Notes under the pieces: generated by a model
What the model was told of the DNA's origin: nothing
What the model saw: the letters and a program-made list of their open reading frames with translations, nothing else
The model's database searches: none
Source: a virus
Direction: 5' to 3' (one strand)
DNA: 64,000 bases
Virus record (IMG/VR): IMGVR_UViG_3300018080_000098
Span: 124,001 to 188,000 of that record
Shown here: positions 1 to 64,000 of the stretch, one piece after another
Layout of the letters: each line of letters begins with the position of its first letter
Numbering within the stretch: the stretch's first letter is position 1
Made by a program: the position numbers and the translations under genes

Positions 1-3000
1 TTTGTACAATTGTAGAAGCGCCTGTGCCACCCGCAGGCATCAATAAATGGTAAAAAGCATTCAAAGGAGAAAACGCGCTACCCATATCCGATGTGGTCCC
101 CTGACCCGCCTCCGTAACCTCTGGGTAGGTTAACGGTCTCCCCATTATACCGAACAAGACTATCCGATTCCACTTGTCCAACAAATGCCTTCCAGGAATA
201 TTTTTATATGCTTGCGCTGTATTTCGTTTGTCTGTGTAAGACGCTAGCTTTGTAATGAATCCTCTAAATATAGGTGTCTGCTCACAACACAGATACTCTA
301 TCGCTTGCTCGAATGACTTCCCCATTAAAGGATGCGGTTGGTCACCCATTTTACTCAAAAGGTCTGCAAAAATCCCAGCGTGCTTCTTCTCGAAGTGAGC
401 AAACTTCAGCAGTGCGTCCGCTGTGGTGTGTACGCGCTTCGTTTCTTCTTTGCCCTTCTCCGTTGTACGTCGTAGGTGCTGTAGAAAACGTCCTATGCGA
501 TCTAATCCGACGATTGTCGCAGACCCCTTCACCATGTTCCGCAGCTGCTCCCGCTTCCAGTTCACCCACCGTAGCGCTTCGCTTATATTCACTCCGCGTT
601 GTTGACCAGTGAATGTGGAGATGTACGCTTGGTAGCTGCCATTAATGTTCTTTTTACTTGGAGTCAGCTGATTGAATATCTGACCCTTTATTTCCTTTGC
701 TACCCCGTCCGCTTTGTTACTAGCAATAAGGTATGACTGTTCCCACTCGTTCATCCTCGGACCCAGCGCAGCCTCAATCTCGTTCCACTTAGCGACACCC
801 AAGTTAGGGGATGTTACTGCTTCCACTTGTGTTGCCGGAACCGACCGCTCCCCACGAAAAACTACCCACCAGTCTACCCTAATTTCAGCAAATCCCAACC
901 GCTTGCGCCAAGAATTTTTCGTGCTAGCACTCGCTGGATTATCCCGCTGCTCCCTCAACTGCTTCTGCCTGTCCTCTGCTCCCTTGATTCGCTCTGCATA
1001 CCACTGCTTCTGAGCAGCGCTAGTAGCCGCCGCCTTTGCAGCGTTCAAATCTGCTATATGTTTTTTCAGAAAAGCCAGGTTTTTTTGTATAATTTCGTAG
1101 TTCTTCGTCTGAATGGGTTTCACGTCTTTGCTGAGCAGACGGTTTCCCATGCTGTATAAATTGTCATTTACATATTTGACGTACGCAGTTAGCCTCTTTC
1201 CATATTCTTTGGTTATCTCTAATGGACCCGATTGCTTTAAATCCGTTGCTTCGGCTGCTGTTATTTTTCCGCTACTACGTGCAGAATCCACCCACTTTTC
1301 CCAACCACTCGTTTTAGTAGATGACGCAAACCGTGCCAATTCACTAGTATTACTACCATAAGCTTTATACTTCATAACTGCCGCATTTAAGTACGCCGCA
1401 GCTACATAATAAATAGATGCGTCTTTGACGAAAACCTGTTTAACTGTCTTCCCGTCTTTGAATGCGTTTTTTGTAAGAGCCTCGTACGCTTTGCGCGCCA
1501 AGTACTTGACCGATGATTTCTCCGCCTTATCCGCAGTAGCTTTAGGAACATTAGCAACGGGAGCTAGCTCTACTTCTAACACCCTTCTAGTTTTCTGAAT
1601 AGACGGCCTTATCTTGCTTGCTTTACCCCTAACCAAATAGGGCTCCCCTACCAGATCGTAGATAGCCATTATATCCTGAAGAACGTACCCAAGTGAATCA
1701 GTAATGTCCTCCGCAATCTTGGACATAGAAACGTCCACTTTGGCTAACACTTGCTTTGCACAAGCATCATTGTAGTCTTCCCCAGCTTTTGAATATTCCC
1801 CTCTACTAATATCGAGCTTACCCTTGCGACCTAAACACGCTTTTGTTTTCCCACCACCGCTCATTTCTTTCGCAGTCCACAAACGATGAAGGTCGATATA
1901 AGTATCTTCTAAATAGAAACCATCACGTCCATAAATATATGGATTACTATTTTTAGCGTAGAGTGCTTGGGTAGAGGAGATAGCGTAGACTTCTTTGAGC
2001 TTCTTTCCCCAAGCTTCCCCAATACGAACAGCTCGTCTTAGATAAGCAAACTTTTTGTGCGACGCTTCCCTGGTTCCTGTGCGTTTATTCGTTTTTCCAT
2101 CTTCACGCTTGCCGCTTCCTTCCGGAGTAGATTTTCCAGTACCAGATTCCCTTCCTCCTGTGTTGGGCAGTGCATGGACACGTACACGCATTCGCTCAAA
2201 CAACGCTCGATAGTCGTAGCAAGTGATGCTGACGGACCGCTTGCCTTCGATGGGGTAGTCGCTCCATGAATACTTGTCGATGAAGCCAGTGAATGCGGGC
2301 ATCCAAAGGTCGTACCATTCTTTCATGCCTTTGTTCAGGACGGCAGGCACGTGGGGCAGTCGAACGAAAACTCGTACAGCGTCGTTCTTGTTGAAGATAC
2401 AGCTGAACGGGTTGAGGGGGTATAGCCACATACCGGTGAAGGTATCTATTTGCTTTTTCCCTCCGGTGGGGTTGACGCGCTCGTACTTACTTTTGTAGAT
2501 TTGCCATTTAGCGAGCTCATCCACACGCCAGGTGTGTCGGGTGACAGATTTGTAGACGTAGTGGCGACCCTTACGAGATTTCCAGCGATTCAGTCTCCAT
2601 GCGCCGACGTTGTACGGACCAGCGCAAACGTTCTCTGGTGTGACAATGAAAGCGTCCTGGGTATTGTTCAGAACGAATCTGCAGGTATTCACTCCGCCTG
2701 TGGATTCTATGGTCCAGCTGATCGAGCCTTCGACGTAAGGGGTGACCTCCGCGCCTTCAATAAAAACCCGGAACTCGTTCTCCTGGTTCTGGTACTTACG
2801 CTCCCTAAATTTGATCACCCCATCCAGAGTCTTCTCACACAACCACTTTCCCTGCGCACCTCTACGCACCGCTGGCCTTTGGCTCGCGGGTGTGTACACA
2901 GTTAGGTCCGGTTTGCACTCTGCCCCCGGAGGCGATGTTCTCCGCTTTGCCGCTATCGCGTTGAAGGAAGGAGTGTTGTACTGGGCGATGACTTGTTTAG

Positions 3001-3220
3001 CTCTACGTTGGGCGTTGTTTTGTGCTATTCGTCTAGCACGTTCTTTGTGGCCAACAACTCCAGGAGTCCCGTAAGAGTAAATTACGCCGCCTTTAACATC
3101 AGAAGATTTCTTCGCCCTGGTGAAAGTTAGAAAAGAAGTCGAAGAATCATGCGACTTCCCTTGAGGCGTCTTCTTGGTCTTATTTTCTGGCTGCTTCTTG
3201 CCTGTTTTAGGTGTAGCCAC
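1..3220 (-). CDS. Baseplate hub / tail-spike-like protein, C-terminus cut by the window
   Basis: One uninterrupted minus-strand reading frame of about 1073 codons runs off the window start without a stop. The chosen start is GTG at 3220, two bases after the stop of the upstream gene; an ATG at 3233 is in another frame and stops at once. The first 110 residues are Lys/Arg-rich and low in complexity. Residues about 140-330 (including FRVFIEGAEVTPYV, then FTGFIDKYSW and SVSITCYDY) resemble the beta-rich hub domains of phage tail proteins such as gp27/gpD types, in which a capped barrel anchors the tail tube. The remainder is long, Lys-rich and partly helical with no recognised domain. It is the last visible gene of the tail block. 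The hub reading is inference from local pattern; a tail lysin or other tail-tip protein is possible. Confidence 0.55.
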   Translation of the reverse strand, partial: MATPKTGKKQPENKTKKTPQGKSHDSSTSFLTFTRAKKSSDVKGGVIYSYGTPGVVGHKERARRIAQNNAQRRAKQVIAQYNTPSFNAIAAKRRTSPPGAECKPDLTVYTPASQRPAVRRGAQGKWLCEKTLDGVIKFRERKYQNQENEFRVFIEGAEVTPYVEGSISWTIESTGGVNTCRFVLNNTQDAFIVTPENVCAGPYNVGAWRLNRWKSRKGRHYVYKSVTRHTWRVDELAKWQIYKSKYERVNPTGGKKQIDTFTGMWLYPLNPFSCIFNKNDAVRVFVRLPHVPAVLNKGMKEWYDLWMPAFTGFIDKYSWSDYPIEGKRSVSITCYDYRALFERMRVRVHALPNTGGRESGTGKSTPEGSGKREDGKTNKRTGTREASHKKFAYLRRAVRIGEAWGKKLKEVYAISSTQALYAKNSNPYIYGRDGFYLEDTYIDLHRLWTAKEMSGGGKTKACLGRKGKLDISRGEYSKAGEDYNDACAKQVLAKVDVSMSKIAEDITDSLGYVLQDIMAIYDLVGEPYLVRGKASKIRPSIQKTRRVLEVELAPVANVPKATADKAEKSSVKYLARKAYEALTKNAFKDGKTVKQVFVKDASIYYVAAAYLNAAVMKYKAYGSNTSELARFASSTKTSGWEKWVDSARSSGKITAAEATDLKQSGPLEITKEYGKRLTAYVKYVNDNLYSMGNRLLSKDVKPIQTKNYEIIQKNLAFLKKHIADLNAAKAAATSAAQKQWYAERIKGAEDRQKQLREQRDNPASASTKNSWRKRLGFAEIRVDWWVVFRGERSVPATQVEAVTSPNLGVAKWNEIEAALGPRMNEWEQSYLIASNKADGVAKEIKGQIFNQLTPSKKNINGSYQAYISTFTGQQRGVNISEALRWVNWKREQLRNMVKGSATIVGLDRIGRFLQHLRRTTEKGKEETKRVHTTADALLKFAHFEKKHAGIFADLLSKMGDQPHPLMGKSFEQAIEYLCCEQTPIFRGFITKLASYTDKRNTAQAYKNIPGRHLLDKWNRIVLFGIMGRPLTYPEVTEAGQGTTSDMGSAFSPLNAFYHLLMPAGGTGASTIVQ

Positions 3221-3222
3221 TA

Positions 3223-3690
3223 TTACCCACCATTTCTAGTCCGCTGCGCTCGAGCTGCAGCTTCTCGCATGTTGTGTAGCGCCAAGTCTGCATCTGTTCC
3301 TATGAACTGCTCTCCCTCGCGCGCCCGTCCTTTCGCACCGTCATTTCGAAACGACTCTCGAATCAGGTGCGTCGTGAGCTCCTCTTCGAGCTCCGTCATC
3401 TCCATCACGTCTAGAAGCTCCCGCACCAACTTCAACAAGTTGGTGCTTGTGAAGAGCTCCAAGAATTGGTCCGCGCTGAACTCTCGAGATGCTGAAGAAC
3501 CAGCAGACCGAGTTACCGCTTCACCTTCCCCAGCCGCCACCGGTTCCTGTTGCTCCTCCTCGTACCGGTCCACCACCAGCCGCTCTAACCGAGCCGCAGC
3601 TCGAGCCGCACATTCCTGACGCGTGAACGCGTCCTCTAGAACCCGAAACACCTCTCCCTCGAAGGTCTTCCACGATCTACTTTCCGTCAT
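3223..3690 (-). CDS. Hypothetical small acidic/helical protein of the tail operon
   Basis: A 155-residue protein that I do not recognise. The ATG at 3690 is preferred over one at 3708 because GAGGGAA lies at the right distance before 3690, and the gene then overlaps its upstream neighbour by a few bases, as elsewhere in the genome. It looks largely helical, with Ala/Arg/Glu-rich ends and a hydrophobic central helix pair (LLKLVRELLDVMEMTELEE). Its place between a short helical protein and the hub-like gene suggests a tail assembly or chaperone role, but nothing in the sequence proves it. Confidence 0.6.
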   Translation of the reverse strand: MTESRSWKTFEGEVFRVLEDAFTRQECAARAAARLERLVVDRYEEEQQEPVAAGEGEAVTRSAGSSASREFSADQFLELFTSTNLLKLVRELLDVMEMTELEEELTTHLIRESFRNDGAKGRAREGEQFIGTDADLALHNMREAAARAQRTRNGG

Positions 3691-3967
3691 CAGATTCCCT
3701 CGCCCCACCTAACTTTTCCGGGTCTCGCTCAATAGCCCCCGTGTGCACATCTACCTGTCGATGGTCCACCAAACCGTACCGCGTCGCCAAATCGTTTGAA
3801 AACGCCATCAACGTTCGACTCGCCTCCATCAACTGCAATTGAGCTGTGTCTATTTGTAGCGTGAAGAAATCTACGTTCCGATTCAACAACCGCAACTTCC
3901 AGAAATCCGCCTCGTCCAGCTTCTCCGCTTTCTGTTGGTCTACCACCGGCTTCTCTTGATTTTCCAT
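3677..3967 (-). CDS. Hypothetical small tail-operon protein
   Basis: A 96-residue, Glu/Asp/Lys-rich protein, probably a helical bundle; residues 25-60 form an amphipathic stretch rich in Leu and Gln. It has no signal peptide, membrane segment or metal motif. It starts 16 bases after the fibre-like gene with a TTTCC-complement purine-rich ribosome site and overlaps the next gene. Small helical genes next to tail fibres are often assembly chaperones, but this is context only. Confidence 0.6.
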   Translation of the reverse strand: MENQEKPVVDQQKAEKLDEADFWKLRLLNRNVDFFTLQIDTAQLQLMEASRTLMAFSNDLATRYGLVDHRQVDVHTGAIERDPEKLGGARESDDGK

Positions 3968-3983
3968 CGTAATCCTTTCCTCT

Positions 3984-5573
3984 CTACTGCAGCATCGCCA
4001 ACATCTTGATCACCTTCGTCTCCACCTCCTCACCCTCCTGCTCTACACTCTCCAACGCCTTCCCGATCACCGTCCCCGTCACCACCTCCACACCAACCTT
4101 CTGTGCCTTCCCTTCATCAGCACTTACCAACAAATCACCAGGCACCACATCCCCTCCTCCCGTCGTGCAATACACATCCACGATCCCACACACCGACAAC
4201 GGATACTGATTCTCCACCTCCACACTCCTCCCCAAATTAATTCCTGGCTCCTCAGCAATTACTCCCACCACCTTCGCATCCGCTACCGATGTAGACTTTT
4301 TGTACACTCCATCTGTATCCATGATGATCACGTTCCCGGATTCACACTCATCAGGTACTACGATCCATTCGGCTACGTCGCAACCACCCATAGGAGTGAT
4401 AGATCCATGTGCTTCAATGTCTCCGTGAGTACATACGTTCCCATTGTTCAAAACAGTAAATTGGTCAATCCAAACACCTGGGGTAGTAAACTCTACTTGA
4501 CATCGAATGAAGTGACTTTTGCTAGCTACCTGTTCAGTATCCTGATTTCTCATCAGCAGCATAGTACCGTGGTAATCGTTCATTAATCCACGGATAGCCG
4601 AGATGGCATCGTTGGTAGATCCATTTACCAAGTCGCTGTACACGATAAACTTGGGATTGAAGTTGCTCAGAATGCTGCGCCCTGGGTCCGCACCCGACCC
4701 CGTAGCAGCAGCGTTCACTTCCAAGTGCATATCGTAATTAGCATTTCGAGGAACGAAACGAATCGTCTTATCACCTAGTTCAGTATTCAATACGATATCG
4801 AAATCTTCTGTGCTGTTGCTTCCTGTGATCAATAGAGCTTTCGTATTGGTCACCCCATATGTGTAGTCACCAATGAAAAGGGTAGGTTCAGTTCCTCCGC
4901 TTACGAATCCTCCAAGCTTCACCGTCGTCCCTATAGGAATGAACCCCGAGTACCCACCACTCTTGATCCCCGTCGTGTCGTACCAAAACTCCACTGCAGG
5001 ATTAGCGCGAACCTCCATCCCGTACCCAGACCGTAACACCAACCCCTTCTCATTCCCATCCAATACCTGCTCACCACCCTCGATCACGCTATACCCATTC
5101 GTCGCTCCCAAATTATCTCGACGGCCACCTATGTACAACCGCCCTGTGCTGTACGTGTCATTTTCTCCATTACTACCCAACTGAACCGTGTCCGCCCCCA
5201 AAACCATGTCCACCCTAACATTTGTAGATGTATCCGAACTACTGTCAAAGTATACTGTGGCTAGTTGCTTCCGAGGATCCACCAGAGGTCTTGTGTCCAT
5301 ACCTCGAGTGATCCGCAGGTAGTTCTTATGCCCAGCTGCAGGCTGGTTATCAGAATCCACCATCAAATACATGTCGTCCATAGACAACACGTTCCCACCG
5401 AACCCCGCTCCGTAATCCAACCCAGCTACGATCGCGTCCACTTCAGCATCAGTTAAATTGGCATCCAACTCTCGAAGTGTCTGTGCCGATCCATCGTTTG
5501 CGTATACTGTTGCGTAACGCAATGACCGAATTATCCCGTCCACCACTCGACTCTGCACGTAAGGAATGCCCAT
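3984..5573 (-). CDS. Tail fibre / adhesin-like structural protein
   Basis: A 529-residue, Gly/Asn/Thr/Ser/Val-rich protein with the beta-repeat texture of phage fibres (for example GNEKGLVLRSGYGMEV, GNVCTHGDIEAHGSI). The N-terminal 60 residues look like a globular attachment part. The last 130 residues (CDVAEWIVVPDE, then GVIAEEPGINLG, CGIVDVYC, VPGDLLVSADEGKAQK and GTVIGKALE) match a C-terminal fold often seen on fibre-like and adhesin-like proteins, in which GDLL and GKALE are the recurrent signatures. It probably forms the receptor-facing or collar fibre. The start ATG at 5573 follows AGGAAAAA. No intramolecular chaperone or peptidase domain is recognisable. Confidence 0.7.
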   Translation of the reverse strand: MGIPYVQSRVVDGIIRSLRYATVYANDGSAQTLRELDANLTDAEVDAIVAGLDYGAGFGGNVLSMDDMYLMVDSDNQPAAGHKNYLRITRGMDTRPLVDPRKQLATVYFDSSSDTSTNVRVDMVLGADTVQLGSNGENDTYSTGRLYIGGRRDNLGATNGYSVIEGGEQVLDGNEKGLVLRSGYGMEVRANPAVEFWYDTTGIKSGGYSGFIPIGTTVKLGGFVSGGTEPTLFIGDYTYGVTNTKALLITGSNSTEDFDIVLNTELGDKTIRFVPRNANYDMHLEVNAAATGSGADPGRSILSNFNPKFIVYSDLVNGSTNDAISAIRGLMNDYHGTMLLMRNQDTEQVASKSHFIRCQVEFTTPGVWIDQFTVLNNGNVCTHGDIEAHGSITPMGGCDVAEWIVVPDECESGNVIIMDTDGVYKKSTSVADAKVVGVIAEEPGINLGRSVEVENQYPLSVCGIVDVYCTTGGGDVVPGDLLVSADEGKAQKVGVEVVTGTVIGKALESVEQEGEEVETKVIKMLAMLQ

Positions 5574-5617
5574 TTTTTCCTGCTCCTCTAGCCTGTCTCA
5601 GAATAAATTCCGCCACC

Positions 5618-5640
5618 GAAACCGCTTACCACGCGGTTTC
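5618..5640. repeat. Perfect 8-bp inverted repeat between tail genes
   Basis: GAAACCGC and GCGGTTTC flank a 7-base loop in the gap between the 178-residue gene and the fibre gene. There is no T-run after it on either strand, so it is not a standard intrinsic terminator. It could be an RNA processing or stability hairpin that separates expression of the two genes. Confidence 0.5.
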
Positions 5641-5653
5641 TCCTTAAATCTAA

Positions 5654-6190
5654 CTAGCTTCCGCTGTATCTACGTGTCCAATTTGCATTCTCATCCAATT
5701 TGATCTGCAACCGCACCGTATCCTTCGCATCACCCAAATGCTTCAGCACATTCCCGCACAACTTCTCGAACGATTCCCACGTCTGCTGATAAATAGCCAA
5801 CTCCGGTACCACCAGCCCCACAGCCTGTCGAGCCCCCGCTCCACTCGTCCGCCCATTGATCACCCCCACCCGAGCCAACTCCTGACGCACTAACACCTCC
5901 AACTTCCCCAACGCACGTACCACCTTCATCGTACTCATCTGTACCGCCATCATACGGTCCACACCAGCCTGCAAACGATGCACTGCCTCCTGTGACCGGC
6001 CCACCGAATCAGCATCCCCACTGTTCACTCGCTTAGGTATCCACCGCGCTACATCCATATACGAACGCACTTCACCCACCAAATCCCCACCTATCTCCAG
6101 CACTTCAGCCTTGCGTTCCAGCTCCCCCAGTACCTCCCTCACCCCACCTCGATCACGGATCCCATCTACGTCCAAAACTTCCTTAGCCAT
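5654..6190 (-). CDS. Hypothetical helical protein, first gene of the tail operon
   Basis: A 178-residue protein that I do not recognise. It is mostly helical (Leu/Val/Glu/Arg heptad-like runs around residues 15-55, 70-110 and 130-165), with no Cys cluster or membrane segment. The start ATG at 6190 has GAGG upstream, and a TTGTAAAA box lies 32 bases before it, so it heads the transcript that continues into the fibre and hub genes. A structural or assembly role is likely from position only. Confidence 0.6.
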   Translation of the reverse strand: MAKEVLDVDGIRDRGGVREVLGELERKAEVLEIGGDLVGEVRSYMDVARWIPKRVNSGDADSVGRSQEAVHRLQAGVDRMMAVQMSTMKVVRALGKLEVLVRQELARVGVINGRTSGAGARQAVGLVVPELAIYQQTWESFEKLCGNVLKHLGDAKDTVRLQIKLDENANWTRRYSGS

Positions 6191-6222
6191 CGATCACACC
6201 TCGATCACAACTTCCCCTCATA

Positions 6223-6230
6223 TTTTACAA
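6223..6230 (-). promoter_or_regulatory. TTGTAAAA-box promoter candidate for the tail operon
   Basis: On the minus strand the sequence reads CTTGTAAAATATGAGG, 32 bases before the ATG at 6190. It is one of about ten copies placed at operon starts in this window. TAAAAT resembles a bacterial -10 hexamer preceded by TG. No consensus -35 is visible. Confidence 0.5.
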
Positions 6231-6436
6231 GACTTCACACCCCTCACAAAAGAGACGCACAAACAACCCCTTATACCCTCGAACACTCGCGCGCAACACG
6301 GGGGGCTCTTTTGGAACAAAAAGAAAAACCCAAAAAAAGACCACATCGTAAATGTGTCACAGATACACCAGCACAAATCTCCCCAACGTCTCAACGTTTC
6401 AAATTGTCTTTGTGTGTTTCAGGGACCCGTTCAAAG

Positions 6437-6472
6437 AAAAAAGCGAGCCCACCTTCCACAGTGGACCCGCTT
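6437..6472 (-). terminator. Intrinsic terminator after the 391-residue gene
   Basis: On the minus strand, AAGCGGGTCCAC (6472-6461) pairs with GTGGGCTCGCTT (6452-6441) over 12 positions including two G-U pairs, with an 8-base loop, followed directly by a run of T. It lies about 300 bases after the stop at 6770 and before the tail-operon promoter, so it separates the two units. Confidence 0.7.
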
Positions 6473-6769
6473 CAAGTCATCATGCAACCAATGGTACCCA
6501 CTAAGTGCTTTGACCGATCGATGGAATGAACGAACAGTGGATACCCAGCTACACGATCAACGTCTCCCGTTTCTACTCACGTTCCGCGGCAAAGTCAAGT
6601 AAAAAATCGCCCCAAGTACAAAAAAGTTCCGCCTTCCTCTCCTACCGGTTCACCAGTAATTACCCCACCTTCCAACCAGAAAATAGACTAAAATGCCCAA
6701 AAGAATACACCACCCCATCCCTTGGCCGTAATTGCAAGGAAAATACCCCTCAGAACAACGCCGCACTAT

Positions 6770-7945
6770 TTATTCAGGAGGTCCTCGAGCCCACCAGCCC
6801 ACCGCAGACTCTCGGCTACAGCAGTCCTCGTACCGCACCACCGCACCGAAGTTGGCAGGATTCTGGAGGCGCTCCTTTCGCAGCGTCCACAGAACCAAGC
6901 AGGTCAGCGTGATCTCCAGCAGCTTCTGCTGCACACCACGCCATAGTAGCCGCCGCAGCAGCACCAGGTCATCCCACGCCTCGAACTCCGACACTGTCCA
7001 GTGGCCACGCCACAGAAGCTCCCCGTCCCCGTACGCTAGCAACCGACGCACGTACCGAGGGTGGAAGTCCTCCACCGCTTCAGCACCCTCCCCCAGCAAC
7101 CGAGGTACCGGACTGTAGAGCTCAGGCTGCTTGAACAGCGCAGACTCCTGCTGGTACAGAAGAGCCGTCTGCAACCGAGGCATCAGCCAGTCGAAAGCTG
7201 GTGGATGGTGCAACTGCCAGCGAGCTCTATCAGGATGGTCGTAGCGCCGCTCTACCTGAGAAGGATACCGGAGCAGGTACGACCAGCTCTCCCGCAGCAC
7301 ATCCTCCACCATCCGCGCCAGACGTTTCACCGCTTCGAGCGGGATACCAATCTCAGTACACTCGTTGACTATCATCCCCCGGTGGTCGTTTACCACCCTG
7401 CGGATGTAGAAGGTGTACTGCTTCCGTGGATGACATTGACGCAGCCGTCTTCGCCACGCCTCCGCGCGTATTGCTGCGTTCCTGGCTAACAGCTTGTTGG
7501 AAGGCTTGCGGTAGTTCGCGTTCTCGCAGTGCAGCTCCAGGATTTCAGAGCCTGTGCCCGCCACACCATCCATCGTATCCCGAAGCCGCAGCTCCGTACG
7601 CCCCAGCACCCGACGCTCCCCGTAGGACATCTTGCCCTTCGTGTTGGACCCCTCCAGCGCAGCTGCCATCGCAGTCAATCGGCTGAAGGTCGTCAGGAAG
7701 GCTTTCAGATGCTCCTTGTCCGCCAGGTTGTAGCAGAGCGCCCGTGTGGTCTGCTTGAATCGGTGAGGCTTCTTGATTCCACGCTTGGTGAGCCCACCAG
7801 TGACCCGTAGCCCCTTGGCCAGCTGTAGTAGCAGAGTGCTTTGGTGTTCTTGCACACCAACCCACGTCTGCTCGGGTCGACCGTGATACCAACGGTCCGA
7901 CTCTACAGCTCGAAGAAACCTGGCGCTTCTCACGTCCAAGGACAC
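6770..7945 (-). CDS. Hypothetical 391-residue protein, own transcription unit
   Basis: I do not recognise this protein. It starts at GTG 7945 (GAGG upstream; TTGTAAAA box 36 bases before) and is followed by an intrinsic terminator, so it looks like a single-gene unit. The sequence is Arg/Leu-rich and helical, with Trp-rich patches (WGYLL-type segments near 240-260; a WRGHWTVSEFEAWDDL region near 310-325; a hydrophobic LLEITLTCLVLWTL segment near 345-360). It has no nucleotide-binding or Zn motif. The hydrophobic C-terminal stretch is too short and isolated to claim a membrane protein. Confidence 0.6.
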   Translation of the reverse strand: MSLDVRSARFLRAVESDRWYHGRPEQTWVGVQEHQSTLLLQLAKGLRVTGGLTKRGIKKPHRFKQTTRALCYNLADKEHLKAFLTTFSRLTAMAAALEGSNTKGKMSYGERRVLGRTELRLRDTMDGVAGTGSEILELHCENANYRKPSNKLLARNAAIRAEAWRRRLRQCHPRKQYTFYIRRVVNDHRGMIVNECTEIGIPLEAVKRLARMVEDVLRESWSYLLRYPSQVERRYDHPDRARWQLHHPPAFDWLMPRLQTALLYQQESALFKQPELYSPVPRLLGEGAEAVEDFHPRYVRRLLAYGDGELLWRGHWTVSEFEAWDDLVLLRRLLWRGVQQKLLEITLTCLVLWTLRKERLQNPANFGAVVRYEDCCSRESAVGWWARGPPE

Positions 7946-7981
7946 AGCTCTACCTCAGTGGGACAGGCCCACCTCCCCCTA

Positions 7982-7989
7982 TTTTACAA
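7982..7989 (-). promoter_or_regulatory. TTGTAAAA-box promoter candidate for the 391-residue gene
   Basis: The minus strand reads CCTTGTAAAATAGGGGGAG, 36 bases before the GTG at 7945. It shares the core and the following TA with the boxes at 6223, 24370 and 34707. Confidence 0.5.
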
Positions 7990-8013
7990 GGTGCACGTTG
8001 TCTTCGAGGGCGC

Positions 8014-8940
8014 CTAGAGAGACGCGCGAGCAGATTCTGTCGAGCTTACCTCATTGGAAGGAATTTCTTGAGTAGTTTCAGCTATCTTGCCAACACCGCC
8101 CGACACCTCTTCGAGCTCCGCCAGCACCTTCTGCACCAGCGAATCCTCCTGGTTCAACCTGCACGCGCTCACCTTGTTCTCGGACTCGTCGATGTTGTCT
8201 CGCTCGTAGACCTCCAGGTACCCACGCTCCTTTGCCGCCTGGAACACCTCCTGGCAGAGCCGCACCTCTCGGAACTCCTCTCCCAAACGCCACATCACTC
8301 GAGTGATGAAATATTTGACACCAACGAAGGGCATCATTCCCTCACTCGCTGCCAGAAGCCGAATCAAGCTCGCGTAGTTGAACCCGTCCATATCGAAGGA
8401 AGACTCTTTGTACTGGTCACGGTACTTGTTCTCAAACAGCGTCCTGGTGGGAACGTAGATGCAGTTGTCGGGGGCTACGATACGTTGAGCACGCTGGTAC
8501 CTGCACACCATCACCACCCCCATCCCTTCCTGCACCAGCCGCTTGGCGAGCTCGTTGTAGTTCACTCCGCCCACTACCAGTACTACAACGTCGAACTGCT
8601 TGCGCGCCAGCGTGCCGTGCGCGTCGAACAGAAGATTGAGGTTCAGGTCGTCCTCCGTGAACCCATCTTCTTGCGTGTAGACTTTTGCGAATCCTCGAGA
8701 ACGCCACGCTCGGTGGTCCACCCCATCGCCCGATACGATGTCCCGGCTGTAGTAGACTGTCCCACTACAGAACCTTCCTACGGACTGCACGAACTTCTGT
8801 ACGCCGCGGGCGATCACTTCGTCCTGCAAATCGTCCCTCTCAGCCAACAAACCGTCCAAGTCGATAAACACCCCAATCTTGGGACGATTCTGCATCTCAT
8901 CAATCCTGTCTCTAATCTGTTTTACCTGTTGGGAAGACAT
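8014..8940 (-). CDS. NYN/PIN-like domain protein with altered active site
   Basis: A 308-residue protein. The ATG at 8940 is preferred to an ATG at 8955 because GGAGG lies 8 bases before it. After a short helix, residues about 23-190 look like a NYN (PIN-like) RNase fold: GVFIDLDGLL at the first acidic strand, LNLNLLFDA in the middle, then FDVVVLVVGGVNYNELAKRL and GMGVVMV. In active NYN proteins the third strand normally reads SGDxDF; here VGGVNYN lacks the Asp, so nuclease activity may be lost or different. The C-terminal 100 residues look like a winged-helix-type segment followed by a disordered tail. It is the last gene of the long replication transcript, after uvrD. An RNA-binding role is inference. 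Confidence 0.5.
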   Translation of the reverse strand: MSSQQVKQIRDRIDEMQNRPKIGVFIDLDGLLAERDDLQDEVIARGVQKFVQSVGRFCSGTVYYSRDIVSGDGVDHRAWRSRGFAKVYTQEDGFTEDDLNLNLLFDAHGTLARKQFDVVVLVVGGVNYNELAKRLVQEGMGVVMVCRYQRAQRIVAPDNCIYVPTRTLFENKYRDQYKESSFDMDGFNYASLIRLLAASEGMMPFVGVKYFITRVMWRLGEEFREVRLCQEVFQAAKERGYLEVYERDNIDESENKVSACRLNQEDSLVQKVLAELEEVSGGVGKIAETTQEIPSNEVSSTESARASL

Positions 8941-8957
8941 TTCCACTTCCTCCATTG

Positions 8958-11063
8958 CTATCTGCGCCGGTAGCTCTGGTTACGATTGTAGCCACCTCTG
9001 CGCCGTTTATTCACGCGTTTATTCCCTCCCCGCTTCTTGTTCAGTGTGCCTATCAGGTAGCTTCCAGCTGATGTACCTGCCAGGGTTTCATGCTCTATAT
9101 TGTCTCCAAGTTCGTCTAGGAATCGAGAAGGAGTGCAATCAATCACGGAGTTGTATCGAAACTCCTCCCTCGTGTGCGTGATTGTTAAGTAGCGTTCCGC
9201 ACGTGTGAGCGCCACGAAGAATATCCGCCTTTCCTCCTCGATGTCTTTCTGCATCTGCTTAGTAGACTTGAGTTGACCAAAGTCGTCTTCTTGCCTCACG
9301 ATGGGCATTACTCCATCAATAGCACCAATCACGTACAGACGAGGTAACTCCAGCCCCTTCGCCGCGTGGCACGTCATCAGATGCACCCGGTCGTCGTTTT
9401 CGTCTTCATCAGTAGATTGCATCAAAGCGGTCCACTCGATGAAGCGGAGAAGACCGCTTCCATGCGCTTCATCGAATTCCTGCGCCGCTTGGATGAGCTC
9501 ATCAATGTGCTCGAGCTTCCCTAAACTTTTGGCGTCCCCGTCTGTTTCTAGCACCTGCCGATACCGTGTTACCTCCACCACCTTCTCGATCATCGGGGCT
9601 ACCAAATCCCGCGGCATCTGATGTAGCGCTGCCAGAACCTCCCGGATGTTCTCAGCCCCCCGCAAAGAGCGCCCCTTGAGCACCCCTTCGTAGTCACGCT
9701 TCTTGAACACCGTCAGAATATGGCAACCAAGCTCCTCTTTGAGCTTGTAGAGCTTTGCGTAGCTCGTTTCCCCAAAGCCTCTGGGCGGCTTGTTGTAGAT
9801 ACGGATGAAGCTAGCGTCGTCCGCACCATTCAGGACGAGCTTGAGGTACGCTAAGATGTCCTTCACAATCGACCGATTGTAGAATCCAAGACCACCAATG
9901 ATTCGGTGAGGAACGTTGTTCGTGACCATGAGCTCTTCAAAGATACGAGACTTCGTGTGCATCCGGTACAGGATGGCAAAGTCGCCCCAGTTGGCTTTCT
10001 CTTTTCGTACCTCCGTAAGGATTTGGTCCACCACCACAGCTGCTTCCTGTTTAGGGTCGAGGCACTCAAGGCAGCGCACAGGTTCCCCATCTACTCGTGC
10101 TCGGATTTTCTTAGGTTTCCTTCCTTCGTTGTGCTCGATGAGCTCGTTGGCCACTTCAGCAATCTGGTGGGTTGAGCGAAAGTTGTCTTCCAGGAAGTAC
10201 ACCTTCAAATCCGGGAAGTCCTGCTCCATTGCATTCATGTTTTCAGGTCGTGCTCCTCGGAAGGCATAAATAGACTGGTCGTCGTCCCCGATAACATACA
10301 CATTGCCATGGGAACTGGCTAGGTGTTTAACCAATTCGTATTGGCTGAGATTGGTGTCCTGACCTTCGTCTACTAGTAGGAACTGAGTCCGCTCAGCATA
10401 TTTAGTTCTGACATCCTCATCTTCTCGAAGTAGTAGAACTGTTTTCATAATGAGGTCATCAAAGTCTAGCGTACGCGTTTTTTCTAGCGTAGCAGCGTAG
10501 CGTCTGTATACCTTCGCGTAGAAGACGTCTTCTTTGCTAGACCCTTCATCCAGCGCATCATAGACGTCATTAGGGAGATAAAGCTGCTGTTTCTTTTTTG
10601 AGATAAACCGTTTTGCACGGTCGGGTGATTGATAGTTTTTCTGTCCCTTAACCTTTTTCGGATCGGTCCCTGTCTCCAACGCAATAGCTTGCACTACATA
10701 CGCTTTTGAGTCGGAGTCATCACAGATGGTGTAATTTTCAGGCAACCCTGCTGCTTTGTGTTCGTACCGAAGCAGTCTGGCACATAGGGAATGGAAGGTA
10801 GAGACATGCACCATCTGAGCTGCGGATTTAGGTAACATCTGGGCTACACGTTCTCTCATCTCATCCGCTGCTTTGTTAGTAAACGTAATCGCTACGATGT
10901 TTCGTGGGCTCACCTTGTGGTGTTTGATTAGGTGCGCAATGCGATGTGTAGCGCAGCGGGTTTTCCCTGACCCGGGGCCGCTTACCACCAGTGCCGCCCC
11001 CTCAAAGTGTGTCGTCGCTGCTCGTTGCTGTGGTGTAAGATGCTCTAAGTAATCTTGTTCCAT
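8958..11063 (-). CDS. uvrD: UvrD/PcrA-like SF1A DNA helicase
   Basis: A 701-residue ATP-dependent 3'-5' DNA helicase of the UvrD/Rep/PcrA family, close to the usual length. All motifs are visible: I GPGSGKT (29-35), Ia AITFTNKAADEM, II LLVDEGQD (about 229-236; the usual DExQD), III GDDDQSIYAFRGA, IV LEDNFRST, V TCHAAKGLE, VI FFVALTRAE. The Gly/Arg/Asn-rich C-terminal tail could bind nucleic acid or partners. It probably acts in replication-fork or repair unwinding together with the phage DnaB, clamp and SF2 helicase, which are transcribed from the same strand upstream. Confidence 0.95.
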   Translation of the reverse strand: MEQDYLEHLTPQQRAATTHFEGAALVVSGPGSGKTRCATHRIAHLIKHHKVSPRNIVAITFTNKAADEMRERVAQMLPKSAAQMVHVSTFHSLCARLLRYEHKAAGLPENYTICDDSDSKAYVVQAIALETGTDPKKVKGQKNYQSPDRAKRFISKKKQQLYLPNDVYDALDEGSSKEDVFYAKVYRRYAATLEKTRTLDFDDLIMKTVLLLREDEDVRTKYAERTQFLLVDEGQDTNLSQYELVKHLASSHGNVYVIGDDDQSIYAFRGARPENMNAMEQDFPDLKVYFLEDNFRSTHQIAEVANELIEHNEGRKPKKIRARVDGEPVRCLECLDPKQEAAVVVDQILTEVRKEKANWGDFAILYRMHTKSRIFEELMVTNNVPHRIIGGLGFYNRSIVKDILAYLKLVLNGADDASFIRIYNKPPRGFGETSYAKLYKLKEELGCHILTVFKKRDYEGVLKGRSLRGAENIREVLAALHQMPRDLVAPMIEKVVEVTRYRQVLETDGDAKSLGKLEHIDELIQAAQEFDEAHGSGLLRFIEWTALMQSTDEDENDDRVHLMTCHAAKGLELPRLYVIGAIDGVMPIVRQEDDFGQLKSTKQMQKDIEEERRIFFVALTRAERYLTITHTREEFRYNSVIDCTPSRFLDELGDNIEHETLAGTSAGSYLIGTLNKKRGGNKRVNKRRRGGYNRNQSYRRR

Positions 11064-11071
11064 CGTAGTAA

Positions 11072-11350
11072 TCAGCGCCGCTCTAGCGCGTCCCCAATAG
11101 TAGCCCGCTCCTGCGGGTCCAGTTCGTTCTGTGAGCTCCGCGCCAAATCCCGCTTGAGCTCAGCTTCTTGTATCCCCTGTTCTATCGCTTTTTCCGACCA
11201 ACCGCAAGGCTTAAATCCATAGAGCTTCTTGTACTGCCTACGCAAACTCTCCAACCGCGTCAGCTCCTTCGGCCCCTGATGCCAATGTGGAACCACTCCA
11301 CTAGAGTCCGTCTTTCCACTGTCCTGCTGTTTCGAGGTGAGTTGCTCCAT
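11072..11350 (-). CDS. Hypothetical small protein upstream of uvrD
   Basis: A 92-residue polar, Gln/Glu/Lys/Arg-rich protein without a recognised domain. ATG 11350 has AGGA seven bases before it; ATG 11371 is an alternative but has poor spacing. It overlaps the end of the preceding gene by 50 bases and lies 8 bases before uvrD, so it is in the replication transcript. The segment LRRQYKKLYGFKPCGWSEK is the only part that looks folded. Confidence 0.5.
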   Translation of the reverse strand: MEQLTSKQQDSGKTDSSGVVPHWHQGPKELTRLESLRRQYKKLYGFKPCGWSEKAIEQGIQEAELKRDLARSSQNELDPQERATIGDALERR

Positions 11351-11771
11351 CGCTGAATCCTGCTTCGTCATGTTCCTTCGTCTTCCCCTTGTACACGAGG
11401 TGATAATCACACTCGCCTATTCCGGCCTTCCACAGCCGGATGTTGTCGTCCGCAGCTATCGGTACCGGGTCCTTCCGACGTATGTCGTCCGCGTCCGAGT
11501 ACGCAATCGCCAGATACCAGGTATGCAGATGTATAATAGGAGTGCCAACGTACAGCAAGATATAACCTAGTAGACGCTCCCGAGAAAATTTCGCCGCCTT
11601 CCCATACACGCCCACCAGAGATACCCGGTCTCCATGCTGCTTGATCACTTCATGGTGAGGCTGCTCATCATGGGCGATGGACTTCAGTTTTAACACAAAC
11701 CCGTGGTCACCGCAACGGGTAATAAACGCACTCTCGTAAAGGTTCCACTGCTCGACCGCAGTCCGCAACAC
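11301..11771 (-). CDS. Hypothetical protein after the sliding clamp
   Basis: A 156-residue protein. The open frame extends upstream into the clamp gene, but GTG 11771, with GAGGG close before it and six bases after the clamp stop, is the likely start. It contains a beta-alpha-looking segment (GFVLKLKSIAHDEQ, VSLVGVYGKAAK, LLGYILLYVGTPI) and a Trp/Tyr-rich middle; no catalytic motif is recognised. Its place directly after the clamp suggests a replication accessory role, without direct evidence. Confidence 0.55.
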   Translation of the reverse strand: MLRTAVEQWNLYESAFITRCGDHGFVLKLKSIAHDEQPHHEVIKQHGDRVSLVGVYGKAAKFSRERLLGYILLYVGTPIIHLHTWYLAIAYSDADDIRRKDPVPIAADDNIRLWKAGIGECDYHLVYKGKTKEHDEAGFSDGATHLETAGQWKDGL

Positions 11772-11776
11772 TCCCT

Positions 11777-12979
11777 CTAACTCGCTAGACTCTCCTCTAG
11801 CATGTCCAGGTCGATCTGCGACATGAAGTACTCGATCCTCCCGTTGTCGCTCTCCGCTGCCCTTACGATTACTTTTCTTCCGTTCCATAGCTCTACCGTC
11901 AATGGCGTTACCTCAGGAGCCAGATTCAAAATGCTCTCGAAGTAATGCTGGTTGAGATACATAATCACCGGACCGCCCCCACGAGCCTTCGCCGTCGATG
12001 TAGGAATCTTCGACAACCCCGTCTTCCCATCCTTCTGCGCCGCCAACAGCACCTCGCTCTTCTCCACCTTCACATTCAACGTCAACGGCTCCGTTGCCGT
12101 CGAACTTACCTTCCCCACCGTCGACACCGCTTCCCGAATGTTCTTCCGAAGCGCCGTGAACATGCAGTCCATCTGCCCCTCCACCGTCTCCTTGTACACC
12201 GCGTCCGCATCCATGAATGGAGCCTCGATCGTCGGGTAGAACAAGTCCGCGTCCGCAGACTTGAACCGCACCATCCGAGTCTCCTCTATGTTACGCTCCA
12301 CCCCAATCTCCACCATAGACCCCTCGATGCTCCCCAGTATCGTGCTCAACGATACCGCCTTCAGTATGAACCGAGCGTTCGTACGTACCTTGATGTCTGT
12401 CGACCGCAGAAGACAGCGCCCGTAACTGTAGAAGTCGAGCCCCACCATCTCCAGCAACGCGCGCCCATCACCACCAGCCGGGCCAAGCTTGAACTGCATC
12501 CGCATCTCTTCTTGCTTCAGCCCCGGCTTGATCGCCACAAACCCAGCCGTCCGTGCCAACGCGTCCGACGGTATCCGCGCCACAATTGGCATCTCGTAGT
12601 CCGTAGGCTTCGTGTTCTCTATCACGTCCGCCGCTTCCTGGTCCGCGGGCAAGTCATACTTCGTCTTCTTCGTCGAAAAGTGCACCAATCGAACGTTGTA
12701 GTCGTACTCGATGGTCACCGTCCCCGACAACCGGTACTTCGCTACCTCCACCAGATCTACCCCGATGCTCCCCTCCCGCAACGTCTTCGCCTTCACAGCT
12801 TTCTGTACGTACGCTCCGTTGTTAGCTACATCGATCAGCAGTAGCCCCTCTACCACCTTCAAACGCCCCTTGAACCCACCGTCCCCCGTCTTCTTCGTGC
12901 TTTCAGTGCTCAGCTTCTGAAGCGTCTGTAACGCCTTCACCGTCTTCTTCAGGTCCTTCGCCGCTATTTGCACTTTCAT
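11777..12979 (-). CDS. dnaN: DNA polymerase sliding clamp, DnaN (beta)-like
   Basis: A 400-residue protein, slightly longer than cellular beta clamps. The N-terminus (MKVQIAAKDLKKTVKALQ) and the three-part beta-alpha texture fit the DnaN fold, including LLIDVANNGAYVQKAV in domain 1 and a domain 3 with MYLNQHYFESILN, VTPLTVELWNGRKVIV and a final IEYFMSQID, equivalent to the family's NPxYLLDxL ... YLVMPM ending. It would encircle DNA and tether the phage polymerase and other partners. The start ATG overlaps the exonuclease stop (TGATG), with AAAGGAG upstream. The assignment rests on fold-like pattern, not on strong residue identity. Confidence 0.7.
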   Translation of the reverse strand: MKVQIAAKDLKKTVKALQTLQKLSTESTKKTGDGGFKGRLKVVEGLLLIDVANNGAYVQKAVKAKTLREGSIGVDLVEVAKYRLSGTVTIEYDYNVRLVHFSTKKTKYDLPADQEAADVIENTKPTDYEMPIVARIPSDALARTAGFVAIKPGLKQEEMRMQFKLGPAGGDGRALLEMVGLDFYSYGRCLLRSTDIKVRTNARFILKAVSLSTILGSIEGSMVEIGVERNIEETRMVRFKSADADLFYPTIEAPFMDADAVYKETVEGQMDCMFTALRKNIREAVSTVGKVSSTATEPLTLNVKVEKSEVLLAAQKDGKTGLSKIPTSTAKARGGGPVIMYLNQHYFESILNLAPEVTPLTVELWNGRKVIVRAAESDNGRIEYFMSQIDLDMLEESLAS

Positions 12980-13866
12980 CAGGATGGCTCCTTTCGTGTG
13001 AGCCGGTCTATCGTTGGCACGTCTACCCGGTACAACTGCTGCTCAGCCAGGAACTTCATCAGCCCAGTCGGGTTCCCATCCTGGCGCTTCGAGAGCAAAC
13101 GTAACCCATCGCGCAGCTTCACCAATCGGTAGTTGAGCTCAATCTGCTCCCTGTATTTTACAACACGTTCCAGCTGTTTCCCCGTCAACACCCCCTTGGC
13201 CTTCGCTACCCTGTATGCCGCTCCAGGGGATGTCCCACACCCAGCGAGCTCCGTCAGAAGCACTGTCTTCATCCTCGGCACCCCTCGAGGAATGTTGTCC
13301 GAGTCCCCCAGAAACGCCTTCATGCACGCCACGTTCTCCGGAGGAACGCCCAGTGTTTCCTTGCACTTGTGTGCATCTATTAGACCTCCTTTACGCACTA
13401 CGGCGCACACCCGCTCCCCGCGGATTAGTTGCCAGAGATCTCTGTCTTCACTGATCATGAACGCCCGCTCACCCTTTTCCAACTTCTGAACGAAACAAGC
13501 TATCGCATCATCCGCTTCACCATGAGGAGCTTTTATTAGCTTTCCACGCATAAAATCTAGCAACTTCAGTGTTTTAGCCATAAACCCCTCGAACTCCAGA
13601 TCCCTTTTTCTGTCCCCCTTATACCCCGGAAACATACGAGCCCGGATCTCCCTGCCATCCCCCTCCAAAGCAACAACTAATTCAGCTCCAGGATACTCGC
13701 GCCGCAATTTTGCCAACATAAATATAAGCAATTCCAACGCCTTGGGCCGGTCCGTTGAATGATAAGCGCGCCTAACAAAGTTCGCCCAGTCCACAATTAC
13801 ATATTGTTTTTGCTGTGGAAATATAGGCGACATGCCTGATTTCATTGGGTTTTTAATACTTATCAT
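12979..13866 (-). CDS. 5'-3' exonuclease / flap endonuclease
   Basis: A 295-residue FEN-family nuclease (Pol I N-domain, T5 exonuclease, T4 RNase H type) that would remove RNA primers and flaps. Acidic metal-site motifs are in order: VDWANF (Asp26), ALEGD (about 66-70), GEADDA (117-120), SEDRDLW (139-145) and FLGDSDNIPRGVP (Asp188, Asp190), followed by a degenerate helix-hairpin-helix. The start is ATG 13866; the nearby purine run is very close, so downstream ATGs at codons 8 and 12 are possible starts. It is translationally coupled to the sliding clamp. An internal TTGTAAAA match at 13157-13164 might serve the clamp, but it also encodes protein. Confidence 0.9.
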   Translation of the reverse strand: MISIKNPMKSGMSPIFPQQKQYVIVDWANFVRRAYHSTDRPKALELLIFMLAKLRREYPGAELVVALEGDGREIRARMFPGYKGDRKRDLEFEGFMAKTLKLLDFMRGKLIKAPHGEADDAIACFVQKLEKGERAFMISEDRDLWQLIRGERVCAVVRKGGLIDAHKCKETLGVPPENVACMKAFLGDSDNIPRGVPRMKTVLLTELAGCGTSPGAAYRVAKAKGVLTGKQLERVVKYREQIELNYRLVKLRDGLRLLSKRQDGNPTGLMKFLAEQQLYRVDVPTIDRLTRKEPS

Positions 13867-13888
13867 CCTTTTTCTGCTAATTTTTTAC

Positions 13889-13917
13889 TTGACAGCGTCA
13901 AGGCCCATTGCCACAAT
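13889..13917 (+). promoter_or_regulatory. Host-like promoter with palindromes for the 58-residue gene
   Basis: TTGACA (13889-13894), a 17-base spacer and CACAAT (13912-13917) form a sigma70-like promoter on the plus strand. The -35 lies inside a palindrome, TTGAC-AGC-GTCAA, and a second inverted repeat AGTGT/ACACT follows at 13926-13942. Both could be operators. Confidence 0.5.
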
Positions 13918-13958
13918 TAGGGTATAGTGTACTTTTAACACTGGAAAGGAGTTGACCC

Positions 13959-14135
13959 ATGCAAAACCGAAATCGTCATCTCCGAGTGAGCCAAACGCAG
14001 CTTCAGACCCTCAACCGTTACCCGCGCCACCCCGGCGTTTGGCGCCAGCTCGGCGTGCGCCTGGGTAGAGGTACTCGTGTCGTTGTCGGCAACCACGGTG
14101 TACGCCTCGTGCGTCCGGGAGGTACCCGTCGCTAG
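13959..14135 (+). CDS. Small basic protein encoded against the replication operon
   Basis: A 58-residue protein of which about one fifth is Arg, with no recognised family. It has a textbook ribosome site (AAAGGAG, 7 bases, ATG) and its own promoter-like sequence, and it is the only plus-strand gene inside a 17-kb minus-strand block. Its stop TAG (14133-14135) overlaps the dnaB stop on the other strand (14132-14134), a tail-to-tail overlap. Strong charge and small size fit a nucleic-acid-binding or host-takeover peptide. The predicted fold is short beta (GTRVVVGNHGVRLVRPGG). Confidence 0.6.
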   Translation: MQNRNRHLRVSQTQLQTLNRYPRHPGVWRQLGVRLGRGTRVVVGNHGVRLVRPGGTRR

Positions 14136-15517
14136 TACGTGGAGTTTGTCCAACCTTCACTATTCGCGCTCATCGCTCCCGTTTCCCTTTTCTTGCCTTG
14201 CTGCACTCCTTGACCTCCCTGAGCTGAAGAAACCTCAATCCGCATGATGTCCAACTTGAATTTGGCGCTAAACCGTCTAGGGCGCCCATGCCGTGCCTTG
14301 GCCAAGCGGATCTCCACGTTCCCACTTTCCTCCTCCTCAGGACCGTAGGGCCACCATATCCAGTAATCTGTGTTCTCCTGGATAGCCCGACCGTACTTCA
14401 CCTTCTCGTCTTCCGAAAGCTGTGACAGCAGGATGACCACGCAGTTGAGCCTCTTCGCCAACATCGCCAAGTAGCGAGAATACTCCATCTGCATCTGCCA
14501 TGTGCTCTGGTTATTGCGCGTGTGCATCAACGTGATGTAGTCGACGATGATGCTGTCGTACATCAGAGGCGCCGTCGTAGCCTCCACCTTCTGAGGCGTG
14601 AATATCGGGTCCTTCACAGGCCAGATTGTGTAGCAGCATTCATTGTTACTGCCATGCTTCTGCCACTTTTGGAACGCACGCTCAGTTTCCTTCCGCTCCT
14701 CAGCGTTCAAGTACTTGGTCACACGAACCTTGTCGTGAGGTACCCGGCTGATGTTTGACATCACACGCCGTAGGAACTCCCTCTTCGTCATCTCGATAGA
14801 AACGTAGCAAACGTTGTGGTTCGCTTTGAGGTACTGGTTGATGCTCATCTGCATCGCCAGCGTGCTTTTACCCCCTGCTGGCGGAGCGGATATAGTTACT
14901 AGATTACCCCGCTCGAATCCATGTATGTGATCGTCCAGACCCTTTAATCCCGTAGAAACGAATTGCGCCGGGCTGTACGTCATAAGGTCATCGTACTCCC
15001 GCTTCGCCTCCATCCCCGATGACCTGCTGCCGAAGTGTACCAGCGTTTGCTTCTCGTATCCTCCGTGTAGCTCTCCCAGCCCCTTCTCCCACGCCGCACG
15101 AATCTGCTCGATCTCCTCCTCGCTCACATTCCCCTCAGCAAGAGTGTTGACCTCCTGCTGAATGCTGTAGATGGCGCGCACCTGCTCGTAGGTCTTCAGC
15201 TTCTGAATCAGGTCCGCTACACGCTTCTTGTCAAATTTCCCAGCCGCCCGTCGACGCTCGGGCGTAGCTTGCAGGAACGCTACCGCCCCCTTCGAACTCG
15301 AGATAGCAGCGTCCGAAGCAAAGTCTCTTGCAGTGCCAAAACTCTTTCCAGCCCTGAGCAGCACGTTCATGCGCCTGCGTATCAACTGCCCGTATTCCGA
15401 ACCGTATGTGTCCTCGTCCGTCTCCGCTAGTACCATCGCACGGATCGTTTCGCTCCTCGTCTCCAGTGCACAGATGAGTATCTTCTGCTCGAGCTCCGTG
15501 TTGTACAGATGCGCCAT
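14132..15517 (-). CDS. dnaB: Replicative DNA helicase, DnaB-like
   Basis: A 461-residue hexameric-helicase family protein. An N-terminal helical domain (about 1-150) precedes a RecA-like core: Walker A APPAGGKST (211-219), VCYVSIEMTKREF (motif 1a), Walker B SIIVDYITLM, motif H3 VVILLSQLS with its Gln, and an arginine-finger region near LAKARHGRPRR. It would unwind the fork with the phage primase (30083-31015). The ATG immediately follows the stop of the putative loader gene. The C-terminal 30 residues are Gly/Gln/Ser-rich and probably disordered. Confidence 0.92.
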   Translation of the reverse strand: MAHLYNTELEQKILICALETRSETIRAMVLAETDEDTYGSEYGQLIRRRMNVLLRAGKSFGTARDFASDAAISSSKGAVAFLQATPERRRAAGKFDKKRVADLIQKLKTYEQVRAIYSIQQEVNTLAEGNVSEEEIEQIRAAWEKGLGELHGGYEKQTLVHFGSRSSGMEAKREYDDLMTYSPAQFVSTGLKGLDDHIHGFERGNLVTISAPPAGGKSTLAMQMSINQYLKANHNVCYVSIEMTKREFLRRVMSNISRVPHDKVRVTKYLNAEERKETERAFQKWQKHGSNNECCYTIWPVKDPIFTPQKVEATTAPLMYDSIIVDYITLMHTRNNQSTWQMQMEYSRYLAMLAKRLNCVVILLSQLSEDEKVKYGRAIQENTDYWIWWPYGPEEEESGNVEIRLAKARHGRPRRFSAKFKLDIMRIEVSSAQGGQGVQQGKKRETGAMSANSEGWTNSTY

Positions 15518-16090
15518 CTACTCAGCCCTCAGTTGTTCAGGAGTCAAATCTTTCACACGAAGCACCACATCCGGGTACAGCCCCGCCTTCGACACCGCCC
15601 ACCGTTCCGGTTCTTTCGTCCCACTAATCACCACCAGCCTCACTGTGTAGTGAAACCTCGCGATGATATCCCGCACACTCTGCACCCGTTCAGGAGTTGC
15701 CTTCTCCAAGATGTTGTGAAGAATCATGCACCCTGGATACGTCTCCAACCTCGGCACATCCTGAGCCGTGTCTACCGTAGCTACGTCACGCCCCGTCAAC
15801 TTGTTGTACTCCACCAGCATGTAGAGAGCCAGGTGCAGCCCACCTGTATCCGTCGGCTCAGACCCAATCACTACCAAAGGAGCTTTCCGTGGAATGCTTT
15901 TCGCAAGCTTCTTCACCCATTGCTTCTGCGCTACAGCAGATAAGGAGACTCCTCGGAATTTCGTTGCCCGAAAGTGGATGAGCTCTGTTCGAGGATTCCA
16001 GAGGTAGGCTGGAATGCGCATTCGGCACAGCAGACGTTCCTGATCTGTTTTGACTATCGCCGCGTCCGGGCTACTTTTTCCGCTTCGCAT
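15518..16090 (-). CDS. Putative helicase loader with degenerate P-loop
   Basis: A 190-residue protein directly upstream of and abutting dnaB. Residues 72-110 resemble the core of a DnaC/IstB-like ATPase (PLVVIGSEPTDTGGLHLALYM), but the Walker A Lys-Ser/Thr is replaced by Gly-Leu. A Walker B-like strand GCMILHNI and a sensor-like segment TVRLVVISGT follow. The arrangement SF2 helicase, this gene, dnaB fits a helicase loader that has lost ATP hydrolysis. The call is inference from position and weak pattern; a non-enzymatic P-loop relative is the alternative. It overlaps the SF2 helicase end by 20 bases. Confidence 0.4.
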   Translation of the reverse strand: MRSGKSSPDAAIVKTDQERLLCRMRIPAYLWNPRTELIHFRATKFRGVSLSAVAQKQWVKKLAKSIPRKAPLVVIGSEPTDTGGLHLALYMLVEYNKLTGRDVATVDTAQDVPRLETYPGCMILHNILEKATPERVQSVRDIIARFHYTVRLVVISGTKEPERWAVSKAGLYPDVVLRVKDLTPEQLRAE

Positions 16091-17606
16091 AGTTCTTCCA
16101 GACTCCCACTCTGCCTGCTTGTTCAGTTCCCACTGGTACTACTTTTACATCCCAGCCATGTGATCTACACAGCCTCATCCGGTTGTTGTACGCACCGGAT
16201 AGCTGCCCACCACCTTCATCCACGTAATCCCGAATGATGGGCTTCTTCTTTCCCGCCAACCAACGACGCGCCCTCCCGTACGCCTGCTTCGTCTCCCCTT
16301 TGGAGCTGGCTGGAGTTACATAGTGCAAACAGTCCACACGTGGCAGGTTGACGAGCTTGTTCAGGACCTTCCCAGCGAACAGTATCTGCACCTTCCCTTC
16401 GCGCACCTCTTTATAGATGAGCTTGCGAACAGGCTTTTTCACTTTCCCGTCTACGTACCGGACGTCATAACCGTCCTGAGACAGTAGAAGGTGAAGCTTC
16501 TTTGCGACTGCTGTACGTTGGGGCGCAACGCAAGCGATTACCCGCCCCGCGTCCGCGTCCTTCCGAAGGTACTCTTGGATGATTCGGTAGCGGTCATCAT
16601 CTTGGATGAGGTGGTCCATGATGACTTTCCACTGATAGTGTCGCGGGAAGTTTTTCTTGTACTGCCAGGTGGGGCACTGCGATCCGGTTTCGATGAAGTG
16701 AACGGTGGGAGGCATCTGTTTCGCCTTCCCTTTTGCTACCACCGGGCCTACCATGTCGAAGATGAGATGGTGGCGGTTGTCCTTCCTATCCACAGTGGCA
16801 GTAAGCCCCAGTGTCGCGAGAGGGTTCAGAGCTTGCACTACTTTTGAGAATTGTTCAGCCCCGAAGTCCTGTACCTCGTCTATCACGAGGAGACCGAAGT
16901 CGTTGCGATGTTGGCGAAGCCATTTCTTCCCTCGTGTTTTGATGAAGGATTGGACCGTCCCAACGGTGATCGGGAAGAAGTTTTTCTTTCTGTTGGCTTT
17001 GAATGGGCCGACGAGCTTTCTTCCTGTAATTTCCTCAAGTTCCCGTATGTTCGTGTGCTCTTCGAGCTCCTCTATCCACTGATCTGTTCCGTCTGTCAAG
17101 GAGCTGAGAATCAACGTCGTCATCCCCAGCATGGCGATAACACCGACTCCCATCACCGTCTTACCGCTACCGGTGTCCCCTTCGATGATGCCGTAGCCCC
17201 GTTTCAGGTACTCGTGGATGCAGCGTTCTTGGTCTGCCCAGCGGTGGTCTTCGAGGGTGCTCTCGCTCATTTCGAGTTGCACCTCGAGGGGAACAACTGG
17301 GCGCAGGTCCTGGTAGCCCTGCCGGAGAAACGGTTCCAGCTTCTCCAGGTTGCCTCGGGGGAAGGAGATGTAGCTCGTTCCGTCTTTGCCAAACAACTCC
17401 CGGTACGTAAGGAACGACTCCTCTACATCCTGCTTCTGCCTTATGGGCTCGTCGTACTCGTCGTGTAGTACTTCCCCAAACTCATTTTCTTTCAGGCTGT
17501 ACTTGCGCTCCTTCCACTTGTAGTGAAACGCCCGCAGGTCACGGTTGGTAACCAGGTCAGCAGGCACAATAAGTCGGTTGGATAAGGTAATGTTGCTACG
17601 AGCCAT
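16071..17606 (-). CDS. SF2 DNA/RNA helicase (UvsW/XPB-like)
   Basis: A 511-residue superfamily 2 helicase. An N-terminal 120-residue region precedes motif I GDTGSGKT (143-150), a Q-to-Ia segment TLILSSLTDGTDQW, motif II VIDEVQ (242-246, so a DExQ rather than DEAD box), III GLTATV, and a C-domain with ILFAGKVLNKLVNLP and motif VI QAYGRARRW. This resembles T4 UvsW and RadD/XPB-type annealing and branch-migration helicases, which process recombination intermediates. It sits upstream of the loader and dnaB genes. Confidence 0.85.
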   Translation of the reverse strand: MARSNITLSNRLIVPADLVTNRDLRAFHYKWKERKYSLKENEFGEVLHDEYDEPIRQKQDVEESFLTYRELFGKDGTSYISFPRGNLEKLEPFLRQGYQDLRPVVPLEVQLEMSESTLEDHRWADQERCIHEYLKRGYGIIEGDTGSGKTVMGVGVIAMLGMTTLILSSLTDGTDQWIEELEEHTNIRELEEITGRKLVGPFKANRKKNFFPITVGTVQSFIKTRGKKWLRQHRNDFGLLVIDEVQDFGAEQFSKVVQALNPLATLGLTATVDRKDNRHHLIFDMVGPVVAKGKAKQMPPTVHFIETGSQCPTWQYKKNFPRHYQWKVIMDHLIQDDDRYRIIQEYLRKDADAGRVIACVAPQRTAVAKKLHLLLSQDGYDVRYVDGKVKKPVRKLIYKEVREGKVQILFAGKVLNKLVNLPRVDCLHYVTPASSKGETKQAYGRARRWLAGKKKPIIRDYVDEGGGQLSGAYNNRMRLCRSHGWDVKVVPVGTEQAGRVGVWKNYAKRKK

Positions 17607-17612
17607 GGGAAG

Positions 17613-18188
17613 CTACTTGCGGATGCCTTCGATCACTGCGTACCGGTCCAGTATATACGGTAGAACGCTGGGGTCAACAGGTTGCCCATCCGGATCGTGC
17701 ACCACCTCGTAGTCCTGCTTCCTACGCGACCACAACATCAACTTCCGGATTGCAAACTGGTCCTGCATAGGAGCGAGGTCACAGTTCACTCGAACAACAC
17801 ACAGCTTCTGTACGGTCACCACTACTGCATCCCAGTTGAGGATGTTGTCGTGGCGAGTGATACCCGATCGACTGTAGATGACGTGTAAGTGGTTCTTCGC
17901 GTACTCTGGCATCGCTCGGTAGACGTCATCGGGCTTGGCTTCAGTTTCGAAGATGGGGGCTATCAGGAGGGCGATCGGGATGATGTAGCGCCGTTCATAC
18001 CCAACTAGCAGGTCCGTCTGCTTCGTGGGCATTCCTACTTCGTAGATTTTTGCAGATGGAGGCAGCTCGAGGATAGGGTGCCCCTTTGGTGGTTTGAGCT
18101 CCCCACCTCCCAGTACGTTCACCTCACGTCCGATGCCCTTCTCCGACATGGTGTTCAGTATTTTCTGTGCGTCGTCGTTCTGCGTCAT
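17613..18188 (-). CDS. Hypothetical protein of the replication operon
   Basis: A 191-residue protein that I do not recognise. ATG 18188 has GGGGA six bases before it; a TTG at 18194 is a weaker alternative. After a Gly/Lys-rich first 45 residues it looks alpha/beta (YIIPIALLIAPIF, NWDAVVVTVQKLCVVRVNC). It has no metal or nucleotide motif. It lies between the SF2 helicase and two small acidic proteins. Confidence 0.55.
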   Translation of the reverse strand: MTQNDDAQKILNTMSEKGIGREVNVLGGGELKPPKGHPILELPPSAKIYEVGMPTKQTDLLVGYERRYIIPIALLIAPIFETEAKPDDVYRAMPEYAKNHLHVIYSRSGITRHDNILNWDAVVVTVQKLCVVRVNCDLAPMQDQFAIRKLMLWSRRKQDYEVVHDPDGQPVDPSVLPYILDRYAVIEGIRK

Positions 18189-18202
18189 AGTCAATCCCCA
18201 TT

Positions 18203-18598
18203 CTACTTCTGCACCGGGCGGATTCTGATCTCTTTCGCCTTGTTTACCACGTTCCCGTCTTCATCCTTCACGTCCATGTCTTCGTATCCGAAGGATGCGT
18301 ACAGGTCTGTCTCCGCAGCTCCCACTATCGAGATGTCGCCGTAGAACGCAGGTGCGGACTTGTCAGCTTCAAACTCTTTCGTTACCACCTCGTCCCCCTC
18401 TACCCCAACCGCTTTGATACGCCAGCCACCGAAACCAGACTCGTCGATGTCCCACGCTACCACCAACAGCTGCCCCGGGTACCCCACTAGAACAAACGCT
18501 TGTCGCTTATCGGGGTCAAACTCGACAGGGGTAGCCTCTTCACCACCGAAGTTGATAACGATGGGTGCAGGTTGCTGCTTACTCTTCTTTTTCGGCAT
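18203..18598 (-). CDS. Hypothetical small beta-rich protein
   Basis: A 131-residue protein starting at ATG 18598 (MPKKKSKQ), inside the last 20 bases of the upstream gene. The N-terminus is Lys-rich; the rest alternates hydrophobic beta strands and acidic turns (QAFVLVGYPGQLLVVAWDID, WRIKAVGVEGDEVV). It could be a small OB- or SH3-like fold. No family is recognised. Confidence 0.55.
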   Translation of the reverse strand: MPKKKSKQQPAPIVINFGGEEATPVEFDPDKRQAFVLVGYPGQLLVVAWDIDESGFGGWRIKAVGVEGDEVVTKEFEADKSAPAFYGDISIVGAAETDLYASFGYEDMDVKDEDGNVVNKAKEIRIRPVQK

Positions 18599-19136
18599 CG
18601 TTTTTCTCGTCGGTGTCCTCGTCTTGCTCAGCAGCCAGCATTTCCGCAGCACGCTTCTTGGATTCCCGTAGTTTGGCAGCGCGCTTCTTCAACTCCTCTG
18701 CGAATGTGTCATCTACCAGCTTGTCCCAGGCTTCACGGTCTATCCATGCTAGCCTGCGGCTATCGTGCATCAACCCATCGTGCTTGAAGATGTGCGCGCT
18801 GTAGCTGTCCCCTGATTGAGACGCACGGAGTACCAGAATAGGAGTTACTCGAGTTGGCGTCAGCGGACCTTGAGGAGCATCCGCTACGCCGGTTTCCAGG
18901 TAGTACCCCTGGAACTTTGTGAGGTCCACACCGAATCGTTCGTAGAACATGCCTACCGTAGCAGCTTCATTGGCGAAGAACTTCTGCACTGCGTCCGCCA
19001 TCTCCTTCTTGTTGCCCAGACGACTGAACTCGACCCAGTTGGGAAGCATAGCCTCGACAGCATCGAACTCCTCTGGTGCAGGCGCGTTTTCAATATCAGC
19101 TAGGGTGGGCCCGCTCCCGTTGCTCTCATTACTCAT
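18579..19136 (-). CDS. Hypothetical protein with acidic C-terminal tail
   Basis: A 185-residue protein. ATG 19136 (MSNESNG) is chosen because it follows AGGAAGAGG and overlaps the upstream stop. Residues 60-130 form a probable alpha/beta core (VGMFYERFGVDLTKFQGYYL, VTPILVLRASQ), then a Lys/Arg/Glu-rich helix and an Asp/Glu-rich tail. It belongs to a run of four overlapping genes downstream of the ribonucleotide reductase. Confidence 0.55.
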   Translation of the reverse strand: MSNESNGSGPTLADIENAPAPEEFDAVEAMLPNWVEFSRLGNKKEMADAVQKFFANEAATVGMFYERFGVDLTKFQGYYLETGVADAPQGPLTPTRVTPILVLRASQSGDSYSAHIFKHDGLMHDSRRLAWIDREAWDKLVDDTFAEELKKRAAKLRESKKRAAEMLAAEQDEDTDEKNDAEKEE

Positions 19137-20016
19137 CCTCTTCCTCCTCTTCATCGTTGCCAAGGAATGCTTCCTCCAGCTCGTCCACGTCCTCTCCCCG
19201 TTGCCGTGCCTCTTTCAGCAACTGTTGCATCTGTGCATCTGATATTATGTCTGGGTAGTCTTCAAGCTCTTCTTCTGATATAGGTTGCGCCATAATTCGA
19301 TACACGTCGTCCAGATGTAGCGGTTCCACCTTCTTCCCCGTGTGCAAGGCAATAGCCATTCCGGTCGTAAGCAGTTCCGCATTGAGCTCCACAAACATGA
19401 AGTCATTGTCATTCCCCTCTATAGGCACCACTACCATAATAATCGCGTCCAGTATGTTCATCTCGTACGGTGGTTCCTGCGACTCGAAATTAGCTGCTAT
19501 TAGTAATGTAACAGAGTATTTTCCTATGGGCCATTTGTGGATATTCAACGAGTCCAGTGCACCAGCATGAATAAAATCTGGGCAGCTCAATGCTGGAGTG
19601 AACGCGGGTGCCCCCACTATCTCCCAAATAGGTTCGTCAACACTATCTGGGTGTTCTTCGTGTTTATCTATTTCGACGCTTATTGTAAATCCGTTGGCGT
19701 ATAACGCGTACAGCGTTTGGTGGTTTTCATCAACCAAGCTGAAAACAGATAGCCCCTTTTCCGCTACCTCTTCGGAGGCCACGTTGGCAAGCGTTGCTGT
19801 GTTCACCACTGTGCCTACTCGTTTCAACTCCTTACGGCCCGTTAGCTCCCCTGTTTTCGGGTCTGCTTCTTCGAAGGTGATCAAATCTCCTTCCCGTAAC
19901 GAGAATACCCCATCGTTGAGCTTCAGGTCGAACGTCTTCGTACCGTTCTTGTACTGCTCGAACTCTTCCGGATCACAAGCGTGCTTCAGATGCTGTACAG
20001 GTTCTCTTGTCAACAT
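19129..20016 (-). CDS. DUF3850/ASCH-like N-domain protein with acidic tail
   Basis: A 295-residue protein. ATG 20016 has GGAG eight bases before it and lies three bases after the reductase stop. Residues 10-60 (HLKHACDPEEFEQYKNGTKT, then FDLKLNDGVFSLREGD and TGELTGRKE) follow the pattern of DUF3850-type PUA/ASCH domains (HxLKxxPxxFxxxxxGxKTFExRxND ... GD). Those are small RNA-binding-like folds of unknown reaction. The middle looks like a second beta domain, and the last 30 residues are nearly all Asp/Glu. The DUF match is moderate and from memory. Confidence 0.5.
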   Translation of the reverse strand: MLTREPVQHLKHACDPEEFEQYKNGTKTFDLKLNDGVFSLREGDLITFEEADPKTGELTGRKELKRVGTVVNTATLANVASEEVAEKGLSVFSLVDENHQTLYALYANGFTISVEIDKHEEHPDSVDEPIWEIVGAPAFTPALSCPDFIHAGALDSLNIHKWPIGKYSVTLLIAANFESQEPPYEMNILDAIIMVVVPIEGNDNDFMFVELNAELLTTGMAIALHTGKKVEPLHLDDVYRIMAQPISEEELEDYPDIISDAQMQQLLKEARQRGEDVDELEEAFLGNDEEEEEDE

Positions 20017-20018
20017 TT

Positions 20019-22754
20019 TTAGCACTCCGTGTGCATGCAGGTTACACAGTAGGGACACTTGCCCGGGATATTGACGTACGTAGCGTTTCCACACTTTGGG
20101 CAGATGTCGAAGTCGAACCCGACGTGGTCGATTTCTGTGTCTTCTTCGTTGAACACGTCCCGGTCCTCGTTAGTAATCCAAGCAGTTACTTCTTGCTGGT
20201 CCACCTCCTGGTCGCCCGCCAACTGCTTCAGGAATGGTTCCACTTGGTCTTCCCCCATCGGAACGTTCGCCATCGGGAAGTTCCCAGACAGGTACTCGTG
20301 TAGTATCTGAGCGATACCATCCGGCAACGACATCACCTTGTCTGGGCCAAATCCTACCTGCCCACGTCCCGGTATCCGATGTAGTTGGTCTCGGATAATC
20401 TCTAGGCGAGCCTCCTGTGAAATAGTTTCCCCGTCTGGCATCCGCAAAATCACCGATATCAGCCGACCCAGCGCTTGCACGTCCGCGGATACGTCCCCCT
20501 TCCCACTCACCAAAAACAGATCGTACGGCTTCCCTGTCTTGTGGTGCATCCGTAACGTCGCATGCAGACGCCCAACCGGGGTCTGCTTGCTCATCGTGAC
20601 CCCTATGCCACTCTCGATTTTCGGTCGCAGCACCGCCATGCCGTTCTGCTTCTTGTACTCGTCCACCACCACTACTGGAATGTCCCTTTCCTTCGGCTTG
20701 CTTCGCTTTTTCTCTTCTTCCTTGTAGTAGAGCACCTGCTTGTCTCGGCTACCATCTCGGTAGACTGTTCCACCCTTGCAGCCGAGGTCGTACATCAGCT
20801 TGTACGCTCGAGCTACATCGTCCCGCGTAGCACTGTTGGGCAAATTAACAGTTTTGGAAATAGATGCATCTATCCATTTTTGTGCTGCGGCCTGCGTGCG
20901 CACATGTTCCTCTGGAGTGATATCCTGCGTCGTTACGAAGTAATTGGGGAATTCGTTACCGTACTTCTTCCTCATCTCAGTGAGGATATTGGCTTCTTCA
21001 TCCGCTGATCCTATCCGGCTTCGCGCAACCCATGCTGGTAGGAAGTAAGGTTCGATACTTGTTGTTGTCCCTAAGTACGTTCCTACTGAACCTGTAGGGG
21101 CAATTGTGTTCAGCGTTACATTGCGTATACCATGGCTACGTATATTATCTACGAGGTCCGGGTGCGCCTCTGTGAGCTTTTGTACAAACCTAGACTGCAA
21201 ATACTTGTTGGCATCAAACTTTGGGAATGGTCCACGTTCTTGCGCAAGCTGTATTGATGTACAATAGCTCGTATATGCTAACTCACGGAATAGGGCGTCT
21301 GTGAACTTGATAGCAGCGTCGGAGCCATAGCGAAGCCCTAATCGCACGAGGAGTTCACCGTATCCAAGAATGCCCACCCCCACACGGCGTTCATCGTGCT
21401 GCTGTTGCTCATTTTCTTTAATGTGATAATTGTTTAGGTCTGTTACATTGTCGAGGAACCGCACCACCATAGAGACCACGGCTTTGAACTGGTCTTTGTT
21501 AAATGCTTGCCACGCGTCTTCCCAGGTCGCTCCTTTTTTCGGAAGATGCTCCACTCCATTTTTTACGAACTTTGCTAGGTTAACGTGCCCTAAATTGCAC
21601 ACGCCGAACTTTGGCAAATTTTGCTCGCCACAAGGATTTGTACAACTAAGCCTATTGAAGTAATAGGAGTTCGACATCTTGTTGGAGCGTTCCATGAACA
21701 GCAGCCCCGGCTCTCCGGACGCCCATGCATGATCGATGATCAGCTGCCAAAGCCATTTCGCTTTCACCACGTTGTGAACGTTGACCGGCTTTCCCTCTTC
21801 TTTCCATTTGTCTAGGTCCCCGTCCCAGCTTTTGTCGTAGGAAGGATGGGTTGTGTCTGGAAACACAAGTTCCCAATCTTCGTCACGTTCTACTGCTTCC
21901 ATGAAGGAGTCAGAAATTAGAACGGACACGTTCGCGTTTTTCAGCAGCTCTTTGCTACGGGAAATTTTTTTCCCATCGACTACAAACTCTTCACGTAACG
22001 ATTTTGCTTGAATGAATTCGACGATGTCGGGATGCCAACACCACAATCCACATAATGCGGCACCCCTTCTCGAGCCACCTTGTTCGACGGCTCCAGTGAT
22101 CTGTGAGTACTGCTCCATCCAACTTACTGCACCACTACTCCTCCCGTTCACTTTTTTCACCACAGCACCACGAGGTCGATGGCTGCTATTGTCCCACCCA
22201 ACACCTCCGCCAAGACTGAAGGTGTCAAACAAGAGCGCCCAATGATTCGCAATGCCCCTGCGGCTATCGTGTGGAGGAGGAAACACGTAGCAATTGAAAA
22301 AAGTAAGCGTCCGGTCCTTGCAGCCCAGACCCGCCAAGATACGCCCAGCCGGAATAAACTCCCGATTCACCATCGCTTGGTAAACCGCGTCCTGAAACTC
22401 CTTGTTGTCAGGCTCGTTCTCTACCACCCCCGCAGACACCCTCCTGCAGATGTCCTCGTAACAGGTCTCCTTGAGCACCTCAATCTTGTGCCGTTCCAAC
22501 CCCGTAGCCACCTCCCACTCCTCTTCCGGTAACGAACGGTCCACCAGCTTGACGCTGAAAAGAGGAGCCCCACCGCCATCCTCCTTCTTCATTACCACCC
22601 CCACCTCGCGCGATTCGATCTCCTCCCCATCCCTCTCAAAACGTCGCTTCATCGATACCACCACCCGAGCTCCAATCTCCACCTCTGCTGTAGCGTCTTT
22701 TTGTGCGTAGCGATCAGCTAGGATCCTCTCCTGGTAGTCCTTCGACGATGGCAT
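20019..22754 (-). CDS. nrdJ: Class II (B12-dependent) ribonucleotide reductase
   Basis: A protein of about 911 residues that reduces ribonucleotides to deoxyribonucleotides using adenosylcobalamin. Family marks include FIPAGRILAGLG and FNCYV at the first active-site Cys region, SLGGGVGWDNSSHRPRG, SCTNPCGEQ (radical Cys and Glu), APTGSVGTYLG with SIEPYF, and SKTVNLPNSATR with GCKGGTVYRDGSRDKQVL, the class II signature. A C-terminal CPKCG ... CPYC pair gives the Zn-type tail. ATG 22754 (AAAGGA upstream; MPSSKDYQERIL) begins where homologues begin; an in-frame GTG at 22811 extends it by 19 residues. An insert of about 55 residues near the N-terminus (KRRFERDGEEI onward) is unusual. It supplies dNTPs for the replication genes downstream. 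Confidence 0.95.
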   Translation of the reverse strand: MPSSKDYQERILADRYAQKDATAEVEIGARVVVSMKRRFERDGEEIESREVGVVMKKEDGGGAPLFSVKLVDRSLPEEEWEVATGLERHKIEVLKETCYEDICRRVSAGVVENEPDNKEFQDAVYQAMVNREFIPAGRILAGLGCKDRTLTFFNCYVFPPPHDSRRGIANHWALLFDTFSLGGGVGWDNSSHRPRGAVVKKVNGRSSGAVSWMEQYSQITGAVEQGGSRRGAALCGLWCWHPDIVEFIQAKSLREEFVVDGKKISRSKELLKNANVSVLISDSFMEAVERDEDWELVFPDTTHPSYDKSWDGDLDKWKEEGKPVNVHNVVKAKWLWQLIIDHAWASGEPGLLFMERSNKMSNSYYFNRLSCTNPCGEQNLPKFGVCNLGHVNLAKFVKNGVEHLPKKGATWEDAWQAFNKDQFKAVVSMVVRFLDNVTDLNNYHIKENEQQQHDERRVGVGILGYGELLVRLGLRYGSDAAIKFTDALFRELAYTSYCTSIQLAQERGPFPKFDANKYLQSRFVQKLTEAHPDLVDNIRSHGIRNVTLNTIAPTGSVGTYLGTTTSIEPYFLPAWVARSRIGSADEEANILTEMRKKYGNEFPNYFVTTQDITPEEHVRTQAAAQKWIDASISKTVNLPNSATRDDVARAYKLMYDLGCKGGTVYRDGSRDKQVLYYKEEEKKRSKPKERDIPVVVVDEYKKQNGMAVLRPKIESGIGVTMSKQTPVGRLHATLRMHHKTGKPYDLFLVSGKGDVSADVQALGRLISVILRMPDGETISQEARLEIIRDQLHRIPGRGQVGFGPDKVMSLPDGIAQILHEYLSGNFPMANVPMGEDQVEPFLKQLAGDQEVDQQEVTAWITNEDRDVFNEEDTEIDHVGFDFDICPKCGNATYVNIPGKCPYCVTCMHTEC

Positions 22755-22866
22755 AGATTGTCCTTTTACAACTGATTCCAAGGTGTTGCGAACCATTCCC
22801 TCCTTGCGCACTCGACAATAATTGTGGCGCTCTCCGTTCTAGCACCAGCTGTGCGCAGGAGGAGGA

Positions 22867-22890
22867 AAGCCGACCACCACGGCCCGGCTT
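22867..22890 (-). other. Leader hairpin upstream of nrdJ
   Basis: AAGCCG and CGGCTT pair around a 12-base GC-rich loop in the roughly 150-base leader between the TTGTAAAA box (22904-22911) and the nrdJ start. There is no real T-run, so it is more likely a leader structure than a terminator. No cobalamin riboswitch signature is recognisable. Confidence 0.35.
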
Positions 22891-22903
22891 CCCCTTACAA
22901 CAG

Positions 22904-22911
22904 TTTTACAA
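22904..22911 (-). promoter_or_regulatory. TTGTAAAA-box promoter candidate for nrdJ and the replication operon
   Basis: The minus strand reads ACCTTGTAAAACTGTTG, about 150 bases before the nrdJ ATG. A second identical octamer at 22764-22771 lies inside the possible N-terminal extension and overlaps the AAAGGA ribosome site. Confidence 0.45.
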
Positions 22912-22931
22912 GGTAGCGTTGGATTCTGACG

Positions 22932-23132
22932 CTAACGGCGGCAGCCGCAGCGAGGGCAGACTTGCATGTCCCGACCAGGATGCTGTGTAGACCCCGTTCG
23001 GAACATCTTCCGGTTCATTCCACCACCACAATTCGGGCAGCCACCAGAAGTCCCAACCTTCCTACTCGCTCCTCCCGGAACGGTCGACTCTCTCTGGACG
23101 TCCGCATCCGTGTTCTCTTTCTCCGATGGCAT
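22932..23132 (-). CDS. Small Zn-ribbon protein
   Basis: A 66-residue protein. ATG 23132 follows AGGAGG in the usual position, right after the coiled-coil gene. The second half holds two paired cysteine knuckles (CPNCG and CPRCG, about 28 residues apart), a probable structural zinc ribbon; the first half is polar and likely flexible. Partner and role are unknown. Confidence 0.65.
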   Translation of the reverse strand: MPSEKENTDADVQRESTVPGGASRKVGTSGGCPNCGGGMNRKMFRTGSTQHPGRDMQVCPRCGCRR

Positions 23133-23142
23133 CCTCTTCCTC

Positions 23143-23805
23143 CTAGTCTTCACCGAGCAGCTTGTCCACCTCAGAGCTCGGCAACACGATAGCACCCGTA
23201 GAGCCCAAAGGACCGCTCGTCGGCTTGAACTCACAGTCAATACGCATGAGCTCGTCGGTCTCGTTTACCTCCAACACCTTGAGCACCCGCAACCCCGTTA
23301 CAGGCTCCAGCTCTGCACGCTCTGCCAGCTGCTTCTCGAGCTCCTCTCGGTCAGCAACCAGTTTGGCGTTTTCAGCCTTCGCACCATCCAGCTGACGCAG
23401 CAGCTCAGCCTGCGTCTCCTGATGCTTGCCCTTTACCGCCTCGAGCTCCTCCTTCAACTTATCAACCTGATCATCCTGCCCCTCTCCGTCAAGAGCCTCC
23501 TCCAATTTCCCCTCAAGCTCCGCATTCCTCCTCTCCAACCCCTCGATCTTCTCGTTGATAGCTTCCTGGTCCTTCTCCCATCTACTCCGCATATCCGCGA
23601 GCTTCTCCGCCTCCGCTTTCACCACCTGAAGTTCCTCGTTCTTCGCCCGCAGCTCCACCACTTTCTTCTGCAGCTTCTCCACACCTACGTCTTCCTGTGC
23701 CTGCTGGCCCATCGGAGGCCCCATGTGTACATCTGTGTGTGGCGCTTTCTGTGGCTTGATTCTGCTGAGCTCCCCACGACGAAGTCTTTGCATGTTCTTG
23801 CGCAT
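23143..23805 (-). CDS. Coiled-coil protein
   Basis: A 220-residue protein with AAGGGA before ATG 23805. Residues about 40-165 are a continuous heptad-type coiled coil dominated by Glu, Lys, Leu and Ala (for example VEKLQKKVVELRAKNEELQ). The C-terminal 50 residues are a small beta-looking domain (VTGLRVLKVLEVNETDELM). It lies between ruvC-like and Zn-ribbon genes. It could be a scaffold or a DNA-associated structural protein; function unknown. Confidence 0.6.
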   Translation of the reverse strand: MRKNMQRLRRGELSRIKPQKAPHTDVHMGPPMGQQAQEDVGVEKLQKKVVELRAKNEELQVVKAEAEKLADMRSRWEKDQEAINEKIEGLERRNAELEGKLEEALDGEGQDDQVDKLKEELEAVKGKHQETQAELLRQLDGAKAENAKLVADREELEKQLAERAELEPVTGLRVLKVLEVNETDELMRIDCEFKPTSGPLGSTGAIVLPSSEVDKLLGED

Positions 23806-23820
23806 GTCTTTTCCCTTTTG

Positions 23821-24348
23821 CTATTCGGTCCGAAGATGGACCAATTTATAGTCGTGTGCGTACTTGGCAACATTGGCCGCATCCACTTCATGTTCAGTGC
23901 TCAGATGCTGCCACTCCTTGTACGTTGTGATGTCGTACTTCTTTTTGATCTTCCCCTTCACCTTTTTATTGGAATACCCCACCTCGAAATTCCGCGCGAG
24001 CCACGCTTTGTGCTCAGCTGCCGTAACAAGCTCGCAGCCTATGCCATGGAAACGACAGATCATCCGGCACTGCCCAATCATCAAGTTCACGAGCTCCATG
24101 TTCTTCACAGAACCACGACCAGGACGTTGATGAAACCGCTCGATACAACAGATGTCCGCTTCAGCATACCGAACTACCCGCTCGAAGAAAACACCCACGG
24201 TGTCCAATCTGTCAATAGTTTCAGCACCTTCTATGACTTCGGTCTCCTCGAGACCGTCGTCCCCGTAGATGGCCCATGCGAAATTGACTTTGCCAGGGTC
24301 GCAGCCCAGCACCCGAAAATCAGGAGTTTCTATAGCTGAATCAGACAC
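23821..24348 (-). CDS. ruvC: RuvC-like Holliday-junction resolvase
   Basis: A 175-residue RNase H-fold nuclease of RuvC type, the usual length. The acidic catalytic residues are visible: LGCDPG (Asp17), CCIERF (Glu70) and TEHEVDAAN (Glu154/Asp156 region), with the family's central helix between. It would cleave branched DNA produced by the phage RecA/SbcCD recombination system before packaging. The start is GTG 24348 with GAGG upstream and a TTGTAAAA box 21 bases before it; it heads a three-gene unit (this gene, coiled coil, Zn ribbon). Confidence 0.85.
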   Translation of the reverse strand: MSDSAIETPDFRVLGCDPGKVNFAWAIYGDDGLEETEVIEGAETIDRLDTVGVFFERVVRYAEADICCIERFHQRPGRGSVKNMELVNLMIGQCRMICRFHGIGCELVTAAEHKAWLARNFEVGYSNKKVKGKIKKKYDITTYKEWQHLSTEHEVDAANVAKYAHDYKLVHLRTE

Positions 24349-24369
24349 CGTAATTTGCCTCGTAATATA

Positions 24370-24377
24370 TTTTACAA
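24370..24377 (-). promoter_or_regulatory. TTGTAAAA-box promoter candidate for the ruvC unit
   Basis: The minus strand reads GTTGTAAAATATATTACGAGG, 21 bases before GTG 24348. The box separates the recombination unit from the structural genes that end just upstream. Confidence 0.5.
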
Positions 24378-24379
24378 CA

Positions 24380-24997
24380 TCAGTAATTGATAACCTGGTT
24401 GGTGTTCAGTACGATCCCTGAGATGATTTGGTGTTTGTGCATCCGGAAAAGTCCGTGCAACTCCCGTAAAGCGTCAATGCACTGTGGAAGTGTAGCCGCT
24501 ACTACTGTGGTTGCGTTTACTACGTCGTTGTTTGGATGAACTCCGGCAGCTGTTCTGTGCGCATCGTATTTCCCTTGGAGGGCTCCAATGAATATTACCA
24601 AGGCGGCAAGGTTAGTAGGTGCAGCAGACGTCTCCAGGTTGCCTGTATCGGCCAACGAGTGCACGGCGAGGCTGACAATGTGAGCATTGTAGGCGTTGCG
24701 GATGTCGTCTGCAGTGCTAAGCGCAGACGGAAGGTCGAAGGCTCCAAAGGGTGCAGGAAGGTGGCCAAGGTCGTTCACTATGTGTACGTTGGTGAGCTCC
24801 ACCACCTCGAGCTCCCCTCTTTGCATGTAGCTGGCGAGGTCTGATTTCGATCCAGCACCCCATTTTTTGAGCTCCTCCTGCGTAATCTGTCTGGTCTGCC
24901 CTGGACCGAGACCAATGTAGATAGGACGCCCCTGCGCACCCATGTAACTGGAGGCAACGCCAACTCGGTAGGTAGATGTATTTCGGATTTCGATCAT
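24380..24997 (-). CDS. Structural-type protein, paralogue of the next gene upstream
   Basis: A 205-residue protein clearly homologous along its whole length to the product of 25014-25646 (shared blocks GAQGRP-YIGLGP, LTQEEL/ITQEEL, ADDIRNAYN-HIVS, QGxxxxH, and a C-terminal NxNQxIxY). The N-terminal 70 residues look like a beta sandwich for attachment; the rest is helical. Its place beside virion-type genes suggests a structural or tail-completion protein. No known family. Confidence 0.6.
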   Translation of the reverse strand: MIEIRNTSTYRVGVASSYMGAQGRPIYIGLGPGQTRQITQEELKKWGAGSKSDLASYMQRGELEVVELTNVHIVNDLGHLPAPFGAFDLPSALSTADDIRNAYNAHIVSLAVHSLADTGNLETSAAPTNLAALVIFIGALQGKYDAHRTAAGVHPNNDVVNATTVVAATLPQCIDALRELHGLFRMHKHQIISGIVLNTNQVINY

Positions 24998-25013
24998 GAA
25001 GGAGCTCCAGTTG

Positions 25014-25646
25014 TTAGTAGGTAATTATCTGGTTCGGGTTCAATACGACCCCTGCAGGCGGATTCCATTGGCGCTTGTGCTGTCTGAATTTCCAGTCAAG
25101 CTCTTTGAGAGCATCGATGTTCTGAGCTAGTGTGCCTGTGGCAGCAGCTACTGTGTTCCATATGTCGGCTACCACATGGGTGGCTGCCCCAAGGCCAAGA
25201 TGTGTGTTGAAGTTTCCTTGCAGGGATACAATAAACGCGGTAAGCAGAGGTAATGTGGTAGGTTTGCCCAACGTTTCCAGATTCGCAAGGTCGGGCGCGA
25301 GGTGAATGTTAGCGCTGACGATGTGCCCGTTGTAGGCGTTGCGAATGTCATCTGCAGTATCGCAGGCAGACGGCAAGTCAAACGCTCCGAACTGAGCTGG
25401 CTTGTTCCCCAGATCGTCCACAATGTGCAGCGCAGTCAGCTGGGTTACCTGGAGGATTCCACGCTGAACGTAGCCTGCGAGATCTGCCTTCGACCCATCC
25501 CCCCAGTTACGCAGCTCCTCCTGCGTCAGCCGTTTCAACTCTGACGGGCCAAGTCCTATGTAAAGTGGGCGTCCCTGTGCTCCTGTGTAGCTAGAGGACA
25601 GGCCGACCCTGTACTGTGACGGATTGAAAATTTCGACCATTCCCAT
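25014..25646 (-). CDS. Structural-type protein, tandem paralogue
   Basis: A 210-residue protein and tandem duplicate of the gene at 24380-24997, 16 bases apart. ATG 25646 has AGGA eight bases before it. The same domain order is visible: an N-terminal beta part (IYIGLGP-like), a central ADDIRNAYN helix, and a C-terminal LNPNQIITY. The copies have diverged to well below identity at the DNA level, so the duplication is old. They may form a heteromeric ring or have split roles. Confidence 0.6.
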   Translation of the reverse strand: MGMVEIFNPSQYRVGLSSSYTGAQGRPLYIGLGPSELKRLTQEELRNWGDGSKADLAGYVQRGILQVTQLTALHIVDDLGNKPAQFGAFDLPSACDTADDIRNAYNGHIVSANIHLAPDLANLETLGKPTTLPLLTAFIVSLQGNFNTHLGLGAATHVVADIWNTVAAATGTLAQNIDALKELDWKFRQHKRQWNPPAGVVLNPNQIITY

Positions 25647-25656
25647 GGTGTACTTC

Positions 25657-26595
25657 CTACCGCGGCACCTTCATGAACGGCTGCCCCTCCTGGACCACCT
25701 TCGCCTGAACGTCCCAACTCGTGAGCTGCCCATGTGGTGCGAATTCTTTCGCCTCGAAGATCTTCCATCGGGAATCCCCCTCAACAGAAGCCAGAAAATC
25801 TTCGGTGGTTATCGATTTGAGCGTACTATCCATCCAAAACAACTGGATCTCCCAGTTGTCAATCAGCCCCAACTCTTCCAACATATCACTCTTCCCAGTA
25901 CGAGGAATGTTGGCCTTGACCACGTTGTTGTGAATATTTTTGTAACGTAGGTACACCGTCTTCAAAAACGGCGACGGGGTCTTTGGTGACTCCCGACTCA
26001 TCTCCACTCGAATATCTATCCACGGATTGAACAACCGCTGCTGCACGTTGGCCCGAGTAAGCAGCACCCACGTCTGGTCGGATGGAGCTTTCACGTACGC
26101 CTTCATACTTGTCCCAGGTTCAATCAGATAGTCGGAGTGCAGCGCGTCAATCTCCCCTGTAGTAGACGTCAAAGGAATCCTCGCTTCAATAGAACCGAAA
26201 CGAGCTCCATCGATCAGCACCAAAGGAGTCGGCTTCCTTCTCCTCTTCCAATCAGGAATAACATTCGACGTACGCAGATTCGGGTAAGTAACATCCACCA
26301 CCTGCAGCGTCGTGCCGTACTTCTGATACCCACCAACAATTCCTGTGCCAAAGCACGCTCGACACATCCCGTCCGGGCTCGTCTCCACATCAAAGCAGCT
26401 GCACCGACGTCCTGCACGTATCGCCTGGTAGAAGAAAATACTGATGGGAACTGTTTTCACAGCCATCTTGTTCCGCTGCTCAATTCGTGGAATGAGCTGC
26501 TCTACCGCAATGTCGTGAGCATGCTTCTCCAGTATTTGTGACCCATCAGTCACTGGAGCTGCTTTGTGGGTGGGCCTGTAGCTTCTTGTAGCCAT
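25657..26595 (-). CDS. Virion-type protein with internal Cys cluster
   Basis: A 312-residue protein, first gene of the minus-strand structural unit. Residues about 60-95 hold a cysteine cluster (RRCSCFDVET, then MCRACFGTGIVGGYQKYG) resembling a DnaJ-like CxxCxGtG knuckle, likely Zn-binding. The rest is mixed beta with a long C-terminal beta region (WEIQLFWMDST). Such Cys-knuckle proteins occur in tail or neck modules of large phages, as I recall. A TATAAA box lies 45 bases upstream. Confidence 0.55.
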   Translation of the reverse strand: MATRSYRPTHKAAPVTDGSQILEKHAHDIAVEQLIPRIEQRNKMAVKTVPISIFFYQAIRAGRRCSCFDVETSPDGMCRACFGTGIVGGYQKYGTTLQVVDVTYPNLRTSNVIPDWKRRRKPTPLVLIDGARFGSIEARIPLTSTTGEIDALHSDYLIEPGTSMKAYVKAPSDQTWVLLTRANVQQRLFNPWIDIRVEMSRESPKTPSPFLKTVYLRYKNIHNNVVKANIPRTGKSDMLEELGLIDNWEIQLFWMDSTLKSITTEDFLASVEGDSRWKIFEAKEFAPHGQLTSWDVQAKVVQEGQPFMKVPR

Positions 26596-26640
26596 TTATT
26601 CACACAAAAATGCACTCCACCTTCGTGGCGTACATATCCG

Positions 26641-26646
26641 TTTATA
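26641..26646 (-). promoter_or_regulatory. Late-type TATAAA box candidate (minus)
   Basis: The minus strand reads GGTATAAACGG, 45 bases before ATG 26595, in the intergenic region between divergent structural operons. It resembles T4-style late promoters, which have only a TATAAATA-like element. Confidence 0.35.
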
Positions 26647-26678
26647 CCTAACCTAAATCTGAAACGTTATTGTTACCT

Positions 26679-26684
26679 TATAAG
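26679..26684 (+). promoter_or_regulatory. Late-type TATAAG box candidate (plus)
   Basis: TATAAG lies 27 bases before ATG 26712 inside a near-palindrome, GTTAC-CTTATAAG-TAAC. It faces away from the TATAAA at 26641, giving each divergent virion operon a similar element. Confidence 0.35.
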
Positions 26685-26711
26685 TAACGGCGGAAACAGG
26701 AACAACAAGTA

Positions 26712-27896
26712 ATGCAGTATGCTCGTGCTACATCGGCAGTGTTTGAAGCTTCCTTTGTAAACCAGGATGGCGAGCCCATCCCCGCTTTGAACACAACGAA
26801 CTCCCCGACGGTCGATATCAAGGACCCAGCTGGTACTTCTGTTGCTACTGGCATTGGAAAGCCGTTGGGAGGCGGAAAATACTCCTTCCAGTGGTTTGTT
26901 CCGGCGGATGCGGAAATCAACACGATGGATCGCCCCTGGTCCATCACTTGGTTCTTCGTTACCGATACAGGCCACAACAAGGACTACGAAGAGACTTTCA
27001 ACGTAGTCGACGAGGTAGAACCCGAGCCTGAGGAGCGCAAGTGGACCTATCTTACGCGTTCCGGGAAGAGCGAGCGCATCTTACTCCCATTGGACGCGCA
27101 GCCAGAAGAGATGGGACTGGACATTCTGGATGCCTCTAACAACATGTACGTCAGCATCACTCCAGGCACGAACACGGTAACGGATGACGTGAAGGCTGCT
27201 TCGACTGCGACCGCTCTTGCTAGTCGGAAAATCGGGCGCATTATTCGGGATGGTAGGTATCACTACTTTTTCGATACAGACCCGTTGGAGATGGGTGAGT
27301 ACCTGGTCTTCTGGCGTATTCGCGAGACGTCCGTGTCTCCGGAGGATGAAATTCAGCAGCTATTACGAGTGCCAGAAATGAATTTCTGGCGATTGGTACA
27401 GCCGTTACGGATACTCATTGACAAGCTGCAGAAGCGCATCGGTTGGGTACAAGCGTATGCGGACAGTGATGTCTACGAGTACATATTACGTGGGATGGAC
27501 GCGGCCAACTTCGTACAACCAACTACGAATTGGACGTTGAGCTCCCTTCCGCTCAAATCGTCTCGCGGCGTAATTAGCGCGGTGTTACTTTACGCTGCTA
27601 CGTGGGGCCTCATCTCTCAGCAGATATTGGAGGTGGAGCTTCAGTACGACCATGGTGGTCAGACGGTTCAGCTAACTTACAATCACGATTACTCGGGAAT
27701 ATTAGGGCTCATCAACGGGTTGCTGGACAACTTCAAGGAAAGCAAGCAGCACATCTACCGGATCGCCAACGGTCCGGGGCTCGTTGGTGTACGTCCGAAG
27801 AACTGGCGCTACAACAATCGTGTGTGGCGCGTGGATAACTGGGGCAGTGGGTCGCCCTACGATGTAGCAGCGCTTGCGACTTCGCTCGGTCTGTAG
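26712..27896 (+). CDS. Virion structural protein with Ig-like N-domain
   Basis: A 394-residue protein opening the plus-strand virion operon. Residues 5-95 look like an Ig/beta-sandwich domain (VDIKDPAGTSVATG, GGKYSFQWFVPADAE), and a second beta domain covers about 110-220. The C-terminal half is helical (LRILIDKLQKRIGWVQAY) and ends in an aromatic-rich segment. This layout fits neck, collar or adaptor proteins, but no family is certain. The ribosome site is weak (GGAAACAGGAAC upstream). Confidence 0.55.
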   Translation: MQYARATSAVFEASFVNQDGEPIPALNTTNSPTVDIKDPAGTSVATGIGKPLGGGKYSFQWFVPADAEINTMDRPWSITWFFVTDTGHNKDYEETFNVVDEVEPEPEERKWTYLTRSGKSERILLPLDAQPEEMGLDILDASNNMYVSITPGTNTVTDDVKAASTATALASRKIGRIIRDGRYHYFFDTDPLEMGEYLVFWRIRETSVSPEDEIQQLLRVPEMNFWRLVQPLRILIDKLQKRIGWVQAYADSDVYEYILRGMDAANFVQPTTNWTLSSLPLKSSRGVISAVLLYAATWGLISQQILEVELQYDHGGQTVQLTYNHDYSGILGLINGLLDNFKESKQHIYRIANGPGLVGVRPKNWRYNNRVWRVDNWGSGSPYDVAALATSLGL

Positions 27897-27927
27897 GACT
27901 GGGTAGCAAGCACAAAGGAGTTTCGAG

Positions 27928-28731
27928 ATGGATATTCAGGAGATGGTGGACAAGAACATTCCGATTTACGTAGTGAACCGCAGTGCGCGAGTGTTGGGGA
28001 AGGCACACGTGCTGGTGATCGAGTTTCCGCATCCGACGGGTGCGCGGGGCAGCACGGTGAAGATTCCTCCCATCAAGCATCCGATCAATCTGACGCGCCG
28101 GGTAGCACCTCCGCAGGCCATTCCGTTGAGCACAGCGTTCATTGATTGGGTGAACAAGGGGGTGTTGGAGATTATCGATGTAGATCGGGCGAAGGAGATT
28201 CTGTCGGACCCGGAAGTCCAGGCTTCTATTACGCACGCGTACAAGAAGTTGGACACTCGTCGTGGGGAGGCGTTGGTAAACCGGCCGCAGTTCGCAGTGA
28301 AGGCTGGTGGTTCTCGGGAGACACACGCGGTGGCAGATTTGTCGGATGCACGTTTGAGCATGACAGATTTCCAGAGCAGTGTGCCACCGGGGATGGATTT
28401 GCCTCAACCGAAGCCACAGGGTGCGTTGGAGGTGTCAGCGGAGACGATTAAGATTAATCCTAAGCTCCAGCAGTTCTGTGCGGACCTGCAGGAGGACCCT
28501 TCCTTGAAGGGGGACTATCTGTTGGAGCTCAAGGGATGGGATGAGGAGACGTTGAGTGACGACGATGTTGGGTATATGCTGTCTCACTTGAGCGAGTTCG
28601 ACAACATCTGTGCGTACCTGCGGTCTATCAAGGCGGATCGGGCTGGGGAGAAGCCGAAGGCTACTTCTAAGAAGCGCGGTCGGAAGCGCGGTAACAAGGG
28701 CCCTTCCATCATGAATGAGGACGACCTGTAG
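27928..28731 (+). CDS. Virion-type protein, possible distant relative of the 24380/25014 pair
   Basis: A 267-residue protein with AAAGGAG before its ATG. The first 90 residues have a beta part ending in WVNKGVLEIID, whose arrangement (proline-rich strand, linker, then a short helix and a (K/R)GxLEVxxL-like strand) recalls the paralogue pair at 24380-25646. The middle is disordered and Pro/Gln/Ser-rich; a helical segment (about 180-245) and a Lys/Arg/Gly-rich tail follow. It lies between two virion-type genes. The relation to the pair is tentative. Confidence 0.5.
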   Translation: MDIQEMVDKNIPIYVVNRSARVLGKAHVLVIEFPHPTGARGSTVKIPPIKHPINLTRRVAPPQAIPLSTAFIDWVNKGVLEIIDVDRAKEILSDPEVQASITHAYKKLDTRRGEALVNRPQFAVKAGGSRETHAVADLSDARLSMTDFQSSVPPGMDLPQPKPQGALEVSAETIKINPKLQQFCADLQEDPSLKGDYLLELKGWDEETLSDDDVGYMLSHLSEFDNICAYLRSIKADRAGEKPKATSKKRGRKRGNKGPSIMNEDDL

Positions 28732-28747
28732 GAGTTTAGGAAAGCCA

Positions 28748-30070
28748 ATGGCGAAAGTTAGCCGTTTAAAGGCGCTAGGGAAAATTTCGCGAGCCAACCG
28801 TAGAGCTACGGGAGGTTTGACGGAGGCGGCACACGATGTTGTGCTTGACACCCCTCCTTACTGGGAGAGAGCTTTCCAGGGTTACCGCAGCGCTATGGTG
28901 GTGACGAGTAGCCATTGGCTTTATCAAAACAAATACATTGTCCTTTATGTGAATCCACGAGAGATGTCGTGGAACATGCCAAAGCGTGAAAGCGTGTCAA
29001 AGACAGCTGCTGGCTCGATCAGGAACGCGTGGCGAAACCGTTTCCGTGGCACCTACTACGATGAGCCCACGATAAACATCACTTTCCAAACAGGCAACCT
29101 GATGCCTGGGTCTGGTATTCCAACGCATCTTTTTGGGCGTCGTGGTATTGAGTATTATACAGCAGATAATGGTTCTCAAATCCCTCGTAATATACGGTAT
29201 GGGGAGAACGCAGATGCAGTAGCCCATTTGCTTCAAACTCCTCCTGTTCCTCCTGGATTGAACAATTTCTACGACTTCTTGTCGTTAGTAGACCAACCCA
29301 TGCTTGGTGGCGGCAACGGGGAAAATAGGCACATCTTGCTGTACCGTACGCGGGTGTTTCCCAGGATGCGGTTGGAGGGCTACTTCACAGGGGACCCGAT
29401 CACGTTCACGGAAAGCGCCGACAACGCAAACACGATTACGTGGAATGCCACGTTTATGGTGTACGATTCCTACCCCAAATTCTGGTCCGCCACTGCGTTA
29501 AAAGTGGCTTTCTCAGATGCAATACGCTCCTACGGTGGGATGAGTGAAGTTGTCCCTCGTGACTTTGATCTTGAGGAGTTCCAGCGTTATTGGGAAGAAA
29601 CTCGTGGAGAGGATCTCGAGGATGCAGACCTTCCCTATAAAACAGCGAAACTGGATTCTCAGACTGGTAGGAAAAAGAAGAAGGCTGGATTGGTGGCTAC
29701 CACTCCTGGTAAGACGGCTACCAAGGCAGCAGACAAAATGATTCTAAGTAACGAGGCTATAGCCAGTGATAATGTGTTCGCCACGAAGAAAATCCTCAGC
29801 TCTTACGAAGGCGCAAACGAGCCACCGGGAGACTACGCTGGCAAAACAATAGCACAGACGCAGTACTGGCCAGACATACAGCAGGCGATACAGGACGAAT
29901 TCTTGGCCGGAAGAGACCCCAAAGATCCACCTCCTTCTGTTAGCGAGGTCAATGAGTTTGCCGCAATGTGGATGAAGCAGAATATGCTTCCAGAGGACCA
30001 GGCGCGCTACGGCGATCTGATCCGTCGCCTTGAAGGAGCAAGTGGTCCATCCGGTGTCGCTGGTCCTTAG
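28748..30070 (+). CDS. Tail/baseplate-associated structural protein
   Basis: A 440-residue protein starting at ATG 28748 (AGGA, 6 bases). A segment near residues 65-115 (VNPREMSWNMPKRESVSKTA, then SIRNAWRNRFRGTYYDEPTI) follows a pattern I associate with phage tail-tube/baseplate proteins, NPxxxxW(x)KR ... T(G/A)G ... W. A TWNATFMVYDSYP-type beta region follows at about 235-250. The C-terminal 130 residues are Lys/Pro/Ala-rich with a helical end. It closes the plus-strand virion operon and converges on the primase gene with only 12 bases between stops. Confidence 0.55.
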   Translation: MAKVSRLKALGKISRANRRATGGLTEAAHDVVLDTPPYWERAFQGYRSAMVVTSSHWLYQNKYIVLYVNPREMSWNMPKRESVSKTAAGSIRNAWRNRFRGTYYDEPTINITFQTGNLMPGSGIPTHLFGRRGIEYYTADNGSQIPRNIRYGENADAVAHLLQTPPVPPGLNNFYDFLSLVDQPMLGGGNGENRHILLYRTRVFPRMRLEGYFTGDPITFTESADNANTITWNATFMVYDSYPKFWSATALKVAFSDAIRSYGGMSEVVPRDFDLEEFQRYWEETRGEDLEDADLPYKTAKLDSQTGRKKKKAGLVATTPGKTATKAADKMILSNEAIASDNVFATKKILSSYEGANEPPGDYAGKTIAQTQYWPDIQQAIQDEFLAGRDPKDPPPSVSEVNEFAAMWMKQNMLPEDQARYGDLIRRLEGASGPSGVAGP

Positions 30071-30082
30071 CGGCGCCTTCAG

Positions 30083-31015
30083 TTAGAGCTTCCTTTCCTG
30101 CTCCCGTACTACTTCCCACAACCTGTGCAAGTACTCCTTTGGCATGTTGCCGGGGTCCTTCCCGTCCGGGCACACGAAGTGCTTCACGTCAAACATTTCT
30201 CGCAAGCTAGGGGCGATTTCCAGCCGTGCCGATTCCCCCGCCTCATCCGAGTCCATCGCTAAAATCACCCCTCGAGCTCCAGCGTTCATCATGTGTATCC
30301 TGTTGTCGTCGTGGTAATTTCCCGTCCCCAAGATGGAAAGTGCGGGGATACCATAGTTCACCAGTCGGATAGCATCGTAAGGCCCCTCCACCAACACCAC
30401 CACACGACGCTTCATTTTGATAACGTAATCTAACGGGTACAGAACATCCAACGATGACATATCGGTGGCGTTACGGTAGGGTGTATCCAGCTTCTGCCCC
30501 GGAGGAGCCTTGTCCGTACGTCGTGCTACCCATCCTTCTATTTCTCCGTACATGGGAACGGGAAACAGCACACGCTCACAGCGGTCCCGAGGATTCGAGT
30601 CGTCGTACCACCGCAACGCATCCAGCCTACGCAGCGTATCGTTGGGGACGTGCCGGAACGGTTTCTTCCATGGTTCCACGTCCCAGGGGATGTCTACCGA
30701 TGCGACTGCTTTCTGAATGTGCTTCTCCAGCTGCTTGTTCATCAGCATGAAGGGGTCTGGCATCGCCTCTTCGGACAGCTGGTCGGCGTTAATGTGGGCT
30801 GCCAGAGCGTTCCAGTTGCGTCCCTTCACATGGCAGCCGAAGCACCAGAACATCCCGTCCCAACGTCGGATGGACAAGCTGGGGGTCTTGGCGTCGTGGC
30901 CACGGAAGCAGTAGGTCTTCAGGTTGTCTCTGGTGCTGTCCGCGCCGAAGACAGGCATTCCTTTCGCATTGAGCTGTGCGACGATAAAGTCGGTGAGGTC
31001 GGTGGGGGTGCCCAT
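30083..31015 (-). CDS. dnaG: DNA primase (DnaG/Toprim type)
   Basis: A 310-residue, short phage primase that makes RNA primers for the DnaB helicase. The N-terminal zinc domain has Cys36, His40, Cys58 and Cys61 (YCFRGH ... WCFGC). The Toprim core has VVVLVEGPYDAIRL (Glu210) and VILAMDSDEAGES (Asp255, Asp257). The C-terminal helicase-binding domain of bacterial DnaG is absent. The ATG overlaps the divergent promoter region shared with the Cas4-like gene; no strong ribosome site is visible. Confidence 0.9.
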   Translation of the reverse strand: MGTPTDLTDFIVAQLNAKGMPVFGADSTRDNLKTYCFRGHDAKTPSLSIRRWDGMFWCFGCHVKGRNWNALAAHINADQLSEEAMPDPFMLMNKQLEKHIQKAVASVDIPWDVEPWKKPFRHVPNDTLRRLDALRWYDDSNPRDRCERVLFPVPMYGEIEGWVARRTDKAPPGQKLDTPYRNATDMSSLDVLYPLDYVIKMKRRVVVLVEGPYDAIRLVNYGIPALSILGTGNYHDDNRIHMMNAGARGVILAMDSDEAGESARLEIAPSLREMFDVKHFVCPDGKDPGNMPKEYLHRLWEVVREQERKL

Positions 31016-31016
31016 A

Positions 31017-31024
31017 TTGTAAAA
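31017..31024 (+). promoter_or_regulatory. TTGTAAAA-box promoter candidate for the Cas4-like unit
   Basis: ATATTGTAAAACTATAG lies 55 bases before the TTG start at 31080, in a 64-base divergent region. Confidence 0.5.
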
Positions 31025-31028
31025 CTAT

Positions 31029-31044
31029 AGTAGCGGCAGCTACT
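31029..31044. repeat. Palindrome centred between divergent promoters
   Basis: AGTAGC-GGCA-GCTACT, a perfect 6-bp inverted repeat, lies between the plus-strand box (31017-31024) and the minus-strand box (31057-31064). Its position fits an operator that controls primase and the Cas4-like gene together. Confidence 0.4.
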
Positions 31045-31056
31045 TTGTGCCCTTCA

Positions 31057-31064
31057 TTTTACAT
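31057..31064 (-). promoter_or_regulatory. Variant ATGTAAAA box facing the primase gene
   Basis: The minus strand reads ATGTAAAATGAAGGG, 41 bases before the primase ATG. It differs from the common box at the first base only. Confidence 0.35.
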
Positions 31065-31079
31065 CACTAGGAGCCTGTT

Positions 31080-32009
31080 TTGTCAATCTTCGACGTTCCC
31101 AGAGCTGAAAAACTTGACCGGGATCTCAACAAAAGCTTCAACGAAATTAAGTGGATGCGTCGGAAGGTCGAGCATTCCGAGTACATTCAGCTTCGTGCGA
31201 GCAGCTTCCCGATTTGTCCTCGCGCGTACGTTATATACCGTCGTCTTCCAGTACGCAAGCGACCTCGACGTGAGGAGACGTTCATTGCGGAGAGCTCGGC
31301 GTGGATGGGAACTGCGTTGCACTTGGCGTTGCAGAAGTGGTTTGCGCTCGAGGGGCAGCTTCATGGGAACTGGGTGTGCGTGCATTGCAAGCTGATTCGT
31401 CGGCACTGTACGGGGATGCAGAAGTGTCAGAAGTGTGGCCGCGAGATGGTCTACCATGAATACGCCATCAAGCGCACGAAGAGTGTTCCATTCACGGGTC
31501 ACATTGATGGTATTCTGCGTACGCGTACCTGTAACTACCTGATTGACTTCAAGGGTTCAAGTTTGGATAAGATACGTAATTTCCGAGCGGATGGGAGGCC
31601 GAAGGAGTCTCACTATCTGCAGATCAATGCGTACGCGAATGTGGTGAATGACAACCTGGCGGAGTATGGGTTAAAGGAAAAGCTGAGGAAGATAATTATT
31701 ATCTACGTAGACAGGGGCACGCCTTGGAAGACGTGGTTGCCACTCCAGGTACCTATCAACCGTCAGGTGTACAACGATGTGCTTGGGCGGATACGTCTTG
31801 CGCAGGAGTGTCTGAAGACGGGCAAGGTGCCTCGCGGTTTGTGCACTGCACCGTCCGACGATTACGCTAAGTACTGTCCTTGGCGCACGGTTTGTTTTTC
31901 GCCTGCTGTAGAGGGAATCCTGAGCAGGAAGGTAGAGATTGAGGGTCATCCTCAGGAGGTGTCTGAGCACGAGCTTTTCCTTCTCGCATCGTTTTTGGAA
32001 TCGCACTAG
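31080..32009 (+). CDS. Cas4/RecB-like PD-(D/E)XK nuclease
   Basis: A 309-residue protein starting at TTG 31080 with AGGAG seven bases before. SSFPICPRAYVIYRR and WMGTALHLALQKW fit the N-terminal Cas4/AddB-type nuclease region; GHIDGILRTRTCNYLIDFKG holds the Asp and the D-x-K catalytic part, and HYLQINAYANV the Gln-containing motif. A C-terminal cysteine group (YCPWRTVCFSP) with the early Cys could bind an Fe-S cluster. An inserted pair of CxxC knuckles (CVHCK, CQKCGR) is unusual. It probably processes DNA ends for the phage RecA/SbcCD pathway. Confidence 0.75.
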   Translation: MSIFDVPRAEKLDRDLNKSFNEIKWMRRKVEHSEYIQLRASSFPICPRAYVIYRRLPVRKRPRREETFIAESSAWMGTALHLALQKWFALEGQLHGNWVCVHCKLIRRHCTGMQKCQKCGREMVYHEYAIKRTKSVPFTGHIDGILRTRTCNYLIDFKGSSLDKIRNFRADGRPKESHYLQINAYANVVNDNLAEYGLKEKLRKIIIIYVDRGTPWKTWLPLQVPINRQVYNDVLGRIRLAQECLKTGKVPRGLCTAPSDDYAKYCPWRTVCFSPAVEGILSRKVEIEGHPQEVSEHELFLLASFLESH

Positions 32010-32027
32010 CAGAGAAAGGATAGACAG

Positions 32028-32504
32028 ATGTCTGATCAGGACCAGGTCATTGAAGAAGTCGACGAAGAGATTGAGAGATCAGACGAAGAGCTCCAGCCGC
32101 CGGGTTTTCAGTGCGCGGCGGATTTCGTGGATGCTGAGATTGACTTATTGGACGATGGTTCAATAAGTGATTTGAGTGTGGAAGCGCTGGTAACACTCAC
32201 AGTGTTGCGCATTGTGGACAACCCGGATGAACTGCGTGTGAACATCACTCGAGCGAGCAGGATGACTGTCATCGAGTTGGACGTTCACGAGGACGACTTG
32301 GGGAAGGTCATCGGGAAGTACGGGCACACGATTGACGCCATTCGTTCGATAGCTCGTTCCGCAGCTGGGGAATCACCTATCGAGTATGACATCGTGCCGT
32401 TGGAGAAGGGGAAGCCCCCAGCGCGCAACCGGCGTCGTCGTGGGAACCACAACAACTGGCGCAGGTATCGTGGTGCAGATCGCCGTCGGCACTACAATCG
32501 ATAG
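32028..32504 (+). CDS. KhpA-like KH-domain RNA-binding protein
   Basis: A 158-residue protein in which residues about 50-120 match KhpA (YlqC) type single KH domains: LTVLRIVDNPDEL, VIELDVHEDDLGKVIGKYGH (the GxxG loop at 95-99 region) and IDAIRSIARSAAG. It adds an acidic N-terminal 45 residues and an Arg/Asn/Gly/His-rich C-terminal tail, both absent from cellular KhpA. It probably binds RNA, perhaps phage mRNA or the structured RNAs of this genome (inference). It is 18 bases after the Cas4-like gene and ends head-on with the SWIM-like gene. Confidence 0.85.
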   Translation: MSDQDQVIEEVDEEIERSDEELQPPGFQCAADFVDAEIDLLDDGSISDLSVEALVTLTVLRIVDNPDELRVNITRASRMTVIELDVHEDDLGKVIGKYGHTIDAIRSIARSAAGESPIEYDIVPLEKGKPPARNRRRRGNHNNWRRYRGADRRRHYNR

Positions 32505-33122
32505 CTAGGGAATTTCAACGAGGTCGCCGCCTCGGTCGGGGGAGACGAATTTTTTGGGTGGGATTCGTTGGTGGGCAGGTTTCTGCGCCATCCGGGTAAG
32601 CTGTTGTTTGGCAGCTGCTGTTTTCGCCTCTTGCATGGCCTCCATGCGTCGCGCTGCCAGGTCGTCTGTTTGCTGCAGGGCGAACTTGGAAGCGTTTATC
32701 AGGTGCTTGCAAAGGTGGGGGAACATCTGGCGGTTTCGTACGATGGGCAGTTGCCCATTTGACTGTAGAATAGACGAACTATTATAACGTGTTAGGCACA
32801 CTTCGAGCGAGAAGCAGAACATTGGGCAGGAACACCAGACCCAGACGGGTGTAGTGGGTTCTGGGGGCCCGTAAAAGCGTACGTAGCTGATTCGTTTTCC
32901 GTCTGTACATACGGAGTAGAAGCGTACTTCGTTGTAGAAGATCCGGTCTGGGCTGTAAACTCTTTTGAATCCGTCACGGCTGCCAACGTTGTACTCTTTA
33001 CGAATCGTGTGACACTGTTGGTTGGCTCGCTTGATGACTTCAGGGTACCTCGCGTTGGTAGCGAAGATGAGCTGCTTGAGGTTCATGCGCCGAACAGGTG
33101 TAGCGGCGTATTTCTTGGGCAT
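32505..33122 (-). CDS. SWIM-type zinc-finger-like protein
   Basis: A 205-residue protein. Residues 94-140 hold CSC (Cys97, Cys99) and, 38 residues later, CKH (Cys138, His140), the CxC...CxH pattern of SWIM domains, which bind nucleic acid or protein. The linker is hydrophobic and fits the SWIM beta-hairpin/helix. The N-terminal 90 residues are basic and aromatic; the C-terminal 65 are helical Ala/Gln/Arg then Lys/Pro-rich. Its stop is immediately next to that of the KH gene on the other strand. Confidence 0.6.
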   Translation of the reverse strand: MPKKYAATPVRRMNLKQLIFATNARYPEVIKRANQQCHTIRKEYNVGSRDGFKRVYSPDRIFYNEVRFYSVCTDGKRISYVRFYGPPEPTTPVWVWCSCPMFCFSLEVCLTRYNSSSILQSNGQLPIVRNRQMFPHLCKHLINASKFALQQTDDLAARRMEAMQEAKTAAAKQQLTRMAQKPAHQRIPPKKFVSPDRGGDLVEIP

Positions 33123-33155
33123 AATATTTGTACCTTGCGGTTTCTGTTTGACTTC

Positions 33156-33163
33156 TTGTAAAA
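33156..33163 (+). promoter_or_regulatory. TTGTAAAA-box promoter candidate for the sigma factor
   Basis: Within the palindrome CTTGTA-8 bases-TACAAG (33155-33174), 69 bases before ATG 33233. If the phage sigma factor reads this box, the gene would be autoregulated. Confidence 0.45.
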
Positions 33164-33232
33164 TTTAATACAAGATTTGGGATCAGGGTCCTACTTCAGA
33201 GGATAACTAACCCTGCTGGATAGGTCAAGCGG

Positions 33233-34678
33233 ATGCATGCGGTAAATCATTCTCAAGCGGAAAACTGGAGTACTTTTAATGACTTAGCCAAGAGGACTCT
33301 TGAATATGATCCTTTGGTGAAAGAGGATCTAACTCGGACGTTCCTCCAAATCGAACAGTTGATATTCAAGGGTGTAGACTATCTCCTGATGGCTACTACG
33401 TTCGTGGAAGACAATTTGTGCTATCTTCTCGCAGAGATAGCGTCTGGAGTCATTAAGAGCCGGAAGGTCTACAAGGGGAAACGGGTCCGCCGACGAGTTG
33501 CCATGAACGACGAGATAGAAATGGGCGCTGAAAACAAGCGGATCTTCGGTATCGGCTTCGATCTCTTCAAACTCTCACGCATGGATCGCCAACACGCAGT
33601 TCCCTTCTCCAAACGTATCATTCGCACACTCCGCATTTCTACCAGCCACTACGAAAACATCCTTACCGCGTTCGCTAAGGTGGGCGCCCGCTACATTGAA
33701 GTATCCGACGATCTCGCCCACACTACCCTGCGCTTGATCAACCAACGCCAGAAAAACGAGAAGCGTGCTACGAAAAAGGGAGCAGCTTCCGAAACAGCGC
33801 TTACCAAGCAGGCCGAAGAGTTCATCGATCAAATGGACCTCCTCGAGCTCGATATGGGGTGCGTTGAGCCCAATCTTCTCTACGGCACCATCCGCGCAGT
33901 AGTTCGCATCCTGAAGCGCGTGCGCGTTCTGCAAGAGCGCATTCTGAAAGCGTACTCCCGTTTGGTGCTGAAGCCAGTGAAAGGCCGCGCACAAACAGAG
34001 ATGGAGGCCCTTGACCTGTTTCAATCAGGTAGCCTGGGCCTCTCACGCGCCATCTCCTTGTACGATCTCCGCTGCGGCACCAGCTTCCCTACCTTCGCAA
34101 ATTGGTGGATACGTCAGAAAATACTCGGGAGCGCGAAGCACAGCGGTTCCCTCATCAAGTTACCTGGTTCCGTAATCGAACGCTACCAGGAGATCACGAA
34201 AGCTGAACGTTTCTTTGAATCCAACCCCGACCTCCGCGATTCTTATACTATAGAAGATGTAGCCGCACGTTGCAAAACTACAGCCAAGTCCGTCGAGCTT
34301 GTACTCCGAAAAGTGCGCAGCACCCGTGTGGTCTCTCTAGAGTCGATGGTGAGCAGCAACGAGGAGGGGTACGAAAGTGACCTGGCAGCCGACCGAGCTC
34401 TGCTTGATGAGTCAATGGAAGAAGAGGAGGCGCTTCAGGCCACCTCCGAGTTCGTTTCTCAAGTACTCAGTCATGTAGAGGAAAGCCAACGCAACCTCGT
34501 GTGCCTGCGTTACGGAATCATTGAGCGCGTGGTATCTAAACTTGACCCTCGTCAAGAGGTACGTGAGCTCTTCCGCCAAGCTGCATGCAAAGCTTTGCTG
34601 CAGCAGAAGATGTCGATGCGTGCTAACAGCCATCTAGCGATGCTCCGGGTGGAGGAGCTTCCCGCCGACCAAAAATAG
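33233..34678 (+). CDS. Sigma70-family RNA polymerase sigma factor
   Basis: A 481-residue protein. Residues about 258-310 (DLFQSGSLGLSRAISLYD, then FPTFANWWIRQKI) are a clear sigma region 2, binding RNA polymerase and the -10 element; the PTFANWWIRQ segment matches the usual STYAxWWIRQ. A region 3-like helix set follows (ITKAERFFESNPDL, TIEDVAARCKTTAKSVELVL). Region 4 is weak: SQRNLVCLRYGI is present, but a classical -35 recognition helix is not obvious, which fits promoters lacking a -35. The first 250 residues are a long helical extension. It would redirect host polymerase to phage promoters. ATG 33233 has a poor ribosome site. Confidence 0.85.
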   Translation: MHAVNHSQAENWSTFNDLAKRTLEYDPLVKEDLTRTFLQIEQLIFKGVDYLLMATTFVEDNLCYLLAEIASGVIKSRKVYKGKRVRRRVAMNDEIEMGAENKRIFGIGFDLFKLSRMDRQHAVPFSKRIIRTLRISTSHYENILTAFAKVGARYIEVSDDLAHTTLRLINQRQKNEKRATKKGAASETALTKQAEEFIDQMDLLELDMGCVEPNLLYGTIRAVVRILKRVRVLQERILKAYSRLVLKPVKGRAQTEMEALDLFQSGSLGLSRAISLYDLRCGTSFPTFANWWIRQKILGSAKHSGSLIKLPGSVIERYQEITKAERFFESNPDLRDSYTIEDVAARCKTTAKSVELVLRKVRSTRVVSLESMVSSNEEGYESDLAADRALLDESMEEEEALQATSEFVSQVLSHVEESQRNLVCLRYGIIERVVSKLDPRQEVRELFRQAACKALLQQKMSMRANSHLAMLRVEELPADQK

Positions 34679-34706
34679 CCCAGACGTGTAGAAACCACAC
34701 CTTCTC

Positions 34707-34714
34707 TTGTAAAA
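34707..34714 (+). promoter_or_regulatory. TTGTAAAA box inside a hairpin before the SSB gene
   Basis: The box sits in the loop of CCTTCTC (34700-34706) and GAGAAGG (34718-34724), 77 bases before ATG 34792. This operon start leads into SSB, RecA, MTase, SbcCD and clamp loader genes. Confidence 0.45.
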
Positions 34715-34791
34715 TACGAGAAGGCAGAACACTGCTGAGCTGTGACACGGAATCACTACCGTTTACCGGATACTGAAAGGAGCCAGTGAGC

Positions 34792-36078
34792 ATGGCAAAG
34801 AAAACACCGTATGGTAGAGGACGCAGATCGATTTCTAACGCCCCCGGTGGCGGAAATTATGCCGAGAAGTGGCATCAGAAGCTGGATTATTTGGAGAAGC
34901 CGAAGAACAAGAAGCCGAAGGAGATTCGAATTGTCGGTGGGCTGTTCACCATTTTCCAGCACTTCGTCCGCTTCAAGCGCAAGGACGGCAGCAAGGGTGG
35001 TTTTTACGAGGTTTGCCCGGATTTCGATTGGGAGACTGGAGAATTTCGTAAGGGGCCCGATGCGGTGTGCCCGCTGTGCGCGGATTTCCAAGCGGATGAC
35101 CTTCCGCAGGATTTGCGCCTGCTAGGGTCCTTCCGTTACTACATGGACGTTTTCGATGTGTCTGCCGCGAAGGAAGGCCGCAAGGACGGTCTTTTCGGGG
35201 TCGTTTTCACCAACAAGTATGGAAAGAACGACCTGGCAACGATCGGGGACATCCTGGGCGCCGAGGTTGATGATCTCAAGAACGGCTGCACGGTACACTG
35301 GCACTACAACGATAAAGCACAGGACCCGAAGGACCGCGTGCGCTTCTATCAGGGCAACAAGCTGCCGGTCGGGTTCGACGAGGACAAAGGAGTTTTCGTT
35401 CTGAAGGGTGGAGGGATGCGCTTCGAGGGCAACCCGACGCCGTTCGACGAGATTGTGGAAGTGAAGAGCGCCGACGATATCCGAGCCGACCTGAAGCGGT
35501 TGGGTCTGTACAAGAAGCTGGACGAGGTGCTCGAGGTGGTGGCGAGTCGGGAGGAGAACACGGGTGGCCGTGGGAACGCTTCTCGGGATGCTTCTTCGGG
35601 TGGCTGGGGTGATAATGAGCAGTCCGAGGAACCCCGTCGGCAGAGGCAACAACGTTCCTCCGGTAATAAGGGTGGGAGTAAGCAGGAATCGTTCTCTTCC
35701 GACAGTGGTTGGGGTGACGACTCGTCTGGTTCTGAGGAGCTCGAGACCGCTCCCGCTGACGAAGGGTGGGGCGACGATAGCCAAGCTTCTTCCTCCTCTT
35801 CAAATGAAGGGTGGGGAGAGGAGAGCAGCTCCTCTTCCTCCGACGAAGGTTGGGGCGAAGATTCTTCTAGTGGTGGAAACGGCGCTTCCGATGAAGGGTG
35901 GGGAGAGGAGAGCAAAGCGTCTTCCTCTGATGACAGCTGGGGCGAAGCTCCTTCTGGTGGCGGCGATAGCGCTCCCACACACGACGACAGCTTCTTCGGG
36001 AGTGACGAGGGGTGGGGAGATGACTCTTCTAGCGGCTCCTCCAGTAAATCTTCGGGCGACGACCCTGATGGGTGGTAG
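34792..36078 (+). CDS. gp32-like single-stranded DNA-binding protein with GWG-repeat tail
   Basis: A 428-residue protein (ATG 34792, AGGAG nine bases before). A basic N-terminus (KTPYGRGRR) is followed by an OB-like core with a His57, Cys75, Cys93, Cys96 zinc site, the same order as in T4 gp32 (His, Cys, Cys, Cys). From about residue 255 the tail is Ser/Asp/Glu-rich and contains eight (D/N/S)-x-(G/S)WG-(D/E) units and a final DDPDGW. Acidic tails of SSBs recruit partner proteins, but this one is much longer than usual. It is first in an operon with recA, as T4 links gp32 and uvsX functionally. Confidence 0.75.
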   Translation: MAKKTPYGRGRRSISNAPGGGNYAEKWHQKLDYLEKPKNKKPKEIRIVGGLFTIFQHFVRFKRKDGSKGGFYEVCPDFDWETGEFRKGPDAVCPLCADFQADDLPQDLRLLGSFRYYMDVFDVSAAKEGRKDGLFGVVFTNKYGKNDLATIGDILGAEVDDLKNGCTVHWHYNDKAQDPKDRVRFYQGNKLPVGFDEDKGVFVLKGGGMRFEGNPTPFDEIVEVKSADDIRADLKRLGLYKKLDEVLEVVASREENTGGRGNASRDASSGGWGDNEQSEEPRRQRQQRSSGNKGGSKQESFSSDSGWGDDSSGSEELETAPADEGWGDDSQASSSSSNEGWGEESSSSSSDEGWGEDSSSGGNGASDEGWGEESKASSSDDSWGEAPSGGGDSAPTHDDSFFGSDEGWGDDSSSGSSSKSSGDDPDGW

Positions 36079-36446
36079 CAGGTTTCTCGAGCAAGCTAGT
36101 GTGCATCGATAGAACTATCAGAGATTTCGCAGGGAATGTTTACCCCGTTTCGTGGGATGCCGCGCTGGCCCTCCGTGACCTGGGAGCTGAGTTTTTCCTG
36201 CTTGTGTCTAATGATAGTCCTTTGTGTGATCGCTTCGAGAAAACTTTGTTGGGGTTCCTTCAGCACCAGAAACTATTGGTGTACGTGGCCAGAGTTTCTG
36301 TTGCTGAAGACCCCACCGCTGCAGTGCACTTGGGAGTTACGTACGTACCCCAAGTGCGCTTCTACCGAGATGGCGAGGAGATTGGACGTCATCGAGGATT
36401 GGCGTCCTACGAAACCTTCTCCCGTCTTATCGGTTTGATGGAGTAA
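36072..36446 (+). CDS. Thioredoxin-fold protein without the CxxC pair
   Basis: A 124-residue protein (GTG 36072, overlapping the SSB stop; a later GTG is possible). The C-terminal half, VHLGVTYVPQVRFYRDGEEI and HRGLASYETFSRLI, is typical of thioredoxins, including the cis-Pro loop. At the redox position the sequence is NDSPLC, so only the second Cys remains. It may be a monothiol or a structural partner, as thioredoxin is for T7 polymerase. It is encoded between SSB and RecA. Confidence 0.7.
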   Translation: MVAGFSSKLVCIDRTIRDFAGNVYPVSWDAALALRDLGAEFFLLVSNDSPLCDRFEKTLLGFLQHQKLLVYVARVSVAEDPTAAVHLGVTYVPQVRFYRDGEEIGRHRGLASYETFSRLIGLME

Positions 36447-36452
36447 CACAGC

Positions 36453-37730
36453 ATGGGCGCGAAGAAAAAAGCCAAGCCTGTCATCGTGCATCCAGCGGAA
36501 GCTGCGTCCGCAGCATTCGACGAGATGACCGAACTCGACTGTATCAACCTACGCCAGGGACAGCGAGTAAAAGATGTTCTGTCTACCGGCAGCCTGTCGC
36601 TAGACCTGATTCTTGGAGGTGGCTTTAAACCAGGTCTTATGGGCACCATCTTCGGTCCCGAAGGTAGCGGCAAATCCACGCTTCTGCTTTCCATCCTTGC
36701 CAGCTCGCAGCTGCTGAATATCCCTGCATGCCTCTACGACCCTGAAGCAGGTTCGGACCCCGTGTACATGCGCACGATGGGCATCGATCTCAACTACCAA
36801 ATCAAATACAAAGAAGGAAAAAAGACCCACACCCGCTCAGGCTTCTTCTACACACAGCCCGATACAGGGGAAGCAGTTTACCGCCACATCCTTCGAGTGC
36901 TCAGCAAACTGCCTATCGTGGATGATGGACCACCCCGTATGCTGTTCCTCATAGACAGCTTTGCCGGTATGGGCAGCGAAGAAGTCGATGAGGTTGGCGA
37001 TGGAGGACGCATCGCAGATGAAGCCCGTATGCACAGCTACTTCCTTAAAAGGGTTGTTCCCCGCCTGCGCCGACGAGGAGCTCTCCTCATCGGTACAAAC
37101 CAGATGCGCACTAATATCGGTGGCTACGGAGCCCCCCAACAAGAAGCTGGCGGCAAAGCGCTTCGATTCTGGCCAGGCTACAAAATCCGCTCCTCTGTGA
37201 AGCGCGTAGAACCCGATAAGATTGGTGTTCAGACAGTGCCAGTCATCTGGCGTACCACGAAGAACAAAGCGTTCCCTCCCTTCCGCAGTACAGACATGCG
37301 TCTGATGCTTGGTAGGGGACTCGATAAATCGTACGACGCCTTCTACTTCTTGAAGCACCTTGGGCTTCTCGAAATCCGTGCTGGCAAGCAGAAGATCCAT
37401 ATCGATGGGTACGATAACAAGGTACTCAGTTGGGCAGATTTCCGTCGCACCGTAGAGCAACCCAGTTTCCGCGATATGTGCTTCGCGATGCTCCGGGAGA
37501 ACTCTACGTACAAAACGTACTTCGAGAACAGCAACGAAGCAACCTACTTCTACGACGCCGACTATGACGACCCTGACGACCCTTCCGAAGATGATCTCAA
37601 GCAGCAGGTAGAAGACGAAGCAGCTGAGTACGCAGAGGGTCGACAAAAACGTCTCAAAGCTGGTAAAAAGCCTGCCAGCAAAAGCAAGCGAGAAGACCAC
37701 GAAAGTGTAAGCTTCGACGAATCGTTCTGA
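36453..37730 (+). CDS. uvsX: RecA/UvsX-like recombinase
   Basis: A 425-residue strand-exchange ATPase. Walker A GPEGSGKST (68-76), Walker B MLFLIDSFAG (about 162-171) and the L2-type region TNQMRTNIGGYGAPQQEAGG with a conserved Gln are visible. The N-terminus is Lys-rich. The C-terminal 60 residues are charged and end in VSFDESF, similar to the end of the AT-hook protein (see findings). It drives recombination-dependent replication and repair together with the SSB upstream and SbcCD downstream. Confidence 0.9.
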   Translation: MGAKKKAKPVIVHPAEAASAAFDEMTELDCINLRQGQRVKDVLSTGSLSLDLILGGGFKPGLMGTIFGPEGSGKSTLLLSILASSQLLNIPACLYDPEAGSDPVYMRTMGIDLNYQIKYKEGKKTHTRSGFFYTQPDTGEAVYRHILRVLSKLPIVDDGPPRMLFLIDSFAGMGSEEVDEVGDGGRIADEARMHSYFLKRVVPRLRRRGALLIGTNQMRTNIGGYGAPQQEAGGKALRFWPGYKIRSSVKRVEPDKIGVQTVPVIWRTTKNKAFPPFRSTDMRLMLGRGLDKSYDAFYFLKHLGLLEIRAGKQKIHIDGYDNKVLSWADFRRTVEQPSFRDMCFAMLRENSTYKTYFENSNEATYFYDADYDDPDDPSEDDLKQQVEDEAAEYAEGRQKRLKAGKKPASKSKREDHESVSFDESF

Positions 37731-38770
37731 TGTCTGAAGGACTCGCATCTATTACCGACGTATTCAGCTCGCTTTTCGTCTTGCTGAAACGTCGCGACGA
37801 TGGCACCTACGGGGCGCTGGCTATCACCGCTGCGCCCAGCCTTCACGGACCCGCTCTCCCATTCGATGCAGTAGAGCCCGGTGTGTACCGGTTCCATTGG
37901 ACTGCCGATGAAGCGAAGCAGGTTTCCATGGCGCTGCGTAAGCTGGGCTACATCACCTACTTTTTCAACTTTGAGCGCTTACAGGAACAATTCACGCCAC
38001 TACGTGAACTGACTCCTCTTGCGGGCGCACAGCCCACGTACCCACATCTAGCGGAGATTGCCGAATACCTTCCCGAATGCCAGATCTACGTAGAAGTGTT
38101 CGGAGGACGCACCCCACTTTTGATGGCGCGCACTCCAGCTCCCGTCGAAGTTTTCAACGATTACGCTCGAGCAGCCATCTCCTTTTTCCACGTTCTGCGA
38201 GACCCTGAGCTGTTCACTGATTTCTACCTCCTTGGGCGTGTTCTGCCACCGTCGCTGCAGCTCCCTGCGTTCCATCTGTTTTCCGCGTGGGAACTGCTCA
38301 GCGACAGCGATGCGGCCCTTGCATCTTACGCGTGGTACTGTTATGTTCGCCAGGCGTTCCCAGAGGTATCTGTACCAGAAGAACGGCAGGAAATACCAGA
38401 CGGCACACCAGCAAAGGTGATGGCAGCTCTCCACAGCGTAGACTACATGCTTCCGCGGATACACAACCGTTTGTACCGTGTGCAGATAGAGCACAATATC
38501 ATAGATGCAGTGCTCAAAATTTACGATTCGGACAAAACCCTCTTTTGGGTAGACCCTCCCCACGAAGGGGCAGGAGCACTCGACCTCGCAGGTACCTACG
38601 ATCTGCTGTCCCATCTGGATATGCAGGAAGGCTCTGTAGCCCTGTACGACAATCAGAATCCAAACATCCGACAGATGATGCGGATTAAAGATGGACCCTG
38701 GAAAAACTGGGAACCGGCGCAGTTCGGTCCCGCAACAGTGTACCTGAAACAGTGTACAACCGATGCCTGA
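37730..38770 (+). CDS. D12-class adenine-N6 DNA methyltransferase, altered motif IV
   Basis: A 346-residue protein coupled to recA by TGATG. The first 105 residues are an extra domain. Motif I is QIYVEVFGGRTPLL (residues 118-130), FNDYARAAISFFHVLRD follows as in Dam-type enzymes, and motif IV is FWVDPPHEG, with DPPH (275-278) replacing the usual DPPY. The Tyr-to-His change may alter the target base or abolish activity. It could protect phage DNA from restriction or mark it for repair. Confidence 0.7.
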   Translation: MSEGLASITDVFSSLFVLLKRRDDGTYGALAITAAPSLHGPALPFDAVEPGVYRFHWTADEAKQVSMALRKLGYITYFFNFERLQEQFTPLRELTPLAGAQPTYPHLAEIAEYLPECQIYVEVFGGRTPLLMARTPAPVEVFNDYARAAISFFHVLRDPELFTDFYLLGRVLPPSLQLPAFHLFSAWELLSDSDAALASYAWYCYVRQAFPEVSVPEERQEIPDGTPAKVMAALHSVDYMLPRIHNRLYRVQIEHNIIDAVLKIYDSDKTLFWVDPPHEGAGALDLAGTYDLLSHLDMQEGSVALYDNQNPNIRQMMRIKDGPWKNWEPAQFGPATVYLKQCTTDA

Positions 38771-38783
38771 AAAGGAGAAAATC

Positions 38784-39038
38784 ATGGCAGCCAAAAAGAA
38801 AAGTAAGAAGGTTCTCACCGAGCAGCAAATGAGGAAGGCCACTGGCGAGTTCTTCAAAACGTACGGCCCTAAAGTCATCACGGCTTCGCGTGTGAAAGAG
38901 TACTACGGTTCCCTCGGCCTCCGTGTCGACAGCACGTTGGCAGAGTCGCTCGCGCGGAAGTACACCGAGATGATGCTCAACGCAGCCCTTCGTTGCGTTG
39001 GCAACAAGCGTGGTACCGTGCGCCCGGTAGACCTGTAG
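38784..39038 (+). CDS. Small histone-fold-like basic protein
   Basis: An 84-residue protein starting at ATG 38784 (AAGGAG upstream). After a Lys-rich tail (AAKKKSKK), residues 34-84 read like a histone fold: helix ASRVKEYYGSLGL, loop RVDS, long helix TLAESLARKYTEMMLNAAL, then KRGTVRPVDL, where the TVxxxD(I/L) ending matches archaeal-type histones before helix 3, which is missing or very short. It may bind or wrap phage DNA. The call is by pattern; a generic helical DNA-binding protein is the alternative. Confidence 0.5.
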   Translation: MAAKKKSKKVLTEQQMRKATGEFFKTYGPKVITASRVKEYYGSLGLRVDSTLAESLARKYTEMMLNAALRCVGNKRGTVRPVDL

Positions 39039-39054
39039 GCCACAGCGAAGTAGT

Positions 39055-40131
39055 ATGCCAAAGTTTCTGCACACCGCAGACCTGCACCTCAACGCCCTCA
39101 GGCGCTTCAGCCAGTTCTACCTGGAGCGCGCTCAGGAGTGCCTTCGGTCGATTCACCAAATCGCCAAAGAGCACCACGTAGAGTTCATTGTGGTCGCAGG
39201 AGATATCTACGACCGACGTGATATCACCCACGCGGAAAGGTTACTCCTGTCGGAGTGGCTGGCTGATTGTGACATTCCCATTATCATGATTAGCGGTAAC
39301 CACGACAAGCGCTCCGCAGAAATTGGAGATACCTGCATCAGCTACCTCTCCACTTTCTCCCACCGCTTGGGTGACCACCACGTCTACGATGGACCTCCCT
39401 CCGTCTACGAGCGCTTCGGCTGCTACTTCGCCCTCTTCCCTTTCCAGGGATGGATGGATCAGGAGCTCTTCCTCATCCTACAAACCCTCATCGCAGACCA
39501 CTGCCCGAACCAGTCCCTCCCGGTCATCGTGGTCATGCACGAGGCTGTGTACGGTTGTAAAACGGATGTCGGAATGACTATTACCAAGTCAAACCAAATC
39601 CGCCTCGACACCAGCTTTCCTCGAGTAACCTATTGGGCACTCGGGGATATGCACCTCCCACAACGTATCTCCGACTTCGCTCGTTACTCCGGGTCGCCAC
39701 ATCAAACCCGTTTCGATGAAGTCGAAGATAAGGGGGTGCTCATCGTTGATACCGACAACCCTGCATATCCGGAATTCGTTCCTGTTCCATCCATCCCCCT
39801 TCGTATCGTTACCGAGGAACCAGACCATTGGCCCTCTCCACAGGAAGCGCTTATCCAGTTTCGGCCCGATGGACCGTTCCCCGAACGTGCCCTGCCACTC
39901 AATGTGGAGTTTCACCCTAGCGTCGTCGCCCTCCACCACACCCAGGAACGAGACCGCAACGCCATCCGCGTAGGCATCTTCGAAGGACTCGACGCCGCAT
40001 TGCAGCGCGCCCGACTCCACGAAGACCTGTTCCCACTCGCGTGGCGCCTCGCCGTGAAATTAGCGAAAACAGCCGGAGTAGAAGTACCTCTACCCGATAG
40101 ATACCAGACCGAGGATACATCCGATGAGTGA
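39055..40131 (+). CDS. sbcD: SbcD/Mre11-like nuclease
   Basis: A 358-residue metallophosphoesterase-fold nuclease. The metal motifs are in order: HTADLHL (residues 6-12), VVAGDIYDRRD, ISGNHDKRS, VVMHEAVYG and WALGDMHLPQ. It forms the processing complex with SbcC (41284-43725), cutting DNA ends and hairpins; in T4 the pair is gp47/gp46. The reading frame ends inside the start of the clamp-loader gene. Confidence 0.92.
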   Translation: MPKFLHTADLHLNALRRFSQFYLERAQECLRSIHQIAKEHHVEFIVVAGDIYDRRDITHAERLLLSEWLADCDIPIIMISGNHDKRSAEIGDTCISYLSTFSHRLGDHHVYDGPPSVYERFGCYFALFPFQGWMDQELFLILQTLIADHCPNQSLPVIVVMHEAVYGCKTDVGMTITKSNQIRLDTSFPRVTYWALGDMHLPQRISDFARYSGSPHQTRFDEVEDKGVLIVDTDNPAYPEFVPVPSIPLRIVTEEPDHWPSPQEALIQFRPDGPFPERALPLNVEFHPSVVALHHTQERDRNAIRVGIFEGLDAALQRARLHEDLFPLAWRLAVKLAKTAGVEVPLPDRYQTEDTSDE

Positions 40132-41278
40132 ACAGAACCTGCACCTGGCAGCAAAGTGGCGCCCCAAATCCTTCGACGAAGTCGTAGGCCAACAGGAAAT
40201 TGTGGACAGCCTCCGAGGGATGATCCTCAGCAAGAAAATCGACCCCGTTCTCATCTTCCACGGTCCCTACAGTACCGGCAAGACTACCCTCGCAAGACTC
40301 GTTGCCTACTATATCAACTGCCAGAAACCCAACGGCATCGAGCCCTGCAAAGAGTGCCCCAGCTGTAAACAGATGCAGCCCGTACTCCTCGGGCGCTCCC
40401 AACACCCCGATGTGACTGAGCTCAACATCGCACTGCACGGAGGCATCGACGAGTTCCGCCGCCTCTCCTCCATCGCACCACAAGCCCCCCGTTACAACTT
40501 CCGCGTCTTCATCCTGGACGAAGCTCACCAGACCACCGCTGCCGCTTTCCAAGCCGCTCAGAAGATGTTCGAGGACCCACCGCGCCGCACTCGCTACATT
40601 CTGTGTACCACCGAGTTCCAGAAGCTCCCCGCTACTATTCGTAGCCGATCAGCTATCTTCTCAACGCAACCACTCCCAACCGAGCTGGTAGCACGCCGCC
40701 TCTTTCACGTCGCCGCACAAGAAGGCTTCAAGCCCCCCAAGGAGCAGCTGAAGCAGCTCTGTCTCCAGATCGCCACCGTTAGCGATGGCCACCTGCGCGA
40801 CGCCCTCAATCTGCTGAGCACCGTTATCAACAACGCCAAGGCCACAAAAAGCAAAACATCCGACTGGCAGGAGCTACTCACTGAGGTAGTGAAACAATCT
40901 ACCGAGCTGCAAACTAGCGAAGTCATCCGTGCGTACATGAAAGCCGTAGTCACCAGAGATATACCAGCGGCCTTCTCAGCTCTGCGTCACGTGACAAACG
41001 ATGTGTACTTTACGCAGCAGGTTATCATCGCCTTCCAACAGATTTTCTACTTCTGGATTGACGAAGACCTCTGCGACCGCGGTAAGCTCTGGCTCATCAA
41101 AGGTGTCCCAAGGGTCCCCACACCATCCAACACTGTGGAGACCATCCCAGCCATCCTGGATGAGTATGTTGGCGCCCTGGAACGGCTCCGAACTTACGCC
41201 ACAGACCCTCTCGCTGTGCTCGAAGCAGCCACGCTCCGCGTGATGAAAATGATGCCACCCAAACCCCAGCGTAGCTAG
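40124..41278 (+). CDS. dnaX: Clamp loader subunit, DnaX-like AAA+ ATPase
   Basis: A 384-residue protein. KWRPKSFDEVVGQ (N-terminal signature), Walker A GPYSTGKTT (47-55), a four-Cys zinc site (Cys66, 75, 78, 81), Walker B FILDEAH (129-135) and the sensor region (CTTEFQKLPATIRSR) match bacterial DnaX. The RSRS replaces the SRC motif, so the arginine-finger neighbourhood is altered. It would open the beta-type clamp encoded at 11777-12979. Only one loader subunit is seen, so it may form a homopentamer. Confidence 0.9.
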   Translation: MSEQNLHLAAKWRPKSFDEVVGQQEIVDSLRGMILSKKIDPVLIFHGPYSTGKTTLARLVAYYINCQKPNGIEPCKECPSCKQMQPVLLGRSQHPDVTELNIALHGGIDEFRRLSSIAPQAPRYNFRVFILDEAHQTTAAAFQAAQKMFEDPPRRTRYILCTTEFQKLPATIRSRSAIFSTQPLPTELVARRLFHVAAQEGFKPPKEQLKQLCLQIATVSDGHLRDALNLLSTVINNAKATKSKTSDWQELLTEVVKQSTELQTSEVIRAYMKAVVTRDIPAAFSALRHVTNDVYFTQQVIIAFQQIFYFWIDEDLCDRGKLWLIKGVPRVPTPSNTVETIPAILDEYVGALERLRTYATDPLAVLEAATLRVMKMMPPKPQRS

Positions 41279-41283
41279 CTACA

Positions 41284-43725
41284 ATGCCCCTCATCGAATA
41301 CGAATCCCTCGATTTCGAGAACGCCTACATCTACCGGAAGTGTAGCTTCCCCCTGGAAAATCAGGGGCTCGTGCTCGTCCGCGGCCTCAACGTCGACGAT
41401 GGCGGCTACCTGGGTGCTGGCAAGTCTTCTATCTTTGAGGTGTTTGCTTCCCTTCAGGTGGGAAGAGGCGGTAAAAGAGAGCGCCGCCAAGGCAACTTCC
41501 GCACCAACCTGGTGAACTCGTTCGTCGGGGAAGATATGGTAGCTTCCCTCAAGCTCCGCGTCGACGGCCATCCGTACGAAATACGACAGTACCAGCAGCA
41601 CCACCGTTTTCACAACAAAATACTGGTCATCGATCGCGTGACCGGACAGGACATCCGACCCCGCTCCAGTGGCCACTCTCCCTTCAAATGGGTGCGTGAT
41701 GAGTTTCTGCGTATCGATGAGACTACGTTCTTCAATCTCATCTATCTGGTGCAGGAGCTTAATAATGTGATGATCCACGGGAAGGAGTACGAGCGCCGCA
41801 ATCGCTTGACAGCGATGTTCGATTTGGATATCTACGATGAGCTCCGCGCACTAGCTAAACGGGCCCTCTCAATGCATACTACTTCCATGTCGGACTTCGA
41901 GGAAGTCCGCAGCGAGCTTAGAGAGGTAAAACAGAAAATCTTCGCCCTACCGGACTTGGTAGACCTCGAAGCGGAGTTCGAAACAGCGGAAGCCCTCCTG
42001 AACCATATGCAGGAGCAGCACGAAGAGGATACTCAGGAATACACGCAGGTAGCCGATCTCTGCTCAAAACTTCGGCAACGCTCCACAGGACGTCGGCAAA
42101 TCATGTCGAAGTTCAAAGGCAGCTCCCTGACAAACACGTTCGACCACCCCAAGGATATTACCATTCGCAACGTGAAAAGATGGAAGAGTCGCTATGATAA
42201 CTTCAGCGCTGACTACATGGCTGCCCAGACAGACCTCGAGAAGCTCGAGAAACGCGATGCCCTTCGTGCCCAACTATTGAAGCTGAGCGACCGTGATGCA
42301 GAAGAGATTCAGGACGACTTGACCGACACCAAGACGAAGCTCACCTATATGAATCAGGTCGAGCTCCCTCAATCGGAAGAACGTCAGAGCCTGCTCATCA
42401 AATTGCAGCGGTTGACGGAGCCCGTTACACCGCTGGAAGAGCTTGAGGATGAGTTGGAAGCTGAGCAAAAGGAAGAGACAGAACTCAAGCGTGACGTGAA
42501 GGACCTGGATGCCGAAGTGCGTGAAGCTGTATGCCCACACTGCAAGCGCCCCTTTGATATGACAGCTGAGGAGCTAGCGGAGAAGCGAGGACGCTTAGCT
42601 ACTGCGCGGGACAGACTGCAGGAGCTTACACGAACAATCCATAAGCTGAAGAAGGAAATCAAGGCCTCCCGCGACATCAAAAACATCCGTGGGCGACTCA
42701 AGGCGTTCGAGACGCAGCGCTCCCCCGAGGAAGTGACAGAAGATATTCGGGAGCTTTCAGGTAAAGAGCGCAGGCTCGCCTCCGAACTCGAGACGTCGCG
42801 CCAGCGTACCAGGATAGAAGCAGAACTGGAGACGATGCCCACCGCGAGCAAAGATGAGCTCATCGAAAAGTGCAGCAAGCTTCGTCGCAGTGTCGAACGC
42901 GCCAGGGAACGCCACGAGGTGGGGAAGTTCATTGTGGAGAAGTTGGAGGAGTTGAAAAACCTCCCCAAGGGAAGCTTGGACGAAGCACAAGGACTACTAC
43001 GAGAACTTCAAGGACGCATGACGAGGATGTCGTCGAAAATTTCACAGGCGAGCGCAGATGCAACACACCTGAAAGAGCGTGTCAACGAGCTGCGTCAGCT
43101 ACTTCGGCGGGAGACCACCCTGAAGCGCACGTTGGAAAAGCAGAAAGCAATCGTCTCCGAGATTACGTGCTTGGAAGCCCTGAACAAAGCGTTCGGCACC
43201 AACGGTATGAAACAAGACCGCTTCGCCACCATCCTATCCGATGCGGCTGAGCGTACAGTCCCTGCATACTCAGATATCCTGTGGCCAAACCGTAACGTTT
43301 CCCTAGACTTGTCCGGTGAAGATGGCTCCTCGCTCCAGTTTGCGCTGGGGCGCCAGTCGGGAAATGTGGCCACCAGAAGCAGTATGCTCTCTGGCGGCGA
43401 ACGCCATAAAGCAGGGCTCGCTTTCCTTTTCGGGCTGCGCGACCTCAAGGAGCTCTACACGGGCAGCCGGTCCAACGTTCTTATCGTGGACGAGCCCTTC
43501 GGAAACCTCGATCCTCTCGGAACCGAAGGACTCATTTCCATCTTCGCTCTGCTCAAACAGAAGTTCGGTTCCGTCTTCGTCATCAGTCACAGACCAGAAG
43601 TTCTGTCCCATCCAGTGTGGGACCAGACGTGGTGGGCCATTCGCGAAAACAACAACGCGACACTTTATTTGGAAGACCCACCAGCGCGGTACCATCAAAT
43701 TGCCAACAACCTTGTAAAACAATAA
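41284..43725 (+). CDS. sbcC: SbcC/Rad50-like ATPase
   Basis: An 813-residue SMC-like protein. Walker A GYLGAGKSS (41-49) is followed by long coiled coils, a zinc hook CPHC (417-420) near the middle, the ABC signature MLSGGERH (about 701-708) and Walker B LIVDEPFGNLD (about 735-745). It pairs with SbcD to process DNA ends before RecA loading. The final codons overlap a TTGTAAAA box that may serve the next gene. Confidence 0.92.
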   Translation: MPLIEYESLDFENAYIYRKCSFPLENQGLVLVRGLNVDDGGYLGAGKSSIFEVFASLQVGRGGKRERRQGNFRTNLVNSFVGEDMVASLKLRVDGHPYEIRQYQQHHRFHNKILVIDRVTGQDIRPRSSGHSPFKWVRDEFLRIDETTFFNLIYLVQELNNVMIHGKEYERRNRLTAMFDLDIYDELRALAKRALSMHTTSMSDFEEVRSELREVKQKIFALPDLVDLEAEFETAEALLNHMQEQHEEDTQEYTQVADLCSKLRQRSTGRRQIMSKFKGSSLTNTFDHPKDITIRNVKRWKSRYDNFSADYMAAQTDLEKLEKRDALRAQLLKLSDRDAEEIQDDLTDTKTKLTYMNQVELPQSEERQSLLIKLQRLTEPVTPLEELEDELEAEQKEETELKRDVKDLDAEVREAVCPHCKRPFDMTAEELAEKRGRLATARDRLQELTRTIHKLKKEIKASRDIKNIRGRLKAFETQRSPEEVTEDIRELSGKERRLASELETSRQRTRIEAELETMPTASKDELIEKCSKLRRSVERARERHEVGKFIVEKLEELKNLPKGSLDEAQGLLRELQGRMTRMSSKISQASADATHLKERVNELRQLLRRETTLKRTLEKQKAIVSEITCLEALNKAFGTNGMKQDRFATILSDAAERTVPAYSDILWPNRNVSLDLSGEDGSSLQFALGRQSGNVATRSSMLSGGERHKAGLAFLFGLRDLKELYTGSRSNVLIVDEPFGNLDPLGTEGLISIFALLKQKFGSVFVISHRPEVLSHPVWDQTWWAIRENNNATLYLEDPPARYHQIANNLVKQ
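43712..43719 (+). promoter_or_regulatory. TTGTAAAA-box candidate at the end of sbcC
   Basis: The box lies 17 bases before GTG 43737 but also encodes the last residues of SbcC, so it may be fortuitous. The short spacing equals those at 57166 and 59833. Confidence 0.3.
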
Positions 43726-43736
43726 TAGGTGGCTGT

Positions 43737-44249
43737 GTGCTTACTCGAGCTTTTGTTTCGTTATCCAAACAGTCACCCGATGAGGTGTTGGAGTGGCTGT
43801 GTGGCGTCCTGAACGCAGACTCCGTTGAAGTTCCCGGAGTTAGCGGTGATGAGGTAAGAATAATTGCCCGTAAGGGTGATGAGCAACAGCAGCCTCTTTG
43901 GGACGATAAAAAGCTTCTGGCAACGTTGGAACGTACTGCCAATACGCCTTTGGGCATGGCAGTTGTATGGCTACTGCTTTGTTTTCATGACGTTTATTAC
44001 GATACCGACATTTTGTTGCGAGATTACGTGAAGCATGTAAGTGGAGTCCAGTTAGAGCCAGTACCGTTCGAGTTATCGGATGGCCACCTCGTTACAGCTT
44101 GCAGTCCGTCTGTATGTACGAGTAAACCAGAAAATTCTGGCCAGGTGATTTTTCGGGTTGACAAAAACAGTATGCACGTGTTACTCCCTTTAAGCAGTTC
44201 TGAATTGAGAGACCTGCTTTTAGGGCGGCTTCGGAGGAACGGTTCATGA
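43737..44249 (+). CDS. Hypothetical protein after sbcC
   Basis: A 170-residue protein that I do not recognise. GTG 43737 with AGGTGG before it is preferred; the open frame extends into sbcC. Several hydrophobic beta/alpha segments (MAVVWLLLCFHDVYYD near the middle) and a C-terminal VLLPLSSSELRDLLL are visible; no motif. The codon pattern looks less GC-rich at third positions than sbcC, so it may have a different history. It overlaps the next gene by four bases. Confidence 0.5.
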   Translation: MLTRAFVSLSKQSPDEVLEWLCGVLNADSVEVPGVSGDEVRIIARKGDEQQQPLWDDKKLLATLERTANTPLGMAVVWLLLCFHDVYYDTDILLRDYVKHVSGVQLEPVPFELSDGHLVTACSPSVCTSKPENSGQVIFRVDKNSMHVLLPLSSSELRDLLLGRLRRNGS

Positions 44250-45085
44250 GCCAGCCTGCCTTGGTGAAAGCAGTCGGATTTGCATTTATCAGTCCGGAAG
44301 CGTTCGTGTTGGTAGCAAACCACAAGCGGGACCACATTCACTTGTTCCCTGCAAAGAAAAACAGCGAACCTCTGGTGTTCCAGCGGGAGCAGCGGCGTCA
44401 AGTTGTAGCTCTCCGTGCGGTGGAGCGCATGGGGCAGCTCATCCCTCACGCGGACAAAATCGATTTAATTGTAGCCTTCGGGGAGGCAGCGGACTTGCAG
44501 GAGCTTGGCATTCCTATGATGGATGCTGGGTTCGATGAGGACGGTAAGCTGGTGGGGCATCCTCGTCAGAGCCGTGATGAGCTTCTCGCGCGCATAGAGA
44601 AGGAAGCTGTTGAATTACAGGTGGATAAGTCCCTTTCTACCGTGAAGCGTGCTCGTCGTCGTGCAAAGGAGTCCGCAGCTTATTCTGGGCCCACTTTCCG
44701 TGACCAGATGCGTGGCATTCGTGATGCTGTACGAGCTTCTGGAGCTGAGGGTTTTGACTTTGTCAACGAGGCTGCTATTCCTGCGGTGCTTCGGTTGATG
44801 GGAGACACAAATCAGGCGGATTTCAAGAGTGCTTGTCAGGGGATGATTAAGCGCGGTGGGGTGCCCGAAGAGACAGCGAAGAGCTTCTTCAAGTGGGTTG
44901 AGGGAATCGATGGCATCGGGCCCGAGCTTGGGAAAGCGGTGGATGCGTTGCTGTTCACAGATGATGATGTGGAGCGCACCGAGGACGAGATGGCTACGCA
45001 GTACGGGGTGGATGTGAAGGACGTGGCCTTGGTGGCGAACAGCTACAGACAGATAACAGAGACAGAAACCGAAGACGACGAATAG
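44246..45085 (+). CDS. Hypothetical 279-residue protein
   Basis: I do not recognise this protein. The N-terminal 90 residues are alpha/beta (AVGFAFISPEAFVLVANH, IDLIVAFGEAADL), the middle is basic and helical (STVKRARRRAKESA), and the C-terminal part is helical with a helix-hairpin-helix-like GIDGIGPELGKAVDALL. The end is acidic (ETETEDDE). The HhH-like element suggests DNA contact. Its ATG overlaps the stop of the previous gene. Confidence 0.5.
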   Translation: MSQPALVKAVGFAFISPEAFVLVANHKRDHIHLFPAKKNSEPLVFQREQRRQVVALRAVERMGQLIPHADKIDLIVAFGEAADLQELGIPMMDAGFDEDGKLVGHPRQSRDELLARIEKEAVELQVDKSLSTVKRARRRAKESAAYSGPTFRDQMRGIRDAVRASGAEGFDFVNEAAIPAVLRLMGDTNQADFKSACQGMIKRGGVPEETAKSFFKWVEGIDGIGPELGKAVDALLFTDDDVERTEDEMATQYGVDVKDVALVANSYRQITETETEDDE

Positions 45086-45124
45086 AACCAGCAGCGTTCA
45101 CGCATTATTGGAGGAGATTAACAG

Positions 45125-46270
45125 ATGGCGAAGAAAGACGTTACGAAGGGACTCGACCCTGATCTGTTCGATGCGGGGCTCGACGATGACGAGTCTGATA
45201 AAGAAGAGATTACGGAGGAGGGTAGCTCCGAGGAGGAAGCTCCCTCTGAGGAGACCCCTTCCGTTGCTGAAGAGGCTCCTCCTACCGAGGAAGAGGCTTC
45301 CGAGGAAGCTGCAGCCGATGAGTCCAAAGATGAGGAGCAAAAAGACGACGTGCCGGAAGAGGCTGTTTCGGAAGAGAACGACCCGGAGTCTGAAGAGGCT
45401 ACTGAGGAGGGCACAGCCGACGAAAGTACGGAAAAGCATACAGAGGAGAACGATGGTGCTCCTGAGGAGGCCAGCAAGAAGGGTGATGGGGGAGGGGAGG
45501 ACGGTGGGGACCCTTCGAAGGAAGAGGAACCAATCGCTCCTGCGGACATAGATTCAATAGCGGCCACTTATGTGGTACAGCGCGGTTTCACAGATACGAA
45601 TGGAAAGACGTACCATCCTGGGGACGTCATTCCTATTCAGTGTCGCCACTGTGCTTTGTGGGAGCGAGAATGGTTGGGCAAAAAACGTTGTAGTCCTGGA
45701 CGTCGTTTGGACGAAGATACTGTGATGCATCCAGAGCGCTATTCTTGCGAGACCTTCTTTATTTGCAAGGAGAACGACCCGGAGCTCACTACGTTCCTCA
45801 ACATGTCGGTGCCTGAAATTCTGACCGTACGCGCAATGCTGCCTGGCATCAAGAAGATTCTGCGCGCGGCTGATTTTCTCGACAAGTGGGCGGAGCGTGA
45901 GGATTTCAAGGGTGATAAGGGGGAGGTGTTCACGAACGCCAAGGGTTTCGTGACAGTTTTTAGTAGCTTGGAGCAGCTACTCTTGGCGGAAGGATTCATG
46001 CGTGAGTACATCAAGGCAGCATCCAAGCGTGCTGCCTACACCAAGCGTCCCCCGCGCCCGAAGTTCGAGCCAGGTGATTGGATCGAGTGGAAGGATTTGA
46101 AGACAGGTGAGACGATAGAAGGCATCCTTCTTTCCAAGGGAGCTGGTAATATCCACTTCGCGGGTACCAAGGTACACGCAGGGCAGAAGTTCACGTTCAA
46201 GCTCAAGGAGTGGAAAAAGAAGTGCGAGCCCAAGATTACCCGGAAGACGTCTTCTCCTGATGTCGAGTAG
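45125..46270 (+). CDS. Protein with long acidic N-tail and Cys/beta C-domain
   Basis: A 381-residue protein (GGAG upstream). Residues 10-140 are almost entirely Glu, Asp, Ser, Ala and Pro, a disordered acidic region. Residues 145-230 have a Cys group (QCRHCALWE, KKRCSP, YSCETFFIC) that may bind zinc. The C-terminal 60 residues look like a small beta barrel (PGDWIEWKDLKTGETIEG, GTKVHAGQKFTFKL). It lies just before DNA ligase, so a replication or DNA-mimic role is possible. Confidence 0.5.
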   Translation: MAKKDVTKGLDPDLFDAGLDDDESDKEEITEEGSSEEEAPSEETPSVAEEAPPTEEEASEEAAADESKDEEQKDDVPEEAVSEENDPESEEATEEGTADESTEKHTEENDGAPEEASKKGDGGGEDGGDPSKEEEPIAPADIDSIAATYVVQRGFTDTNGKTYHPGDVIPIQCRHCALWEREWLGKKRCSPGRRLDEDTVMHPERYSCETFFICKENDPELTTFLNMSVPEILTVRAMLPGIKKILRAADFLDKWAEREDFKGDKGEVFTNAKGFVTVFSSLEQLLLAEGFMREYIKAASKRAAYTKRPPRPKFEPGDWIEWKDLKTGETIEGILLSKGAGNIHFAGTKVHAGQKFTFKLKEWKKKCEPKITRKTSSPDVE

Positions 46271-46294
46271 ACCTGCAATCACGAGGAAATTACG

Positions 46295-47932
46295 ATGGAA
46301 CGAGACCTCAGTTATCTCGATACTCTAGAAGTCGATACACTCAAGGAAGCTATCCTTGTCCTCGAGGAGCTGGAGGAGACATCCGGCCCGAAAGCCCGCA
46401 AGCAGGTCATCGAAAAGCACAAGACCAACCCTGTACTTCAGGAGTTCTTCTTGCGTGCGTTGGGGACCGAGAAGTACTACGTTCGTTTCAAAGAGGAAAT
46501 CCTGTCCGCCGCCGAGAGCTATTCTCCTCTCGATTCGTACAAGAAATTTCTCTCCGCTCTCAATGCATTGTGCGAGCGTAGGGTTACGGGAGATGAAGCT
46601 CGAGAGAGAGTGACTACGTTCCTTTCTAAATGCCATCCCCGCCTTCGGAAGTGGTACCTGCGAGTGCTCGACCACGATCTGCGTATTGGTGTAGGCCGTA
46701 CCAGTATCAACAAAATATACGGGACTGGTTTCTGGTTCGGAGTGGAGGAGGACGAGTTTCACTATCATGGGTGCTGCCTTGCGAAAGACTACGAAAAAGT
46801 GGTCACGGAGGAGAAGCCCCTCACCTACCCGGTGGCCGTCGAGTTCAAGCTGGATGGCGAACGCGCTTTGGTGTACGTGTTTCCTGACAAGCGTGAGATC
46901 CAGGTGTACACCCGTGGGCTGCTTCGGAAGACCGAGGTGGAGGGTGTGGAAGCGCTCGTGGACCAGTTTATCCAGGTGACCGCGAAGCTGAACGAGCTGC
47001 GTGGGGAGCCTGAGAACACCCCGTTGTTTTTGGATGGGGAGTTCCTGGCCACGGTTTGGAATGACACCTCGAGTGTGGTGGGTAGCACGACGAACTTCGA
47101 TGCGGAGGAGTTCCTGGCGGACGTGAAGGTTCTCTTGTTCGACTGGGCTCCTGTCGAGGACTACATCAAAAAGAAGTTCGACGTTCCGTGGAAGCCCCGG
47201 AAGCAGTTGCTCATGCGGGCGGCTGGTGCCAAGGGTCCTTACGAGAAGGTAATGCAGGCGGCGGACAACATCTACGTGCTGGGTCATCGTATTGTACATA
47301 GTGAGGAGGAGCTCAACGCTTTTCATGCGTGGGCGTTGGATGGTGATTTTGAGGGGACGATGATCAAGGTGCTTGACGCGCCGCACGTTTTCCATCGGAG
47401 GCACAAGTACGTTCTGAAGCTGAAGCCTACGAAGGAGGAGACGGGTGTTATCGTGGGGGCTGTAGCGGGGGAGAAGCAGAACGCTGCAGCGTCTCCTCGA
47501 GACAAGGAAATCATTTGGAACGCGATGGTGGATGATTTCGAGGGGGCGGAGAATGACGGGTACTACTACCATTGCTACGTGGACAATCCTGAAGAGGTAG
47601 CGGAGCACTTGCGGACGTTGGTGAAGGATGATAGAGATCGTCGAATCACCACTCATATAGATGGTGCTGTTTCCTATCGTTACAGTGCTCGGTTGGGTGC
47701 GTTCGTGGTGAAGTTGGGTGAGGATGAGGTGAACATTGGTGGTGGGTACAAGTACAAGGCGGGGCAGGATGAGCGAATGGAGTTCTGGCAACGTCGCGAA
47801 GAGTTGGTCGGCGTTAAGATAGATGTGAAGCTACAAGGAGACAAGGTCAAAGTAGCGAAGGCCAGGTTTAACAGTTTCGTGAGGCTTCGTTGGGACCTGA
47901 CGGAACAGCAGAACAGCGAAGAAAGCGCATAG
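46295..47932 (+). CDS. ATP-dependent DNA ligase
   Basis: A 545-residue ligase of the T4/viral type. An N-terminal helical DNA-binding region (1-160) precedes the adenylation motif KLDGER with the catalytic Lys185, then FLDGEFLATVW (motif III region), FEGTMIKVLD (IV) and KYVLKLKP (V). An OB-type C-domain follows. It seals Okazaki fragments after the FEN exonuclease. It is upstream of the AT-hook gene by 13 bases. Confidence 0.93.
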   Translation: MERDLSYLDTLEVDTLKEAILVLEELEETSGPKARKQVIEKHKTNPVLQEFFLRALGTEKYYVRFKEEILSAAESYSPLDSYKKFLSALNALCERRVTGDEARERVTTFLSKCHPRLRKWYLRVLDHDLRIGVGRTSINKIYGTGFWFGVEEDEFHYHGCCLAKDYEKVVTEEKPLTYPVAVEFKLDGERALVYVFPDKREIQVYTRGLLRKTEVEGVEALVDQFIQVTAKLNELRGEPENTPLFLDGEFLATVWNDTSSVVGSTTNFDAEEFLADVKVLLFDWAPVEDYIKKKFDVPWKPRKQLLMRAAGAKGPYEKVMQAADNIYVLGHRIVHSEEELNAFHAWALDGDFEGTMIKVLDAPHVFHRRHKYVLKLKPTKEETGVIVGAVAGEKQNAAASPRDKEIIWNAMVDDFEGAENDGYYYHCYVDNPEEVAEHLRTLVKDDRDRRITTHIDGAVSYRYSARLGAFVVKLGEDEVNIGGGYKYKAGQDERMEFWQRREELVGVKIDVKLQGDKVKVAKARFNSFVRLRWDLTEQQNSEESA

Positions 47933-47945
47933 AAGGAGGCAAATT

Positions 47946-48569
47946 ATGCCGAGGAAGAAAGCCCAGCAAGTAACATTGGTAGGAGTTCGCGGAGCCAAGC
48001 TGCCTGTCTCCGAGTGTCTGTTGGTAAGCGAGGACGCTGACAGCTACGTGGTACAGGCGGTCCGGAAGACACGCGGGCGTGCAGCGAACAAGCTCGCCAC
48101 GTACGTGCTGCCGAAGTCGATGGTGCAGTACTATTATTCGGAGGAGGACATCGAGGGTGACGTTGACGGTGTCCCCGTGGCGGCTGCGAAGGCTGCTCCT
48201 CGCGCGGCAGCCAAGAAACCCGCAGCGAAAAAGAAGGTGGCGAAGAAACCCGCAGCGAAAAAGAAGGTGGCGAAGAAGGCCGCTGCTCCGAAGAAGCGTG
48301 GTCGTCCGAAGGGCAGCAAGAACAAGCCCAAGGAAGGTGCTGCTGCTCCGAAGAAGCGTGGTCGGCCTAAGGGCTCGAAGAACAAGTCCAAGGAAGGTGC
48401 TGCTGCTCCGAAGAAGCGTGGTCGTCCGAAGGGCAGCAAGAACAAGCCCAAGGAAGGTGCTGCTGCTCCGAAGAAGCGTGGTCGGCCTAAGGGCTCGAAG
48501 AACAAGTCCAAGGATGCCGGTTCGGCCAAAGCGAATAAAGCTGCATCACTTTTCGATGAGAGCTTCTAG
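47946..48569 (+). CDS. AT-hook / histone H1-tail-like DNA-binding protein
   Basis: A 207-residue protein. Residues 1-75 form a small folded domain (VTLVGVRGAKLPVSECLLVS). The remainder is Ala/Lys/Pro-rich with two KKPAAKKKVA units and four 20-residue units each containing the AT-hook core RGRPKGSKNK. It would bind the minor groove of AT-rich DNA and could compact DNA or recruit proteins. It ends in SLFDESF, like known clamp-binding tails (see findings). GGAGG precedes the ATG. Confidence 0.8.
   Translation: MPRKKAQQVTLVGVRGAKLPVSECLLVSEDADSYVVQAVRKTRGRAANKLATYVLPKSMVQYYYSEEDIEGDVDGVPVAAAKAAPRAAAKKPAAKKKVAKKPAAKKKVAKKAAAPKKRGRPKGSKNKPKEGAAAPKKRGRPKGSKNKSKEGAAAPKKRGRPKGSKNKPKEGAAAPKKRGRPKGSKNKSKDAGSAKANKAASLFDESF
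48283..48522 (+). repeat. Four 60-bp tandem repeats coding the AT hooks
   Basis: Four in-frame 60-bp units alternate in an A-B-A-B pattern: units 1 and 3 share one spelling (GTCGTCCGAAGGGCAGC), units 2 and 4 another (GTCGGCCTAAGGGCTCG). This points to duplication of a 120-bp pair after an older duplication. A shorter 30-bp repeat coding KKPAAKKKVA lies just before (about 48212-48271). Confidence 0.85.
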
Positions 48570-48684
48570 TAGCTTAGCAGTGTAGCTACCCCTCCATTAC
48601 CCCTCAAAATTACCCCAATATTACCGTTGCGCCGACATTACGTCGGCCATCCTCTACGTCAATTTGCTGTATTGGGGAAGTCCC
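48570..48684. promoter_or_regulatory. Repeat-rich leader before the Zn/HTH gene
   Basis: ATTACCCC, ATTACCCC and ATTACCG occur within 35 bases, followed by the hairpin GCCGAC-ATTAC-GTCGGC and then GGGGAAG before ATG 48685. Spaced direct repeats next to a likely regulator gene suggest binding sites, possibly for autoregulation. No T-run follows the hairpin. Confidence 0.4.
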
Positions 48685-49539
48685 ATGCCCACAAAAAAAG
48701 TGCGCCACGATTGCGCCTCTTACGAAGTTTGTCAAGACCTCCGAAACCTACTTTTAAAGTTTAAAGTACCTAAAGGAGAGCTGACCGAGCTGTGTGACAC
48801 CTCAGATGCTACGTGGCCCTGCAGTGCAATGCTACACTATGTGCGACAGCTCTATGATAATATCTCTCCCTCTAACGCTACGGAGGTACTAGAGTTCATC
48901 ACACCCCTGTTTGCAAAACGCGAACAACTTGTTAGCAGCCGCTTCGATCAACATTCGGGAGATGCCCCTTTTCACTGCCCCGAGCTCGATGTAGACATGT
49001 ACCAGCCGTGCCTGACCACTTCGTGCGCGTTCCACACCGCAGACCCGTGGGCACTCAACTGCATCCTGTTCTACCGGTTACGCTACGAGCGCGACACACT
49101 CAATCTGAACGAGCTCTCCTTCTTACTTAATAAGGAAGTTGGGGTGCTGCGGTCCATCCTCAATCGCACCTTTCGACAACTAAGCCAGGGAGCACTCAAG
49201 GAAACCATCGCTCGGGATGGGGACAGTGAGCTCGTTCTGCGGGTGCACTCAGATAATGTGTGCGTAGTGTGTGAGCATAAAATAGAGGCTCGCCGCAAGA
49301 CTATTACCAAATCTGGCTTCACCTATTGTAGTAAAGGGTGCGCAACGTACAAACCTCCCCAGGTTATCCGGATGGAGCAGGAATTCGAGCTACCTATTGA
49401 ACGGGTGCTGGACCTGTGTGTGCAGCGCTTTTCCAGTGTGAAAAACATGTGCGCCGCGTTGGGGGTTGGGCCTTCCGTGTTCTCGAATTGGTGTGATCGC
49501 TATTCTGTTATAATCCCTCCCGCCAAGATTTCTAAGTAG
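48685..49539 (+). CDS. Putative DNA-binding transcription regulator with Zn and HTH segments
   Basis: A 284-residue protein (ATG 48685, GGGGAAG upstream; an upstream ATG at 48664 is less likely). It is rich in Cys: early CASYEVC, ELCDTSDATWPC and QPCLTTSCAFH, then a C-terminal knuckle CVVCEHK ... YCSKGC. A helix pair around residues 135-165 (LNELSFLLNKEVGVLRSILN) and another near the end (VKNMCAALGVGPSVFSNWC) look like HTH motifs. It is monocistronic with its own repeat-rich leader. A late transcription factor or a diverged sigma-like protein is possible; not proven. Confidence 0.5.
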   Translation: MPTKKVRHDCASYEVCQDLRNLLLKFKVPKGELTELCDTSDATWPCSAMLHYVRQLYDNISPSNATEVLEFITPLFAKREQLVSSRFDQHSGDAPFHCPELDVDMYQPCLTTSCAFHTADPWALNCILFYRLRYERDTLNLNELSFLLNKEVGVLRSILNRTFRQLSQGALKETIARDGDSELVLRVHSDNVCVVCEHKIEARRKTITKSGFTYCSKGCATYKPPQVIRMEQEFELPIERVLDLCVQRFSSVKNMCAALGVGPSVFSNWCDRYSVIIPPAKISK

Positions 49540-49710
49540 CCTACAATCTTTTCTCCCCCTCCGCCATTATCTTCCACCGTTTGAAGGTTAATATCTATAC
49601 GTAGTTGCGGCTCAAGCCACAAGGTTGCCTTCGTGTGTTCGTTGCTTCTTGTGCCTTGCCGTTCGGATTCTCACGGATAAACCCAGGTGGTTAAGTAGGA
49701 GAAACAACAG
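49540..49710. other. Intergenic leader of the motif-gene operon
   Basis: About 170 bp without a gene. No TTGTAAAA box or TTGACA promoter is visible. ATATCTATACGTAG near 49590 is a weak -10-like sequence. GTAGGAGAAACAAC gives the ribosome site of the next gene. Confidence 0.4.
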
Positions 49711-50496
49711 ATGTCGGATTACAAAAATGACATTGCTGCTCGACTCAGCGAGCGCCTGCAGCAGCGAGTAGCCAGCACACGCAGTGGGCGCTTCGACCTG
49801 AAGCTGGCTGACTACGCCATCACGAGCCCCCACGAGGCACGTGTTATGGTGGCTTTCACTTCGGAAATGGGGCAGCCGAAACGCTCCGAGCTCGACCAGT
49901 GGGTCACGTCGTCCTTCAACGGAAACGTGAGCCTCACACTCGAGACTCTGCGTCTGTACCCGGACCTCAACGTCGTTACTGCATTCGTGCGTAAGAACCG
50001 TCGGTATCGTCCGCTCGAGGACACCAAGAAGTACCGCATGGCTTCTGTAGGCAAGAACCAGTACATGGACGACGAGAAGGTCATCTGGGAAGTCATGAGC
50101 AACGGGGACGAGCGCTTCCTAGCCCGCGCTGAAAAGGACGACCTCGAGGAAATCATGCGCGTACGCCTCTCCCGCGAGCGCACTGCTTCCATGCATCACC
50201 GGTTGCGCCTGTCCGACATCGTGACCGCTGGTATCAATAGCCTCGAGTCCGGTGACCGCGTGTCCTTCTCTTATGAGGGCATCCTTCAGCAGGGCGAAGT
50301 GAGCAACGTCGGCAAGGATACAGTCACCATCAAGGCCAACGGTAAGTCTGTCACCGTGGACCGCCTCGCAGTGGTCGACGTGACCGAGAAGGCTCCGAAA
50401 GCTCAGGCTGAGCAGAAGCGGTTCTTGGAGGACTTCTTCACCCGCGCTTACGGTGACAAGGCGTTCGCCAAGGAACTCGTATCCAAGGGTGACTAG
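49711..50496 (+). CDS. Hypothetical protein leading the plus-strand motif operon
   Basis: A 261-residue protein with AGGAG before its ATG. It has a helical/beta mixture, VTSSFNGNVSLTLETLRLYPDLN near the middle and a small SH3-like barrel at about 185-235 (GDRVSFSYEGILQQGEV, GKDTVTIKANGKSVTV). It lacks the I-K-Y-x-G-x-x-Y motif of the following genes. A virion-associated role is plausible from the neighbourhood; no family is recognised. Confidence 0.55.
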   Translation: MSDYKNDIAARLSERLQQRVASTRSGRFDLKLADYAITSPHEARVMVAFTSEMGQPKRSELDQWVTSSFNGNVSLTLETLRLYPDLNVVTAFVRKNRRYRPLEDTKKYRMASVGKNQYMDDEKVIWEVMSNGDERFLARAEKDDLEEIMRVRLSRERTASMHHRLRLSDIVTAGINSLESGDRVSFSYEGILQQGEVSNVGKDTVTIKANGKSVTVDRLAVVDVTEKAPKAQAEQKRFLEDFFTRAYGDKAFAKELVSKGD

Positions 50497-50509
50497 AGGG
50501 AGACTTCTC

Positions 50510-50938
50510 ATGAGCGCCCCTTCGCACATCAAGTACAAAGGCGCTACGTATCGCCGTCGCTGCCGGGTGGCCGTATGGGAACCCTCTAAAGGTGAGAAGA
50601 ATTTCAGCGCAGCTTCTTTGCTGGAAGCTTTTCCAGACCTTTCCGAAGGGGTAGTCAACCAGCTTGCCGAAGATGCTAAAGGTGTCTACGGTAAGAACGC
50701 CTCAGCTTTCTTGGAAAAGGCCGATACCGCTATCGGCGGTTTCGGTGTAGAAGCTGTTCGTTCTGAAGGTGCGTGGGATTCCTACTACGGTGACGTCGTT
50801 GCCGAATATGTAAATACTGGCGATACGTACAACGCAACCCTTCTCCACGACATCGAAGATGATGAGATCTACTTGACGACATATGGAGATTGGGTTCAGG
50901 CCTGGGAATACGAGAAGGAAAAAGAGGACAATCAATGA
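50510..50938 (+). CDS. Motif protein 1 (IKYKGATYRRR at N-terminus)
   Basis: A 142-residue protein starting at ATG 50510, 13 bases after the previous stop (GAGGGAG upstream). Residues 7-17 are IKYKGATYRRR, the motif shared by the proteins of this region. The rest is an alpha/beta domain of unknown type (AASLLEAFPDLSEGVVNQL, GDTYNATLLHDIEDDE) with acidic character. Its stop overlaps the next start (ATGA). Confidence 0.6.
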   Translation: MSAPSHIKYKGATYRRRCRVAVWEPSKGEKNFSAASLLEAFPDLSEGVVNQLAEDAKGVYGKNASAFLEKADTAIGGFGVEAVRSEGAWDSYYGDVVAEYVNTGDTYNATLLHDIEDDEIYLTTYGDWVQAWEYEKEKEDNQ

Positions 50939-51645
50939 CCACTCCCAAGTACATCCGTGTAGCTGGGCAGCTTTACCGTCAGCGTGAAGAGGAAATTCCT
51001 GCGTTCGTCAAGCACGACGGCTGGATCTACAAGCTCGCACAGACGGGAGCAGAGAACGTCGCTGCTATCGACGCACTTACCAAGCTGTCAAACCTGGCGA
51101 AGAAAATGGCCGACAGCGTAAAGGACCAGCAGATCTCCAAATTGCTTCAACAGGCTTACGGAGAGCTCGGTGTCCTCGCTACCAAGCTGGCCAAAGGTGA
51201 CTTCGAGGCGAAGTCCGCTGCGTTGAAAAACTGGGAAGACCTCAAAAAGGGCCTTTCCCAGTTCGCCCAACAGCTCGAAAAAGCGCAGCTGTCCAAACTC
51301 AGCAGTGCACTCACCAAGATGCTACAGGACAGCGATACCGCCCTTTCCGAACTCCAGAAAGCCGAAGGACTCGGCGCCGAGTTCGGTACCCCGGGTGGCG
51401 TCACTCCTTCTGGTAAGCCCAGCGTCGATTGGGGAGAGCACGCGCCGAAGAAGGATGAGCCTCAGCCGCTGCACGCGTCTACCGTGCCGGGCTTTTTCAC
51501 ACACAAGGGTGAGCAGTACCGTCCTCTCCTCCCGATTACCAAGGAAGCCGTTGCCTGGGCGACGTCTACCGATCCGAACGTGATCGCGGAGCGAAAGACG
51601 TTCCCACCCCTCGTGGTGCACCTGCTCGCGTCCGGTGTAGCGTAG
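50935..51645 (+). CDS. Motif protein 2 (YIRVAGQLYRQ)
   Basis: A 236-residue protein. The N-terminus has YIRVAGQLYRQ at residues 6-16 and a second, weaker copy HDGWIYKLAQ about 15 residues on. Residues 40-145 are a long helical bundle (Lys/Leu/Ala/Gln-rich). A Gly/Pro linker leads to a C-terminal copy-like FFTHKGEQYRPL. Start ATG 50935 overlaps the preceding stop. The helical bundle between beta motifs suggests an elongated virion or scaffold protein. Confidence 0.6.
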   Translation: MTTPKYIRVAGQLYRQREEEIPAFVKHDGWIYKLAQTGAENVAAIDALTKLSNLAKKMADSVKDQQISKLLQQAYGELGVLATKLAKGDFEAKSAALKNWEDLKKGLSQFAQQLEKAQLSKLSSALTKMLQDSDTALSELQKAEGLGAEFGTPGGVTPSGKPSVDWGEHAPKKDEPQPLHASTVPGFFTHKGEQYRPLLPITKEAVAWATSTDPNVIAERKTFPPLVVHLLASGVA

Positions 51646-51654
51646 GCCCAGGTC

Positions 51655-52458
51655 ATGGCCAAGCACGGCCCAGACTTCTACAACGTTACCATCACGGCTG
51701 TCCGCAACTACGAACCCGGTAAGGGACCGCCGAGGAAGGCACAGTTTTGGAACTTCTCCCAGGCTGTGCAATCCAACAGCGGGCCATCGGGAGCCCTCGC
51801 CGCGATGGTGGACAAGTTTTTCAGGTACTACCCCAACCATGCTGTCGTCCTCCCTGATGGAGAACGTGGTCAAAAAATTCTCACGTGTGAAAACCGTTCC
51901 GGGGTAGAGAGCTACTTGTCCGGAAGAACTACGCGTTCTCATGGCGACATAATGCTTGAGAGCGCAGATTCTACACTACTCATTAAGAAGATGCGCGCTC
52001 TCTCCGGAGAAACCCCTATAGGTCTCACGCCCAAGAGCGAAAAAGAGTACGACGACGCGCTGCAGGGTAACATGGAATCCTATAAGTGGTGGCAGGACCC
52101 AATCGTGCAGATGCCCGCCCCCATCTACGTTTTAGATAAAGCAGCCGAGTCCGAAGATGCTCCCGGTACCATTCGGTACAAAGGGCGCCTCTACAGACGG
52201 GCAGCTGCAACTTCTTTGGCAGACCTCCCGCCCGAGAAGGCTAAAGCACTTTTCTTTGGCATCATGGAGAAGGTGACAGAAGGGATAACCACCGTTCATC
52301 AGCTCCTCGTGGACGCTGGGGAACAGCTGCAAACGGAAGAGGGAGACGCTACTCCTCTCCTCGCAGATGCTGCCAAACGAACATACAAAGAAGTACTCCC
52401 GCTCATCCTGGACGCTCGAGATATCGCGCATTCTTTAAAGGAGCTTCCCAGTGAGTAG
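51655..52458 (+). CDS. Motif protein 3 (TIRYKGRLYRR in the middle)
   Basis: A 267-residue protein. The N-terminal 150 residues are a distinct alpha/beta domain (DFYNVTITAVRNYEP, MVDKFFRYYPNHAVVLPDGE); the motif TIRYKGRLYRRAA lies at about 171-183, and a helical C-domain follows (about 190-265). The motif therefore sits at a domain border, as if it marked the start of a second module. Its end overlaps the next gene. Confidence 0.6.
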   Translation: MAKHGPDFYNVTITAVRNYEPGKGPPRKAQFWNFSQAVQSNSGPSGALAAMVDKFFRYYPNHAVVLPDGERGQKILTCENRSGVESYLSGRTTRSHGDIMLESADSTLLIKKMRALSGETPIGLTPKSEKEYDDALQGNMESYKWWQDPIVQMPAPIYVLDKAAESEDAPGTIRYKGRLYRRAAATSLADLPPEKAKALFFGIMEKVTEGITTVHQLLVDAGEQLQTEEGDATPLLADAAKRTYKEVLPLILDARDIAHSLKELPSE

Positions 52459-52960
52459 GCAGCTCCTCAGATACCGCGGCGTCCTCTACAAAAGAGTAGA
52501 GGCCACCCAACATCCGGTCAGCGGAGATGAGTTGAAGTCGTTGGCCACGGAGCTTGAGGTTGCACAAACTCATCTTGCAGAAGTGATCGCAGACGCTGAA
52601 AAAGTCACCAACGATGCGAAGAAGCTTCAAAAATCTCTCGCTACCGGAGCTCACGAGGTGCTACGGTCTCTTCGTAGTGACGGAGAGGTAGACCCCAGCG
52701 AGGTTCGGTTGCTCACTCCGGAAGGACGGCAAGAAGGGTATATGAATCCTCTCCGTTCCATGGAGAAGGCCAACCGGATGCTCAACTACACCGTGGACGC
52801 TGCCATCGCTGCTATCAAGACCAGCATCGAGCAGGTCGATACGATGGTAGATGAGTGGCACGCCGCTCTCGATGAAATGAATTCACCTAACACGTCCCGC
52901 GAGCTCACCGCTCCCATGGTGATGACTGATAGTCCCGCGGACGACGTGCCAACGCTTTGA
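52451..52960 (+). CDS. Motif protein 4 (LLRYRGVLYKR at N-terminus)
   Basis: A 169-residue protein starting at GTG 52451, overlapping the stop of the previous gene. The motif LLRYRGVLYKR is at residues 5-15; the remainder is a helical bundle (VAQTHLAEVIADAEKVTNDA) with an acidic end. The helical domain resembles those of motif proteins 2, 9 and 12 in composition, suggesting the cassette arose by duplication. Confidence 0.6.
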   Translation: MSRQLLRYRGVLYKRVEATQHPVSGDELKSLATELEVAQTHLAEVIADAEKVTNDAKKLQKSLATGAHEVLRSLRSDGEVDPSEVRLLTPEGRQEGYMNPLRSMEKANRMLNYTVDAAIAAIKTSIEQVDTMVDEWHAALDEMNSPNTSRELTAPMVMTDSPADDVPTL

Positions 52961-52968
52961 GGTTGCCT

Positions 52969-53427
52969 ATGCGCCCTACTAGAACACTCACAGATCCACT
53001 CAACATGGACCTCGAGGCCCGCCTGCGCCAGCGGTTCGCAGAGTTCCCTCGACAGGCTGCAGAACCAGAGCTCGAGGCAACAGAAGGGGACCCGGTTCCA
53101 GTAGAGCAGCCTCTTCCAGTAGCAGAAGATGGCATTTCTTCCGAAGAGCTCGCCATCCAACAGCTTCGCCCACTCTACGAGAACCTGTTGCGCGCTCGTC
53201 GTCAGCTGAACAGCCTCTCTGGAGAGCTCACTCGAAGGAAGCTCACCGATTCCCAGTTCAAAGATCTAGGCATCGTAGAAGACTGGCTCGGTGTCACCAA
53301 GAGCATCGCACGCCAGTACGGCGAAGCGCTCATTCAGATGGAACAGATTCTCGAGCAGCTCATTGAAGGCGTCATCGCGTATCGAGCCAAGTTCAACAAG
53401 GATCCCAGTTTCCTCGAAGGCGAGTAG
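52969..53427 (+). CDS. Helical protein without the motif
   Basis: A 152-residue protein (ATG 52969, GAGG six bases before). The N-terminal 55 residues are polar and Pro/Glu-rich; residues 60-145 are a helical bundle (LYENLLRARRQLNSLSGEL, IVEDWLGVTKSIARQYGEAL) like those attached to the motif in neighbours. It may be a motif protein that lost the motif. Confidence 0.55.
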   Translation: MRPTRTLTDPLNMDLEARLRQRFAEFPRQAAEPELEATEGDPVPVEQPLPVAEDGISSEELAIQQLRPLYENLLRARRQLNSLSGELTRRKLTDSQFKDLGIVEDWLGVTKSIARQYGEALIQMEQILEQLIEGVIAYRAKFNKDPSFLEGE

Positions 53428-53431
53428 CACC

Positions 53432-53749
53432 ATGGACGTTGGGTTTCGTAACGGACAGGGTTACTACGATCGCGAGCAGCGTCGCACCGATTGGATCACA
53501 GCCTACGACAAAGATACCCTCGAAAAAGTAGGCACCGTCCTGTTCCGCGTTCACGGAAACAAATGCTACGTGCAAGACGTTTTCGTGTTCCCAAATTTTC
53601 GTAGACAAGGATTCGCTACTCGCCTTGTACAAGCGATGATCTCCAACACCAAGCTCCCCTACCAACAACTTCGGTGGGGAATCAAATCGGATGATGGAGT
53701 GGCATTGAAACGAGCTCTAGACCGCCGATTCGGGAAAGGAGACCAATGA
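53432..53749 (+). CDS. Small GNAT-like acetyltransferase-fold protein
   Basis: A 105-residue protein. VHGNKCYVQDVFVFPNFRRQ followed by GFATRLVQAMI is the acetyl-CoA binding motif A of GNAT enzymes (V-x-P-x-(F/Y)-R-x-x-G-x-(A/G)). The N-terminal substrate strands are short, so the fold is minimal. The substrate is unknown; protein Lys acetylation of host or virion proteins is possible. Its stop overlaps the next ATG. Confidence 0.6.
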   Translation: MDVGFRNGQGYYDREQRRTDWITAYDKDTLEKVGTVLFRVHGNKCYVQDVFVFPNFRRQGFATRLVQAMISNTKLPYQQLRWGIKSDDGVALKRALDRRFGKGDQ

Positions 53750-53976
53750 GCCGAGTGAGAGTAAGACGATGCCGGGCAAACTCCGGGAGCCCCATCCGCT
53801 ACGTCAACTACGGTTACGGCCCCGCTGCCACACCAGGCAGACCGTCTCCAGGACGAATCGTGCGCGTAGCTCCCGGTCTCCCCTGGGCCAACCGAGGTGT
53901 GCGCTACCCCGTGCATCCACTCAACTACGTTGACACTTCCAGGTACTTTTTTAATCGTAATCCTGGTTACTTTTAG
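53746..53976 (+). CDS. Small basic Pro/Gly/Tyr-rich protein
   Basis: A 76-residue protein rich in Arg, Pro, Gly, Tyr and Asn (RYVNYGYGPAATPGRP), likely extended or disordered, with an aromatic C-terminus (RYFFNRNPGYF). It has no family and no ribosome site beyond coupling to the upstream gene. It could be a minor virion component. Confidence 0.45.
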   Translation: MSRVRVRRCRANSGSPIRYVNYGYGPAATPGRPSPGRIVRVAPGLPWANRGVRYPVHPLNYVDTSRYFFNRNPGYF

Positions 53977-53984
53977 AGGTCGTT

Positions 53985-54638
53985 ATGGATCAGCACTCGC
54001 TTCTACAACAGCATCTGCAGTTCCTGCGCCGCCTCGCGGGTCCCTCGAGAGCTCGTACGGCCGCGGGTGACTTCGAGGTGTTCAGCACCCATCCATCGGT
54101 ACACATCTACCAGCGTGTGCCTACCATCAAAGCAGCCGTCGAGCTCGTGCACAAGCTCGCTCCTGAGCACCCGGATGTGATGTTGAACGTGTGGACGCCT
54201 GAGCAGAAGCACGCCTACCAGGCTATCTTCCGCGCAGACGAGGGTAGGCTCGACGTGCTCATCGGTAGCCAGTGGAGCCCTAAGGAGCTTCCGAGAGCCG
54301 CTGAAATTATTCGGTATCGGGGAGCTACGTATTACAAGGAAGGGCCCAACATGCCAAAGCCCCCAAAGAAGATCAAAGTTAATGGGCAGGTCTACGAGTT
54401 GGCAAGTGTGAAGAAGGAAGCTGCGCATTACAAACCTGTGGATACTGCTCCACCGGAAACCAAGTATCAGTTCCTGATTTCCTTGGGTCCCAAACAGTAC
54501 GTGTTTTTCTTTGATGGTGACCGACGCTTTCTCGGATGGGCTCCTTCTATGGCGCAAGGCTTGAACATTCCCGAAGATGCAGAGGTAGCAGAGACCAACT
54601 ACCAGTTAGCTTTGATCCCGGGCCAATGGACCAAGTAG
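53985..54638 (+). CDS. Motif protein 5 (two motif copies)
   Basis: A 217-residue protein, last of the plus-strand series. An N-terminal helical domain (about 1-100) is followed by IIRYRGATYYK (about 108-118), a short linker, and KKIKVNGQVYELAS (about 127-140), then a C-terminal beta domain (KYQFLISLGPKQYVFFFDGD). The two motif copies are separated by about 20 residues. The next element downstream is the structured RNA region. Confidence 0.6.
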   Translation: MDQHSLLQQHLQFLRRLAGPSRARTAAGDFEVFSTHPSVHIYQRVPTIKAAVELVHKLAPEHPDVMLNVWTPEQKHAYQAIFRADEGRLDVLIGSQWSPKELPRAAEIIRYRGATYYKEGPNMPKPPKKIKVNGQVYELASVKKEAAHYKPVDTAPPETKYQFLISLGPKQYVFFFDGDRRFLGWAPSMAQGLNIPEDAEVAETNYQLALIPGQWTK

Positions 54639-54641
54639 CTC

Positions 54642-54669
54642 TTGACATCCAGCATCGCTCTGCTACATT
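54642..54669 (+). promoter_or_regulatory. Host-like promoter of the structured RNA
   Basis: TTGACA (54642-54647), 16 bases, TACATT (54664-54669), starting three bases after the stop of the preceding gene. Transcription would begin near 54676. Confidence 0.6.
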
Positions 54670-54675
54670 GTGGCC

Positions 54676-54897
54676 ATCGAAGGATTAGCTGAGTCAATGA
54701 GAACACGGAAACAGACAGCAACGTCAGTGTTGGGAGCGCGGATGCGCTGCGTCCCAGCACATCCGTGCCTCTTCGGGGCCAATTGGGAGAGTCTGTACGG
54801 CATCTCCACCGACCCCGAAGATCCGGGTGGCTAATCCGTGTAGAAGCAGAAAAGGATACACGAGAAAGCCACCCGGGAAACCAGGTGGCTTTTTTGT
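54676..54897 (+). ncRNA. Candidate structured ncRNA with competing hairpins (RNA A)
   Basis: About 220 bases between a host-like promoter and an intrinsic terminator. Helices seen: GTGTTGGGA (54727-54735) with TCCCAGCAC (54752-54760); TCTTCGGGG (54770-54778) with CCCCGAAGA (54813-54821), enclosing GGAGA/TCTCC; CCGGGTGGCT (54823-54832) with AGCCACCCGG (54867-54876), enclosing CGTGTA/TACACG. The last 3' arm is also the 5' arm of the terminator, so the two structures exclude each other. A 45-codon frame (ATG 54697, TAA 54832-54834) ends exactly at the switching arm, so attenuation or a small peptide is possible. No known RNA family is recognised. Confidence 0.55.
54866..54895 (+). terminator. 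Intrinsic terminator of RNA A
   Basis: AAGCCACC (54866-54873) pairs with GGTGGCTT (54884-54891), with a 10-base loop, and six T residues follow (54890-54895). Confidence 0.85.
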
Positions 54898-55126
54898 TGC
54901 TCACACCCAGTGAGCCAGCGTAGATAGGTTGGGACCAGGTTGTAGGTAGGCTGGTTTGCGGGTGAGACGTAGACCCAGATTCTGGATTCGTCTGGACCTG
55001 TGGGACGTCAAGAGAGGGTGAGCAGATTCATACGGCAGCCTTCTTGCCAACCGAAAGGCTGCAGTCCCTCCGAGGGTGGGGCGGCGACGGCGTTCGCTGT
55101 TGGAGCGCCGCCCCACCCTTGTTTTT
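54898..55126 (+). ncRNA. Second hairpin-rich non-coding stretch (RNA B), transcription uncertain
   Basis: About 230 bp without a convincing gene. It contains GCAGCCTT (55035-55042)/AAGGCTGC (55055-55062) and ends in a 13-bp terminator. No clear own promoter is visible (TTGCTC ... TAGATA near 54896-54927 is weak), so it may be read-through from RNA A when its terminator is not formed. The density of helices suggests a functional RNA or a long termination zone between convergent operons. Confidence 0.35.
55074..55126 (+). terminator. Very strong GC-rich terminator between convergent operons
   Basis: GGGTGGGGCGGCG (55074-55086) pairs with CGCCGCCCCACCC (55106-55118) over 13 perfect base pairs, followed by TTGTTTTT (55119-55126). 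It stops plus-strand transcription one base before the stop codon of the facing gene. Confidence 0.9.
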
Positions 55127-55435
55127 CTACTCGTCTTTTAGCGCTGCCAGAAGTGCTTCGAGGCGACTTGGTAGGGTGGGCACCACGCTGGATAGGTAGG
55201 ATTTGTCACCTGCTGCCAAAGCTGTCGCTGTCATCACAAGCTTCTCCATGAGCTCAGCCATAGCGTACTCAGGTGAACTCGTTTCTCCTGCTTTGTGCAG
55301 TCCATTGAGAAGGTTCGAAATCTCGCGATGGGCTGTTCCTAGTGATTTGTCTATCTGCCGCAGCTTCGCGGAAAAGTCTTCATCCGCTTTGCGGTACAGA
55401 TGTCCCCCAACTTTGATGTAGGCAGGAATTTTCAT
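55127..55435 (-). CDS. Motif protein 6 (YIKVGGHLYRK at N-terminus)
   Basis: A 102-residue protein on the minus strand, starting at ATG 55435 just after the neighbour's stop. The motif is YIKVGGHLYRK at residues 6-16, followed by a helical bundle (KLRQIDKSLGTAHREISNLL). This architecture is nearly the same as that of motif proteins 2 and 4 on the opposite strand, a sign of duplication and inversion. Confidence 0.6.
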   Translation of the reverse strand: MKIPAYIKVGGHLYRKADEDFSAKLRQIDKSLGTAHREISNLLNGLHKAGETSSPEYAMAELMEKLVMTATALAAGDKSYLSSVVPTLPSRLEALLAALKDE

Positions 55436-55439
55436 GCGC

Positions 55440-55796
55440 CTAGTCGTCGAGCTCGTACAGTGCGCCCCGAAAGCGGATCTGCTTCGGCGCAGCTTCCACC
55501 TTCCTATAGACGTGACCACCGACCTTGATGCGGTCCGGTACCACACCCGCTTCCTTCTTGCCCTTGCCAGCTTCCTGGCCCTTCTCGGCCAGCAGGTCCA
55601 TCGTCTTCTCGACGGTGTTCTCCGGACCCTTCACCTCGGTGAGGTTCGGTGTCTGAAGACTCTTCTCCCAATCCTTGATTTCACTGGTAGGAACCTTCTC
55701 TTCCGGTCCACCCTCGTTGGGAATTTCCACTTCGGGAGAGTCGCCCAGGTTGCCCTGCAGGTTGTTGTCCACTTCTAGTTTCTTCTCGTCTGCCAT
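55440..55796 (-). CDS. Motif protein 7 (two motif copies at C-terminus)
   Basis: A 118-residue protein. The first 85 residues are acidic and disordered; the end carries RIKVGGHVYRKVE and, after a short linker, QIRFRGALYELDD, which is the C-terminus. Here the motif is a tail rather than a head, showing it works at either end. AGGAAG lies before ATG 55796. Confidence 0.6.
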   Translation of the reverse strand: MADEKKLEVDNNLQGNLGDSPEVEIPNEGGPEEKVPTSEIKDWEKSLQTPNLTEVKGPENTVEKTMDLLAEKGQEAGKGKKEAGVVPDRIKVGGHVYRKVEAAPKQIRFRGALYELDD

Positions 55797-55845
55797 GACT
55801 TCTTCCTTTGCGTTTTCAAAAGTCGTGTGAAATATTTCTCAGCAG

Positions 55846-56193
55846 CTAACCGCCGCCGTTGCCTCCACCGTTTCCGCCACCACCCCCATCCCCACCAGCT
55901 CCTGCGCCACCATCACCACCTAGAGCTCCAGCGTAATCGCCTTCACCGATATCCGGATTCACTCCAGTCTCAATTTGACTGGGGTGCTTGACCTTCTTTT
56001 CCGCCTTCTCCCGCGGGAGTGAGTAGATGTCCTTGCTCTGCTTGATGGCGTCCTGGACCTTCTTGTTCTCGCCCTTCTCGCGAGGCTGCTCGTCGCTGAT
56101 AGGTACGGCGACGGCGCCGTAGTCACCTTCGCGCAGGATGTACGTGGCTCCCTTGTAAATCAATTTTTTGGTCGGTTTGTTTTTACGCACCAT
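55846..56193 (-). CDS. Motif protein 8 with Gly-rich tail
   Basis: A 115-residue protein. KLIYKGATYILRE at residues 10-22 is followed by a charged Lys/Glu-rich segment and a C-terminal 35-residue Gly/Asn/Ala-rich tail without other residues of note. Gly-rich tails are common in flexible virion linkers. Confidence 0.55.
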   Translation of the reverse strand: MVRKNKPTKKLIYKGATYILREGDYGAVAVPISDEQPREKGENKKVQDAIKQSKDIYSLPREKAEKKVKHPSQIETGVNPDIGEGDYAGALGGDGGAGAGGDGGGGGNGGGNGGG

Positions 56194-56212
56194 GCTGAAC
56201 CTTCTTTGCAGA

Positions 56213-56539
56213 CTACCAGTTGATGACTACCTTGGCGTTCAAGGCTTCACCGATCTGCTCCTCTAGTCGATGTTGCACCTTACGAAATTCATCACTCTGT
56301 GCTTCGTGCTTCACGTCCCGCAGGAATTCCACACGCTGCGCTGTATCTACAAAGCCCATCTCTCGAGCCACTTTGCTCAGCGCACTCAGAGCGCGGTACA
56401 CATCCATGTGAGCGTCGAAGAGGGCTTTGAAGTCTTCGTGGAGCCACTTGTATCCTTTCTCCACTGTTTCTTTGTCAGCACCTGTTCGGAGATAGGTGGC
56501 GCCTCTGTACTTGATTTTATCGGGTGCTTCTTTACTCAT
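56213..56539 (-). CDS. Motif protein 9 (KIKYRGATYLR)
   Basis: A 108-residue protein with KIKYRGATYLR at residues 8-18, followed by a helical domain (YKWLHEDFKALFDAHMDVY, VEFLRDVKHEAQSDEF). The motif-plus-helical-bundle layout matches motif proteins 2, 4 and 6. Its start overlaps the end of the next upstream gene by eight bases. Confidence 0.6.
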   Translation of the reverse strand: MSKEAPDKIKYRGATYLRTGADKETVEKGYKWLHEDFKALFDAHMDVYRALSALSKVAREMGFVDTAQRVEFLRDVKHEAQSDEFRKVQHRLEEQIGEALNAKVVINW

Positions 56540-57083
56540 CGTTTCCTCTCCGTGTGTACTTACGCCCTTTGTACTCGATAGCAGTTGGAGCCGAGCTCGA
56601 GGACCAATGAAGCGTCTTCAGCCCTAGTGGATAGATAGCCTCTTCCGGACCTTCCGCTCCAGGAACTCCCTTCCAGTCGGTGATGTCGCCGCCAGTGATT
56701 GGCTCTCTGCCTTCCTCACTTTCCTGCTGCACGTCACGCTCACGTACCGACCAGGGGAAGTAGCTCGAGGCCAGCTCCGGGTCGAGAATACCAGCTCGCA
56801 AGAAAGTACGCACAGTACGTTGGAGTATCTTGTTGGCTGCTTCCATAGGAGCCGCGAGCCCTGTTAGTCGATTGGCCACCCTCCCATACGATTTTACATC
56901 TTCAGGGTCCCCATGGTCGATTTCCCGCTTGAGGGTGTCCGCACTTTCTGCTACTATGTCGAGGATGGTCGCCAGCTCACCTACCCGCTGTCGGGCCTTG
57001 CGGTACTGCTGGTTCTGAGCGGACACGAGTCGGTATACTCGACCGTGAACACGAATGTGTGTGGGAAGCTTTTCCTGAGACAT
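56532..57083 (-). CDS. Motif protein 10 (motif at both ends)
   Basis: A 183-residue protein, first of the minus-strand series; ATG 57083 is preferred to 57107 but the ribosome site is weak. HIRVHGRVYRLVS lies near the N-terminus (about 9-21), a helical middle follows (VGELATILDIVAESADTLKR), and AIEYKGRKYTRRG is near the C-terminus. A TATAAA box is 34 bases upstream. Confidence 0.6.
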   Translation of the reverse strand: MSQEKLPTHIRVHGRVYRLVSAQNQQYRKARQRVGELATILDIVAESADTLKREIDHGDPEDVKSYGRVANRLTGLAAPMEAANKILQRTVRTFLRAGILDPELASSYFPWSVRERDVQQESEEGREPITGGDITDWKGVPGAEGPEEAIYPLGLKTLHWSSSSAPTAIEYKGRKYTRRGNDE

Positions 57084-57117
57084 AGTTCTACTTCTTTGAA
57101 CATACACGGGAAGGTTC

Positions 57118-57123
57118 TTTATA
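57118..57123 (-). promoter_or_regulatory. Late-type TATAAA box for the minus motif operon
   Basis: The minus strand reads AGTATAAAGAACC, 34 bases before ATG 57083. GTTCTTT and AAAGAAC (57114-57140) form an inverted repeat around it. Confidence 0.35.
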
Positions 57124-57165
57124 CTATAACTAGAAAGAACTGAGCTCCCGCTGCGGAAAGCTGTC

Positions 57166-57173
57166 TTGTAAAA
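57166..57173 (+). promoter_or_regulatory. TTGTAAAA-box promoter candidate for the 57192 unit
   Basis: GTCTTGTAAAACAGAG lies 18 bases before ATG 57192, which has GAGAGG as ribosome site. Confidence 0.5.
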
Positions 57174-57191
57174 CAGAGTAGAGAGGTAACA

Positions 57192-57449
57192 ATGTCACGC
57201 GTGTACAGCAACAATTGGCTCCAGTTGGAAGGTGGCGAACTGGAAGGTTACTATAACGAAGCTATGCAATGGGTGGTCTACAAGAGCTCTAACGACGGTT
57301 TCTGGTACGGCTTTCACAAGAAGTCAGAGCCTGTGTGGCAGATAGGTCCGTACGATACACGAGAGGACGCCATGAATTGGTGCCTCCGTGTTCAGCTGCA
57401 CGCGGATTTCGTGCATGGCAGGGAGCCAAGCACTGTGGCTGCTGGGTGA
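57192..57449 (+). CDS. Hypothetical small protein
   Basis: An 85-residue aromatic-rich protein (NNWLQLEGGELEGYYNEAMQ, SNDGFWYGFHKKSEPVW) that looks like a small beta domain; no family. It opens the accessory block after a TTGTAAAA box. Confidence 0.6.
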   Translation: MSRVYSNNWLQLEGGELEGYYNEAMQWVVYKSSNDGFWYGFHKKSEPVWQIGPYDTREDAMNWCLRVQLHADFVHGREPSTVAAG

Positions 57450-57456
57450 ATGTGCC

Positions 57457-57828
57457 ATGTCTGTCGAGCAAGCACTATCTTATTTCGAGAGTGCTCTGCA
57501 CGCGGTGGAGAGCGATCGTGAGCGGGAGTGCGACGAAACCGATTACCACGCTGCTATGGTGTATGTAGGCTACGGGATTTTGCGGCTTCCCGAAGCAGAG
57601 GAACCAAAGGATTGGTTCTGGTTGGTAAAGGAAGACTACTATCAGCTGGTTTCAGCGCTTGTCATGTGGGGCAAAATCGACCACAATCACTTTGTTAAAT
57701 ATCTTAAACGCATGGTCAATCGAGTGAAGCACGACGATCCAGATGGACCAAGCATTGCTTTCAAACGTCGAAAGACTCAGTGGGAGAAAATGCGCGACGG
57801 CGAATTAATTCTTCCGGAGGATTTATAA
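57457..57828 (+). CDS. Hypothetical helical protein
   Basis: A 123-residue protein starting at ATG 57457 (MSVEQALSYF). It is helical with several Trp (WFWLVKEDYYQLVSALVMWG) and a Lys/Asp-rich end. No motif. The stop overlaps the next start (TAATG). Confidence 0.55.
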   Translation: MSVEQALSYFESALHAVESDRERECDETDYHAAMVYVGYGILRLPEAEEPKDWFWLVKEDYYQLVSALVMWGKIDHNHFVKYLKRMVNRVKHDDPDGPSIAFKRRKTQWEKMRDGELILPEDL

Positions 57829-58019
57829 TGCAAGCACAGATACCAGCGCCCGTACCGTTTGAGCCTGCTAGCTTTGTGGACGGGAAGATGCCGAAACGAA
57901 AACAGGTAGTAAGGGAAATGAATATCCACGTCTGTGCAAAGTGCGACGCAGAATTGGAGTACAGCTACCCCACTTACACCTGTCCAGAGTGTGGCGAGAC
58001 TTACACGTTCAAGGTATAA
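57828..58019 (+). CDS. Small zinc-ribbon protein
   Basis: A 63-residue protein (GGAGG, ATG 57828). The last 30 residues carry CAKC ... CPEC, a zinc ribbon like those on transcription or tRNA factors. The front half is Pro-rich. Confidence 0.65.
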   Translation: MQAQIPAPVPFEPASFVDGKMPKRKQVVREMNIHVCAKCDAELEYSYPTYTCPECGETYTFKV

Positions 58020-58023
58020 ACGT

Positions 58024-58251
58024 ATGGTTGACGCACCAGTTGGAACATTCAGGGCTATTGATCGGTGGGCACCTGGCTGCCAGATGGGATCGTTGAAGGT
58101 GTCCCCCTCCGAGTGGTCTGCTGATGGGCGCTACGTCGACTTCCATTGCAAAATCACATTTCTTCCTTTTCCCTGCGAAGCTACTGCTGCACCTGAAGTT
58201 CTGGGAGATGACGATGATTTACACGTTTGGACGGACATTCACTTACGATAA
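58024..58251 (+). CDS. Hypothetical small protein with PCEAT-APEVL motif
   Basis: A 75-residue protein starting at ATG 58024. The segment PCEATAAPEVLGD near residue 50-62 recurs almost unchanged in the protein at 62517-62702. The end is Asp-rich. Its last 38 bases overlap the next gene. Confidence 0.5.
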   Translation: MVDAPVGTFRAIDRWAPGCQMGSLKVSPSEWSADGRYVDFHCKITFLPFPCEATAAPEVLGDDDDLHVWTDIHLR

Positions 58252-58513
58252 GTACCTGCGCACGGCAATGTTCCCCGAGAAGCTAGGACGAAGCAACGGT
58301 TACCCGGGAGGTTCTGTGTGGAAGACACGTGAGGAAGCTCAGGCTTTCGTTGATAGCTTTCCCAACGGCCACTGTCCTGATTGGGAACCTGAGGACTTTT
58401 CTGTCTACGGCGTGGAAGCTGATTGGGAAACTGATACTTACATCTACGCAGGTGATCACCGAGCTCCTTGGCGGTCCTTGAAGCGCAACGCCAAACTAAT
58501 CAAACTGTCATGA
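58214..58513 (+). CDS. Hypothetical small protein
   Basis: A 99-residue protein; ATG 58214 has GGGAG six bases before it. Tyr/Trp/Arg-rich, with YIYAGDHRAPW near the end. No family. It overlaps the SLOG gene by four bases (ATGA). Confidence 0.5.
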   Translation: MIYTFGRTFTYDKYLRTAMFPEKLGRSNGYPGGSVWKTREEAQAFVDSFPNGHCPDWEPEDFSVYGVEADWETDTYIYAGDHRAPWRSLKRNAKLIKLS

Positions 58514-59067
58514 ACTACGCAGGTATAGGCACGCGGTACCCTTCCGAGGAACAGGCAGCACTCTGTTCTAAGATTGGTACGTACCTGGCTGTGCGTGGCT
58601 ATGTGCTCCACACGGGAGCAGCTCCCGGTGTAGACCAATTGTTCACTCGAGCAGCTCTCAAAGCTGGAGGCCGAGTAGTCCTGCATCTACCGTGGCCGAA
58701 GCACGAGCAGGAGTTTCGAGATAGCATACCAAAGGAGCTCCAGCAGTTCGTCGAGGTTCGCGTGCTCCAGTCGAAGAAGAAAGAGCGCGACCATATTGCT
58801 TTCGATTCAGTAGACGAGTATCACCCTGCATCCACGAGGCTCAGTTGGGGCGCTCTCTGCCTGCACGCGCGAAACTATCGCATCGTGGTGCCGGAGGACG
58901 ACCACCCAGTGGACTTCGTGCTCGCCTACCCCAGCCCCCACGGTGGCGGAACGATGCAAGGTGTGCGAATAGCTCACGCGCTCGAACGACCGGTAGTGCG
59001 GTTGGACCAGCTTTCGCCTTCTGAAGCAAGAGCCTGGATTAACGACTTGACGCGCACGCACACGTAG
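58510..59067 (+). CDS. SLOG/DprA-like Rossmann protein
   Basis: A 185-residue protein. MNYAGIGTRYPSEEQAALCSK, then GYVLHTGAAPGVDQLFTRAA and GRVVLHLPWP, follow the SLOG/LOG nucleotide-binding fold (GIGxRxP, SGGAxGxD, LPxP) found in DprA-type and phage proteins. SLOG proteins bind nucleotides or nucleic acid, and in bacteria some sense nucleotide signals in defence. The role here is unknown. The start ATG overlaps the previous stop. Confidence 0.65.
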   Translation: MNYAGIGTRYPSEEQAALCSKIGTYLAVRGYVLHTGAAPGVDQLFTRAALKAGGRVVLHLPWPKHEQEFRDSIPKELQQFVEVRVLQSKKKERDHIAFDSVDEYHPASTRLSWGALCLHARNYRIVVPEDDHPVDFVLAYPSPHGGGTMQGVRIAHALERPVVRLDQLSPSEARAWINDLTRTHT

Positions 59068-59085
59068 CGCAAAAAGGATAAATTA

Positions 59086-59364
59086 ATGGCAGACACACGT
59101 GTCTACACAGAAGTGACTTCAGATGTTCTATCTTCCTTGCGCGTCCTGCTTGCGAAGAAGCACGTAGAGATGCCTACGGGTGACAGTGGAGACTTCGTGG
59201 TACAGCATGGAGGGCTGGTCACCATCGAGCTCTCCTTCAGTCGGGACGACGAAACCGACGAGCTCGTGCTAGAAATTACGGACAAGCCCGAATACGTTCC
59301 CGAGGACAACGTGTGGAAAGTGTTCGACAAGGGCATTACGGATTGCGGTGGGCAGACTGTTTAG
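59086..59364 (+). CDS. Hypothetical small acidic protein
   Basis: A 92-residue protein with a beta-rich middle (GGLVTIELSFSRDDETDELV) and acidic character; no family. It is the last gene before tRNA-Thr. Confidence 0.55.
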   Translation: MADTRVYTEVTSDVLSSLRVLLAKKHVEMPTGDSGDFVVQHGGLVTIELSFSRDDETDELVLEITDKPEYVPEDNVWKVFDKGITDCGGQTV

Positions 59365-59380
59365 TGCAGCTATTGTTTCT

Positions 59381-59452
59381 GCTGGCGTAGCTCAACTGGT
59401 AGAGCAGCTGATTTGTAATCAGCCGGTTGGGGTTTCGAGCACCTCCGCCAGC
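59381..59452 (+). tRNA. tRNA-Thr(TGT)
   Basis: A 72-base cloverleaf: acceptor GCTGGCG/CGCCAGC, D arm with AGCTCAACTGGTAGAGC, anticodon stem GCTGA/TCAGC around TTTGTAA (anticodon TGT), and a T arm with TTCGA and one G-U pair. CCA is not encoded. Confidence 0.9.
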
Positions 59453-59491
59453 TTTCCTCTCTAGTTATCCTCCAATGTACGCCTATTTTAC

Positions 59492-59518
59492 TTGACCTTT
59501 CTAACTAACTCCTATACT
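59492..59518 (+). promoter_or_regulatory. Host-like promoter candidate
   Basis: TTGACC, 15 bases, TATACT, then GGAGG and ATG 59535. Confidence 0.45.
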
Positions 59519-59534
59519 GTACGGAGGAAAACTG

Positions 59535-59825
59535 ATGACCACTAAGGTCCCTATGCTAGGTTCCCACTATTTGGAGTCCAGGTTGTACAAAACGTGGCCA
59601 ATATTCAACTACTTAACCTGCACCATCTGCGGCCAGAAGTTTCGGCGCCAATGGATATGGAAATTCCTGAAGCGCCGCAAGTACACCCTTGAGCGTCAGG
59701 AGTACAAATTCGCCTGCCACAGCTGCACCTCGAGTAACTACAACACCGCAGTGAAAGCGTTGGACAAACACTACCAGGAGCTAGCTCTACGACCTTGGAG
59801 AAAAAAGAAACCTTCCCAAAAGTAG
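59535..59825 (+). CDS. Small basic Zn-type protein
   Basis: A 96-residue basic protein with CTICG and, 30 residues later, CHSC, a likely Zn knuckle pair, and a Lys/Arg/Trp-rich linker. It has its own promoter-like sequence. Unknown function; nucleic-acid binding is likely. Confidence 0.6.
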   Translation: MTTKVPMLGSHYLESRLYKTWPIFNYLTCTICGQKFRRQWIWKFLKRRKYTLERQEYKFACHSCTSSNYNTAVKALDKHYQELALRPWRKKKPSQK

Positions 59826-59832
59826 CCACATC

Positions 59833-59840
59833 TTGTAAAA
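59833..59840 (+). promoter_or_regulatory. TTGTAAAA-box promoter candidate for the phosphoesterase unit
   Basis: CATCTTGTAAAATTACC, 19 bases before ATG 59860. Confidence 0.5.
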
Positions 59841-59859
59841 TTACCAGAGACGAATTACC

Positions 59860-60516
59860 ATGCTCACGCAAATCGTTTGCATAAGCGACACCCACGGTCG
59901 GCAGGGCGCCCTCCGTGTGCCGGACGGCGACATCCTGATCGTAGCCGGAGACCTTACCGCCTACGGCAAGCGGTCAGAGTACCGCCGATTCAACACTTGG
60001 CTCGAGGAGCTGCCACACAAACACAAAATCGTCATCGCGGGCAACCACGACAAAGCACTCTACTACATGCCCAAAGAGAGCTCACAGGAACGTCTGTCCA
60101 ACGCGACTTACCTTATGGACGATGAGGTAACCGTCGAGGGTATCAGAATTTACGGCTCCCCCTGGACACCGACTTTCTATCACTGGTATTTCATGCTGGA
60201 CCGCGGTCCCGAAATCCGTGCCAAGTGGGACCTGATTCCCGAAGGTATCGATATCCTCGTAACCCACGGACCGCCAGCTGGCTACTGTGACTGGTCCTAC
60301 TACAGTGAAACGTACATGGGCTGCGAGGAGCTCCGCGCTGCCGTAGAACGTGTGCAGCCCAAGTTGCACGTGTTCGGGCACAACCACAGTGACTACGGGC
60401 AAGCCCGTAACGCAAATACGTTGTTTGTGAACGCCTCAGTGTGCACGGAGAGCTACGAACCGATGAACGATCCGGTGGTGATTCACTGGCCCTTTGAAGT
60501 GTGGAAGGATTTGTAA
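59860..60516 (+). CDS. Calcineurin-like metallophosphoesterase
   Basis: A 218-residue MPPED-type enzyme. Metal motifs are CISDTHG (Asp10, His12), VAGDLT (Asp31), IAGNHDK (Asn62, His63), THGPP and FGHNH. These enzymes cleave phosphodiesters, for example cyclic nucleotides; the substrate here is unknown. It could remove a host signalling nucleotide, but there is no direct evidence. The stop overlaps the next ATG. Confidence 0.85.
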   Translation: MLTQIVCISDTHGRQGALRVPDGDILIVAGDLTAYGKRSEYRRFNTWLEELPHKHKIVIAGNHDKALYYMPKESSQERLSNATYLMDDEVTVEGIRIYGSPWTPTFYHWYFMLDRGPEIRAKWDLIPEGIDILVTHGPPAGYCDWSYYSETYMGCEELRAAVERVQPKLHVFGHNHSDYGQARNANTLFVNASVCTESYEPMNDPVVIHWPFEVWKDL

Positions 60517-60767
60517 TGGGACGAGCATTGCGTAGACACCATCGCCAACGCCTCTGGCGAAAGCGCCGCAGATACTACGGCTGCGAGTTCGACCTGGAAG
60601 CAGGATGGCCAGCTAGCTCAGCTAGTAAGCGTGTCGTCATCAACACGCCCAAATTGTGCAGCACCTGTTGCAGCGGTAACTACATGCGCAGATTCTTCGG
60701 TCACGTAACCAGAAAAGAAGAGCTCGCGGAGCTGAAGGAAAAGGAACAGCTGCAGGAGCTCGAGTAG
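60516..60767 (+). CDS. Small basic protein with Cys cluster
   Basis: An 83-residue protein: first 25 residues very basic (RRHHRQRLWRKRRR), then CSTCCSG, then a Lys/Glu-rich helix. Nucleic-acid binding is plausible. Confidence 0.5.
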   Translation: MGRALRRHHRQRLWRKRRRYYGCEFDLEAGWPASSASKRVVINTPKLCSTCCSGNYMRRFFGHVTRKEELAELKEKEQLQELE

Positions 60768-60795
60768 CGCCTGTTTATTACGAAGGAGAATTACC

Positions 60796-61029
60796 GTGCT
60801 GAAGAAAGTTGACCTTCAAGGCGAAAGTAACGGCGTAGCGTTGGAGAACGTTCGCCGCATCATTATCGATCGAGGCGACAAAGGTGAAGTGATTATTACG
60901 GAACGAGAAGGCAAACTGTCTGTCTACAGCCAGGGCCGCGTTCTCTATAGTGAGGAAAGTAGACGAGTTACGAGAGGGGCGCGAGGAAACCCTGGTGAGG
61001 GTGCGTATCCAGATACTGATGATTTGTAG
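60796..61029 (+). CDS. Hypothetical small protein
   Basis: A 77-residue protein starting at GTG 60796 with AAGGAG before it; a beta-rich front and Arg/Gly-rich end. No family. It precedes tRNA-Pro. Confidence 0.5.
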   Translation: MLKKVDLQGESNGVALENVRRIIIDRGDKGEVIITEREGKLSVYSQGRVLYSEESRRVTRGARGNPGEGAYPDTDDL

Positions 61030-61042
61030 TCGAGCAACGTAA

Positions 61043-61115
61043 CGGGGATGTGGTGTAATCTGGTAACACACGTGCTTTGGGAGCACGAATTGCCGTTCAA
61101 ATCGGACGTCCCCGA
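61043..61115 (+). tRNA. tRNA-Pro(TGG), short T arm
   Basis: Starts with C, as bacterial tRNA-Pro does: acceptor CGGGGAT/GTCCCCG, anticodon stem CGTGC/GCACG around TTTGGGA (anticodon TGG). Only three T-stem pairs are Watson-Crick, and the variable loop is short. CCA is not encoded. Confidence 0.8.
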
Positions 61116-61135
61116 TAAACAAGGAGGGTCAGAAA

Positions 61136-61624
61136 ATGACCGCTAAACAGATCAAAAAATCAGATCTCCGGGAAACACGTTTCCGCCTCGCCCACGAAGA
61201 CCTCAGAGATTCAGGGTCGGGCTGCCTCATCTATCACGTACCAACGAAACAGAGCTGGGTATCAGAAGTAGACCAACACTACATCGACAACAAGAAGACA
61301 GCCATCGAACAGATGTGCAAAGATCTCGGCACTACCGTTGAAGCACTTCAGCAACAACAGGATTCCACCGCCTTCCCTCACTGGGAAACCACCGAGCTGC
61401 ACCACCGGACCATCGGAGGTACCACCATCACGGTGTTCTTCCTTCGAGAAGAGGAAGACCCCGAGCTACGTGGTTGGACGTGGGGACTCGATGACGATCG
61501 AATCGAGTACGATCCCGGTATCTACGAAACAGCCGCAGCAGCCATACGTGCCGCCGAGAAGTGGGCAGACGAAACCCTCGTCGTCAAAGCGTCAGAGAAA
61601 ACTGATGACAGTAAGCCCGATTGA
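61136..61624 (+). CDS. Hypothetical protein
   Basis: A 162-residue protein with AGGAGG before ATG. Mixed alpha/beta, with a beta pair near TTELHHRTIGGTTITVFFLR and a helix at the end (TAAAAIRAAEKWADE). No family. It overlaps the next gene. Confidence 0.55.
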   Translation: MTAKQIKKSDLRETRFRLAHEDLRDSGSGCLIYHVPTKQSWVSEVDQHYIDNKKTAIEQMCKDLGTTVEALQQQQDSTAFPHWETTELHHRTIGGTTITVFFLREEEDPELRGWTWGLDDDRIEYDPGIYETAAAAIRAAEKWADETLVVKASEKTDDSKPD

Positions 61625-61901
61625 TAGCGTAATCGCTCAGCTGCACAGTAATCTGAGTACCCTCGAGAAATTCGAGAACTTTATCGAACGCGCAACCAAC
61701 GGGCGTTACGACAACGATATGCAGGTGGAAAACCAGGAAGAGGTCAAGGACAACGCCGACCTCCTCATGGCCGCACGAGGTGCCTTGGTCTACCATGTGT
61801 TCGCACGAGCAGCCCAGCTTCTGATGACGGAGGGTGAGCTGGCCGATCTAGTAGAAGACGTCGAAGAGCCTCCAGGTGACGAGGACGATGGGAAAAATTG
61901 A
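61605..61901 (+). CDS. Hypothetical helical protein
   Basis: A 98-residue protein (ATG 61605, overlapping the previous end) with two likely helices and an acidic tail (EEPPGDEDDG). No family. Confidence 0.5.
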   Translation: MTVSPIDSVIAQLHSNLSTLEKFENFIERATNGRYDNDMQVENQEEVKDNADLLMAARGALVYHVFARAAQLLMTEGELADLVEDVEEPPGDEDDGKN

Positions 61902-62118
61902 ATGGTGGCGGATAGACACCCGTTGGGCTTGTGGTGGCCTTCAAACCAGAGATGGTGTAGTCGTCCATGGAGCTCCCATCTTCAAAAAGTTCAAGGGCCA
62001 AACGATCTCCAGATTACGACGCTCCTACCACGTGGAGAAATTAAATGATGGCCCTACAGAAGAGAGAAGCCCTGGCCGAAATCGACCCCGAAATCCTGAC
62101 CTTTCATGGGTTCGATGA
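61888..62118 (+). CDS. Hypothetical small protein overlapping the next gene
   Basis: A 76-residue protein. The front (KIEWWRIDTRWACGGLQTRD, VVVHGAPIFKKFKGQ) looks like a small beta domain seen in many short phage genes, as I recall. The last 25 codons overlap the next gene in another frame, so one of the two ends may be shorter than drawn. Confidence 0.5.
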   Translation: MGKIEWWRIDTRWACGGLQTRDGVVVHGAPIFKKFKGQTISRLRRSYHVEKLNDGPTEERSPGRNRPRNPDLSWVR

Positions 62119-62314
62119 CGCCCTCATCGGCTACACCGACAGTTGGGGACCTGAAAACTCTCGAGATCTCCGCGCCGTCTACAGCTACGAAAAATGCATC
62201 ACCGTCTTGCTGGATGATGGCCTGTCGTACGAGGAAGCTGTGGAGCACCTCGAATTCAACACCCTCGGTGCGTACGTAGGTACGCGGACCCCGGTGGTCG
62301 TACATTTGGTGTAA
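62045..62314 (+). CDS. Hypothetical protein of a common short phage family
   Basis: An 89-residue protein: FHGFDDALIGYTDS, then AVYSYEKCITVLLDDGLSYE and EHLEFNTLGAYVGTRTPVVV, a pattern I have seen in many short phage/bacterial hypotheticals. Function unknown. ATG 62045 has GGAG before it. Confidence 0.65.
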   Translation: MMALQKREALAEIDPEILTFHGFDDALIGYTDSWGPENSRDLRAVYSYEKCITVLLDDGLSYEEAVEHLEFNTLGAYVGTRTPVVVHLV

Positions 62315-62317
62315 ATC

Positions 62318-62515
62318 ATGAAAGAAGACAGCTTCCCTGAACGTTTAGTAGAAGCTGCCAGATTGACAGAGCCCATGTTGCGTGAGTACAGCCAATCCTT
62401 GGCTGACCGACACGACGCCAGCTTGGAAGGGCTTAAACGGTTGCTTACCAACATACACGATATTGAGCCTGAGTTTGCTCAGGTTGTAGAGGACAATTTC
62501 TGGGACTTGGTGTAG
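62318..62515 (+). CDS. Hypothetical small helical protein
   Basis: A 65-residue helical acidic protein. It starts three bases after the previous stop and ends one base before the next ATG. Unrecognised. Confidence 0.45.
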   Translation: MKEDSFPERLVEAARLTEPMLREYSQSLADRHDASLEGLKRLLTNIHDIEPEFAQVVEDNFWDLV

Positions 62516-62516
62516 T

Positions 62517-62702
62517 ATGCCTACGAAGAACCTCCGCGCACATTACTACTCCGAGTGCCGCATGGGGTGTGGCTTCCTTGTAGGAAACGCAACTCCATTG
62601 AAGGTGTGTGCGGTGTGTCGGCAAGAGCTCGAGCTTCCTCCCTGTGAGGCTACTACAGCACCAGAAGTACTAGAAGACGAGTGGAAAGAAATATTACCAT
62701 GA
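62517..62702 (+). CDS. Small Cys protein with PCEAT-APEVL motif
   Basis: A 61-residue protein with a CRMGCGF and CAVC pair (Zn knuckle) and PPCEATTAPEVLED, nearly the same as in the protein at 58024-58251. It overlaps the SPOUT gene by four bases. Confidence 0.5.
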   Translation: MPTKNLRAHYYSECRMGCGFLVGNATPLKVCAVCRQELELPPCEATTAPEVLEDEWKEILP

Positions 62703-63238
62703 CTACTATTACCGAAGTATTAGGCAAAGCTGCGTCCTCCCAGAGCAGCGTCATCGGCAAGAACGCGAAGCCTGTAGGTATCACACCCGCTATCGCGCTC
62801 ACCAACCCGAAGTTTGCCCACAACGTCGGCGCCGCTCAGCGAGCAGCCTCCTGCTTCGGCGTCCAGCAACTCTGGTTCACCGGCAACAGGGTTTCGCTCG
62901 AGCCCGAGAAGGGCCAGCGTCTTCCCCGCGAAGAACGCATGAAGGGATACAAGGACGTCGAGCTCATCCAATTCGACTACTTCTTCGACCAGTTCACGGA
63001 CGTGACGCCTGTTGCTGTAGAGCTCCGGCCCAACAGTGAGAACCTCGTCCACTTCGAGCACCCCGAAAACGCGCTTTATATTTTTGGCCCCGAAGACGGT
63101 TCCATCCCGCAGGTAGCTCTGCGGCACTGCCACCGCTTCGTCACCATACCAACCAGACACTGTGTGAACCTGGCAGCAGCGGTCTACATCATCCTGTACG
63201 ACCGACTGCTCAAACAGACAAGAGAGGGTAGCTTATGA
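62699..63238 (+). CDS. SPOUT/TrmH-like RNA 2'-O-methyltransferase
   Basis: A 179-residue protein. NPKFAHNVGAAQRAASCFG (motif 1, with Asn and the Arg), FGPEDGSIP (motif 2) and VTIPTRHCVNLAAAVYIILY (motif 3) are the three SpoU/TrmH signatures. It would methylate ribose in tRNA or rRNA using S-adenosylmethionine. The phage tRNAs nearby are possible substrates. The core is compact, without an N-terminal RNA-binding extension. Confidence 0.85.
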   Translation: MTTITEVLGKAASSQSSVIGKNAKPVGITPAIALTNPKFAHNVGAAQRAASCFGVQQLWFTGNRVSLEPEKGQRLPREERMKGYKDVELIQFDYFFDQFTDVTPVAVELRPNSENLVHFEHPENALYIFGPEDGSIPQVALRHCHRFVTIPTRHCVNLAAAVYIILYDRLLKQTREGSL

Positions 63239-63525
63239 GCGAAGAGAAGAAGGGTGACCTGGTAAAAATCGGCGCGTTGTGGACCAACACAGACAGAAAT
63301 GGTAACAGATGTCTCACTGGGAGAATGGGAGACGCTGTCCTTCTGGTTTTCAAGAACCAGTTCAAGCAAGAAGACAAGCAACCAGACTACATTGCATACG
63401 TTGCGCGTCCTACTGAGAAGAAAGAAGACGGTCCGCAAGATTCCAAAGCCAAGTCGCTTTTCGATGGAAATAGCGGCAACCCCAACGTCGTGAACGCGGA
63501 TGACGGTGCAGATATTCCGTTTTGA
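63235..63525 (+). CDS. Small OB-like protein with SSB-type C-terminal tip
   Basis: A 96-residue protein. The front (VKIGALWTNTDRNGNRCLTG, then LLVFKNQF and PDYIAYVARP) looks like a short beta barrel similar to DUF736-type small phage proteins. It then has a KSLFD stretch and ends in DDGADIPF, the acidic tip of bacterial SSBs that binds partners such as RecQ and PriA. It may be a second ssDNA-binding or SSB-mimic protein. Confidence 0.55.
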   Translation: MSEEKKGDLVKIGALWTNTDRNGNRCLTGRMGDAVLLVFKNQFKQEDKQPDYIAYVARPTEKKEDGPQDSKAKSLFDGNSGNPNVVNADDGADIPF

Positions 63526-63528
63526 TCC

Positions 63529-63798
63529 ATGATTTGTAAAGACTGCAAAACTATCATCGGTTTCGAAGAGGAAACCGATACCACAGATTGCCACGTTTGC
63601 CGCGGTGTGCTCTGTCCCGTGTGTACCAAAGAGGGCGATATATGGTACTGCTATAAATGCGACCTGGTGATTTGTGACCAGTGTGTAACCGTAGTCAGCA
63701 GCGACGCCCACGACGACGACATTGATGACGCATCGGAATCCTACACAGTTTGCCCTCTATGTGGCAGAGAGGTTATGCTGTTTAACGACTATTTGTAA
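63529..63798 (+). CDS. Cys-rich Zn-finger protein
   Basis: An 89-residue protein with five CxxC pairs (CKDC, CHVC, CPVC, CYKC/CDQC, CPLC), probably two or three Zn knuckles in RING/ribbon style, and an acidic patch. The stop overlaps a TTGTAAAA sequence of doubtful value. Confidence 0.6.
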   Translation: MICKDCKTIIGFEEETDTTDCHVCRGVLCPVCTKEGDIWYCYKCDLVICDQCVTVVSSDAHDDDIDDASESYTVCPLCGREVMLFNDYL

Positions 63799-63809
63799 AA
63801 GATACGCCA

Positions 63810-64000
63810 ATGTCGATCACTAAAAAGCAAGCGAAGCTCCTCCAGCTTCCCGTTGTCCGCCTCCTTTGCTGGGACCTCGAGCTCGGTCACCCCCGGCGCC
63901 CCAAACCTAATGAAAGACAGCCCAACATCATCTACAGCCTTGACGACCTCGAAATTTCCACTAAAGTAGTCAAACTTTCAGACAAACGAAAACCGGAAGA
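63810..64000 (+). CDS. Partial gene cut by the window end
   Basis: Starts at ATG 63810 (MSITKKQAKLLQ) and runs off the window. The 63 visible residues are Lys/Leu/Pro-rich with RLLCWDLELGHPRRPKP. No family can be assigned. Confidence 0.5.
   Translation, partial: MSITKKQAKLLQLPVVRLLCWDLELGHPRRPKPNERQPNIIYSLDDLEISTKVVKLSDKRKPE

Follow-up and report, generated by a model that had tools for sequence, protein, structure and literature searches.

How jumbo phages select the proteins that enter their heads is an open question. Encapsulins, which are host nanocompartments, load few cargos by means of extended peptides at the cargo C-terminus. Phage T4 uses one short peptide for a handful of proteins: its capsid targeting sequences, 10-19 residues long with ten residues being sufficient, load the internal proteins IPI-III and Alt, and are N-terminal and removed by a protease (PMC9026906). 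The ejection proteins of SPN3US and phiKZ are made with long N-terminal propeptides, usually of more than 100 residues, which are also cleaved (PMC5694885). Polyvalent proteins, for which ART and GNAT domains are described in the part of the published account drawn on here (PMC7824862), are conflict enzymes with several domains that are presumed to reach the host together with the phage DNA.

Here we describe a 14-residue peptide, the tag, which is shared by about forty otherwise unrelated proteins of one phage, encoded mainly in its capsid-gene block and by further late-type genes, and is found in its relatives too; our analysis suggests that it is an undescribed label for head loading and host delivery. 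As in T4, a short terminal peptide is found on otherwise different proteins in a phage that encodes a gp21-type maturation protease and, if our reading holds, cargo would be loaded into the head before DNA packaging. At the same time, unlike in T4, the peptide is a predicted G-x-x-Y hairpin that may be N-terminal, C-terminal or internal, with up to four copies per protein and some forty proteins carrying it. SPN3US and phiKZ resemble the source phage in being jumbo phages that load many head proteins, and their propeptides are thought to target these proteins, but our tag has only 14 residues and phiKZ has no copy of it. Polyvalent proteins, as far as the portion of the account used here describes them, are single very large polypeptides, whereas in the source phage many small, separate proteins have a short tag in common. 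Encapsulin peptides, compared by description, are short, transferable and able to dock cargo inside an HK97-fold shell, as the tag would be. We consider it reasonably probable that this is a capsid-loading tag which works like the capsid targeting sequence of T4 while being distinct from it in sequence (again by description), predicted fold and placement. If so, some forty proteins per genome that reside inside the virion and are delivered could be predicted at once from the sequence, most of which have no known relatives, and the tag could serve as a compact, portable peptide with which to load proteins into large capsids. We found no published description of the tag in the open-access literature, and one may exist elsewhere.

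A fourteen-residue tag in one phage lineage

The window, the whole 64,000-nucleotide stretch of DNA that was analysed, comprises bases 124,001-188,000 of a 349,793-base virus record (about 350 kb), of which we found no near match in the phage collection. Judging by sequence matches, the phage is a jumbo myovirus: it has a T4-type topoisomerase II, a DnaB helicase, a phage sigma factor, a tail sheath kin to those of PhiPA3/phiKZ (42/36%), and a terminase, portal and capsid protein kin to those of the Lu11/PaBG/BcepSauron group. Queries with the tail sheath, portal and capsid protein recovered relatives; a window protein used as query found none, the capsid protein had no relative among bacterial genomes, and a DNA-pattern search of IMG/VR matched the source phage plus chance matches only. 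The resulting comparison set is small and fragmentary, with predicted gene starts, and consists, besides the source phage (G000), of a 260-kb relative (G003), a 33.7-kb relative (G009, also J) and K, a pair of fragments (L101 and L102) that overlap at the capsid gene and are probably one phage.

A sequence-only reading of the window had noticed a short motif on at least ten neighbouring proteins and nowhere else in the window. All 13 motif strings that it quoted lie in open reading frames where it had put them, 10 of the 12 genes at 50.4-57.1 kb of the window (by our own gene caller) carry the motif, and no copy of at least 7 bits lies outside the cluster within the window. Its picture of a single local cluster, at the same time, is wrong, since a 27-copy profile found the tag genome-wide, at 47 places in G000, and also at 13 in G003 and 23 in G009. 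The motif core proposed there is real, if slightly too short, as a Pro at -7 and an [LR]-[AV] pair after the Tyr are also conserved, giving the full 14-residue tag P-x-x-I-[RK]-[YV]-x-G-x-x-Y-x-[LR]-[AV] (extended consensus P-x-x-[IVL]-[RK]-[YVF]-x-G-x-x-Y-[RVK]-[LR]-[AV]). Gly and Tyr are present in all 68 high-scoring copies, and Pro at -7 from the Gly in 55 of them. After curation we count 109 copies in 78 ORFs of G000, G003, G009 and K, with 50 copies in 38 ORFs falling to G000.

With a 23-copy profile run on the ORFs of the genome, real copies score up to 31 bits, compared with 8.9 bits for the best match in five whole-ORF shuffles. The search of other phages and of the phage's own genome that had been proposed together with the motif gave hits that are not random: with the 27-copy profile there was no tag at E<=10 in six control jumbo phages (PaBG, Lu11, BcepSauron, GR7B, Yoloswag and phiKZ; 1.55 Mb), which rules out a generic motif that hits phages by chance. 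The consensus peptide had no match in 50,697 phage records by tblastn, a search that is insensitive at 20 residues. As judged from these sequence comparisons, the tag is restricted to one jumbo-myovirus lineage.

Selection acts on the peptide

Codon agreement at identical residues is 35.7% among the copies, against 37.9% expected from codon usage. Synonymous codons are thus random, so that the copies are not recent DNA duplicates and selection acts on the protein; the same comparison rules out that the motif stems from a DNA repeat or a mobile element, and the tag is a protein-level feature. Across 29 orthologue comparisons the tag Gly was identical in 40 of 40 cases and the tag Tyr in 38 of 40, compared with 206 of 335 other Gly and 88 of 126 other Tyr residues, while the bodies of orthologues have diverged to 23-50% identity. 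The G003 cluster genes keep their tags with bodies that are only 22-47% identical to those of the window.

Could the hairpin have no common partner, having spread by duplication and domain shuffling and acting only to cap the fold of helical proteins? Hairpins of this kind are widespread among proteins, and our profile found no real relative among solved structures, its matches being chance hits to hairpins. We nevertheless regard such a cap as very unlikely, since the random synonymous codons exclude recent copying, the tag is almost completely retained in orthologues with diverged bodies, and it occurs in one lineage only, where it is also found on non-helical and enzymatic proteins.

Placement and predicted fold

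Of the 109 copies, 68 have an ATG 7-19 residues ahead of the Gly, 11 are C-terminal and 30 internal. These three placements, with some copies ending at the C-terminus, indicate that the tag is a self-contained unit. Several internal copies come directly after an internal ATG, one of which has AAGGAAGG seven bases upstream (window 54.35 kb), and two adjacent tagged window genes (51655..52458 and the one that follows) are a single fused 436-aa ORF in G003, suggesting that 'domain border' copies are probably N-terminal tags of fused genes. Such copies would then be former N-terminal tags of genes that were later fused, or else per-unit tags of multi-unit cargo.

Tags at domain borders and gene fusions could also be processing signals, as the sequence-only reading had considered, with the prohead protease cutting beside the motif to trim head precursors or polyproteins. 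The head block does encode a maturation protease of the T4 type, and 16 of the 109 tags have an [LI]-x-E sequence after them, compared with a background of about 1.5%. At the same time, 85% of the copies lack such a T4-type site, tags at the C-terminus leave no more than a few residues beyond the hairpin (seven of the 11 stop 7-8 residues after the Gly), and the capsid protein and portal, the usual substrates of this protease family, are untagged, which makes processing a weak and rather improbable explanation. Since two features that define the T4 signal, a strictly N-terminal position and a general cleavage site, are thus not seen here, we do not class the tag as a T4 capsid targeting sequence.

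AlphaFold predicted a two-strand hairpin over the tag in two proteins, one from the window and tagged N-terminally (strands 8-11 and 14-17; mean pLDDT 55-56), the other from the head block and tagged C-terminally (189-193 and 196-200; pLDDT about 35 over the tag). The inputs were two-sequence alignments and pLDDT over the tag was about 35-60, so that the small beta hairpin suggested earlier is a low-confidence prediction on which two independent models agree.

The bodies that carry the tag are diverse. Among them are a topoisomerase IB (Pfam, 3e-12), a protein resembling phosphatases (phrog_5614, 2e-25; DSPc, 7e-4), a NUDIX protein in G003 (7e-16), a DUF5661 protein and a zinc-ribbon-like protein, besides many without relatives that are helical or of low complexity. 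ADP-ribosyltransferase-like domains, seen by eye in two tagged proteins, were not confirmed by Pfam and PDB sequence searches and do not enter the argument. By analogy, the mixture is probably closer to the sets of internal proteins that T4 and jumbo phages deliver than to a single pathway.

The head-morphogenesis block

A head block was recognised from matches to terminase, portal, maturation protease and major head protein, with the portal at 272584-274992 of the record, the gp21-type maturation protease at 278169-278963 (phrog_18299, 5e-51, also matching annotated prohead core proteases) and the capsid protein, 92% identical in G009, at 284600-285733. The tag is found on 13 of 25 genes in this block, compared with 25 of 444 elsewhere (Fisher 2e-9, a value resting on our own simple gene caller and on operon neighbours that are not independent). 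About two-thirds of the tagged genes are outside the block, ten of them in the window cluster, which speaks against head loading. Tagged head-block genes that are present in two related contig sets keep the tag at corresponding sites, and genes found only in the blocks of the relatives are tagged as well (J 24317 and 26017; K 1989 and 3276). Among the proteins examined, the portal, protease, capsid protein, sheath, terminase, polymerase, helicases, ligase and recombinase are all without a tag.

This distribution bears on the alternative that the hairpin binds nucleic acid or the genome, with tagged proteins coating or organising the phage DNA and no receptor in the capsid. The tag is basic, with R/K at -3, -1 and +4, it is present on a topoisomerase IB and a zinc-ribbon-like protein, and the window cluster comes after a DNA ligase and a basic repeat protein. 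However, none of the replicative enzymes examined (polymerase, helicases, ligase, recombinase) is tagged, the conserved hydrophobic I, Y/V, Y and L/V positions suit a protein-docking hairpin, and the strong enrichment in the head block would need a separate reason; we therefore think DNA binding unlikely.

The tag might also direct proteins to an intracellular compartment, a replication factory or an assembly site rather than to the capsid, perhaps in keeping with the dispersal of tagged genes over the genome and the presence of a DNA-topology enzyme among their products. Against this, a single-sequence search with the phiKZ nuclear-shell protein gp54, which found itself in phiKZ, gave no homologue in the record at E<=1, and with no detectable shell protein a phiKZ-type nucleus is unlikely in the source phage. 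Furthermore, the sigma-factor genes suggest use of the host RNA polymerase and not the phiKZ scheme, the core replication genes are untagged and it is the head block that is enriched, all of which leaves compartment targeting a quite improbable reading.

Promoter-like elements

Three promoter-like classes are seen in the genome. The first, TTTTCTTGACAACGTAA with TGATATTT and GTCGGACGGAAAC, is nearly confined to the outer regions, which look early, and the second, CTTGTAAAAT, is scattered over metabolic genes. The third, TAGTTAyTyTcTAaca, is found in front of tagged genes, at a distance of 34-60 bases, and also upstream of structural genes; it precedes four plus-strand tagged genes at 5.2, 8.5, 345.5 and 348.9 kb that are surrounded by minus-strand early genes. 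The T4 late promoter TATAAATA was considered and rejected, having only four copies in the genome.

When a matrix for the third class was built from untagged, mostly structural genes, upstream regions of tagged genes scored higher than the others (13 vs 176, p=4e-8), with 8 of 13 tagged and 4 of 176 other regions reaching at least 10 bits, although the element had come to notice in front of tagged genes before it was sought elsewhere, so that this enrichment test is not fully independent. Conversely, a matrix trained on tagged genes matched 6 of 35 structural-and-core upstream regions and 0 of 64 early ones. The element is found in G003 too, upstream of the connector, sheath-adjacent and tail orthologues and of two tagged genes. 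We take it to be a putative late promoter common to tagged and structural genes.

A possible route into the head

Shared docking or capsid targeting, which had been proposed for the motif from the outset, is in our view the best-supported, still putative, reading, in line with the head-block enrichment, the late-type promoter, the retention of tags in orthologues and the tagging of new genes in the block. We favour capsid loading because the tag is present on many unrelated late or head-block proteins and is kept while their bodies diverge, all within one lineage.

Under a capsid-loading model, this lineage of jumbo myoviruses would add the hairpin to about forty unrelated proteins, leading to their loading into the assembling head. 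Tagged genes would be transcribed late with the structural genes, as the promoter-like element that they have in common suggests, and the hairpin would then dock on a common receptor in the prohead interior, perhaps the inner face of the capsid protein, the core or scaffold, or the portal. The untagged part, be it a structural helix bundle or a topoisomerase IB, phosphatase-like, NUDIX or other domain, would be carried in the capsid, from which some of the cargo may enter the host with the DNA. More tentatively, one prohead receptor may read the hairpin at either end of almost any protein or inside it. The lineage would then package some forty structural and host-takeover proteins, a set that changes as new proteins join it simply by acquiring the tag.

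The window cluster

The plus-strand part of the cluster begins with a 142-aa gene with an alpha/beta body (50510..50938; near-N-terminal tag at 50519-50560, APSHIKYKGATYRR). The helical 236-aa product of 50935..51645 has tags at 50944-50985 (PKYIRVAGQLYRQR) and 50998-51039 (PAFVKHDGWIYKLA) and a weak copy at 51487-51528; the latter two, FVKHDGWIYKL (start 51007) and FFTHKGEQYRP (51496), add to the 13 strings quoted before, and the G003 orthologue carries two tags at its N-terminus and a single one at its C-terminus. Next come the 267-aa gene 51655..52458, with a domain-border tag at 52162-52203 (PGTIRYKGRLYRRA), and a helical 169-aa gene (52451..52960) that has a GTG start with a Shine-Dalgarno sequence and an N-terminal tag at 52457-52498 (SRQLLRYRGVLYKRV). 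Two plus-strand genes within the cluster are untagged, 52957..53427 and the GNAT acetyltransferase-like 53291..53749 (Acetyltransf_1, 2e-7). In the last plus-strand gene (53985..54638, 217 aa) an internal ATG with AAGGAAGG stands between tags at 54300-54341 and 54363-54404, suggesting that it is probably two fused tagged units.

Five tagged genes are on the minus strand. A 102-aa gene (55127..55435) has an N-terminal tag at 55385-55426 (PAYIKVGGHLYRKA), and a 118-aa gene with an acidic body (55440..55796) carries tandem C-terminal tags at 55497-55538 and 55446-55487, the last of which reaches the stop codon. The 115-aa product of 55846..56193 combines a Gly-rich tail with a tag at 56131-56172 (PTKKLIYKGATYIL); that of 56213..56539 (108 aa) is a helical bundle whose N-terminal tag at 56483-56524 (PDKIKYRGATYLRT) was modelled as a two-strand hairpin. 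The 183-aa gene 56532..57083 is tagged at both ends, N-terminally at 57024-57065 (PTHIRVHGRVYRLV) and C-terminally at 56547-56588 (PTAIEYKGRKYTRR), and 49 bases upstream of this first minus-strand tagged gene lies, on the same strand, the putative late promoter TAGTTATAGTATAAAG (57117..57132). As to its surroundings, the cluster adjoins DNA ligase and recombination genes, following the DNA ligase and a basic repeat protein.

Probable capsid-protein paralogues and other head genes

The products of two further genes, one at L008:15946-17028 (L008 being one of the sequence stretches) and one at genome 232243-233223, match a protein of the 260-kb relative G003 (226822-227925) at about 25% identity; the capsid protein matches this G003 protein too, and because of this common match the two additional products are probably paralogues of the capsid protein, perhaps serving as vertex proteins, as T4 gp24 does. 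The first of them, at L008:15946-17028, carries the putative late-type promoter.

In the 33.7-kb relative G009, the orthologue of the portal gene (genome 272584-274992) spans 1279 codons (L071:9616-13452) and contains an insert with intein-like sequence, starting with CLAGDTYLP and ending with VHNSG, whereas the portal of this phage has no such insert. In relative K, the tagged orthologue of genome 288839-290617 (L101:5605-7260) has two identical tag units and numerous near-identical 23-residue repeats, KRRWENLSEEELAEVAKKQSEGQ.

Genes beside the tagged cluster and promoter-like elements

Just upstream of the tagged cluster, window 47946-48569 encodes a basic protein containing AAKKPAAKKKV and four KRGRPKGSKNK repeats, resembling a histone-H1 or AT-hook tail. 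A gene at window 58468-59067 (protein start NYAGIGTRYPSEEQAALC...LHTGAAPGVDQLF) appears DprA/SLOG-like by eye, and a similar gene lies downstream of the G003 tagged cluster (210442-211536); tRNA-Thr (TGT) and tRNA-Pro (TGG) genes occupy window 59381-59453 and 61043-61115.

Strong early promoter-like sequences that form one family, TTTTTCTTGACAACGTAA-N-TGATATTT, lie at 0-15 kb and 300-349 kb of the genome (L001, L013-L016); after them, immediately 5' of the start codon, comes a GTCGGACGGAAAC leader that is conserved. A further conserved element, TCTTGTAAAATA, lies about 25-90 bases 5' of many metabolic genes genome-wide (for example at genome 63383, 157155 and 255660), and possibly represents a middle promoter.
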